DNA of 38,099 nt from Bacteroidota bacterium (GTDB taxonomy: Bacteria > Bacteroidota > Bacteroidia > Bacteroidales > UBA7960): the NCBI GenBank assembly GCA_018335675.1, contig JAGXRQ010000061.1, positions 1-38,099 on the forward strand, given 5' to 3'. The notes beneath the pieces were generated by a model. It was given only the letters and a program-made list of their open reading frames with translations. It did not search any database and was not told the DNA's origin. Numbering within the stretch: position 1 is the stretch's first letter; the number at the start of each line of letters is the position of its first letter. This document shows, in pieces, positions 1 to 38,099 of this stretch. Made by a program: the position numbers and the translations under genes.

Positions 1-1
1 A

Positions 2-208
2 AAAAATCTAATTATTGATAAATTTGCTGTTATAACAGAGGCAAATGGAGATTTATTCAAAGTAAACAGACCTCTTTGGGCCGGACATAATAATGAAAAT
101 AATCCTAGTCTTAGAACACATACGCCAGAACACTCAACGCCACAATCAATAAGTGATCCTTCAATATTTCATATTAAAGTTGCTCACTTAGGATATAAAA
201 ACATATAA
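2..208 (+). CDS. 3' end of an unrecognised protein (partial)
   Basis: An open frame enters from the left edge and stops with TAA at 206-208, leaving 68 residues. The readable part holds the stretch LWAGHNNENNPSLRTH and ends HLGYKNI. It is rich in Asn, His, Ser and Pro with no hydrophobic helix, so the tail is probably soluble. I do not recognise the family. A strong hairpin terminator follows within 25 bases, which supports this being a real gene end. A secreted or toxin-like C-terminus is possible given the accessory surroundings, but nothing in the visible residues shows it. Confidence 0.55.
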   Translation, partial: KNLIIDKFAVITEANGDLFKVNRPLWAGHNNENNPSLRTHTPEHSTPQSISDPSIFHIKVAHLGYKNI

Positions 209-230
209 GTATTATTCAAAATAAATTTTA

Positions 231-260
231 AACCTTTAAAGCAATTTAAAGGTTTTTTAT
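231..260 (+). terminator. Rho-independent terminator after the left-edge gene
   Basis: A perfect 10-bp stem, AACCTTTAAA (231-240) with TTTAAAGGTT (245-254), is closed by a GCAA tetraloop and followed by a run of T. It ends the transcript of the left-edge gene, 22 bases after its stop. Confidence 0.85.
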
Positions 261-268
261 TATATTTG
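261..268 (+). promoter_or_regulatory. Bacteroidota -7 box for the 290-811 gene
   Basis: TATATTTG matches the Bacteroidota -7 consensus TAnnTTTG. It lies directly after the upstream terminator and 21 bases ahead of the ATG at 290. No clear -33 TTTG was seen. Confidence 0.5.
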
Positions 269-289
269 AAAAAGTTAAATTTTATAGAT

Positions 290-811
290 ATGAAAAAGCT
301 GCTAGTTATAATTATTATAACTTTTTATTTTTTAATCCCTACCAATGCGAATAATAATAGATTTGATGTAAATCTCAATTTTGGATTAGGACATGGTGTT
401 AATTATGGCAACAACGGACTAAGAGGACAAATTTCTTTTCCTATTGACAAGCAAGGTTTTTTTCAGGTCGGCTTTGTTAGCGGTATTGGAATGGCTATTA
501 ATTATGGTAAACCTTTTTATTCCTATGGTTGGAAAATATTCGCTTCCAACTTCTTTTTTAATTACCAGAGAGGCGATCTAGTGTTATTTAAACAAGATAA
601 TACTTATTTTCCTGGAGATGGAATTTCATTATCAATAGGTTGGGAACTTACATTTCGAAGTATTGTGTTATTATTTTTAGACGACACTCTATTGTCAAAC
701 AGACTTGGACTATCTTCATCAATTGGTAGGGCTTTTATTGATTATCCATCTGTAGTTAAAGGACAAATCCATTATATAGGTGAATTTGGGATAACATATA
801 GATTGTTTTAA
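290..811 (+). CDS. Small exported beta-barrel-like outer membrane protein
   Basis: The product is 173 aa. I chose the ATG at 290 over an in-frame TTG at 266 because it starts directly with a signal peptide (MKKLLVIIIITFYFL, then a cleavage region around TNA) and follows a -7 box at a suitable distance. The mature part alternates Gly, aromatic and polar residues (GLGHGVNYG, GIGMAINYG, LSIGWELTF) in short strand-like blocks. It ends in Phe (GEFGITYRLF), as is typical of proteins inserted by the BAM complex. I infer a small outer-membrane barrel of about eight strands. Function is unknown and no catalytic motif is visible. Confidence 0.6.
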   Translation: MKKLLVIIIITFYFLIPTNANNNRFDVNLNFGLGHGVNYGNNGLRGQISFPIDKQGFFQVGFVSGIGMAINYGKPFYSYGWKIFASNFFFNYQRGDLVLFKQDNTYFPGDGISLSIGWELTFRSIVLLFLDDTLLSNRLGLSSSIGRAFIDYPSVVKGQIHYIGEFGITYRLF

Positions 812-920
812 CTCATCAACTCTAGTGAATAAGTGTTTTAGACACCCATGGCGCATAAATAATCTGCAAATTATCTACAAAACGCTAGATATCCCTTCCT
901 TCATCCATACACTAAAAAAA

Positions 921-952
921 CAATCAAATATTTGTTTATGCAATCAAATATT
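921..952. repeat. 12-bp direct repeat CAATCAAATATT, two copies
   Basis: CAATCAAATATT occurs at 921-932 and again at 941-952, start to start 20 bases. Spacing of about two helical turns would put both copies on one DNA face, as expected for paired protein-binding sites. No protein can be assigned. Confidence 0.7.
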
Positions 953-972
953 AGCACGAAATTTGTATTAAC

Positions 973-1020
973 TTTGTTTAGCGATATAAATATTTATGTA
1001 TATTTATATCGCTAAACAAA
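973..1020. repeat. Perfect 21-bp inverted repeat with a 6-base loop
   Basis: The left arm at 973-993 (beginning TTTGTTTAGCGATATAAA) is exactly complementary to the right arm at 1000-1020. TTATGT lies between them. The arms are AT-rich and no T-tract follows on either strand, so it is a weaker terminator candidate than the others here. It may be a cruciform, an operator, or one end of a decayed mobile element. Confidence 0.75.
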
Positions 1021-1057
1021 CGTATAATCATGATTATTTTTCTGACTAAAACATATC

Positions 1058-1135
1058 GGGAGAGCAAACGTGTGAAAGTCCTTAGTTGTCAATCTATCCA
1101 ATTTTTATTGTATAGTTTGTGTTGCGGTGACTCCC
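1058..1135 (+). ncRNA. Possible structured RNA or 5' leader
   Basis: Nested complements are visible: GGGAG (1058-1062) with CTCCC (1131-1135), CAAAC (1065-1069) with GTTTG (1115-1119), and an inner CAAT-TTTT-ATTG hairpin (1099-1110). They enclose an unpaired GTGTGAAAGTCC segment. The fold would end 28 bases before the ATG at 1164. I cannot match it to a known RNA family, and 5-bp stems can arise by chance. Confidence 0.25.
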
Positions 1136-1163
1136 CCTATTTATTCACCAAAATTTTTTCAAC

Positions 1164-1430
1164 ATGCAACACAAAAATTTTGACACACCAAGCCTTGTTT
1201 CGCTAGGCGACACAAGAGCAAACAAATTCCTTAACAAGCATTTTAGCCTTATGCTCGAAATCAATCCTAATATGTCGGAGCTTAAAGAAACTCTGGCAGA
1301 TTTTTACATTGATAGCATAATAGGGCAAGAAAACGAAGATCAGCGATTACTTGTAAACAAAGCACGTATTTACATTGCTATTAACAAATTAATTACTGAT
1401 TATGAATCGCTGCAGTTTGGGGAAAAGTAA
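1164..1430 (+). CDS. Small orphan protein, 88 aa
   Basis: This protein of unknown function starts with ATG at 1164. It has no signal peptide or membrane helix. From about residue 25 it reads as amphipathic helices (MSELKETLADFYIDSII, then LLVNKARIYIAINKLIT), so a small helical cytoplasmic protein is likely. It is preceded by an unusual repeat-rich non-coding region and followed by a separately promoted lipoprotein gene. No helix-turn-helix or catalytic pattern is evident. It could be an accessory regulator, but the sequence alone does not show that. Confidence 0.5.
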   Translation: MQHKNFDTPSLVSLGDTRANKFLNKHFSLMLEINPNMSELKETLADFYIDSIIGQENEDQRLLVNKARIYIAINKLITDYESLQFGEK

Positions 1431-1467
1431 AAATAAATTATCTCATCATTTTTAGAGATTATTTTAT

Positions 1468-1475
1468 TACTTTTG
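1468..1475 (+). promoter_or_regulatory. -7 box for the PKD lipoprotein gene
   Basis: TACTTTTG fits TAnnTTTG. It lies 124 bases upstream of the ATG at 1600, implying a leader of about 120 bases that contains a short GTTGT/ACAAC complement near 1500-1520. Confidence 0.4.
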
Positions 1476-1599
1476 TAACCATCAAATGTTTTTAAAACAT
1501 CGTTGTGGGCAAGCAACAACCGAAAAACCTGCACTTCACTGTGTAAGTTTTTTTTATTCCAATATTTTACTATTTTTACAAAAACAAAATCCATATCAC

Positions 1600-2337
1600 A
1601 TGAAAACAAAACTTTTTATTTTTTTGATAGCTATTGCACTGCTTTCTTGCACAAAAGAAGTTGAACCTGAACCTGAACCTGAACCGGCTCCATTGCCTGT
1701 TGCTAACTTTATTATTTCAGGTGCCAATGAATTTGCACCAAGCGTCATATCTTTTACAAATCAATCAGTAAATGCCGAAACGTATAATTGGGATTTCGGC
1801 GACGGAACTTCATCTCAAAGCGTAAATGCAGTAAAATTGTATTCTGAGGGTGGTTTATATAATGTTACTCTTACTGCATATAATGCAGATATGGCGCAAA
1901 GCGTTATTAGTAAAACATTATATGTAAAGCCTAAACCAACTCGTTTGAAGCTAAACAAAATAACACTAACCGGAATGCCATTTACCAATTCACAGGGAGC
2001 AGGGTGGGACAGCAATTCTGGGCCGGATGTTTATTTTGAAATTTTCACAGGTGGTGGAACAAGCATATACAAATCTGACATTCGTTGGGATATTTTACCA
2101 AGTTACTTACCAATAAACTTTACAGAATATTTTCCAATATCTTTTTCTGATTTTACACATACATATGCCATTAAGCTATTTGATTACGACTGGCCATCAT
2201 CAGATGATTATATTGGTGGTTATACTTTTAAAATAATTGATTGGATGCCTTCGAGTGGTCTATATTTAACCGAATTAGATTTTTATAATTATACATCACA
2301 GCTTCGTTTTACGCTTTATGTGGAATGGTTAGAGTAG
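1600..2337 (+). CDS. PKD-domain lipoprotein
   Basis: The product is 245 aa from the ATG at 1600. The longer frame from 1486 is rejected because the 1600 start gives a lipoprotein signal (MKTKLFIFLIAIALLSC, lipobox LLSC with Cys17). An EPEPEPEPAP linker follows. The next domain is PKD-like: VANF at its start, then FTNQSVNAETYNWDFGDG with the hallmark WDFGDG, then GLYNVTLTAYN. The remaining 140 residues are beta-rich (DVYFEIFTGGG, LFDYDWPSSDDYIGGY) and resemble a C2-like or immunoglobulin-like surface domain. It is probably anchored to the outer membrane and faces outward. PKD domains usually mediate protein or glycan contacts; the ligand is unknown. Confidence 0.8.
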   Translation: MKTKLFIFLIAIALLSCTKEVEPEPEPEPAPLPVANFIISGANEFAPSVISFTNQSVNAETYNWDFGDGTSSQSVNAVKLYSEGGLYNVTLTAYNADMAQSVISKTLYVKPKPTRLKLNKITLTGMPFTNSQGAGWDSNSGPDVYFEIFTGGGTSIYKSDIRWDILPSYLPINFTEYFPISFSDFTHTYAIKLFDYDWPSSDDYIGGYTFKIIDWMPSSGLYLTELDFYNYTSQLRFTLYVEWLE

Positions 2338-2365
2338 CGATATTCACTAAATATTTAAAGCCCAA

Positions 2366-2634
2366 ATGACAAATCCAAACGTAATAGCCATAGCAAGAAA
2401 GAGAATTGGCGAATACTTTTCTCTTTTAATGATAGAAAAAAATGTAAGCCTTAAAGAAATAGAAAAGGGGAGCGGAGTTCAAGAATCTATTATTACAGAT
2501 ATTTTACTAGGCAACGAGTATAGCATAAATAGCTTTATTGCTTTAGCCGGATATTTTATATTCACTTAGAACTTAGCGAAAAAACAGCAGAAAACAGCAA
2601 TATTAAGTTTATGGGAAGTATAGGGAAAAGCTAA
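2366..2634 (+). pseudogene. HTH (XRE-like) small protein with a probable one-base frameshift
   Basis: The uninterrupted frame from the ATG at 2366 stops at 2569 after 67 aa. It begins IARKRIGEYFSLLMIEKNVS and contains LKEIEKGSGVQESIITDILLGN, which resembles the helix-turn-helix of XRE-family regulators. Near the stop, the T run at 2554-2557 is followed in another frame by a coherent helix-rich tail (YIHLELSEKTAENSN) that ends with TAA at 2632-2634. Adding one T to the run joins the two into about 89 aa. Either the gene is broken, the assembly dropped a base, or the 67-aa form is functional. It lies 28 bases after the lipoprotein gene and overlaps the end of the convergent orphan gene by 4 bases. 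Confidence 0.5.
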
Positions 2635-3146
2635 AGTTTCAAATCCGTTTTTATTAGCTTCAATTCTTGCAAAAGCAACTTATGATTAAGGTTATACTCC
2701 TTAAGCGCACAACAATAATCCATTATTCTAGCAAAATCCTTAATAGTTTGCCTAAGAAGGCTAATAATTTGCTTAATCCACAAAAATATAAAGTGATTAA
2801 AGTTTTCTGAGTATTGTCGTTTGTATAGCAGCGTAAATAGCTGAGTTACATTTGTAACATTATCAATAAGTGTTTGATATTCCTTGGGGGCTAGAAGATA
2901 CCATTTTGCAGTTATTTCGCCGGTTATTACTCCATGTATATTATGTAGTTTTTTAAGTGTTTCATTTATTTTTTGTGTCCATAAATTAAGAAAAGCCTGT
3001 ACGTTTTTTCTGTTTTTATCCAAACAATTCTCTCCATTGCCCAAATAACAAGAATATTTTATTCTATCCGTATAATGCGATTCAATATCTGGATAATTAA
3101 AGAATGTCAACTTAACTGATTTGGTTCTTTGGTTTTTCCGGTTCAT
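2631..3146 (-). CDS. Orphan protein, 171 aa
   Basis: I do not recognise the family. The product is basic and helix-rich, with no signal peptide. Residues 100-150 (VTQLFTLLYKRQ, FLWIKQIISLLRQTIKDF) form long amphipathic helices. Cys residues are at about 33 and 41 near the N-terminus, with a CC pair near 145. A TATCTTTG -7 box sits 31 bases upstream of the ATG, which supports a real gene. The 3' end meets the frameshifted HTH gene tail to tail. The position among accessory genes suggests horizontal acquisition, but function cannot be inferred. Confidence 0.5.
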   Translation of the reverse strand: MNRKNQRTKSVKLTFFNYPDIESHYTDRIKYSCYLGNGENCLDKNRKNVQAFLNLWTQKINETLKKLHNIHGVITGEITAKWYLLAPKEYQTLIDNVTNVTQLFTLLYKRQYSENFNHFIFLWIKQIISLLRQTIKDFARIMDYCCALKEYNLNHKLLLQELKLIKTDLKL

Positions 3147-3177
3147 TATTATTGTAAAATAATATGTAATTGATATT

Positions 3178-3185
3178 CAAAGATA
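3178..3185 (-). promoter_or_regulatory. -7 box for the 171-aa orphan gene
   Basis: Minus-strand TATCTTTG matches TAnnTTTG, 31 bases ahead of the start codon at 3146. A TTTG lies 15 bases further upstream (3201-3204), closer than the usual -33 spacing. Confidence 0.5.
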
Positions 3186-3393
3186 TAACTATTTTTTAGG
3201 CAAATATCATACTAAATTAGCTTTTTTATCTTATCTATTATCAGTGTTTTAGCCTATTTTAATGCTAAATAGCCTTGAATGTTCGTCAATTTTACTAAAA
3301 CTTAAAAATGCTTAAAACGCTGATTATCTGTTATATACATATATTAAATATGTCCTATAATTAATATTATGTTAAATAGATATTGTTAAATGA

Positions 3394-3422
3394 AAGCAGG
3401 ATAAATATTACTCTATCCTGCT
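3394..3422 (-). terminator. Hairpin after the TPR lipoprotein gene
   Basis: AGCAGGATA (3395-3403) pairs with TATCCTGCT (3414-3422) across a 10-base loop, 24 bases past the stop at 3446. The following minus-strand bases, TTTCATTTAA, make only a weak T-tract, so termination strength is uncertain. Confidence 0.55.
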
Positions 3423-3445
3423 CACTATTTAAATATATCGAACCA

Positions 3446-4690
3446 TTAATTCAAATCAAATCCTAACCTCTTCTTCAATTCAATCATTTCCATCAATTTA
3501 TCATTCTGGCTAGTACGAGCATACAATTCAGTTAATGAATTGATAACTACTTTAAAATTTGGATCATTGTAGTCTAGCAATTCTTTAGCTTCCTCAAGGA
3601 AAGGTTGGCCTGCTAACCACATTTGTTTAAATTCTTTTTCCTTAATATTATATTCGTTGCAATGCCAATCTTTTGCAGCTTCGCAATCCCTTAATACTTG
3701 CTGAGCTTTTTCAAAAGTTGCAATTCCTCTATTAAAATAAAGAGCTCCAATAGAATAAACAACCTGGAACTGTTCCGGATCAATTTCTAATGATTTCTTG
3801 TAAGCATCTATAGCTTTTTGAAAAGCTTCTTCTCTATCTTTAGCAGAGTGAGTATTGTCTCCATAAATTCTTTCATAGTTGGCACCTAAAGCGAAATACA
3901 AATTAGAATTATTTGGCTCTCTTTCAATAGCCTCATTTATAGCAGATTCAGCTCCTTCAGTATCTCCTGTTTTTAAATAATAGTTTGCAGCTGAAAAAAT
4001 AATTGCAATGTCTACACTTGCCGGATCATCACCTTTTGCTTCTTTAATCCATCTTTTTGCTTCATCGTGTTCTTCCAAAGCAGCTGAAACATTTATTAAT
4101 GATGTATAAACATTTACTTCGCGATAGTTAATATCTATCAATTCATTTAAATACTGCTTTGCTTCCTGATACATCATGCCTCTTTCTGCAGAATATGCTG
4201 CATAAAATAATGTTAATGTATCTATAGAACCAAATCGTTTACTTACATCGTAAGAAGAACGGAAATAATTGCTGGCAATTGGAAATCTTCCTTCATTAAA
4301 CGCTAAAGCCCCTGCTTCATGAAGCATTTGAGTTAGCATCAATTCATTTTGCTGAATTGAAAGAAAATGTTGATTTGTTAAATCAAGCTCCTTTGCCTTC
4401 ATTAATGACTCATTAGCCACTCCTAGTGGATCTTGGTGAGAATTCTTTACTTCAGGATCTTCTGCTAAGAAAAGGTCCATATAAACATTCGCTTTTGTAA
4501 TCCACGCCTTTGGATTAGCAGCCAATTCGCCCTCTACTGCAGCATCAATTCTTTCTTTTGCTACCAGTACATTTTTACGTTTTAGTTCACTGTTTATTGC
4601 ATTAAGTTCTTTTTTTTGCGCGTCGCATGATGATAGAATAACCATTGCTGATGCTACTAATAAGAATAATATCCGTTTCATTCGGTTCAT
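3446..4690 (-). CDS. TPR-repeat lipoprotein
   Basis: The product is 414 aa with a lipoprotein signal ending at VILSSC (Cys22). Tetratricopeptide-type helix pairs fill the rest. Clear units include the segment around residues 220-265 (AANYYLKTGDTEGAESAINE, then ALGANYERIYG) and 290-320 (AIDAYKKSLEIDPEQFQVVY). TPR proteins act as scaffolds; as a lipoprotein this one probably sits in the periplasm or on the outer membrane. It follows gyrA on the same strand but has its own TACATTTG promoter and a palindrome at the expected -33 position. I recall a TPR gene downstream of gyrA, opposite clpC, in other Bacteroidales. Partners are unknown. A start at Met4 is also possible. Confidence 0.8.
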   Translation of the reverse strand: MNRMKRILFLLVASAMVILSSCDAQKKELNAINSELKRKNVLVAKERIDAAVEGELAANPKAWITKANVYMDLFLAEDPEVKNSHQDPLGVANESLMKAKELDLTNQHFLSIQQNELMLTQMLHEAGALAFNEGRFPIASNYFRSSYDVSKRFGSIDTLTLFYAAYSAERGMMYQEAKQYLNELIDINYREVNVYTSLINVSAALEEHDEAKRWIKEAKGDDPASVDIAIIFSAANYYLKTGDTEGAESAINEAIEREPNNSNLYFALGANYERIYGDNTHSAKDREEAFQKAIDAYKKSLEIDPEQFQVVYSIGALYFNRGIATFEKAQQVLRDCEAAKDWHCNEYNIKEKEFKQMWLAGQPFLEEAKELLDYNDPNFKVVINSLTELYARTSQNDKLMEMIELKKRLGFDLN

Positions 4691-4723
4691 TTTTTTGGTT
4701 ATAGAATCTGTTGTTTATAGTTG

Positions 4724-4761
4724 CAAATGTAATATTTATTTTATTTTACATAATGTAAAAT
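4724..4761 (-). promoter_or_regulatory. Promoter and possible operator of the TPR lipoprotein gene
   Basis: Minus-strand TACATTTG (4724-4731) is a -7 box 33 bases ahead of the start codon. A 19-base palindrome, ATTTTACAT-A-ATGTAAAAT (4743-4761), lies where the -33 contact would be. A repressor or an activator could bind there. Confidence 0.5.
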
Positions 4762-4791
4762 ACTTAACAAAAAGGTTATTTTAAATTAATC

Positions 4792-7317
4792 CTAAGATTC
4801 ATTTTCAATGCCATCAGTTTTTGTATTCTCATCAACATCAGGATTTTCAATGTTTTCATCATCATTTCCATTGCCATTTTCATTCTTTTCTTGAACTTTG
4901 GTAACAGCAGCAATTTTATCGCCTCCCTTAAGATTAATTAACCTAACACCTTGAGTTGCCCTGCCAATACTCCTTAATTCAGACACTTGCATCCTGATAG
5001 TAAAGCCTGATTTATTAATTATCATAAGATCTTCAGACTCAACAACATTCACCATAGCAATAAGATGCCCTGTTTTTTCAGTAACATTTAGAGTCTTAAT
5101 ACCTTTTCCACCCCTATTAGTAATTCTGTATTCATCTAAAGGAGATTTTTTACCGTAACCTTTTTCTGAAACAACAAGAATTGAACTTTCCGTATTATCA
5201 ATACAAACCATTCCAACTACCTCATCTTTAACTCCTGATAAAGTAATACCCTTAACTCCTGAAGCATTTCTGCCAACAGGTCTTACAACAGATTCATTAA
5301 ACCTGATTGCTTTTCCGCTTTTATTAGCAAGGAGTATATCATTCTGACCATTTGTTAGTCTTGCATCTAATAGTTCGTCATTTTCTCGAATATTAATTGC
5401 AATAATACCATTCGCTCTTGGTCTTGAATAAGCCTCAAGTGAAGTTTTCTTAATTATACCCTTCTTGGTACAAAGAATGATAAAATTATTATTGGTATAC
5501 TCTTTATCTGTAAGGTCTTTAAGATTAATAAACGCTTTAACTTTATCGTCAGATGGAATATTAATAAGATTCTGTATTGCCCTTCCTTTCGTTGCTTTTG
5601 CACCTTCCGGAAGTTCAAATACTCTTAACCAGAAACATTTACCTTTTTCAGTAAAGAATAGCAAATAATTGTGATTAGTTGCAGAAAATAAATATTCAAC
5701 AAAATCATCGTCACGCGTGGCAGTTCCCTTAGAACCACGACCTCCCCTGCTTTGAAGTTTGTATTCACTAAGAGGCGTACGTTTGATATAACCCATATGA
5801 GACACAGTAATTACAACGTCTTCGTCGGCAATTGTATCTTCAATGCGGAAATCATTTGCAGTATATTCAATTTCCGTTCTGGTTTTATCATTATACTTAT
5901 CTTTAATTTCTAAAAGCTCCTCTTTTATAATCTCCATACGCATAACAAGATCTGATAGAATGAGCTTGAGACGTTCAATCTTTTTGAGAAGAGCCTGATA
6001 TTCTTCCTTAATTTTTTCTCTTTCCATTCCGGTAAGAGCTCTAAGACGCATTTCCAGGATGGCTCTTGCTTGAATTTCAGATAACTTGAAATTCTCCATC
6101 AATCCAGTTCTGGCAATTTCAGTTGTTTCTGAAGCTCTGATAAGCTTTATGATAGCATCAAGATTGTCGAGCGCAATTAGAAATCCCTCAAGAATATGCA
6201 GCCTTTTTTCTGCTTCTCTCAATTCATATTGGCTTCTCTTAACCACAACATCATGCCTATGCTCAACAAAATACTTAATTAGGTCTTTAAGATTAAGAGT
6301 TTCCGGTCGCCCCTTTACAAGAGCAATGCTATTTACATTAAATGCTGTTTGCAGTGCAGTATATTGATACAACTGGTTTAAAACAACATTAGGAATTGCG
6401 TCTTTTCTTAAATCATAAACTATTCTTAATCCATCACGGTCAGACTCATCTCTGATGTCTGTTATACCTTCAATTTTTTTATCATTTACCAGGTCAGCAG
6501 TTTTCTTAATCATTTCTGATTTATTTACCTGATAAGGAATTGATGTAACAATGATAGTTTCTCGGCCTCCCAGTGCTTCAACGGTTGCTTCTCCACGCAT
6601 TACAATTCTTCCTCTACCGGTTTTATAGGCTTCTCTTACTCCCTCATATCCATATATAATTCCACCTGTAGGAAAATCAGGCCCTTTGATATGCTTCATT
6701 AACTCATCAATTTCAATATCGTTATTATCGATATATGCAATTGTTCCATCAATAACTTCCCCTAAGTTGTGAGGAGGCATATTTGTTGCCATACCTACTG
6801 CAATACCCGAAGTTCCATTAATTAATAGATTTGGGATTTTTGCAGGCAATACAGTGGGCTCTTCAAGAGTATCATCAAAGTTTAGTTGGAAATCAACTGT
6901 TTCTTTTTCGATATCTACTAGCAGTTCTTCTGCAATTTTTCTAAGTCTTGCTTCAGTGTAACGCATAGCAGCAGGACTGTCACCATCAATACTGCCAAAG
7001 TTACCTTGACCATCAATTAATGGATAACGTAATGACCATTCTTGAGCCATTCTAACCATAGCATCATAAACAGATGTGTCGCCGTGAGGATGATATTTAC
7101 CTAAGACCTCCCCTACTATTCTAGCAGACTTTTTATATGGCTTGTTGCTGAATGTACCTAACTCATGCATTCCAAACAACACGCGCCTGTGCACAGGCTT
7201 AAGACCATCTCTAACATCAGGAAGTGCTCTTGATACAATTACTGACATGGCATAATCGATGTATGCCGATTTCATCTGATCTTCAATGTTTACCTTTATT
7301 ACTTTTTCTTCCGACAT
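4792..7317 (-). CDS. gyrA: DNA gyrase subunit A
   Basis: GyrA cuts and rejoins DNA and, with GyrB, introduces negative supercoils. The 841-aa product has the N-terminal breakage-reunion domain ([20 protein letters not shown] at 29-48), the quinolone-pocket helix ([15 protein letters not shown] at 76-90) and the catalytic Tyr120 in [10 protein letters not shown]. The coiled-coil tower follows, then the GyrA box [10 protein letters not shown] at about 522, which marks it as gyrase rather than ParC. The C-terminal beta-pinwheel repeats precede an acidic Asn/Asp/Glu tail over the last 30 residues. At the position of E. coli Ser83 it has Thr81, and Asp85 matches Asp87. It diverges from clpC across 226 bases. 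Length and motifs are complete. Confidence 0.98.
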
Positions 7318-7496
7318 ATTGATTTTCAGAGTTTATAAAAATTTGGTTCACTTTTTGTAAAGAAGCACGAAAATACGCATTTTTTCCTTATTATTATTGG
7401 TTTTTTTTGAGGTTATTTAAGTTATTTGTCAACAATTTCCACGTATTTTTGTTAATAATTTGTGTATTATTTTATACGTTAGAATTATATTGTGTT

Positions 7497-7515
7497 TATT
7501 TTTGAAATACTTTTG
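7497..7515 (+). promoter_or_regulatory. Candidate -7 boxes for clpC
   Basis: Two overlapping candidates match TAnnTTTG: TATTTTTG (7497-7504) and TACTTTTG (7508-7515), 39 and 28 bases ahead of the ATG at 7544. No well-spaced -33 element was found, and no obvious CtsR-type or CIRCE heat-shock operator is visible in the 226-base divergent region. Confidence 0.4.
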
Positions 7516-7543
7516 AATATTTATTGATATTGTTAATTATACT

Positions 7544-10117
7544 ATGGAAGCAAAATTTTCACCCCAAGTAAAAGATGTTATAACTTATAGTCGTGAAGAG
7601 GCTATTAGAAACGGTAATGATTATATTGGGATTGAGCACCTTTTTCTGGGAATGGTCAGAGTTGGAGAAGGAACAGCAATTACTGCTCTTGGTAGGCTTG
7701 GAGTTGATATTATTGGACTTAAGGAAACTGTTGAAAAAACTATAAGAGTTAAACCTGCAGGTGGAGGTAATAGAAATGTTGAAAACATCCCTTTAATTAA
7801 GCAGGCTGAAAGAGTTTTAAAGATTACTTATCTTGAAGCAAAACTTTTTGGAAGCGAATTAATTGGAACAGAGCATCTTATGTTATCTATCTTAAAAGAT
7901 AATGACAATTTTATTACTCGCTCATTAGAGCAACTTGGAATTGATTATCACAGTTTTAAAGAGGAAGTTACAGGTCAAAAATCTGAACAGCCACCTGATA
8001 TTGCACCTGATATTAAAAGTGCTTTATCACCTGGCGACGATGATGATGCGGATCCTGAAGCTGGTGGTATGGGAGGCTCGTTTGGTAAAAGATATGCATC
8101 TGATAAATCAAAAACTCCGGTATTAGATAATTTCGGTAGGGATCTTACCAAAGCTGCAGAAGAAAATCGCCTCGACCCTGTTGTTGGAAGAGAAAAAGAG
8201 CTTGAACGTATTGCTCAGATATTATCTAGAAGAAAGAAAAATAACCCAATTCTTATTGGTGAACCTGGGGTTGGCAAGTCTGCAATCGCTGAAGGATTGG
8301 CATTAAGAATTGTTCAAAGAAAAGTCTCTAGAGCTCTATTTAACAAAAGACTTGTTTCTCTTGATATTGCATCTCTTGTTGCCGGTACAAAGTACCGTGG
8401 GCAGTTTGAAGAAAGGATGAAGGCTCTTCTTAATGAACTTGAAAAAAATCAGGATGTTATTCTTTTTATTGATGAGGTTCACACAATTGTAGGTGCAGGT
8501 GGTGCTTCTGGTTCACTTGATGCATCAAATATGTTTAAACCCGCGCTTGCTCGTGGTGATTTGCAATGTATTGGTGCAACAACTCTAGATGAATATCGTC
8601 AGCATATTGAAAAAGATGGTGCCTTGGAAAGAAGGTTCCAAAAAGTATTGGTAGATCCTACTTCTGCTGATGAAACTATTGAAATTCTTAACAATATTAA
8701 ACAGAAATACGAAGATCATCATTTAGTTACATATTCTGATGAAGCCATAAAAGCTTGTGTTTCTCTTACAAATAGGTATATAAGTGATCGTTGCTTGCCT
8801 GATAAAGCAATTGACGCACTCGATGAGGCTGGTTCCCGAGTTCATATTACAAATATCAAGGTTCCAAAAAATATAATTGAAGTTGAAGGCAAGATAGATG
8901 AAGTTCGCAATGAAAAAACAAAAGCAATTAAGAGCCAAAAATATGAACTAGCTGCCAAATTCCGCGACCAGGAAAGAGAATTGAATGAAAAACTTACACG
9001 AGAAAAGAAGCTTTGGGAAGAAGAATCTCAATTACATAGAGAGTTGGTTAGTGAAAACAATGTTTCTGAGGTTGTTGCTATGATGACAGGTATTCCTGTT
9101 CAGCGTATTGCAATGAATGAAAGCCAAAAGCTTATCGGAATGGAAGACGAACTTGCGCAAAGTGTTATTGGGCAAGACGATGCAATTAAAAAAGTTGTTA
9201 AAGCTATCAGAAGAAATCGCGCGGGGTTGAAAGATCCAAATAAGCCAATAGGTTCTTTTATCTTCTTAGGGGCAACAGGTGTTGGAAAAACTCACCTTGC
9301 AAAGATTCTTTCCAGGCATTTATTTGATTCGGATGACGCTCTGGTTAGAATAGACATGAGTGAATATATGGAGAAATTTGCAGTTAGCAGATTAATTGGT
9401 GCACCTCCGGGTTATGTTGGCTATGAAGAAGGCGGGCAATTGACTGAAAAGATTAGGCGTAAACCATATTCTGTTTTGTTGCTTGATGAAATTGAAAAAG
9501 CTCATCCTGATGTGTTTCATCTGCTATTGCAAGTATTGGATGATGGCCAACTTACCGACAGCCTAGGAAGACGTGTTGATTTTAAAAATACGATTATTAT
9601 AATGACTTCCAACATTGGGTCAAGACAGTTGAAAGATTTTGGACTTGGTGTTGGGTTTAATACAAAAGCAAAACAAGATGGCAGCAATAGTTATGCTCAG
9701 AGTGTAATTGAAAACGCTTTGAAAAAAACATTTGCTCCTGAATTTCTCAATAGAGTTGATGATGTTGTAATTTTTGAATCTCTTCAGAAAGAACATATTT
9801 TCAAAATCATTGACATTGAACTTGAAAAGCTTTATAAAAGGGTTATTGATATTGGATTTAGTGTTGTTCTTTCAACTGAAGCTAAAGATTTTATTGCTGA
9901 AAAAGGATGGGATGCTGCTTATGGCGCCAGACCATTGAAAAGAGCAATTCAAAAATATCTTGAAGATCCTCTAGCAGAAGAAATTATAAAGTCTAACGTT
10001 GGTCAAGGAGATATTATAACTGTCGACTACAATAAAGAAGAAGACCAAATATTTCTTAAAACAGGAAAAAAGAAGGGTAATAAAAAGGATTCTTCTGAAT
10101 TGAACGAAAAGAAATAA
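7544..10117 (+). CDS. clpC: ClpC-type AAA+ unfoldase, ClpP partner
   Basis: This Hsp100 unfoldase feeds proteins to ClpP. The 857-aa product has two Clp-N repeats (about 3-145), a Gly/Asp-rich linker, then AAA-1 with Walker A GEPGVGKS (239-246) and Walker B ILFIDE. A middle domain at about 447-490 carries a UVR-like segment ([20 protein letters not shown]), which separates ClpC from ClpA and ClpB. AAA-2 has Walker A GATGVGKT (576-583). LGVGFN near 702 contains the VGF loop that docks on ClpP. The C-terminal domain has [10 protein letters not shown]. No McsA/McsB or CtsR adaptor genes are nearby, so substrate delivery must rely on other factors. Transcription ends at a strong bidirectional hairpin. 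Confidence 0.95.
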
Positions 10118-10127
10118 ACAAATACAC

Positions 10128-10171
10128 AAAAAAAAAGAGGCTGATTCATTTGAATCAGCCTCTTTTTTTTT
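10128..10171. terminator. Bidirectional terminator between clpC and the acyl-CoA dehydrogenase gene
   Basis: GAGGCTGATTC (10137-10147) pairs with GAATCAGCCTC (10152-10162) around an ATTT loop. A run of A precedes the stem and a run of T follows it, so it works on both strands and serves the two convergent genes. Confidence 0.95.
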
Positions 10172-10183
10172 CTTCAACATTAA

Positions 10184-11962
10184 TTAGAAGCTGTATTTGT
10201 TATCTTCAATAATTTTTGCAGCAATATTACGTCTTGCAACCATTACATTTACTCCTTCAACATTTGTTAGCATGTTAATTGCGCTTACAAGTTTTTGAGC
10301 AATGTCATTGTCAGCATGAGAATAAATAGCATCCTTAGCATTTTTTGCGATTTTATTCATAGCATCGTATACAAAAACACTAACGATATCCCTATAAATT
10401 TTATCTTCTCCTTTTAAGCTTTCTCTTTTCTGAACTCTTAATGCAAGTGATTCTGCAATATAAGTTTCCATAATCATATTGGAAATATTATTTACAGTTT
10501 CTTGCTCGCTCATAAATGATTTGCCTAAAACTTTTGATGCACTATAAGTTACAAGTTTTATCGCTTTCTTCATATTCTTTATATATCTCATCTGCTTTTC
10601 AAAGAAAGATTCACCAGATTTAGCATCGTCAGAGATTTTATCCAAATTATTATACAAATCTTCAGCCGGGCCAAACAAATCATACTCGCCTTTTATAGCT
10701 TTCTTCGTAGCTGCTTCCACAACTAGAAGTCTATTAATTTCGTTAGTTCCTTCGAAAATACGGTTAATTCTTGAATCGCGATATGCTCTATCTACAGGCA
10801 TTTCAGCAGAATAACCCATACCACCATGAATCTGAACTCCTTCGTCAGCAACATAGTCAAGCATTTCAGATCCATAAACTTTTAGAATAGCATCTTCAAC
10901 AGCATAATGGCTAATTGCATCAATAGAACCAATTCCTATATCACAACCTTCACCCTTATATTTATCCATCAAAATATCTATATCCCTACTCACTCTATAA
11001 ATTGCAGATTCATGTGCAAAAGCTCTTATTATCATTTCAGCAAGTTTGTACTTAATTGATCCAAAGTTGGATATTAATGTTCCAAACTGTTTTCTTTCGT
11101 TAGCATATCTTACAGAATCAGAAATCGTTTGTTTTGCAGCTCCAATAACATTTGCTCCAAGCTTCATACGACCCATATGCAAAATACTTAAAGCTATTCT
11201 GAAACCTTCTCCCCTTTTTCCAATAAGATTTTCAACAGGAACTTTCACGTCATTATAATAAATCTGACAAGTAGAAGACCCTTTAATACCCATTTTATGT
11301 TCATCCGGACCGATTACAACTCCTGGCCAGTTGCTTTCAACTATAAAAGCACTTAGAATTCTGTCATTATCAATTTTCGCAAAAACAACCTGAGTATCAC
11401 AGAACCCTGCATTAGTAATCCACATTTTTTGACCATTGAGGATATAATGTTTTCCGTCTTCACTAAGAGTAGCCTGAGTTTTTCCTGAATTTGCATCAGA
11501 ACCGGCACCTGGTTCAGTTAAACAATATGCTCCTAAATAGTCACCTGTAGCAAGCTTTGTAACATATTTCATTCTTTGCTCTTCATTTCCATAGTACATA
11601 ATAGGTAAAGTACCAATACCGCAATGAGCCATAAATGCTACTGAAAATGAATATGCTGCTCCTACAACTTCTGCAGCAAGCATTTGAGTAACGAATGATT
11701 GTCCGAAACCAGCATATTGTTCTGGAATTGATATACCCATTAAACCAAGATCACCTGATTTCTTAAGAATTGATTTCATTAATTCTCTATCGCCTTTATC
11801 AAGCTGGTCAAGATTTGGATGAACCTCTGTTTCAATAAAATCTCTAACCGTTTGAGCAATCATTTTTTGTTCTTCATCAAATTCTTCAGGAATAAAAATA
11901 GATTGTGGGTCTACTTCTTTAACGAGAAATTCACCACTTTTCAGGTTTTTGTTGTCTTCCAT
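10184..11962 (-). CDS. Acyl-CoA dehydrogenase with long C-terminal extension
   Basis: A FAD-dependent acyl-CoA dehydrogenase performs the first oxidation step of fatty-acid beta-oxidation. At 592 aa it is much longer than the usual 380-aa enzyme: a full ACAD core (about 20-420) is followed by a helical extension of about 170 residues, as in very-long-chain enzymes. Core motifs include GAYCLTEPGAGSDANS, the WITNAG FAD-contact segment, GVQIHGGMGYSAE, and RIFEGTNEINR, whose Glu is the expected catalytic base. It lies alone between terminator-bounded neighbours with its own promoter. Chain-length preference and the electron acceptor (ETF presumed) cannot be read from the sequence. Confidence 0.9.
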   Translation of the reverse strand: MEDNKNLKSGEFLVKEVDPQSIFIPEEFDEEQKMIAQTVRDFIETEVHPNLDQLDKGDRELMKSILKKSGDLGLMGISIPEQYAGFGQSFVTQMLAAEVVGAAYSFSVAFMAHCGIGTLPIMYYGNEEQRMKYVTKLATGDYLGAYCLTEPGAGSDANSGKTQATLSEDGKHYILNGQKMWITNAGFCDTQVVFAKIDNDRILSAFIVESNWPGVVIGPDEHKMGIKGSSTCQIYYNDVKVPVENLIGKRGEGFRIALSILHMGRMKLGANVIGAAKQTISDSVRYANERKQFGTLISNFGSIKYKLAEMIIRAFAHESAIYRVSRDIDILMDKYKGEGCDIGIGSIDAISHYAVEDAILKVYGSEMLDYVADEGVQIHGGMGYSAEMPVDRAYRDSRINRIFEGTNEINRLLVVEAATKKAIKGEYDLFGPAEDLYNNLDKISDDAKSGESFFEKQMRYIKNMKKAIKLVTYSASKVLGKSFMSEQETVNNISNMIMETYIAESLALRVQKRESLKGEDKIYRDIVSVFVYDAMNKIAKNAKDAIYSHADNDIAQKLVSAINMLTNVEGVNVMVARRNIAAKIIEDNKYSF

Positions 11963-12024
11963 TTTGCTTATTTTTAGTGTTTTTCTTTATGATTTTGAAT
12001 AAAAGTTTCCGCTTAATAATCGGG

Positions 12025-12032
12025 CAAAGATA
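12025..12032 (-). promoter_or_regulatory. -7 box for the acyl-CoA dehydrogenase gene
   Basis: Minus-strand TATCTTTG matches TAnnTTTG, 62 bases ahead of the start codon in the 113-base gap after fabI. This suggests the gene is transcribed independently of fabI. Confidence 0.5.
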
Positions 12033-12075
12033 GAAAAATATACTAAATGATTAAATTAATTTTGTACAGAGTTCG

Positions 12076-12942
12076 CTACTTTTTACGCACAATCTTTTCA
12101 ATTTTCTTTGCTTTACATTCTTCATCATCACATACAAAACAATTATCCATAACTTCATCACTAATACCCATTGTAGAGTAACCGCCATCATGAAACAGGT
12201 TCTGCATAGTTACCATTTTGGTAAGATCTGAAAACATTACAACACAATAATCTGCACAACTATCAGATGTGGCATTACCAAGAGGCGACATACTATTTGC
12301 ATAAGCATAAAATGATTTAAAACCCTTTACACCTGTACCGGCAGTTGTTACTGTTGGCGATTGAGAAATGCTATTTATCCTAACTTTCTTTTTTCTTCCA
12401 TAATGATATCCAAAGCTTCTTACAATGGATTCAAGCATAGCTTTAGCTTGCGACATATCACTATATGAAGAATAGGTTCTTTGAGAACCAATATATGACA
12501 TCGCAATTACACTTCCCCACTCGCTAATTGCATCCATGTGATACGCAACTTGCAGAAGCTTATGTAAAGAAATAGCTGAAACATCAAGAGTTTTGACCAT
12601 GTGATTGTAATCAAGTTCGGTATAATGCAATCCTTTTCTAACATTTGGAGACATACCTACACTATGAAGAATGAAATCGATTTTACCACCAAGAACAGCC
12701 ATGCTTTCAGTTAGAAGATTTTCTAGTTCATCAACTTGGGTAATATCAGCAGGAATAACCTCTGAATTAGTCATTTCTGCTAATTCGAATATTTTTTTTG
12801 CCCTTAAAGCAATAGGTGCATTTGTAAGAACAAAGGTTGCTCCTTCTTCTTTTGCTTTTAATGCAACTTTCCATGCAATTGAATTTTCATCAAGAGCACC
12901 GAAAATAATACCTCTTTTTCCTTTTAATAAATTATTTGCCAT
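12076..12942 (-). CDS. fabI: Enoyl-ACP reductase FabI
   Basis: FabI reduces trans-2-enoyl-ACP in each cycle of type II fatty-acid synthesis. The 288-aa SDR-fold product has the FabI nucleotide signature GALDENSIAWKVA in place of the standard SDR GxxxGxG, then HSVGMSPNVRKG. The catalytic pair appears as MSYIGSQRTYSSYSDMSQAK: Tyr at the E. coli 146 and 156 positions and Lys seven residues after the second. SQSPTVTTAG follows. Its overall form resembles other Bacteroidota FabI. The C-terminus is about 25 residues longer than in E. coli and ends in a Cys cluster (C268, C271, C276) and a Lys-rich tail. It lies 60 bases downstream of recN on the same strand. Confidence 0.95.
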   Translation of the reverse strand: MANNLLKGKRGIIFGALDENSIAWKVALKAKEEGATFVLTNAPIALRAKKIFELAEMTNSEVIPADITQVDELENLLTESMAVLGGKIDFILHSVGMSPNVRKGLHYTELDYNHMVKTLDVSAISLHKLLQVAYHMDAISEWGSVIAMSYIGSQRTYSSYSDMSQAKAMLESIVRSFGYHYGRKKKVRINSISQSPTVTTAGTGVKGFKSFYAYANSMSPLGNATSDSCADYCVVMFSDLTKMVTMQNLFHDGGYSTMGISDEVMDNCFVCDDEECKAKKIEKIVRKK

Positions 12943-13002
12943 AATATTTGATTTTGGGATTTATCTGAGATTAATAAAAAACAACCTAAATACTGATTTC
13001 AA

Positions 13003-14667
13003 CTATTGGTTTTTGACCATCATGAGTTCTTTAGCAGTTTGAAGCATGACCTCGCTTGGCTTATTCCCTCCAAGCATTTTGGCAATTTCTGCGATTCTTT
13101 CTTGATTGTATAAAGGTTTTACAAGCGTTTTTGTTTGATTGTTTTCATTTATTTTATAAACAAGCAATTGCTCTTTGCCTCTTGCTGCTATCTGAGCTAG
13201 ATGTGTAATAACAATTACCTGCATATTTTTTGACATACTATTTAGAATATCTCCCATTTTTGATGCAATCTCACCTGAAATGCCAGTGTCGATTTCGTCG
13301 AAAATAATAGTTGGAAGGAGATTTTTCATTGAAATCATTGATTTTATGCTAAGCATCAGCCTTGACAACTCACCTCCTGACGCAACTTTAGATAATTCTT
13401 TAAGATCGCCCCCCAAATTAGCATTAAACAAAAATCTCAAGTTGTCTATGCCGTTATTGGTAAGTTCGGTATTCGGCAAAATTTCTATTTTGAATCTAGC
13501 ATTTGGCATTCCTAATTGGTGAAGTGAGGATGTAATTTCAGATTCAATTTTGGGGGCACTAATTTTTCTGTTTTTTGAAATCAATTCAGCAAGAGCAGAT
13601 AGCTCAACAAATACCTCATTGATTTTTTTCTCATTTGTAATAATTTGCTCATCAAGACTTTCTATCAGATTAACTTTTTCTCTAAATTCTTCCCTTGTAC
13701 TAATCAGGTCATTGAAAGTAGATGAATTATGTTTGTGCATTAACTTGTTTAGCAAATCATATCTATTCTTCAATTCTTCAATTCTGCCTTTATCAAATTG
13801 AACATCTTCAGAAAGAACAGCTATTTCTTGTGCAATATCTTTTATCTCAATATATGTAGATTTTATTCTGGCTGATAATTCAGCGTATTTTGGAGATACA
13901 TTTTCAATAGCAGATATTAAATGGCTTACTTCGTTTAAAGATTTTATTATCGAAGGGTCAGATTCATCAACTAAGTAGCTTGCTTTTTCAAAATTAAACT
14001 TTATTAATTCAGCATTTTCGAGTATATGAACTTCGGATTCAAGATTTTCATATTCTCCTTCAATGAGATTTGCCTTTTCAAGTTCATCGAGTTGAAAAGC
14101 AAAGTAATCATTTTCTGCTCGCGCTTTTTGCTCTTTATCTTTCAATTCTTGATTCTCCTTTATAAGCTCTTTCCATGTTTTGAACAAGTTTTTAAACTTG
14201 TCAATTTCTGATTGATGCTTACAATAATTATCAATTATATCAAACTGAAAAGAAGCTTCTGCAGCCAAAAGATTATTATGTTGAGAATGAATATCAATAA
14301 GCCTATCTCCTATTTCTTTCATAACTGAAAGATTAACAGGAGTATCATTAATAAATGCTCTAGATTTCCCTTGTTGATTAATTTCTCTTCTAAATATACA
14401 AGGGTTAGTATAATCAAGGTCGTTTTCTTCAAATAAAGGCTTGATATTAATATTATCAAGGCAGAAAGTACCCTCAATAACGCATTTCTTCTGTTTGTCA
14501 AGCAAAGTTTGAATATCTGCCCTCTGACCTAGAATTAAAGATAATGCTCCTAAAAGAATTGACTTTCCGGCACCTGTTTCGCCTGTTATAGTGGTAAATC
14601 CTTCGTCAAAGGAAATGTCCAGCTTACTAATGAGGGCAAAATTCTCTATCTGCAGTTGTTTAAGCAT
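13003..14667 (-). CDS. recN: DNA repair ATPase RecN
   Basis: RecN is an SMC-like ATPase recruited to double-strand breaks for recombinational repair. The 554-aa product opens with MLKQLQIENFALI and Walker A GETGAGKS (29-36). The middle is a broken coiled coil rich in Glu and Lys (about 150-370). The C-terminal head has the ABC signature VASGGELSRLMLS and Walker B with the D-loop, IIFDEIDTGISGE. ITHLAQIAA holds the switch His. The length matches the family. It sits between porD and fabI and has its own promoter upstream, so it may be expressed apart from the bamD-porD run. Confidence 0.96.
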   Translation of the reverse strand: MLKQLQIENFALISKLDISFDEGFTTITGETGAGKSILLGALSLILGQRADIQTLLDKQKKCVIEGTFCLDNINIKPLFEENDLDYTNPCIFRREINQQGKSRAFINDTPVNLSVMKEIGDRLIDIHSQHNNLLAAEASFQFDIIDNYCKHQSEIDKFKNLFKTWKELIKENQELKDKEQKARAENDYFAFQLDELEKANLIEGEYENLESEVHILENAELIKFNFEKASYLVDESDPSIIKSLNEVSHLISAIENVSPKYAELSARIKSTYIEIKDIAQEIAVLSEDVQFDKGRIEELKNRYDLLNKLMHKHNSSTFNDLISTREEFREKVNLIESLDEQIITNEKKINEVFVELSALAELISKNRKISAPKIESEITSSLHQLGMPNARFKIEILPNTELTNNGIDNLRFLFNANLGGDLKELSKVASGGELSRLMLSIKSMISMKNLLPTIIFDEIDTGISGEIASKMGDILNSMSKNMQVIVITHLAQIAARGKEQLLVYKINENNQTKTLVKPLYNQERIAEIAKMLGGNKPSEVMLQTAKELMMVKNQ

Positions 14668-14694
14668 ATTATATCAATGCAAAAAATTAAGGGA

Positions 14695-14728
14695 CAAAGT
14701 TAATAAAAATGAGAGATTAAAAACCAAA
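14695..14728 (-). promoter_or_regulatory. recN promoter
   Basis: Minus-strand TTTG (14725-14728), 22 bases, then TAACTTTG (14695-14702) match the Bacteroidota -33/-7 pattern. The -7 box is 27 bases ahead of the recN start. No LexA-like palindrome was recognised. Confidence 0.6.
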
Positions 14729-14742
14729 ATGGAGTGTATGAA

Positions 14743-15645
14743 TTATTGCTGTTGGTTTATTCTTCTGTATTTTGCAGCATTTGTAGGATCTATTTCTGTA
14801 AGAATTTGAATTGCTTTATTTTGATCTACCGGAGTAGCTTGAGAATAAATGTTCACAAATTCATCACTTTTAGCTGTGAGAATCATCTGCATTAGGAGAC
14901 TACCCGGTCTTTGACGATGAACTCTTTGAAGCAATTCAAGCGACTGAGTGATCTCCCCTCTTGCTAACTCCATGTTTTCAGTCATTGTGTCGAATCCTAA
15001 CCTATGATATTGATATAAAGCCTGGCGTGCGGCGGCATACTGGGAGTTGAAAATATTTTCTATTATCCAGTATCTGTTTCTTTGGCTTTCAAAAGATTTC
15101 CAACCTGGCTCCTGCGCCGTTTGTGCTCTATTAACAATACTTTGCGCCTTTTCAAAATATGGAGTACCTCCCATTGGGCTAAATGTGTCAAAATCAAATC
15201 CAATAATCAAATATGCATAAAAGGCAAGTACTTCTGTCAAATTCGACATAAAAGTATTATCATCATAATCCAATGGCATATTTTCAGTATACCTGAATGA
15301 AATATTTCTATCCTGATGATTGATTAAAGGGGAATTGTATGATGAATTGAATACAGGTCTGCGTGACTGAACTTGTAAAGTCCCTTTATACTCATCAGTA
15401 CCAGCTTTTTCTTCAATAGTTATTGTAATATTTGCCTCTATTCTCTCCTCTGTTTTAAATTTAAAATTTGTCCAGTTCCTCTGATTCATAAACTCATAAA
15501 GAGAAGATTGTAAGGATTGAAGAATTAATTTTTCCGATTCTGGCAAGCTAGGAGCTGATACTTGTATTCGGCAGTCCAACTCCTGTGAGTATGATCTTAC
15601 AAACAGATTAAGAAGAATTATTAAAATTGTAAAGGCTCTTTGCAT
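14743..15645 (-). CDS. porD: PorD-like (DUF4835) type IX secretion protein
   Basis: The product is 300 aa with an N-terminal signal peptide (MQRAFTILIILLNLFVRSYS). Its features match the Bacteroidota family DUF4835, annotated as PorD, an accessory component of the type IX secretion system. These features are the start ELDCRIQVSAPSL, the RNWTNFKF segment, RRPVFNSSYNSPLIN, and the helical C-terminal half with GWKSFESQRNRYWIIENI. The mature protein is probably periplasmic. It starts 9 bases after the coaBC stop, so translation is likely coupled, and I recall the order bamD-rpoZ-coaBC-porD-recN as conserved in the phylum. No other por/gld genes are in the window. The family match is from memory; the precise role is not shown here. 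Confidence 0.85.
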   Translation of the reverse strand: MQRAFTILIILLNLFVRSYSQELDCRIQVSAPSLPESEKLILQSLQSSLYEFMNQRNWTNFKFKTEERIEANITITIEEKAGTDEYKGTLQVQSRRPVFNSSYNSPLINHQDRNISFRYTENMPLDYDDNTFMSNLTEVLAFYAYLIIGFDFDTFSPMGGTPYFEKAQSIVNRAQTAQEPGWKSFESQRNRYWIIENIFNSQYAAARQALYQYHRLGFDTMTENMELARGEITQSLELLQRVHRQRPGSLLMQMILTAKSDEFVNIYSQATPVDQNKAIQILTEIDPTNAAKYRRINQQQ

Positions 15646-15654
15646 TCTAACGTT

Positions 15655-16878
15655 TTATTTAGATTTCTTATCTTTTTGAGTAAAATTATCAAGAATAAAA
15701 CTCACAATATCAGAAGCTACTTCCGATTTAGACTTAAGACTATAACGATGGATATTGCTTTTATTGTCTAAAATAGATACTTTATTAGTGGCCGACTTGA
15801 AGCCAGCACCTTCATCATTTAAAGAGTTAAGAACAATAAAATCGAGGTTTTTTGTTTTCAGCTTTTTAACTGCATTACTTTCCTCGTTATCAGTTTCTAA
15901 AGCAAAACCTGCAAGTATTTGACCCTTCTTTTTTATACTGCCAAGATGAGCAAGGATATCTTTTGTAGGAGACAATTTAAGAACTAGCTCTTTATTATCC
16001 TGAGTTTTTTTAATTTTTGAGCTTTTAGGGTTTATCACAGTATAATCAGCAACTGCTGCAGCAAGGATTCCAATATTCATTTTAGGGAATAATGAGACAC
16101 AAGATTTGAACATTTCTTCTGCTGAGACAACATCAATTCGCTGTATGTTTGGATGGCTTACTGAGATTGAGCATGGACCACAAACTAAATTAACACTTGC
16201 CCCTTTTTCTGCTAATGCTTTAGCAATTTCAATACCCATAAGTCCGCTAGAATGATTGCCAATAAAACGAACCGGGTCTATAGCTTCATAAGTTGGACCT
16301 GCAGTAATTAAAACGTTATAATTGCTTAGAGCTTCTGATGATTTGAAATATGACTTTACAGCATTAAAGATTACATCCGGCTCTTCCATTCTACCCTTTC
16401 CTTCATAACCACACGCTAGGAAGCCTTCTTCCGGTTCTATTATGCTAACATTTTGAGCTAACAATGTTTTAATATTATTCTTAAATGCAAAATTTTCATA
16501 CATTTTGCAATTCATTGCAGGAGCAACAAAAACTTTCCTGTTAAAGGCCATAAATGTGGTTGAAAGTGCATCATCTGCAATTCCATTGGCAAATTTCCCA
16601 ATAATGTTTGCTGTTGCGGGTGCAACTACAAAAACGTCGGCCCAGTCGGTAAGAGAGATATGCTCTGTTGAATAATCACTTTCACTACCAAAAACACTGC
16701 TATATACTTTATTTTGTGAAAGAGATTCAAGAGTAACTTTAGTAATAAATTCAAGAGCATTTTGAGTTACAACAACCTTAACTTCAGCACCAGCTTTTTT
16801 AAACAACCTAATTAGATATGCTGATTTATAAGCTGCTATACCGCCTGATATTCCTATAAGTATTCTTTTACCTTTCAC
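15655..16878 (-). CDS. coaBC: Bifunctional CoaBC (Dfp)
   Basis: The protein carries out two consecutive steps of coenzyme A synthesis: joining cysteine to 4'-phosphopantothenate, then FMN-dependent decarboxylation to 4'-phosphopantetheine. The 407-aa product has the CoaC flavoprotein domain first (GISGGIAAYKSAYLIR near the start, WADVFVVAPATANIIGKFANG, then APAMNCKMYEN, the PxMNxxM motif), with ACGYEGKGRM as the Cys-bearing flap. The CoaB domain follows, with ITAGPTYEAIDPVRFIGNHS and GxxxADY-like residues. The length is normal for the fused enzyme. It lies between rpoZ and porD, and a hairpin in the rpoZ-coaBC gap may set its level. Confidence 0.96.
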   Translation of the reverse strand: MKGKRILIGISGGIAAYKSAYLIRLFKKAGAEVKVVVTQNALEFITKVTLESLSQNKVYSSVFGSESDYSTEHISLTDWADVFVVAPATANIIGKFANGIADDALSTTFMAFNRKVFVAPAMNCKMYENFAFKNNIKTLLAQNVSIIEPEEGFLACGYEGKGRMEEPDVIFNAVKSYFKSSEALSNYNVLITAGPTYEAIDPVRFIGNHSSGLMGIEIAKALAEKGASVNLVCGPCSISVSHPNIQRIDVVSAEEMFKSCVSLFPKMNIGILAAAVADYTVINPKSSKIKKTQDNKELVLKLSPTKDILAHLGSIKKKGQILAGFALETDNEESNAVKKLKTKNLDFIVLNSLNDEGAGFKSATNKVSILDNKSNIHRYSLKSKSEVASDIVSFILDNFTQKDKKSK

Positions 16879-16901
16879 TTTTTATATCTCTTTAATAAGC
16901 T

Positions 16902-16940
16902 AAAAAAGCCGCTTAGAAGATGAATTTCTTTAGCAGCTTT
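16902..16940 (-). terminator. Possible internal terminator or attenuator between rpoZ and coaBC
   Basis: On the minus strand, AAAGCTGCTA pairs with AGCGGCTTT (with one G-U wobble) around an AT-rich loop and runs into TTTTTTAGC. It is placed 20 bases past the rpoZ stop and just ahead of coaBC. It could reduce downstream transcription. Confidence 0.5.
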
Positions 16941-16960
16941 AGTGATTGATATTAAGTATG

Positions 16961-17287
16961 TTATTTGACTTCTTTTTCAGGAATTCTTGAATAAATATTG
17001 CCATTCAAAAATTCATTAACTGCAATTAAAGATGGCTTAGGAAGCTGTTCGTAAAATTTAGCAATTTCGATTTGCTCTCTATTTTCAAAGATTTCTTCCA
17101 AATTATCTGTGCTGCTAGCAAATTCAGCAAGTTTATTGTTTAATTCTTCCTTCATTTCAAGAGTAATTTGGTTTGCCCTTCTTGAAATTACAACAAGAGA
17201 TTGGTAAATATTACCGGATTCTTTGTCAAACCTTCTTAAGTCTCTTGTTATTGTAGTTGTTTCAGCTTTTACTTTTTTGTAATCCAT
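16961..17287 (-). CDS. rpoZ: RNA polymerase omega subunit (Rpb6 family)
   Basis: Omega helps fold and assemble the beta' subunit of RNA polymerase. The 108-aa product contains SGNIYQSLVVISRRANQI (24-41), which corresponds to the conserved N-R-Y-x-x-x-x-x-A-R-R-A-x-Q-I omega signature, followed by a Glu-rich helix. The C-terminal third (KFYEQLPKPSLIAVNEFLNG) is the form seen in Bacteroidota members. It lies 25 bases downstream of bamD in the same run. An alternative call as an uncharacterised Rpb6-like protein amounts to the same family. Confidence 0.85.
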   Translation of the reverse strand: MDYKKVKAETTTITRDLRRFDKESGNIYQSLVVISRRANQITLEMKEELNNKLAEFASSTDNLEEIFENREQIEIAKFYEQLPKPSLIAVNEFLNGNIYSRIPEKEVK

Positions 17288-17312
17288 GATAAATTATATT
17301 AAAAAGATGATG

Positions 17313-18137
17313 TTAATTCGTTTGAGATAATTTAATTTCTTTAAGCTTTGAAGATGATCTGCGATATATTTCGTCAGCTTGTTGCTTAAACTTACTTTCA
17401 GGATAAGCTCTAATAAATTTATTATAAGCATCTACGGCTAGTTCATATCTTTCCTGTTGTTTTTCGAATATGCTATTTTCGGCAAACTTAAAATAAGAAT
17501 CAGCAGCATAAAACATAGCTTCTTCACGATATTTAATATCGGGAAAGTCAACTATCAGTGTTTTAAATGATGTTGCAGCAGCGTTATAGTTTTTAATTCT
17601 ATAATACATCATAGCCATATCAAAAGCCTTCTTTTCTAATTTAAGCCTAAGCTCATCTATTAGATTGTTTGCTTCTTCAACTTTTGCAGATTGAGGATAA
17701 CGATTTATAAATCTTTGGAACTGCTGAATTGCCTCAAGTGTAGGAGTTTGATCCCTTCCGGTATTCGGAGACAATAAATACTTGCAATACGCTGAAAGAA
17801 AGAAAAACTCTTCTGCATGTTCGCTCCTAGGAAATGTTTGGTGAAATGTTACAAACAAATGTGATGCATAAACGTAGTCACCTTGCTTATAATGAGCCAT
17901 AGCAAAGTAATAATTTACTGTTTCAGCTTTTTGAGTACCTCTATAAACAGGTAAAACACTATTAAGAAGACTAATACTTCTAGAATATCTTTCTTTTTCG
18001 AAATATTTTATAGCAGTTTCAAGCTTCAATTCATAATCGTCGCTTTTTAAAAGCTTTTGATATTTACAAGATGAAGTAATTGTTAATATGCTGATTATCA
18101 ATATTACCAGTATGCTTCCAGAACGAGTTTTATGCAT
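17313..18137 (-). CDS. bamD: Outer membrane assembly lipoprotein BamD
   Basis: BamD is the essential lipoprotein partner of BamA in inserting beta-barrels into the outer membrane. The 274-aa product has a lipoprotein signal (ILVILIISILTITSSC, Cys24) followed by TPR helices. YYFAMAHYKQGDYVYASHLF and FHQTFPRSEHAEEFFFLSAY match the YfiO pattern, as do FQRFINRYPQSAKVEEA and YNKFIRAYPESKF with their repeated F/Y-x-x-x-Y-P-x-S units. Its length and position first in the bamD-rpoZ-coaBC-porD run fit the family. A TAATTTTG -7 box lies 62 bases ahead of its start. Confidence 0.92.
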   Translation of the reverse strand: MHKTRSGSILVILIISILTITSSCKYQKLLKSDDYELKLETAIKYFEKERYSRSISLLNSVLPVYRGTQKAETVNYYFAMAHYKQGDYVYASHLFVTFHQTFPRSEHAEEFFFLSAYCKYLLSPNTGRDQTPTLEAIQQFQRFINRYPQSAKVEEANNLIDELRLKLEKKAFDMAMMYYRIKNYNAAATSFKTLIVDFPDIKYREEAMFYAADSYFKFAENSIFEKQQERYELAVDAYNKFIRAYPESKFKQQADEIYRRSSSKLKEIKLSQTN

Positions 18138-18199
18138 GTAAATCTGTTTTATTTGTAGAAATTATATGTCAATAACGTATAACTTACATAAATGGTGTG

Positions 18200-18207
18200 C
18201 AAAATTA
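18200..18207 (-). promoter_or_regulatory. -7 box for the bamD run
   Basis: Minus-strand TAATTTTG matches TAnnTTTG, 62 bases ahead of the bamD ATG, in the 273-base divergent region shared with the barrel protein gene. No good -33 box is visible. Confidence 0.45.
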
Positions 18208-18363
18208 ATAAATTTCATCATTCATTGTTTATAAAAATTGAGAAAATATTGAATACTTAGTTTTTGTGAACATTTTTATTTTTTTTTCGTTTAACAATTT
18301 GTGTAAAACTCAATATTTGGTTAATTGTCGAAAAAAAAATATTAAAGTGACTTAATTTTTGAA

Positions 18364-18371
18364 TATTTTTG
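18364..18371 (+). promoter_or_regulatory. -7 box for the outer membrane protein gene
   Basis: TATTTTTG matches TAnnTTTG exactly and sits 39 bases ahead of the ATG at 18411. The long A run at about 18331-18339 upstream could act as a curved UP-like element. Confidence 0.55.
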
Positions 18372-18410
18372 CACCGTCTCAATTTATTTAATAATCAAAA
18401 AAATAAAACT

Positions 18411-19076
18411 ATGAAAAAAGTTACATTATTATTAGCGTTAATTTTGGTTGTCTCATTTGGTGCTGCTGCAGAACATAAGCCATCTGCCGGTGATGTTTCA
18501 TTAGAGGTAAACTTTGTGCCTTTTAGCACTGCTCCTATTCAGCTTGATTTTATTAAAGGTCGTTTCTTTTTAAGTGACAACATGGCAGTAAGATTAGGTT
18601 TTCTATTTGACATTGCAAGTGTTGGCAATTCATTACCAGACCCAAACAACATCAATAACATAGAAAAAGAAAAAGAAAGAATTATCGATTTCGGTTTAAC
18701 TCCTGGTATTGAAATTCATTTTCCTGTAGGAGAAAGAGTATCTCCTTATTTTGGTGCTGAAATAGGATTCAGTACAAGATCATATAAGTATGAATATAAT
18801 ACAAACTTTAACAACGACAGAATTACTCAAACAGGTTTGAATGGTTTTACATCAATTGGATTGAATCTAGTTGCCGGTGCCGATCTTTATTTATACAAAG
18901 GCTTGTACTTAGGAGCAGAATTTGGTTTTGGATTTTCTTCAACTTCATTTCCTGATGTAGTTACAACTGCAACAACAGGAGGATTAACAGTAACAACTAC
19001 TGTAGTTGACAATTCTTCATTGTTTTTATTCGGGCCAAACACTGTGTCTGCAATTCGCTTAGGCTGGTCATTCTAA
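18411..19076 (+). CDS. Outer membrane beta-barrel protein (porin/OmpA-barrel-like)
   Basis: The product is 221 aa. The ATG at 18411 is preferred over a non-ATG start at 18369 because it opens a clean signal peptide (MKKVTLLLALILVVSFGAAA). The mature part alternates strands and Gly/Asn turns (DNMAVRLGFLFDIAS, RIIDFGLTPGIEIHF, GLYLGAEFGFGFSS). It closes with SAIRLGWSF, and the terminal Phe is the BAM recognition signature. I infer an 8-strand outer-membrane barrel of the general OmpA-N/OmpW-like type. Ligand and role are unknown. It diverges from bamD, a fitting neighbour for a BAM client, and is followed by a strong terminator. Confidence 0.75.
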   Translation: MKKVTLLLALILVVSFGAAAEHKPSAGDVSLEVNFVPFSTAPIQLDFIKGRFFLSDNMAVRLGFLFDIASVGNSLPDPNNINNIEKEKERIIDFGLTPGIEIHFPVGERVSPYFGAEIGFSTRSYKYEYNTNFNNDRITQTGLNGFTSIGLNLVAGADLYLYKGLYLGAEFGFGFSSTSFPDVVTTATTGGLTVTTTVVDNSSLFLFGPNTVSAIRLGWSF

Positions 19077-19096
19077 AAAATCTTTATAACAAATGT

Positions 19097-19130
19097 AAAA
19101 AAGGCTGGATTTTCCGGCCTTTTTTATTTT
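19097..19130 (+). terminator. Terminator after the barrel protein gene
   Basis: The stem AAAAAAGGCTGG (19097-19108) with CCGGCCTTTTTT (19114-19125), one G-T wobble and loop ATTTT, runs into further T-rich sequence, 20 bases after the stop. Confidence 0.9.
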
Positions 19131-19406
19131 TCAGGATCTACAACCTTTGGTGGAAATGGCAATGGACGTAAATTCTTAACAAACAATTCTTACGAACAGG
19201 TTAAAACATTTTATGTGAATGACAAAGGACAACCAAAAATGCAAGAATTAGCGGAGCTGATGAAGCAAATGCAAACAGCCACAGGTAGCTTGGCAAAAGA
19301 CATGACTAGCGGAGAAGAATACGATTTATGGAAAAAATGTCTTGGAGAGATTAATAATAAAGCATACAAAACACTCATTCAGGTTCATTATGCTGTAAAT
19401 AATTAA
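19127..19406 (+). pseudogene. Start-less C-terminal remnant of an unknown protein
   Basis: An open frame runs from the terminator to TAA at 19404-19406, but it has no ATG at its head; the first usable start is a GTG at 19215 (63 aa). The frame upstream of that GTG still reads like protein (GGNGNGRKFLTNNSYEQVKT), so the coding sequence appears to have lost its 5' end. The rest is a charged helix (MQELAELMKQMQTATGSLAK) and WKKCLGEINNKAYKTLIQVHY. It is in the same frame as the preceding barrel gene. No promoter is visible because the terminator abuts it. The family is unrecognised. A small functional protein starting at GTG remains possible. Confidence 0.4.
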
Positions 19407-19491
19407 TAAATCCGATAATAAAACAAAGCGGTTGTAATAATAATTTGAAGAAAATTACGAAATTAGCGGCAAATTAATCTGACTTTTGAAC

Positions 19492-20523
19492 ATGAAAAAT
19501 CATAGGAGTTTTGCCAGCGATAATAATGCCCCCGTACATGAAAAAGTTATGCAAGCATTATCGGAGGCTAATAAAAGTGATGTAATAGCATACGGTGACG
19601 ATCTATACACAACTGACGCTGAAAGAAAATTCAGGCATTATTTTCAATCTGAGGTTGAAGTGTTTTTTGTTTTTAACGGAACAGGAGCAAATGTTTCGGC
19701 AATAAGTAACTTAACTCACTCCTACCATGGCATTATTACAGCAGAAACCTCACACATGAATAACGATGAATGTGGTGCGCCAGAGAAGTTTTCGGGATGC
19801 AAACTACTTACAGTTAAAACTTCAAATGGAAAGATTTCTGTTGATGATATTAAAAAATTTCTTCATTCTAAAGGATTTGAACATCATTCTCAACCAAAAG
19901 TAATTTCAATATCTCAACCCACAGAATTAGGAACATTATACAAACCGGAGGAAATTCTAAAACTTGCTCATTTTGCTGATGAACATGATATGTATTTGCA
20001 TATAGACGGCGCACGTATAGCTAATGCAGTAGCGGCATTAAACATATCACTTGCAGAATTAATTACATATACAGGAGTTGATGTTATATCATTTGGTGGC
20101 ACAAAAAATGGAATGATGTACGGTGAAGCTGTTGTGTTTATAAACAATTTGCTTGCAAGCGACTTTAAATATGTAAGAAAGCAATCAATGCAACTTGCGT
20201 CTAAAATGAGATATATCTCAGCACAATTCAATGCAATGTTTTATGACGACCTATGGCTAAAGAATGCCAGACACGCTAATAAAATGGCAAAGTATCTGGA
20301 ATTAAAGCTGGAGGAAACTCCAGAAATCAAAATAACTCAACCTGTTGAAACCAATGCTATTTTTGCAATTGTGCCAAAACAAATAATTGAACCTCTTCAA
20401 AAAGAATATTTCTTTTACGTATGGGATGATGATAGAAATGAAGTTAGATGGATGACACACTTCCAAACAACTGCTGATGATATTGATAATTTCATAAAGT
20501 CATTAAAGAATCTATTGAGATAA
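19492..20523 (+). CDS. ltaE: Low-specificity L-threonine aldolase
   Basis: This PLP enzyme cleaves threonine or allo-threonine to glycine and acetaldehyde. The 343-aa product starts at the ATG at 19492; a TTG two codons upstream is less likely. The N-terminus has FASDNNAPVHEKVM and YGDDLYTTDAE, typical of the family. FNGTGANVSAI and ETSHMNNDECGA bind the cofactor phosphate and stack on the ring. HIDGARIANA (170-179) holds the PLP-nitrogen Asp. FGGTKNGMM gives the Schiff-base Lys205. The fold-type I length is complete. It is convergent with prmC, 21 bases apart. Glycine made here could feed the glycine cleavage system, whose GcvT is encoded 7 kb away, but that link is inference. Confidence 0.93.
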   Translation: MKNHRSFASDNNAPVHEKVMQALSEANKSDVIAYGDDLYTTDAERKFRHYFQSEVEVFFVFNGTGANVSAISNLTHSYHGIITAETSHMNNDECGAPEKFSGCKLLTVKTSNGKISVDDIKKFLHSKGFEHHSQPKVISISQPTELGTLYKPEEILKLAHFADEHDMYLHIDGARIANAVAALNISLAELITYTGVDVISFGGTKNGMMYGEAVVFINNLLASDFKYVRKQSMQLASKMRYISAQFNAMFYDDLWLKNARHANKMAKYLELKLEETPEIKITQPVETNAIFAIVPKQIIEPLQKEYFFYVWDDDRNEVRWMTHFQTTADDIDNFIKSLKNLLR

Positions 20524-20544
20524 TTTGTCATATATTGCTGTTGT

Positions 20545-21429
20545 TCAGGCTTTTAATATCCCACTAACAAATCTTGGTTTATTATGAATATCTTTATTGA
20601 TATGAACATCAACAAAGCCATATCTATGAAATAAATCTGCAATGTGGTTGCTAAATTTCTCATTAATCTCAAAAAGCAATAATCCATTTTTCTTTAACCA
20701 GCCAGATTTGGCTTTACTAATTATCTCATCATAAAAAACTAAAGGATCGTTATCAAATACAAATAATGCAGATTCAGGTTCATATTCTAGCACATTTCTT
20801 TGCATAAATTCTTTTTCCGATTCTAAAACATAAGGCGGATTACTAAGAATAACATCATATTCGTCAAGCATTTGGGAATTATCAAAGATGTCAAACTCTA
20901 CAAACGTAACCTTGTCGCCGTATTTTTTTGAATTAACTAATGCTATATCCAATGCTTCCTTACTTTTATCAATTGCAGTTACTACCGATGTTGGTATTTT
21001 ATTTGCCATAGCAATTGCGATGCAACCAGAACCTGTTCCAATATCAAGTATTTTAATGTTTTCATGACCTCCTAAATTGCTGTTTATTCTATTCAATGCA
21101 AATATTACAAGTTCCTCGGTTTCAGGTCTGGGTATAAGAACATCGCTATTGACATCAAAAACATATTCTAAAAAGTATGCTTTTCCTGTGATATACTGTA
21201 TAGGCACTTGGTTTTCAAGCTTTTTAATAGCTTTAATAACTCTAACAATATCTGTTTCAGTAAGCCTTATTTGTTTCTCAAGGATTATATCTTTTTCTGT
21301 AATGTGAAAGAAATGCTCAAATAATATCCTTCTTATAGATTTGAGCTCATTTTCAGTATAAATGGGTTTAAGTGTTTCAAAAAACCAAGTCCATACTGAT
21401 TTAATAGTATTATCCTTTAGGCCTTTCAT
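20545..21429 (-). CDS. prmC: Release factor glutamine methyltransferase PrmC
   Basis: PrmC methylates the Gln of the GGQ motif in release factors RF1 and RF2. The 294-aa product starts at the ATG at 21429; an in-frame TTG at 21441 would overlap the upstream gene and is not preferred. The N-terminal helical domain has VPIQYITGKAYFLEYVF and VLIPRPETEELV. The SAM-binding motif is DIGTGSGCIAIAMA (129-142). NPPYV (197-201) is the catalytic loop that holds the substrate glutamine. It begins 4 bases after the stop of the muramidase-like gene, so the two are very probably co-translated. Confidence 0.95.
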   Translation of the reverse strand: MKGLKDNTIKSVWTWFFETLKPIYTENELKSIRRILFEHFFHITEKDIILEKQIRLTETDIVRVIKAIKKLENQVPIQYITGKAYFLEYVFDVNSDVLIPRPETEELVIFALNRINSNLGGHENIKILDIGTGSGCIAIAMANKIPTSVVTAIDKSKEALDIALVNSKKYGDKVTFVEFDIFDNSQMLDEYDVILSNPPYVLESEKEFMQRNVLEYEPESALFVFDNDPLVFYDEIISKAKSGWLKKNGLLLFEINEKFSNHIADLFHRYGFVDVHINKDIHNKPRFVSGILKA

Positions 21430-21433
21430 AACA

Positions 21434-22678
21434 TTATTCAAAATCTGGATATAACAGGAATTTCTTTCTAATCAATTTGAATGCATCAAGTTCGTCTTTC
21501 CAAGTGGCCCTAATATCATCGGCCGACATTCCTTGCTTAATCTGTTCCTGAAGCTTATTATTACCTGCCAAGCGGTTGAAGAAATTATTAAAAAACTTAT
21601 CCTTTTCTGGAAAGTTATTGTATGCATCTATTAAATAATCAAGATTAATTTTGGCATCATCTCGAATATCGAAAATTTTTAAAGTAGTGAGATTTATTCC
21701 ATAGCACACTTTATCCAATTGTGGCGGATTTGGCGCAGAAGTTATACTTTCCGGTTTAAAAGTATAAGAATATTTATTGTTTGGAAGTTTAGAATGTCCA
21801 TAAATTTGAAATGGAAATTCCGTTCCTCTACCAACACTTATCTGTGTACCTTCAAAAAAGCACAATGAAGGATATAAATATATGCTAAGAATATTTGGAA
21901 GATTAGGCGAAGGAAATATTGGCGGCTCATAAAAACTATTATGAGTATAATTAACGGCATTAATGACTGTAAGTGAACATTGTACACCATTCTCAAGCCA
22001 ACCCATATAATTAACCATATTGGCATATTCACCTATTGTCATACCATGAACAATTGGAACAGGATGCAAGCCCACAAACGAGCTAAATTCCTTTTCCAGA
22101 ATAGGGCCGTCAACAAAATGCCCGTTAGGATTAGGCCTGTCTAGAATGATTACAGGAATATCTAGTTTTGCAGCCGCTTCCATTATATAAGTCATCGTTG
22201 AAATGTAAGTATAGAATCTTGCTCCAACATCCTGAATATCAAACAAAATTATATCCACATCATTTAAATGCTCAGGTTTAGGTTTTCGATTATTTCCATA
22301 TAAACTAATGATTGGTAGCCCAGTTTTTACATCAACTTCGCTATCTACATATTCACCTGCAGCAGCCAATCCCCGAAATCCGTGCTCCGGACTAAATATC
22401 TTAACAATATTAATGTTGGCCTTAAGCAATGTATCGACAAGGTGGATGTCATCAATAAAAGATGTATGATTCCCTGCAAAAGCAATTCTTTTACCTTCAA
22501 GCATAGGAAAATAAATATGCGTTTGATAAGCAGCAGGCAAAGGATCAGTTGATATTGTATAATTGTGATTTTCTTCGATGTTTTTACCGGAACAGCTAAA
22601 TACTGTAACAATAAAAAACAAGTATAGAGGCCTATTCTTAAGTTCGTTTAATAACCTTAAAAACTTTTTAATTTGCAT
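21434..22678 (-). CDS. namZ: NamZ-like exo-beta-N-acetylmuramidase (DUF1343) lipoprotein
   Basis: The DUF1343 family includes NamZ, which removes N-acetylmuramic acid from the non-reducing ends of peptidoglycan fragments during cell-wall recycling. The 414-aa product has a lipoprotein signal ending FFIVTVFSC (Cys29). Conserved segments follow: GKRIAFAGNHTSF, IFSPEHGFRG, GLPIISLYG, DIILFDIQDVGARFYTYIST and VIILDRPNPNG. EGTQISVGRGTEFPFQIYG is the later family signature. The length is complete. It lies in the order lipA-namZ-prmC with short gaps and is probably tethered in the periplasm. Assignment rests on family signatures; activity has been shown for only a few members. Confidence 0.85.
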   Translation of the reverse strand: MQIKKFLRLLNELKNRPLYLFFIVTVFSCSGKNIEENHNYTISTDPLPAAYQTHIYFPMLEGKRIAFAGNHTSFIDDIHLVDTLLKANINIVKIFSPEHGFRGLAAAGEYVDSEVDVKTGLPIISLYGNNRKPKPEHLNDVDIILFDIQDVGARFYTYISTMTYIMEAAAKLDIPVIILDRPNPNGHFVDGPILEKEFSSFVGLHPVPIVHGMTIGEYANMVNYMGWLENGVQCSLTVINAVNYTHNSFYEPPIFPSPNLPNILSIYLYPSLCFFEGTQISVGRGTEFPFQIYGHSKLPNNKYSYTFKPESITSAPNPPQLDKVCYGINLTTLKIFDIRDDAKINLDYLIDAYNNFPEKDKFFNNFFNRLAGNNKLQEQIKQGMSADDIRATWKDELDAFKLIRKKFLLYPDFE

Positions 22679-22689
22679 TGTATATTTCT

Positions 22690-23556
22690 TTAAATGCTTT
22701 TATTAATATGCCTTTCAGCGCGATAAGATGAACGAACCAGAGGAGCACTTTCAACGAATTTGAAACCTTTGTTGAATGCAATGGTTTTATAATTGTCAAA
22801 TTGCTCAGGAGAAACGTACCTTTTAACAGGCAAATGCTTGTGAGTAGGTTGTAAATACTGACCTAAAGTAATTATTCTACATCCTACAGCAAACAAATCA
22901 TCCATTGTTTCAAGAACTTCAGCATCTGTTTCACCTAGTCCCAGCATTATACCTGATTTGGATGGAATTCCAGATTCAGAAATAAACCCGATAACCCTAA
23001 GACTGGTGTCATAATCAGCCTTTACTCTAACCTCCTTTGAGAGTCTTTTCACTGTTTCGAGATTGTGGCTAATAATATCAGGCTCAGCAGACATGATTGT
23101 TTGAAGATCAATAACATTACCTTTCATATCAGGAATCAAGGCTTCTATTGTAGTTTCCGGAGAGATATTTTTAATAATTTTTATTGTTTGCGACCAATGA
23201 CAAGCTCCTGAGTCGGATAAATCGTCTCTGTCAACAGATGTCAATACCACATGTTTAAGGTTCATTTGCAATACAGCTTCTGCAACCTTAAGGGGTTCAT
23301 ATTTATCTGGAGGTAATGGTTTTCCTGTTTCAACATTGCAAAATCTACAGCTCCTTGTACATATATTGCCCAATATCATAAAAGTGGCAGTACCCGCACC
23401 CCAGCATTCACCTTTATTAGGACACGCCCCACTCTCACAAATTGTATGTAAATGTTTCGCCCCAAGAACATGCTTCATTTTACTGTATTCCTCAACATCA
23501 GGCAATTTCACTTTTAGCCAGTCGGGTTTTTTTAATCGGTCAGAATCTTTTTCCAT
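22690..23556 (-). CDS. lipA: Lipoyl synthase LipA
   Basis: LipA is a radical-SAM enzyme that inserts two sulfurs into octanoyl groups on lipoyl domains of 2-oxoacid dehydrogenases and GcvH. The 288-aa product has the auxiliary cluster ligands C40, C45 and C51 in CESGACPNKGEC, and the radical-SAM ligands C66, C70 and C73 in CTRSCRFC. GxIMLGLGET-like residues (SGIMLGLGETDAEV) follow, and the C-terminal RSSYRAE carries the Ser ligand of the auxiliary cluster. It heads the lipA-namZ-prmC run. A hairpin terminator begins about 15 bases before its start, so expression may depend on readthrough or on a promoter I did not recognise. No lipB is in the window. Confidence 0.97.
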   Translation of the reverse strand: MEKDSDRLKKPDWLKVKLPDVEEYSKMKHVLGAKHLHTICESGACPNKGECWGAGTATFMILGNICTRSCRFCNVETGKPLPPDKYEPLKVAEAVLQMNLKHVVLTSVDRDDLSDSGACHWSQTIKIIKNISPETTIEALIPDMKGNVIDLQTIMSAEPDIISHNLETVKRLSKEVRVKADYDTSLRVIGFISESGIPSKSGIMLGLGETDAEVLETMDDLFAVGCRIITLGQYLQPTHKHLPVKRYVSPEQFDNYKTIAFNKGFKFVESAPLVRSSYRAERHINKSI

Positions 23557-23570
23557 TGATTGAAAATATA

Positions 23571-23608
23571 AATAAAAAGCTTATCCAAATACCATATTTG
23601 GATAAGCT
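23571..23608 (-). terminator. Strong hairpin between the 45-aa lipoprotein gene and lipA
   Basis: A perfect 14-bp stem, AGCTTATCCAAATA (23578-23591) with TATTTGGATAAGCT (23595-23608), has a 3-base loop and a minus-strand TTTTTATTTAT tract. It lies 44 bases after the small lipoprotein stop and about 20 bases ahead of lipA. Confidence 0.85.
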
Positions 23609-23652
23609 AAATTACAAACAAAATACCTTTTATTGCAAAAACAGATTCAGTT

Positions 23653-23790
23653 TTAAGCGTCAGTTTCTGCTAATTCTACTGCGTCTTTATTATCAGTATA
23701 TGCAGGGCATATTTCTTTTGATTTACAACTTGAAAATAGAGTTGCTCCGATAAATAATGCAATAGCTAAAATCCTAATTCCTTTTTTCAT
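23653..23790 (-). CDS. Small lipoprotein, 45 aa
   Basis: A short frame from ATG (complement of 23788-23790) to TAA encodes MKKGIRILAIALFIGATLFS, then SCKSKEICPAYTD and an acidic tail. The lipobox FSSC places the lipidated Cys at residue 21, so the mature protein is only about 25 residues. A second Cys lies in EICPAY. A -33/-7 promoter upstream and a strong terminator downstream frame it as its own transcription unit. I recall similar small CPAY-type lipoproteins in Bacteroidota, but no function. It resembles entericidin-like peptides only in size. Confidence 0.75.
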   Translation of the reverse strand: MKKGIRILAIALFIGATLFSSCKSKEICPAYTDNKDAVELAETDA

Positions 23791-23831
23791 CGTGGTTAAT
23801 TTAATTTTAATTTCCTTTTATCTCCGAAACA

Positions 23832-23865
23832 CAAAAATAACAATATTTTTAAAAGAGTGCTCAAA
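23832..23865 (-). promoter_or_regulatory. Promoter of the 45-aa lipoprotein gene
   Basis: Minus-strand TTTG (23862-23865), 22 bases, TATTTTTG (23832-23839) matches the Bacteroidota -33/-7 pattern. The -7 box is 41 bases ahead of the ATG. Confidence 0.65.
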
Positions 23866-23898
23866 AATATTGATTTTTTGATTATGTAAAACTCAATT

Positions 23899-24138
23899 TT
23901 AATTACGAATAATGAAAATAGGTGTTTTGTTTGTCTTCTTCACTACCTCCACTGCTCTGCTATAGCGCATTATGTTGTCAATAACGCTTTTCCCCGGGAC
24001 ATGTAAACCAGATTTATTTTCAGAGTGCATGTTGGAAACATGGGGAATGTTATATTTATTTGATAAATTAAACATTGCACCAGGCATTTCATTTGAGAGG
24101 AATGTAAAATTATTCTCGGTTTTGTAATTTTGTTTCAT
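23899..24138 (-). CDS. Small conserved-looking protein, 79 aa
   Basis: Cytoplasmic protein of unknown function without signal or membrane segment. It reads PGAMFNLSNKYNIPHVSNMH, then LHVPGKSVIDNIMRYSRAVE and a short C-terminal strand PIFIIRN. The pattern P-G-K-S-V-I-x-N-I-x-x-Y-S-[RK]-A-x-x-V followed by an N-terminated strand is one I recall from several small Bacteroidota hypotheticals, so it is probably a real phylum-restricted family. The PGKS motif looks like a P-loop fragment but lacks the surrounding fold, and no nucleotide binding should be claimed. It diverges from sucC. Confidence 0.65.
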   Translation of the reverse strand: MKQNYKTENNFTFLSNEMPGAMFNLSNKYNIPHVSNMHSENKSGLHVPGKSVIDNIMRYSRAVEVVKKTNKTPIFIIRN

Positions 24139-24247
24139 AGGCGATGGCTATTTGTTGTTTTATGAATTCATTATGATAACGCAATATTATTTTGAATATT
24201 TTATTAATCTTTTGTTTAACAAAATATATATTTGATTTCCTTATTTA

Positions 24248-24279
24248 TTGCCTATTTGAAAACTAAATTCGTATTTTTG
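24248..24279 (+). promoter_or_regulatory. sucC promoter
   Basis: TTG (24248-24250), 21 bases, TATTTTTG (24272-24279) fits the Bacteroidota pattern. The -7 box is 38 bases ahead of the ATG at 24318. Confidence 0.6.
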
Positions 24280-24317
24280 TTTTCCAAAAAGCGATTTAAC
24301 AATCTAAACTCACAACT

Positions 24318-25523
24318 ATGAATTTGCATGAATATCAAGGAAAGGCTTTATTAAAGAAATTTGGAGTTCCAGTACCTGAAGGCATTATGGTAGAATCTAT
24401 TGATCAAGCAGAAAAAGCGGCTCACCAAATATTCGACCATAATAATATTGAGGTTTGGGCTGTAAAAGCTCAAATTCACGCAGGGGGAAGAGGTAAAGGC
24501 GGAGGTGTGAAAATTGCTAAATCGTTTAAAGAACTTAAGCAGTATTCTTCAGAGATATTAGGCATGCAGCTTGTGACTCCACAAACAGGACCTAATGGCA
24601 AGAAAGTCAGAAAGATTCTAATAGAGGAAAACATTTATTATCCCGGTCCTGAGAAACGATCGGAAATATACATGAGTGTTTTGTTAAACCGTGCCACTTC
24701 GAGAAACATGATAATGTATTCTCCCAAAGGCGGAATGAATATTGAAGAAGTTGCAGAAGAGAGTCCGGAACTTATTTTCACTGAGGAAATTGATCCTAAA
24801 ACCGGCATTCAACCATTTCAATGTAGGCGAATTGCTTTTAACCTTGGATTAGAAGGTAATGCATATAAAAACATGGTAAAGTTTGTTAGTTTGCTTTATA
24901 ATGCGTACGTAAATCTTGATGCGAGCCTTATTGAAATTAACCCATTGTTTAAAGCAGCAGATGGTAAAATAATGGCAGCAGATACAAAGATGACTATTGA
25001 TAATAATTCATTATACAGACATCCTGAGATTTGTGATATGCGCGACCTTAACGAAGAAGATCCAATGGAAGTTGAAGCAGGAAAATATGACCTTAACTAC
25101 GTTAAGTTGGATGGCAATGTGGGTTGTATGGTAAACGGCGCAGGGTTGGCGATGGCCACTATGGATATTATTAAACTATCCGGTGGAGAACCGGCAAATT
25201 TCCTTGATGTTGGGGGGTCGGCAAGTGCAAAAAGAGTTGAGGAAGCTTTTAGAATTATTTTAAAAGATCCAAACGTTAAAGCTATTCTTGTAAATATATT
25301 TGGTGGAATTGTTAGATGCGACAGGGTTGCTAACGGAATAGTTGATGCTTATAATAATATAGGTAAAATTGATATTCCTATTATTGTTCGATTACAAGGT
25401 ACAAATGCAGAAATTGCAAAGGATATAATAGATAATTCGGGATTAAAAGTTCAATCGGCTATCTTATTAAAAGAAGCAGCTGAATTAGTTAATAAGTCAT
25501 TAGTACTAAGTACTAAGTCCTAA
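24318..25523 (+). CDS. sucC: Succinate-CoA ligase (ADP-forming), beta subunit
   Basis: SucC pairs with SucD to convert succinyl-CoA to succinate with ATP or GTP formation in the TCA cycle. The 401-aa product starts MNLHEYQGKALLKKFGVPVP, the family hallmark. The ATP-grasp domain has KAQIHAGGRGKGGGVKIA. ASLIEINPL and ADTKMTIDNNSLYRH bind Mg-nucleotide, and the CoA-ligase domain has FLDVGGSASAKRVEEAF and NIFGGIVRCDRVANGI. SucD is not adjacent, so the two subunits must be encoded apart. The last codons (LVLSTKS) and the stop come from a 7-bp tandem repeat, an unusual gene end. Confidence 0.96.
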   Translation: MNLHEYQGKALLKKFGVPVPEGIMVESIDQAEKAAHQIFDHNNIEVWAVKAQIHAGGRGKGGGVKIAKSFKELKQYSSEILGMQLVTPQTGPNGKKVRKILIEENIYYPGPEKRSEIYMSVLLNRATSRNMIMYSPKGGMNIEEVAEESPELIFTEEIDPKTGIQPFQCRRIAFNLGLEGNAYKNMVKFVSLLYNAYVNLDASLIEINPLFKAADGKIMAADTKMTIDNNSLYRHPEICDMRDLNEEDPMEVEAGKYDLNYVKLDGNVGCMVNGAGLAMATMDIIKLSGGEPANFLDVGGSASAKRVEEAFRIILKDPNVKAILVNIFGGIVRCDRVANGIVDAYNNIGKIDIPIIVRLQGTNAEIAKDIIDNSGLKVQSAILLKEAAELVNKSLVLSTKS

Positions 25524-25541
25524 GTCCTAAGTCCTGAGTCC
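25493..25541 (+). repeat. Seven-unit 7-bp tandem array at the sucC end
   Basis: Seven consecutive 7-base units: TAAGTCA, TTAGTAC, TAAGTAC, three TAAGTCC, TGAGTCC. Units 1-4 are coding and the sucC TAA (25521-25523) is the start of a later unit. A T-rich stretch follows. Confidence 0.9.
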
Positions 25542-25627
25542 TTTTATTTTTTGTTGGTGTAATATAAAAAGATAGTATTTCATTGTAGCTGGTTACAATC
25601 GTGCAATTTGGAAACTTACTCGAAGTA

Positions 25628-27499
25628 CTAATTCTTATCTAGTTCTTCATAAATAGAATTGTTAGATATGAAGTTTGGAATAATCTCCTTCATTTTTCTT
25701 ACAATATTAAAATCATCGCATTTCTTAGATAGATTTAATAATTCATTAACACTTTGTTCTACTTCTGAAATTGGATGAACTTCAGTATTTGCAATCATTA
25801 TGCGTGGATGATGAGTTGGGATAGTATTTTCGGCATTATTTAATAGCTCTTCGTATAACTTCTCTCCTGCCCTAAGTCCGGTATAAATAATCTCAATGTC
25901 TTTTCCGGGTTCGAGTCCAGAAAGTTTGATTATATTTTTAGCCAAATCAAGAATTTTAACAGATTCACCCATATCAAAAATAAATATTTCGCCACCTTTT
26001 CCCATAGCTCCGGCTTCAAGAACAAGCTGACAAGCTTCGGGTATAGTCATAAAATAGCGAGTAACCTCAGGGTGGGTAATCGTTACAGGTCCTCCATTTT
26101 CAATTTGCTTTTTAAACAATGGGATAACAGAGCCATTGCTACCAAGTACATTTCCAAATCGAGTAGTAATAAATCTAGTTTTACAATGCTGATTTAAGCC
26201 TTGAATATACATCTCAGCAATTCTTTTTGACGCACCCATTACATTTGTAGGATTAACAGCCTTATCGGTTGAAATCATCACAAACTTACTTACGTTAAAT
26301 CTCAAACTATTATCAGCTAATATTTTTGTTCCTGCAACATTTGCCCAGATTGCCTCATAAGCATTTGTTTCCATTATTGGAACATGTTTATATGCTGCAG
26401 CATGAAAAACTATTTCAGGCTTATATTCTTCAAAGAGGTATTTAATTCTATTTTCATCTCTAATATCCCCAATTACAAAATTAACATCAACATTAGGGTA
26501 TTTAGTAATAAACTCAGCTTCCAGATGAAAAACCTGAGTTTCACCTTGATCAATTAGCACAAGCTTTTTAACAGGGAAAGTAGCAATCTGGAATGCCAGT
26601 TCACTTCCAATAGAACCGGCAGCGCCTGTAACAAAGACTGTCTTGTCTGCAAGCTGTTTTAGAATATTCTCTTTCTCAAGATGAATTTCTTCTCTTTGTA
26701 AAAGATCTTCAATTTTCACATCCTTAATTTGCTTAAAACTAAGTTCTCCTTTAATCCATCTTTCAACAGGAGGCACATTAAGAACCTTAACATCATGATT
26801 AAGAGCACACTCAATAATAGACTTCTTTTTATGTTGTGGGAAGTTCTGAATTGCTAATACTAGATTGGAAACTTTATTTTTTTCAAATAATTTTTTAAGT
26901 TCACGACCATCTACAATAATGATTCCCTCAAGTTTTTTGCCAATTTTTGCCGGATTATCATCTATAAAAGCAATTATATTGTATTGAACAACAGGGTCAC
27001 TATCCATTGCTCTTTTAGCTATTATTCCTGCTTCGCCGGCACCATAAATGGCTACATTTATAATAGATTTGCCGCTGTATGCGAAGTCCATATACATTAC
27101 TTTAATAAGTAATCTATAACTTACCAGACAAAAAATGCACGTTATATAATCAATTATTACAATTGAGAATGGGATTATGTGTTTTCCTGTTATGAAAAAC
27201 AATGACATTAAGTTAGAAAAGCTAAAAATGATGCTGCCGGCGCTAATAGAAATAAAAATCAAAACCACATCACTAGTATTTGTGTATCTGATAATTCCGG
27301 AATAAACCTTTGCAATATAAAAAACGGCTGCTCTGACAATTACAACAAAGAACAGAGAGTAATGAAAATTTGACAATATATGAGGTGGTATAGAAAAGTT
27401 AAACCTCAGGTTGTAAGCTAGGGTTAACGAAAAAGCACAAATAAAAATATCTATAAAAAATACTACCCACCTTGGCAAGCTGCCTTTTATCCAAAACAT
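25628..27499 (-). CDS. Membrane-bound UDP-sugar 4,6-dehydratase (FlaA1/CapD/WbpM type)
   Basis: The family makes UDP-4-keto-6-deoxy-sugars for surface polysaccharide, O-antigen or protein glycans. The 623-aa product has four hydrophobic helices in residues 12-135, a first Rossmann-like domain (IYGAGEAGI, 151-159) and a second, catalytic NAD domain with TGAAGSIGSE (291-300). The Tyr-x-x-x-Lys of ordinary SDRs is replaced by MGASK (421-425) after STDKAVNPTNV, the Ser-Met-Lys arrangement of WbpM-type enzymes. TRFGNVLGSNGSV and TGLRAGEKLYEEL are further family segments. It is convergent with sucC. No glycosyltransferase or transporter genes are nearby, so the product glycan is unknown. Confidence 0.92.
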   Translation of the reverse strand: MFWIKGSLPRWVVFFIDIFICAFSLTLAYNLRFNFSIPPHILSNFHYSLFFVVIVRAAVFYIAKVYSGIIRYTNTSDVVLIFISISAGSIIFSFSNLMSLFFITGKHIIPFSIVIIDYITCIFCLVSYRLLIKVMYMDFAYSGKSIINVAIYGAGEAGIIAKRAMDSDPVVQYNIIAFIDDNPAKIGKKLEGIIIVDGRELKKLFEKNKVSNLVLAIQNFPQHKKKSIIECALNHDVKVLNVPPVERWIKGELSFKQIKDVKIEDLLQREEIHLEKENILKQLADKTVFVTGAAGSIGSELAFQIATFPVKKLVLIDQGETQVFHLEAEFITKYPNVDVNFVIGDIRDENRIKYLFEEYKPEIVFHAAAYKHVPIMETNAYEAIWANVAGTKILADNSLRFNVSKFVMISTDKAVNPTNVMGASKRIAEMYIQGLNQHCKTRFITTRFGNVLGSNGSVIPLFKKQIENGGPVTITHPEVTRYFMTIPEACQLVLEAGAMGKGGEIFIFDMGESVKILDLAKNIIKLSGLEPGKDIEIIYTGLRAGEKLYEELLNNAENTIPTHHPRIMIANTEVHPISEVEQSVNELLNLSKKCDDFNIVRKMKEIIPNFISNNSIYEELDKN

Positions 27500-27574
27500 A
27501 ATTTATTGTTTTGTTATGAAAATGATTTGTTAAGACAAAAATAACATTTAAAAATCTTTGTAATCTTTATTTTT

Positions 27575-27582
27575 TAATTTTG
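27575..27582 (+). promoter_or_regulatory. -7 box for gcvT
   Basis: TAATTTTG matches TAnnTTTG, 52 bases ahead of the ATG at 27635. No glycine-riboswitch-like fold was recognised in the short leader. Confidence 0.5.
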
Positions 27583-27634
27583 CTGAAATAAAAATTTACA
27601 TTTTCATTAACCGCTTACAAACATAAATAAAATT

Positions 27635-28726
27635 ATGAAAGCTACTATATTTAAAGACAAGCATGAGTCTCTCGGTGGAAAGATGGTTGAATTTGCCGGA
27701 TTTTATATGCCGGTACAGTTTGAAGGAATAAATGTTGAGCATGAAACGGTAAGAAAAGCAATAGGCTTATTCGATGTTTCTCACATGGGCGAATTTTGGG
27801 TTGAAGGCATAAAGGCATTTGAATTATGCCAGAAAGTGAGTACAAACAATGTTGCTGCATTAACCGATGGAAAAGTGCAGTATTCATGTTTCCCAAACGA
27901 CAAAGGCGGAATTGTTGATGATTTTCTTCTATACCGTTTTAATGAGCAAAAATATTTAATGGTTGTAAATGCAGCCAATATTGAAAAAGATTGGGCATGG
28001 GTTTCCAAGCAAAATGAAAGCATTGGTGCAAAAATAACAAACGCATCAGACGATACTTCCCAATTAGCTGTTCAAGGTCCACTAGCATTAAAAGCAATGC
28101 AAAAGCTAACGAAAGAAAGTATATTAGATATGGAATATTATACTTTCAAAGTTATAACATTTGCAGGTATTGAGAATGTATTGTTCTCTATAACAGGATA
28201 TACAGGAGCAGGTGGCTGTGAGATTTATTTTCCACACAATGTTGGCAATAAAATTTTTGACGCGGTTATGGAAGCCGGAAAAGAATTTGGTATTAAGCCG
28301 ATTGGACTTGCAGCAAGAGATACTTTAAGACTGGAAATGGGATTTTGTTTGTATGGAAATGATATTAATGATACTACATCTCCAATTGAAGCAAAACTAG
28401 GTTGGATTACAAAATTTGTTGAAGGCAATGATTTCATTAACAGACCAGCCCTTGAAAAGCAAAAAAATGAAGGTGTTTCAAAAACTTTAGTTGGCTTTGA
28501 AATGATTGACAAGGGTATTCCAAGACAGCATTATCCAATTCTGGATTCTAAATCGAATATTATTGGAGAAGTAACATCCGGAACTATGTCGCCATCACTA
28601 AAAGTTGGAATTGGGATGGGCTATGTTAAGCCTGAATTTTCAAAAATTGACACTGAAATATTCATAGATATAAGAGGAAAAGCTTTAAAGGCCAAAGTTG
28701 TAAAGCTCCCATTCTATAAGGGATAA
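27635..28726 (+). CDS. gcvT: Glycine cleavage system T protein (aminomethyltransferase)
   Basis: GcvT takes the aminomethyl group from lipoyl-GcvH and passes methylene to tetrahydrofolate, releasing ammonia. The 363-aa product has the folate-domain features [49 protein letters not shown] and [15 protein letters not shown], then [19 protein letters not shown], whose Asp/Arg residues line the folate pocket. The C-terminal barrel domain has [21 protein letters not shown]. It stands alone between promoter and terminator; gcvH and gcvP are not in the window. Its lipoylated partner would need LipA, encoded about 4 kb to the left. Confidence 0.96.
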
Positions 28727-28752
28727 GCCGAATAGTTAAAAATAAATTTTAT

Positions 28753-28800
28753 AGCTGCTGCATAGGGTTATCATAACCAACCTTTGCAGCAGCTTTTTTA
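28753..28800 (+). terminator. Terminator after gcvT
   Basis: AGCTGCTGCA (28753-28762) pairs with TGCAGCAGCT (28785-28794) around a loop that itself holds a GGTTA/TAACC stem (28766-28778). TTTTTTA follows. Confidence 0.9.
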
Positions 28801-28906
28801 TATAAATTGCTAATGATTGTATTTAACTTTATTTTAGGGATTACAATAATCACAGACCGCTAAAAATTAGTAACTTTATAGCTATAAAGGAATTAAATCT
28901 TATTTG

Positions 28907-29899
28907 ATGAAAAGAGAAATTATCAGGAGCGTTACAGTTTTATTACTAAGTGTTGTATTCATCACACTCCCGGCGATAAAAGCATATCCATTCGGGTTTC
29001 ATGCACATAGAAAAATAAACAGGATGGCTGTTTTTACTTTACCACCTGAAATGGTAGGCTTTTTCAGAAAGCATATTGAGTACATTACAGAACAGAGTAT
29101 TCAGCCGGATAGACTTGCACATGCTATACCAGGTGAAGCTCCAAGACATTATATTGATATTGACCAATATGGAGAGAATCCATTTGCAACAGTGCCAAAA
29201 ACATGGACAAAAGCTGTTGAAAAATACTCTGAGGATACACTTATGGCTCATGGGGTATTACCTTGGCATATAAATGTAATGATGACAAGGCTTACTAGAG
29301 CATTTGAATCTGGAGACGTTGACCGGATTCTATATAATGCCGCGCATATTGGGCACTACATAGCCGATGCGTGCACGCCCTTGCATACAACAAAATACTA
29401 TAATGGAAGAACTCCAGATGAAGTAGGGATACATGGATTTTGGGAAAGCCGATTACCCGAACTTTATGCCGATGGTTTTAATTATTTCGTTGGAAGAGCT
29501 GAGTATATAGAATATCCGCTTGAGAAAGTTTGGGAATTAGTAAAAAACAGCCATTTAAAAGTGGATACAATTTATCAGGTATTTAATGATTTAAGATTAA
29601 GGATGGGTGCTGATAGAGTGTATTCTCACGAATCTAGGGGCATGTCTAATATGAGGGTTTACTCACGCGATTTTTCAAAAGCTTTTCATGAAGAGCTTAA
29701 GTTTATGGTTGAAAGACAAATGAAACTCGCTACAAAAAGTGTTGGAGATTTTTGGTACACAGCATGGGTAAATGCAGGGCAGCCTGAGTTATCAAAAGTT
29801 GTAAAAGCAGTAAGTGAAGATCACATAAAGGAACTGGAAGAAGAAAAAAAGAAATTCGAGCAGACTGAAAAACCCCAAGGAAGGTATTATCCTCAATAA
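28907..29899 (+). CDS. Exported zinc-dependent phospholipase C / S1-P1 nuclease fold protein
   Basis: The product is 330 aa from the ATG at 28907 (an upstream TTG is not needed). The signal peptide covers about residues 1-26. Metal-ligand segments follow in the order of the PLC/S1-P1 fold: FHAHRKINRMAVF (31-43), HYIDID (81-86), LPWHI (118-122), AHIGHYIADACTPLH (146-160) and GIHGFWES (174-181). These His and Asp/Glu residues would hold three zinc ions. This supports a secreted or periplasmic phosphoesterase acting on phospholipid head groups or nucleic acids; which one cannot be told. The C-terminus is a charged helix (EEEKKKFEQ) with no type IX sorting domain. It stands as a single gene. Confidence 0.8.
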   Translation: MKREIIRSVTVLLLSVVFITLPAIKAYPFGFHAHRKINRMAVFTLPPEMVGFFRKHIEYITEQSIQPDRLAHAIPGEAPRHYIDIDQYGENPFATVPKTWTKAVEKYSEDTLMAHGVLPWHINVMMTRLTRAFESGDVDRILYNAAHIGHYIADACTPLHTTKYYNGRTPDEVGIHGFWESRLPELYADGFNYFVGRAEYIEYPLEKVWELVKNSHLKVDTIYQVFNDLRLRMGADRVYSHESRGMSNMRVYSRDFSKAFHEELKFMVERQMKLATKSVGDFWYTAWVNAGQPELSKVVKAVSEDHIKELEEEKKKFEQTEKPQGRYYPQ

Positions 29900-29907
29900 T
29901 TAATAAT

Positions 29908-30411
29908 CTACAGTCTTTTAAAGTAAAATAGATATGTAAAATATGCTATTACAGAAGGTATGATTATAATTGTATGCAAAAGAGATAGAAATACCATACC
30001 ATAATCTGAAGGCTTCGATATAATAAGAGGAATAGCTAAAAATACTATTTGAGAGACAGTAAACAACCAAAAGCCCAGTATTCCTTTTCTACTTGTCATT
30101 GCTAATCCTATTATACCAATCACAGGCATAGCAGCCATTGCAACAATTATAGCAGACATTACATTCCAAGTTTTAAGATGTATACCAATAGCAAACAAAT
30201 GAATGCTGTTATAGTTGACAAACACATCAGGATTGAAGTGAGCTATATTCATAAAAACACCTACTATGAAATTCAAAACCATTATAAAATAAGCCACAAC
30301 AGATATCACTACAATAATTCCAGGTTTGTGAACTTTAACTTCGGCTAATTTTTCCTTTATTTCTTCCTTTTGGTCTGAAACATGATGAACAATAATAACA
30401 TCTTCTTGCAT
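29908..30411 (-). CDS. Four-helix membrane protein of unknown function
   Basis: The product is 167 aa. Residues 1-28 are charged and probably cytoplasmic (VSDQKEEIKEKLAEVKVHKPG). Four hydrophobic segments follow, at about 30-54, 78-103, 110-130 and 140-162. Between the first two lies a polar loop with the sequence HFNPDVFVNYNSIHLF. I do not recognise the family and see no conserved polar residue inside the helices that would indicate a transporter or enzyme. It follows hutH on the same strand across 73 bases that contain a hairpin, so it is probably separately controlled. Confidence 0.65.
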   Translation of the reverse strand: MQEDVIIVHHVSDQKEEIKEKLAEVKVHKPGIIVVISVVAYFIMVLNFIVGVFMNIAHFNPDVFVNYNSIHLFAIGIHLKTWNVMSAIIVAMAAMPVIGIIGLAMTSRKGILGFWLFTVSQIVFLAIPLIISKPSDYGMVFLSLLHTIIIIPSVIAYFTYLFYFKRL

Positions 30412-30458
30412 CTGTCTGACTTTTAATTAATAATGTGCCAACTTTTAGGCAATCTTTC

Positions 30459-30480
30459 AAAAGTAATTTCTATTACTTTT
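30459..30480 (-). terminator. Possible terminator after hutH
   Basis: AAAAGTAAT (30459-30467) pairs with ATTACTTTT (30472-30480) around TTCT. It begins 5 bases after the hutH stop. On the minus strand only a short TTTT ends the stem, so it may be weak. Confidence 0.5.
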
Positions 30481-30484
30481 ATTT

Positions 30485-31984
30485 TTATACGTATTTCACG
30501 GGTTTTTTGTTCACAATAAAATTAATTGATTTGTGGATTTCTACAAACATTAATTTGTCATTTTCGACGAATGATACGTATTGCCTGAATTTAACCAGTA
30601 AACTTTCCAACAAAGGAGACGTTTTTAATGGTTTTCTAAATTCAATAGCTTGACCTGCATTAAACAGTTCAATAGCAAGTATTTTCTCAACATTTTCTGC
30701 AATTTTCAGGGCTTTTACCGCCGCATTGGCTCCCATACTTACATGATCTTCCTGTCCTTGAGAACTTTCAATAGAATCTACAGACGCAGGTGTGCAGAAC
30801 TGTTTATTTTGGCTTACAATAGATGCTGCAGTATATTGGGGAATCATGAAACCGGAATTCAAACCGGGGTGAGCCACCAAAAATGAAGGTAAGCCCCTCT
30901 CCCCTGCTATTAGCCTGTAAATTCTCCTTTCAGAGATATTACCCAGCTCTGCCAATGCAATTGCAAGAAAATCTAGGACTAACGCTAAAGGTTGTCCGTG
31001 AAAATTACCTGCAGATATTATTTTATCGCTTTCAGGGAAAATTGTAGGATTGTCTGTAACAGCGTTTATTTCATTAGTAACAACCTGAATAACATAGTTT
31101 ATGGCATCTTTACTTGCTCCATGAACCTGAGGCATACACCTGAATGAATAAGGATCTTGGACATGCTTTTTAGGCTGTTTTATCAGTTCACTTCCTTCAA
31201 GTATCTTTCTGATATTCTTTGCAGTTTCTATCTGACCTGAGTGATGCCTGATTTGATGCACGTCATCGTCAAATGGTTCAATTCTACCATCATATGCCTC
31301 AAGCGACAATGCTCCTATTGTATCTGCCCATTCTACAATGTTATTGGCCTTTATAAGGCTGTAAACCGCGTATGAAGCCATGAATTGTGTTCCATTAAGC
31401 AAAGCAAGACCTTCCTTTGAAGCTAGCTTAACCGCCTCTAAATTGAGCTCTGCCAAAACTTCAGCAGCTTCTCTGGTTTTTCCGTTATAAATAACTTGTC
31501 CCATCCCAATAAGAGGCAGACATAAATGCGCCAGAGGACAAAGATCACCACTCGCTCCGAGCGAACCCTGTTCATAAACTATTGGAATTATATCATTATT
31601 ATAGAAATCAATAAGCCTCTGAACAGTATCTAATTGCACCCCTGATTTACCATAAGATAAAGATTGAACCTTTAAAAGCAGCATTATCTTAACTATATCC
31701 GGTCTTACTATATCACCTATGCCACATGCATGCGACATCATAAGGTTTTCCTGAAGTTTACCTAGGTCTGATTCACTAATAGAATGGTTGCACAAAGAAC
31801 CGAAACCCGTAGTAACTCCATAAACAGGCTCTTTCTGTGTTGCAATTTTATTGTCGAGATAATTTCTGCAATCAACTATTAGCTTTTCTGCTTCTTTGGA
31901 TAAGGCAAGTTTCTTTTTTGATGATAAAATTGTTTCAACATCCTGTATTGTTAGCGTTTTCGGACTTATATGATGTATTTCCAT
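30485..31984 (-). CDS. hutH: Histidine ammonia-lyase
   Basis: HutH converts L-histidine to urocanate and ammonia. The 499-aa product has YGVTTGFGSL, then MSHACGIGD. The Ser84-His85 pair at the selectivity site is the arrangement of histidine lyases, unlike the His-Leu of tyrosine lyases. GSLGASGDLCPLAHL supplies the Ala144-Ser145-Gly146 triad that cyclises to the MIO cofactor. QDPYSFRCMPQVHGA and NFHGQPLA are further conserved segments. The length is normal. No hutU, hutI or hutG genes are beside it. It starts 32 bases after hisS on the same strand, so both genes probably share a transcript. Confidence 0.95.
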   Translation of the reverse strand: MEIHHISPKTLTIQDVETILSSKKKLALSKEAEKLIVDCRNYLDNKIATQKEPVYGVTTGFGSLCNHSISESDLGKLQENLMMSHACGIGDIVRPDIVKIMLLLKVQSLSYGKSGVQLDTVQRLIDFYNNDIIPIVYEQGSLGASGDLCPLAHLCLPLIGMGQVIYNGKTREAAEVLAELNLEAVKLASKEGLALLNGTQFMASYAVYSLIKANNIVEWADTIGALSLEAYDGRIEPFDDDVHQIRHHSGQIETAKNIRKILEGSELIKQPKKHVQDPYSFRCMPQVHGASKDAINYVIQVVTNEINAVTDNPTIFPESDKIISAGNFHGQPLALVLDFLAIALAELGNISERRIYRLIAGERGLPSFLVAHPGLNSGFMIPQYTAASIVSQNKQFCTPASVDSIESSQGQEDHVSMGANAAVKALKIAENVEKILAIELFNAGQAIEFRKPLKTSPLLESLLVKFRQYVSFVENDKLMFVEIHKSINFIVNKKPVKYV

Positions 31985-32016
31985 AGTATATTTAAGAAGT
32001 TTATTTGTAACGATTG

Positions 32017-33387
32017 TTATAATTTCTTTATAATATCAATAGCTTGTTGAATGCTTACATTTTTTTGCTCCCCTGATACCATATTTTTTAATGTAACAGT
32101 TTTATTATCAATCTCTTCCTGTCCGGCCATTATAACAAAAGGAACACCAACTTTAGAGGCATACTGCATTTGTTTTTTCATTTTGGCATCTTCGGGAAAT
32201 AATTGACATTTAATACCTTCATTGCGCAAAGCATTTAAAACATCAAGATTATACTTCAGTTCATTCTCACCAAAATTAATTGCTATAACGCTGGTGGATG
32301 TAGACGTATTCTCAGGAAATTTATTCAGTTCATTTAATACATCATAAATACGGTCTGCTCCAAAAGAAATTCCCACTCCAGAAACTCCAGGCAATCCGAA
32401 AATTCCTGTAAGGTCGTCGTATCTTCCACCTCCACTTATGCTTCCCATAGCTACATCAACAGCTTTAACTTCTATAATTGCACCGGTATAATAGTTTAAA
32501 CCTCTGGCAAGCGTTAAATCAAGTTCAACAGTTATATCAATACTTAGCTTTTCAATAATGCTAAAAACCTCCCTGATTTCAGCAATACCCAATAATCCGA
32601 TTTCAGATGATTTTAAGATTTCGCCCAGTTTGTTCAGCTTTGCCTCGTTTGTGCCTTGCAATAATAAAACAGGTTCTAGCTTTTTAATTGCCTCGCTTGA
32701 TAAGCCTTTAGATGCAAGCTCTGCTTTCACATTATCAAGACCGATTTTATCAAGCTTGTCTATTGCAATGGTAATATCAATTATTTTTTCAGATTCTCCA
32801 ATAAACTCCGCAATTCCGGTTAGAATTTTTCTATTATTCAGCTTGACTAAAACATTAATGCCCAATGCTTTAAAAATGTCATCAACAATTTTAACAAGCT
32901 CGGCCTCATTATACAAAGAATCGCTGCCTATCACATCAACATCACATTGATAAAACTCACGATATCTGCCTCTTTGAGGTTTATCAGCTCTCCAAACCGG
33001 CTGAATCTGATACCTTTTAAAAGGGAAATTTATTTCGTGTTGATATTGTACTACATACCTTGCGAAAGGCACTGTAAGGTCATACCTCAGAGCTTTTTCG
33101 CAAATCTGAGCAGATAATTTATTGGAATCTTTTGAGTTTAAATCTGAAGCCTCAACTTTTGACAAGTAATCCCCTGAATTCAAAATTCTGAATATAAGTC
33201 TATCGCCTTCCTCCCCGTATTTACCCATTAAGGTAGAAAGATTCTCCATAGAAGGAGTTTCAATCGGATTATATCCATAAAGTTGAAAAACTTGCTTTAT
33301 TGTATCAAAAATATAATTCCTGCGGGCAATTTCAACAGGGTTGAAATCTCTTGTTCCTTTTGGAATTCCTGGTTTTTCTTTAGCCAT
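32017..33387 (-). CDS. hisS: Histidyl-tRNA synthetase
   Basis: HisS is a class II synthetase that charges tRNA-His. The 456-aa product has motif 1 around [19 protein letters not shown], motif 2 in [22 protein letters not shown], the histidine-specific [17 protein letters not shown] and motif 3 in [15 protein letters not shown]. The C-terminal anticodon-binding domain follows ([19 protein letters not shown]). The length is complete. It has its own well-formed promoter and is followed closely by hutH, an arrangement in which a histidine-using translation enzyme and a histidine-degrading enzyme would be made together. Confidence 0.97.
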
Positions 33388-33407
33388 AATGATTTTATTA
33401 AGAAAGG

Positions 33408-33440
33408 CAAAAATAATAGTTTTTACTGAATCATTTCAAA
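33408..33440 (-). promoter_or_regulatory. hisS-hutH promoter
   Basis: Minus-strand TTTG (33437-33440), 21 bases, TATTTTTG (33408-33415) is a near-ideal Bacteroidota promoter. The -7 box ends 21 bases ahead of the hisS ATG. Confidence 0.75.
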
Positions 33441-33460
33441 CTTCATTCTTGTAATCACTA

Positions 33461-34630
33461 TTATCCTTTTATAACAGCAAGAGGTTTCAGTTCAACCAGA
33501 ACATCCACAAGGTCTTGTTGGTTTTTCATTACTTCGTCAATGTTTTTGTAGGCGCTGGATGCTTCTTCTAGGTCGTTGGCATTGCGTATAGAGTGGATTA
33601 TGCCTTTTTCGTTTAGATAATTGATTTCTTTTTTCAGGTCTAATGAGCGTATTGCTTCTTTTCTGCCCATAACTCTTCCTGCGCCGTGTGAGCAGCTTTC
33701 AAAACTGTCTTTATTGCCTTTGCCTTTCACAATATAGCTGTTTGTTCCTTGTGAGCCAGGTATAATGCCAGTAGTTTTTTTGTCGGCTTTAGTAGCTCCT
33801 TTGCGATGTATTATAACTTCTCTTCCAAAATGCTGCTCTTTGCTTGCATAATTATGTGCGATATTAATAATTGGCGCAAACTTCACACTTGCTTTATAAT
33901 GATCCTGAAATACACTTACAATTCTCTCCATCATAAGTTTACGGTTTGCCAAAGCAAAATCTACGCAGTAATTCATTTCATTGAAGTATTGAATGCCTTG
34001 TTCTGAGTCTAGATGCAGATATGCAAGTTGCACAGATTTAGGTACAGGGCTCTTCATCTTTTCATTTAAGTCAACAGCCATACGATTGTAATAATCAGCT
34101 ACTTGCTTTCCGAGATTTCTACTGCCGGAGTGAACCATAATCCAAATTTTATTATCATTAGACTGTTGGATTTCTATAAAGTGGTTGCCACCTCCAAGAG
34201 TTCCTATCTGTCGTCTGGCGCTATCGTATTCTCTTCTGATTACCGGCATTTTATCAAGGTTGTATCCTGATGGCATTAATTCTTCAGCTTGTTGAGTTTT
34301 ATGATGTTTAAAACCCAGTGGAATCAACATTCTTATATCGCTTAGTATTTGCTTAAGTTTATCTCTGGGAATTTCTTCAATGTTGGTCTGAACAGCACAC
34401 ATTCCGCAGCCTATATCAACCCCGACAGCATTGGGGATAATAACTTCTTTTGTAGCCAAAACTCCGCCTATAGGCATTCCAAACCCCTGATGACAATCGG
34501 GCATTAAAGCGATATGCTTGAATGCATAAGGATGATTAGCAAGGTTTTTTGCCTGCTCAAGTGCACCATCTTCAATATCATCAAGCCATAGCTTAATTGG
34601 AAGCTTTTCTGTTTTTAACTCTTTTAGCAT
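33461..34630 (-). CDS. rtcB: RtcB RNA ligase
   Basis: RtcB joins RNA 2',3'-cyclic phosphate (or 3'-phosphate) and 5'-OH ends using GTP and Mn2+, healing cleaved tRNA or rRNA. The 389-aa product keeps the family signature: MPDCHQGFGMPIGGV (43-57), VGVDIGCGM with Asp72 and Cys75, LGGGNHFIE (His150), VHSGSRNLG (His167), NIAHNY (His259), HRKGAT, IIPGSQGT and SCSHGAGR, whose His315 is the expected GMP-accepting residue. No rtcA, rtcR or archease gene is nearby. Its upstream region is replaced by a nine-unit octamer array starting 12 bases before the ATG, so its expression may be affected by repeat number. Confidence 0.95.
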   Translation of the reverse strand: MLKELKTEKLPIKLWLDDIEDGALEQAKNLANHPYAFKHIALMPDCHQGFGMPIGGVLATKEVIIPNAVGVDIGCGMCAVQTNIEEIPRDKLKQILSDIRMLIPLGFKHHKTQQAEELMPSGYNLDKMPVIRREYDSARRQIGTLGGGNHFIEIQQSNDNKIWIMVHSGSRNLGKQVADYYNRMAVDLNEKMKSPVPKSVQLAYLHLDSEQGIQYFNEMNYCVDFALANRKLMMERIVSVFQDHYKASVKFAPIINIAHNYASKEQHFGREVIIHRKGATKADKKTTGIIPGSQGTNSYIVKGKGNKDSFESCSHGAGRVMGRKEAIRSLDLKKEINYLNEKGIIHSIRNANDLEEASSAYKNIDEVMKNQQDLVDVLVELKPLAVIKG

Positions 34631-34641
34631 AAGTTAAGGTT

Positions 34642-34713
34642 AATGTGCCAATGTGCCAATGTGTTAATGTGTTAATGTGCCAATGTGTTAATTTGTTAAT
34701 GTGCCAATGTGCT
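34642..34713 (-). repeat. Nine-unit 8-bp tandem array ahead of rtcB
   Basis: Nine contiguous 8-base units of the type AATGTGCC (variants AATGTGTT, AATTTGTT, AATGTGCT) run from 34642 to 34713. They occupy the 5' flank of rtcB, which is on the minus strand. Confidence 0.95.
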
Positions 34714-34754
34714 AATTTATTTCAACTTACGAATTACTCTTAATCCTTACATTC

Positions 34755-34800
34755 CTCTGAACCACGGGATATCTCGCTAACGCTCGATATGACAGGCTTT
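34755..34800. repeat. REP-like imperfect palindrome
   Basis: Around 34768-34791, GATATCTCGCTAACGCTCGATATG forms an imperfect palindrome with GATAT ends and a GC-TAAC-GC centre. The flanks CCACG and GACAGGC add GC-rich bases in otherwise AT-rich DNA. I recall similar TCATATCGAGCG...CGAGATAT dispersed elements in Bacteroidota genomes. Confidence 0.55.
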
Positions 34801-34815
34801 TCAAACCTTAAAATT

Positions 34816-34847
34816 GGCACATTAGCACATTGGCATATTAATTAATT
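34816..34847. repeat. Inverted partner of the octamer array at the ettA end
   Basis: GGCACATT, AGCACATT, GGCATATT and AATTAATT follow in 8-base steps. They are the reverse complement of the array ahead of rtcB; a 15-base stretch is exactly shared. The ettA stop codon (34838-34840) lies inside. Confidence 0.8.
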
Positions 34848-36514
34848 AGCTTTCGATATCTAATCCTCTTCGGTCCGCTATCGCCCATACGTTTTTTGCG
34901 ATTTTCCTCATATTCTGAGTAAGAACCTTCAAAGAAAATAACATTAGAATCGCCTTCAAAAGCAATAATGTGAGTGGCAACTCTATCTAGGAACCAGCGA
35001 TCGTGGGTAATAATAACTGCACATCCGGCAAAATTTTCGAGACCTTCTTCCAGAGCTCTAAGAGTGTTGATATCAATATCATTGGTAGGTTCATCGAGAA
35101 GCAGCACATTTGCTTCGCTTTTTAATGTCATAGCCAAATGAAGGCGGTTTCTCTCACCACCTGAAAGTACGCCGCATTTTTTACCTTGATCTACTCCGCC
35201 GAAGTTAAATCTTGAAACATAAGCTCTGCTGTTCATCTGCCTTCCTGCAAGGTTAATAAGGTCATTACCTCCAGAAATAACTTCCCAAACTGTTTTTTCA
35301 GGGTCAATTTCAACGTGAGTTTGGTCAACATAACCAATCTTTACGGTTTCACCAATTGCTATATCGCCTTTATCAGGCTTTTCCATTCCCATTATCATTC
35401 TGAAAAGCGTAGTTTTACCGGCTCCGTTTGGACCAATAATACCCACAATACCTGCAGGTGGAAGCATAAAATTAAATTTGTCAAACAACAATTTATCTCC
35501 AAAAGCTTTACCAAGTTCTACAGCTTCTATTACTTTACCACCCAAGCGAGGTCCATTAGGAATGAAAATTTCCAATTTTTCCTCTTTTTGTTTTACATCT
35601 TCATTAAGCATTCTATCGTATGCGCCTAATCTGGCTTTAGCTTTAGCATGTCGTCCTTTAGGACTCATTCTTACCCATTCCAATTCTCTTTCAAGAGTTT
35701 TCTTGCGCTTGCTCTCTGATTTCTCCTCCATTTCAAGTCTCTTGGTTTTTTGTTCCAACCATGATGTATAATTACCTTTCCATGGGATGCCTTCTCCTCT
35801 GTCTAGTTCAAGAATCCAACCAGCTACATTATCAAGGAAATAACGGTCGTGAGTAATAGCAATAACAGTTCCTTTATATTGTTTAAGATGTTGTTCTAAC
35901 CAATCAATACTTTCAGCATCCAAATGGTTTGTAGGCTCATCGAGCAAAAGAATATCCGGCTCCTGCAAAAGCAATCTGCAAAGAGCAACCCTACGTCTTT
36001 CACCACCGCTAAGATGGGCAACATTTTCTTCAGGGGCAGGACATCTAAGTGCATCCATTGCGCGTTCAAGTTTGTTGTCAAGCTCCCATGCATCGTGTTG
36101 TTCTATAAGGTCGGATAATTCACCTTGCCTATTTATGAGTTTATTCATTTCATCATCGCTCATTGGCTCTGAAAACTTCAAATTTACTGCTTCATATTCC
36201 TTAAGAATATTTACAACCTCCTGAACACCTTCTTCAACAATTTGTCTAACAGTTTTAGAATTGTCAAGAATAGGCTCCTGAGGCAAATACCCAACAGAAT
36301 AACCGGGAGAAAAAACCACTTCGCCATTGAATGTTTTTTCAACACCGGCAATAATCTTCATTAAGGTTGATTTCCCGGAGCCATTAAGGCCTATAATGCC
36401 TATTTTAGCACCATAGAAGAATGAAAGATAAATATCCTTCAAAACCTGTTTTGAGGGTGGGAAAACCTTGCTTACCCCTACCATTGAAAAAATGATTTTC
36501 TTATCGTCGCTCAT
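34838..36514 (-). CDS. ettA: Energy-dependent translational throttle protein EttA (ABC-F)
   Basis: EttA binds the ribosomal E site and gates the first steps of elongation according to ATP/ADP level. The 558-aa product has two ABC domains and no membrane segment. The first has Walker A GLNGSGKS (42-49), LSGGERRRVALCRLL and LLLDEPTNHLDAESIDWLE. The second has IIGPNGAGKTTLF near residue 358, LSGGERNRLHLAMTL and LLLDEPTNDIDINTL. Between them lies the P-site-interacting linker (KRKKTLERELEWVRMSPKGR). Size and the conserved RMGDSGPKRIRYRK C-terminus match EttA rather than resistance-type ABC-F proteins. The final codons lie in a repeat element. Confidence 0.95.
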   Translation of the reverse strand: MSDDKKIIFSMVGVSKVFPPSKQVLKDIYLSFFYGAKIGIIGLNGSGKSTLMKIIAGVEKTFNGEVVFSPGYSVGYLPQEPILDNSKTVRQIVEEGVQEVVNILKEYEAVNLKFSEPMSDDEMNKLINRQGELSDLIEQHDAWELDNKLERAMDALRCPAPEENVAHLSGGERRRVALCRLLLQEPDILLLDEPTNHLDAESIDWLEQHLKQYKGTVIAITHDRYFLDNVAGWILELDRGEGIPWKGNYTSWLEQKTKRLEMEEKSESKRKKTLERELEWVRMSPKGRHAKAKARLGAYDRMLNEDVKQKEEKLEIFIPNGPRLGGKVIEAVELGKAFGDKLLFDKFNFMLPPAGIVGIIGPNGAGKTTLFRMIMGMEKPDKGDIAIGETVKIGYVDQTHVEIDPEKTVWEVISGGNDLINLAGRQMNSRAYVSRFNFGGVDQGKKCGVLSGGERNRLHLAMTLKSEANVLLLDEPTNDIDINTLRALEEGLENFAGCAVIITHDRWFLDRVATHIIAFEGDSNVIFFEGSYSEYEENRKKRMGDSGPKRIRYRKLIN

Positions 36515-36617
36515 AGTTGAAATTGGATTTATATAAATAATAGTTTTGCCTATAAATTAAGGTACAAAACAACAAAAAATTTATGACAAGATGTGATGTT
36601 GGTATAGTTATTTTATA

Positions 36618-37190
36618 TTAGGTCAGATAAAAATATAGAAATACAAGAGGTATAAGAATTCCTGGAATTGTAAACCATATTCCCCTACGCTTAAAACTAT
36701 TTTTCCCTCTGTTCATATAAAGTCCGGTTAATGCAAATACGATTAGTCCGGCAGCAAATAGATCAGAAAACCACGTCCATAATTTCTTAGGCGCATTGTA
36801 GTGAAGAAAGTTGAATTGATATAAAACCGGAATTCTTTTAGTAACTTCCAAATATCCATCTCCCGTTGTGGTATTTACCTGAACAACCCTTCCGCGATCA
36901 AATCGGCCACGGTCAAAATATATAATCAGATTGTCGGCCACTACCCTAATGTTTCTGTATTGCTGAGTTATTTCAAGCTGATTAAGATAATAAATTGCAT
37001 GTTCATCTTTGTCGGTTATTTCTTCTTTTGGAAGATTTAATTGGAAATGGTCTTTTGTTATTATATAATTAGGATTCCAATGGTGTCGGTGATTTAATGT
37101 AATACCGGAAATCCCATAAATGATACACATTCCAAAGAAAAAGTAACCCAAATCTCGGTGTACAGCTCTGTTTATTTGTCTTAACTTCAT
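36618..37190 (-). CDS. PepSY-associated membrane protein
   Basis: The product is 190 aa and resembles PepSY-associated TM proteins. It begins with HRDLGYFFFGMCIIYGISGI, a membrane helix ending in a TLNHRHHW His cluster at about 31-37. A periplasmic PepSY-like domain follows (about 40-125, with IRVVADNLIIYFDRGR and TTTGDGYLEV). FNFLHYNAPKKLWTWFSDLFAAGLIVFALTG forms helix two, and RGIWFTIPGILIPLVFLYFYL helix three. Relatives often sit with metal or siderophore uptake genes and may act in periplasmic reduction; that role is inference. It has its own promoter, beside a short tandem array. Confidence 0.8.
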   Translation of the reverse strand: MKLRQINRAVHRDLGYFFFGMCIIYGISGITLNHRHHWNPNYIITKDHFQLNLPKEEITDKDEHAIYYLNQLEITQQYRNIRVVADNLIIYFDRGRFDRGRVVQVNTTTGDGYLEVTKRIPVLYQFNFLHYNAPKKLWTWFSDLFAAGLIVFALTGLYMNRGKNSFKRRGIWFTIPGILIPLVFLYFYLT

Positions 37191-37209
37191 AGTATTATAA
37201 TTTTGACTG

Positions 37210-37217
37210 CAAAGTTA
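37210..37217 (-). promoter_or_regulatory. -7 box for the PepSY-associated gene
   Basis: Minus-strand TAACTTTG matches TAnnTTTG and lies 19 bases ahead of the ATG at 37190. The expected -33 position (about 37238-37242) touches the edge of the TATAGGG array. Confidence 0.6.
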
Positions 37218-37240
37218 GAAAGATTGGTGGAAAAAGGAAA

Positions 37241-37274
37241 TAGGGGTATAAGGTATAGGGTATAGGGTATAGGG
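37241..37274. repeat. 7-bp tandem array TATAGGG
   Basis: TATAAGG followed by three TATAGGG units (37247-37274), preceded by a degenerate TAGGGG. It lies between the PepSY promoter and the shared terminator. Confidence 0.9.
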
Positions 37275-37276
37275 TG

Positions 37277-37316
37277 AAAAAAAACCGCAATATTCAATCA
37301 TATTGCGGTTTTTTGT
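37277..37316. terminator. Terminator after the His-rich lipoprotein gene
   Basis: AAAAAACCGCAATAT (37279-37293) pairs with ATATTGCGGTTTTTT (37300-37314) around TCAATC. A and T runs on both flanks allow use on either strand. It separates the lipoprotein transcript from the PepSY gene. Confidence 0.9.
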
Positions 37317-37330
37317 ATCAAATTTTCAGA

Positions 37331-37831
37331 TTATATCCATTCGAAAGAAACAAGGTCGATATGAAATTTAACCATTTTTTTCTGAATCTCTTTTAATTCT
37401 TTATCATGATCGCAATCGTGATCATGCACATGTTCTTCTTCGGCTTCAGCTTCTGCTACAACCTCTTCAGTTGTTTCAGCATTTTCGCAATCGTGTGCTT
37501 TTTCTTCTTTTAAAACACTAACTTTTCCAATCACAGAAATCATTTTTCCTTCACTTTCAGGATTAATTTGTCCTGCAAATTCGCCAAGGTTTACTCTAAC
37601 TCTTAATTCATTGTTATCTTCAGCTACAATGTGCATTTTATCGCCACTGTGACGACATGTATGAAGAACTAAGCCTTCGAAATGAACTTGTTGTCCATCT
37701 AGTTCAGCTGCCTTTTCATAAAGTTCAGCAATTGTATAAGTGTCAATAATTTGTTCTACCTCTTTAGGCTGTTGAGAACATGAAAACAAAAATAAACCTG
37801 CAACTGCAAATAATAAAGCGATTTTTTTCAT
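37331..37831 (-). CDS. Lipoprotein with OB-fold-like core and His/Cys-rich segment
   Basis: The product is 166 aa with lipobox LFSC (Cys18). The mature part reads YEKAAELDGQQVHFEGLVLH, then TCRHSGDKMHIVAEDNN, LRVRVNLGEF and GKMISVIGKVSV, the strand order of a small OB-fold (BOF-like) domain. An inserted acidic segment (112-145) carries HDC, then VHDHDCDHDK: four His and two Cys among Glu/Asp. With HTCRH at 57-61 this suggests divalent-metal binding. The last strand MVKFHIDLVSFEWI closes the domain. It is followed by a terminator and then the PepSY-associated gene, a pairing that would suit metal handling in the envelope. The family name is not certain. Confidence 0.7.
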   Translation of the reverse strand: MKKIALLFAVAGLFLFSCSQQPKEVEQIIDTYTIAELYEKAAELDGQQVHFEGLVLHTCRHSGDKMHIVAEDNNELRVRVNLGEFAGQINPESEGKMISVIGKVSVLKEEKAHDCENAETTEEVVAEAEAEEEHVHDHDCDHDKELKEIQKKMVKFHIDLVSFEWI

Positions 37832-37877
37832 AATTTGATTTTAATTTAGTTAAAAATATGGTTAATAATACAATTTG

Positions 37878-37885
37878 CAAAGTTA
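37878..37885 (-). promoter_or_regulatory. -7 box for the His-rich lipoprotein gene
   Basis: Minus-strand TAACTTTG matches TAnnTTTG, 46 bases ahead of the ATG at 37831. Confidence 0.55.
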
Positions 37886-37953
37886 TTCATTAATCATAAA
37901 AAGCATAAAAAAAGTAACATTTTTTTTCACTACTGAACGACTAAAAAAAAATA

Positions 37954-38009
37954 GGGGTTAATCCCCGAAGGTTTCACCCCATGTTGTAAGTTTGCTTTGC
38001 GAACAACAA
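37954..38009 (+). promoter_or_regulatory. Hairpins in the transposase leader
   Basis: GGGG-TTAAT-CCCC (37954-37966) and GTTTGC-TTT-GCGAAC (37990-38004), the latter extendable by TTGT/ACAA, stand directly ahead of the transposase ATG at 38015. They may hold down translation from external transcripts. The left end of the insertion sequence probably lies in or just before this stretch, but its terminal repeat cannot be fixed without the right end. Confidence 0.4.
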
Positions 38010-38014
38010 ACAAC

Positions 38015-38099
38015 ATGAGCAAAAATACGGAAATAAAATTTGTCGGACAGCCGATTTTCAAACAAGTAATAAGTCTTATTGATGCGATTGGTATCAAAA
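38015..38099 (+). mobile_element. Start of an IS4-family transposase (DUF4372 type), cut by the window edge
   Basis: An ATG at 38015 opens 28 codons to the edge: MSKNTEIKFVGQPIFKQV, then SLIDAIGIK. The F-x-G-Q-P-I-F-x-Q-[LV]-[IL]-x-L-[IL] opening is the N-terminus I recall for DUF4372-type IS4 transposases common in Bacteroidota. The DDE catalytic part lies outside the window, so intactness is unknown. The leader carries hairpins. Inserted about 180 bases upstream of the His-rich lipoprotein gene, it could affect that gene's promoter region. Confidence 0.7.

Follow-up and report, generated by a model that had tools for sequence, protein, structure and literature searches.

On its reverse strand, the window (the whole 38,099-nt stretch of DNA analysed here) encodes a lipoprotein with a predicted OB fold and a small PepSY membrane protein, and the two form a conserved unit. 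The lipoprotein keeps a strict His-Cys site and its neighbour resembles a heme-based metal reductase, so the pair probably captures and reduces a nutrient metal, most likely iron. We place at about even the chance that the two genes encode an envelope metal-reduction unit, in which a metal-binding periplasmic lipoprotein serves a heme-dependent, probably ferric, reductase. Support comes from a fold model, ligand conservation, gene linkage, a ligand set that differs between types while the partner gene stays the same, and TonB/ABC context in some relatives. The PepSY reductase class is already known; what is new is an OB-fold partner with a proposed metal site, related to DUF4920. The first-pass annotation had proposed an uncharacterised envelope metal-handling module. 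The conserved pair and its near-invariant core motif support that proposal in part; the HRHH cluster falls away as a metal site, and the His/Cys-rich insert is kept by composition only. "Uncharacterised" fits the pair so far as our literature search goes, but not the PepSY half, since proteins of its class are already regarded as metal reductases or as carriers of electrons across the membrane (PMC8238504, PMC13038864 and PMC13142918, each in part).

Results

Layout of the gene pair

The window belongs to a 3.36-Mb assembly, 98% complete, with one copy of each gene. The lipoprotein is a real gene, its open reading frame agreeing exactly with the first-pass annotation, and PepSY is the next gene after a gap of about 140 nt. 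The features discussed below are as follows, with counts over the 64 lipoprotein and 105 PepSY rows described in the next sections.

37331-37831, minus strand: OB-fold lipoprotein, 166 aa, a divergent DUF4920 relative carrying an HxC[RK]HxG site
37649-37663, minus strand: HTCRH (H57-T-C59-R-H61), the proposed metal ligands, spanning the last part of strand 1 (residues 48-58) and the loop that leads to strand 2 (65-69)
37634-37636, minus strand: Met66, possible extra ligand (Met in 47/64, otherwise Leu, Ile or Val)
37400-37429, minus strand: VHDHDCDHDK, residues 135-144, the His/Cys part of an acidic low-confidence insert
37279-37314, minus strand: terminator-like hairpin between the two genes, 15 bp with A/T flanks, folding energy -19.4 kcal/mol, z -6.1
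36618-37190, minus strand: PepSY_TM_like_2 protein (PF16357), 190 aa, three long helices and one PepSY domain
37158-37160, minus strand: PepSY His11, N-terminal, at the presumed cytoplasmic end of helix 1 (105/105)
37089-37091, minus strand: PepSY His34, where helix 1 presumably reaches the periplasm; it opens the HRHH cluster (104/105)
36801-36803, minus strand: PepSY His130, ahead of the second long helix (105/105)

The strong hairpin separates the two genes, so the pair may not be a single transcript in the window, which counts against our reading. A terminator scan listed no sites, probably because the T run was absorbed into the stem; the hairpin emerges on folding the sequence. A tandem GGGTATA heptamer (4.6 copies, 37244-37275) also lies between the genes; a 17-mer, with one mismatch allowed, has three matches where none are expected. 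Judging from these sequences, hairpin and repeat may mean that the PepSY gene is expressed separately or attenuated in the window. By inspection, the genes after the pair read as ABC-F, RtcB-like and HisRS, which are not metal genes.

Linkage and co-occurrence

Starting from 62 lipoproteins found by BLAST with the window protein, PepSY is the next gene downstream on the same strand in 45/62 loci. A scan of genome contigs with the lipoprotein alone gave 82 pattern matches, none confirmed; an alignment of the PepSY protein succeeded instead. In this reverse direction, 74 loci among the best 80 of 564 PepSY relatives offer 500 nt or more ahead of the gene, and 64 of the 74 have the lipoprotein directly upstream; the other six have less room, yet two of them show the lipoprotein. 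The 66 pairs so obtained have a median gap of 65.5 nt. The two sets of loci share contigs and are not independent. Both nonetheless answer the first-pass question of whether the genes stay together in relatives: they do, and they co-occur (below). The absence of linkage elsewhere that would have refuted the first-pass proposal is thus not what these loci show.

The 17 lipoprotein loci lacking an adjacent PepSY count against our reading. Eleven belong to one genus (g6), 9/11 of whose genomes carry PepSY elsewhere; two (L053, L087) are at contig ends, and one (L034) has its PepSY on another contig. The genomes of the last three (L032, L040, L090) gave no PepSY match. Across 98 relatives, 54 carry both genes, 8 the lipoprotein only, 8 PepSY only and 28 neither (p 1.3e-10); with one genome per family (51 genomes) the counts are 19, 2, 6 and 24 (p 5.7e-7). 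These figures underestimate co-occurrence, since the PepSY-only genomes L174 and L175 carry an upstream lipoprotein by profile search.

The outer neighbours of the pair vary (EamA, amylase and NUDIX by Pfam; ABC-F and others by inspection). Judged by PepSY, the closest relatives that carry a name are MAGs of Bacteroidales, and the isolate names of many of them start with CSSed (L092 is 72% identical); cultured relatives carrying the pair include Alkalitalea and Natronoflexus.

The lipoprotein and its candidate metal site

The lipobox of the window protein ends at Cys18, as in bacterial lipoproteins; this residue is invariant in alignment A2 (60 rows) and present in 60/62 BLAST-found homologues. 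The protein has no Pfam family of its own (best E 0.044, over the signal peptide), and its NCBIfam matches are weak and far below cut-offs (a lipoprotein family over residues 1-42, 0.0017; TIGR03943 over residues 31-67, 0.02). AlphaFold2, given the 60 rows, predicts an OB barrel with a mean pLDDT of 81.7 and strands at residues 48-58, 65-69, 77-81, 97-106 and 156-165. Block means of pLDDT are 90-98 over residues 31-110 except 84-96 just before, and 54-63 over the insert (111-150). Foldseek and VIA-align gave, among the matches listed, a best Z of 13.3 (rmsd 2.1, 87 aligned). The PDB matches listed (tRNA synthetases, Ten1, MCM and others) are presumably all proteins with OB domains, which together with the modelled barrel bears out the fold guessed at first pass; having a fold in common tells nothing about function. 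A PDB sequence search with the lipoprotein profile returned nine weak matches, all starting at the signal peptide.

HTCRH had been named at first pass, together with VHDHDCDHDK, as a good metal site, a proposal that would be refuted if the His/Cys residues varied freely among homologues; those of HTCRH do not. In the BLAST-found homologues H57 is kept in 61/62, C59 in 62/62, H61 in 57/62 and G63 in 60/62. An overlapping second set of 64 rows, made of 60 A2 rows (59 taken from the 66 pairs, plus the window's own) and four rows from a search of the phylum, has H57 and C59 in 64/64, H61 in 53/64 and G63 in 63/64. The four phylum-search rows were chosen as HxC by motif; the pair rows were chosen by position upstream of PepSY and by profile match, not by motif. 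HxC is present in 66/66 lipoproteins of those pairs (from the best 80 of 564 PepSY relatives), the seven outside A2 included (L096, L097, L102, L121, L123, L134, L169). The absence of H61 from 11/64 lipoproteins counts against our reading. The motif does not lie inside the insert, where it was first placed, but in the core between strands 48-58 and 65-69; only VHDHDCDHDK falls in the insert.

The insert itself is modelled as a low-confidence loop ahead of the last helix and strand. Over the 64 rows it holds 260 His and Cys where 138 are expected, the highest of 1000 permutations reaching 161; this is 7.8 per 100 residues versus 1.9 elsewhere in the protein with the motif left out. Three or more occur in 47/64 lipoproteins and zero in none. 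The first-pass description of the insert as His/Cys-rich thus extends to most relatives, as a matter of composition and not of position, since the residues do not align one to one.

Relationship to DUF4920 and the change of ligand set

On sequence, the lipoprotein is a divergent relative of DUF4920 (PF16267). The window protein shows no PF16267 match listed at E<=1 and falls short of the curated cut-off (25 bits), while 21/60 A2 rows match at E<=0.1. Among 98 relatives, PF16267 matches 11, of which 10 are at lipoprotein places; four exceed the cut-off, including three lipoproteins at such places, and the single match elsewhere (G091) is strong at 72 bits. Searching 247 of the phylum's genomes with the profile returned 67 places, 54 read and 13 unread. 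Five of the 54 places read are of the HxC type, the window's own included, and all five lie beside PepSY. The other 49 are of the DUF4920 type, with C-x4-C-[WF] in every one. Twenty of these, in other families, precede the same PepSY gene, with gaps of -22 to 327 nt, and the three checked in Pfam all exceed the DUF4920 cut-off; the remaining 29 have no PepSY alongside in the stretch read.

The two types share an exported OB-like domain in which Cys59, Gly53, Gly63, Gly95 and Gly102 align. C59 is common to both (64/64 HxC, 49/49 DUF4920-type). They differ in that the lipoprotein is lipidated, carries His57 and His61, and has Cys64-Trp65 (C64 49/49, W65 48/49 in the DUF4920 type) replaced mostly by K/D and K/R. 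Position 64 of the HxC type is K/D/Q/R/E in 63/64 and position 65 is K or R in 64/64, so that the first Cys of C-x4-C-[WF] is kept throughout without the rest of that motif. The DUF4920-type loop is also rich in His and Cys, with 47 against 21 expected in PepSY-adjacent proteins (20 rows) and 65 against 31 in those not adjacent (29 rows). This enrichment with and without PepSY makes the loop a trait of the wider family, not one specific to the pair.

A single change parts the two ligand types on the PepSY tree, a quick, unrooted tree with some long rows on which 13 changes are required to place the full set of seven neighbour classes; the DUF4920-partnered PepSYs form one side of a branch with support 100. 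On an unrooted OB tree built without the motif columns, all 64 HxC rows fall on one side of a branch (100/99). Taken together, the trees indicate that the ligand set changed about once while the PepSY partner stayed, and, being unrooted, they give no direction. A grouping of the PepSY-adjacent DUF4920 rows as one clade in the OB tree was rejected (p-AU 0.011, over 76 columns only), which, like the 29 DUF4920-type loci without PepSY, complicates this picture.

The PepSY protein

The partner belongs to PF16357 (52.5 bits against a curated cut-off of 27, E 8.5e-14). Its model (pLDDT 87) has long helices at residues 3-33, 137-156 and 166-189 around the single PepSY domain, and on this model we take all three to be membrane-spanning. 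The 105 PepSY rows span all neighbour types, and across them H11, H34 and H130 are the expected heme ligands on conservation. As in PepSY-type heme reductases, conserved His would thus lie near both membrane faces, with sidedness read from the model helices. The HRHH cluster at the membrane boundary, noted at first pass, was rejected as a metal site on conservation: beyond H34, H36 is kept in 34/105 and H37 in 13/105.

PF16357 includes PepSY-like proteins linked to flavinylation, which share the sequence family, three long helices and conserved His (PMC8238504, in part); no DUF2271 or ApbE partner was seen among the immediate neighbours, and the partner here is an OB-fold protein. With the reductases FoxB, XusC, CrpH and VciB the protein shares conserved His near both membrane faces and, in relatives of the window pair, a TonB context (PMC13038864, PMC13142918 and PMC8238504, each in part). 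FoxB and CrpH are larger, with at least four transmembrane helices and a large periplasmic cavity. A FoxB-like ferrisiderophore reductase would have two PepSY domains, in contrast to the single domain and three long helices in 190 aa found here. A fold search with the PepSY model gave no solved reductase among the matches listed, a point against our reading, and a PDB sequence search with its profile gave a single designed protein (E 0.61).

Residue 131 (36798-36800), beside His130, is Tyr in 77/105 rows, Leu in 19/20 DUF4920-partnered rows and Arg in 3/3 CbiX-partnered rows. Its identity by partner class indicates that the position tracks neighbour type.

Other PepSY neighbours and a possible link to iron

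In loci without the lipoprotein, PepSY is preceded by a TonB receptor in four cases (L112, L117, L125, L250) and by a CbiX-like protein in L248 and L249 (Pfam) and L246 (by inspection). In L115 (and, by inspection, L120) the preceding gene encodes a small exported protein whose carboxypeptidase-regulatory match stays below the cut-off; the remaining loci have unrelated genes there. The TonB receptors and CbiX-like proteins point to iron or tetrapyrrole handling. PepSY genes with other neighbours also show that neither gene strictly needs the other, a point against our reading. The CbiX-like proteins have an apparent lipoprotein or signal start and are PepSY partners in another lineage.

Some other families of Bacteroidales hold the pair inside a larger gene cluster with a TonB receptor. 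In L251 (family f53), one strand carries in order a TonB receptor, DUF4876, DUF6850, the HxC lipoprotein, PepSY, an ABC ATPase, a putative permease and DUF4857. In L052/L254 (f22), the TonB receptor and DUF4876 lie on the opposite strand, a 581-aa protein precedes the lipoprotein, and the remaining genes follow the L251 order; L252 and L253 are similar to the L251 cluster by position alone. In Bacteroides thetaiotaomicron, BT3625-BT3633 are induced 36.7 to 128 fold by iron depletion and comprise DUF4857, a hypothetical protein, an ABC ATPase, two PepSY_TM proteins, a fimbrillin, two hypothetical/DUF4876 proteins and a TonB receptor (PMC10434189, in part). Closely similar content and order suggest that this locus is the counterpart of the L251/L052 cluster, a match by annotation and order only. 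Against our reading, the same source, in the part cited, lists two PepSY_TM genes and a fimbrillin where the lipoprotein would be expected. A further PepSY protein of Bacteroides, XusC, has been proposed to reduce siderophore iron (PMC13142918, in part).

The window's genome has no DUF4857 match, so the iron-cluster argument applies by analogy and the window pair would act without that cluster. The first-pass annotation had asked whether a TonB receptor lies nearby. The window's list holds 33 ORFs of 100 aa or more, and none of the 10 other window ORFs scanned is such a receptor; TonB receptors do stand beside the pair, or beside PepSY alone, in several other genera and families.

Discussion

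We infer the following topology, heme and metal binding, direction of transfer and metal for an envelope metal-reduction unit. The PepSY protein would be a small transmembrane b-type cytochrome carrying electrons from the cytoplasm or the quinone pool to the periplasmic face, with H34 and H130 binding an outer heme and H11 lying towards the inner face, possibly as a residue shared within a dimer. Anchored in the periplasm, the OB-fold lipoprotein would hold a transition metal at H57, C59 and H61, perhaps with M66, and its acidic His/Cys-rich loop would help to collect the metal. It might present oxidised metal to the PepSY reductase or take the reduced ion from it. The metal would most likely be iron, arriving via a TonB receptor.

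Copper is an unlikely but live rival, because an OB fold can serve as a Cu(I) chaperone, as it does in SilF and CusF (PMC10656224, in part). The lipoprotein would be such a chaperone, and PepSY would reduce Cu(II) on behalf of copper enzymes, the activity proposed for CrpH. Its His/Cys/Met ligands, and the Cys-x4-Cys-Trp-[MIL] of DUF4920-type relatives, would suit Cu(I). CusF and SilF share with it a periplasmic OB fold holding a metal site, and SilF binds its ion by His/Met/Met under a Trp cap (PMC10656224, in part); the ligands here would be His/Cys/His with Met66 and no Trp, a different set. CrpH, a copper-linked PepSY_TM protein, supports heme-copper oxidases (PMC13038864, in part). We compared the genes with COX1, counted in 45 genomes (one below cut-off). 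PepSY is weakly associated with it (p 0.007 over 98 genomes; 0.025 over 51, one per family), which favours copper and counts against our reading, but the lipoprotein shows no clear association (p 0.15; 0.27 with one per family). Moreover, COX1 gave no match in 24 of the 54 genomes that carry the pair of genes, among them the 98% complete window genome, whereas a CrpH-like role would have heme-copper oxidase genes in all carriers; a heme-copper oxidase or copper function is weakened as the general role. CusF and SilF are not among the matches listed in the fold or sequence searches with the lipoprotein.

Heme or tetrapyrrole handling, in which HxCxH binds heme and the pair moves or loads it in the periplasm, we regard as quite improbable. 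The OB fold, the CbiX-like alternative neighbour and the TonB clusters would fit, and CcmE offers a model as an OB-fold chaperone that binds heme. The heme handle of CcmE, however, lies elsewhere in its fold than the HxCxH site, and the Cys-x4-Cys-Trp that replaces the histidines in DUF4920-type relatives is an unlikely heme site. It seems very improbable that the motif forms a structural metal site while the two genes lie side by side without joint function: the hairpin between them and the non-metal genes after the pair in the window speak for it, but linkage persists despite changing outer neighbours and through the change of ligand set. We give least credence to a redox-active thiol fed electrons by PepSY. 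Cys59 is indeed the only ligand common to both types, but at position 64 the HxC proteins do not retain a second Cys, and H57 equals Cys59 in conservation.

Beyond the preferred metal-reduction unit of the window, a broader reading can be offered tentatively, at clearly less than even chances. DUF4920-like OB domains could form an unnamed class of periplasmic metal-binding partners for short PepSY reductases, the ligand set having changed in one step between the Bacteroidales type (His-x-Cys-x-His) and the rest (Cys-x4-Cys-Trp). If true, this would amount to a natural experiment on metal selectivity with the reductase left as it was, and matched protein pairs could reveal how the partner's site sets which metal gets reduced. 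There are many short PepSY proteins, most of them without a known electron acceptor; a dedicated OB-fold partner, kept beside PepSY in many families of the phylum with one change of ligand set, gives DUF4920, on which our literature search found no paper, a testable role.

Minor observations

A cyclic-nucleotide-binding domain is fused to a fumarase/aspartase-like lyase in L112 (5558-7441; Pfam in L112 only). Such genes stand beside or near PepSY in several relatives; those of L117, L125, L115, L083, L066 and L069 are recognised as similar by cluster or inspection. Within the window, a 24-nt tandem repeat (3.2 copies, 34639-34716) separates the apparent ABC-F gene from the apparent RtcB-like one. 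At the contig end (38015-38099) an ORF starts with MSKNTEIKFVGQPIFKQ, which we take to resemble a transposase; a transposase there would explain the contig break.
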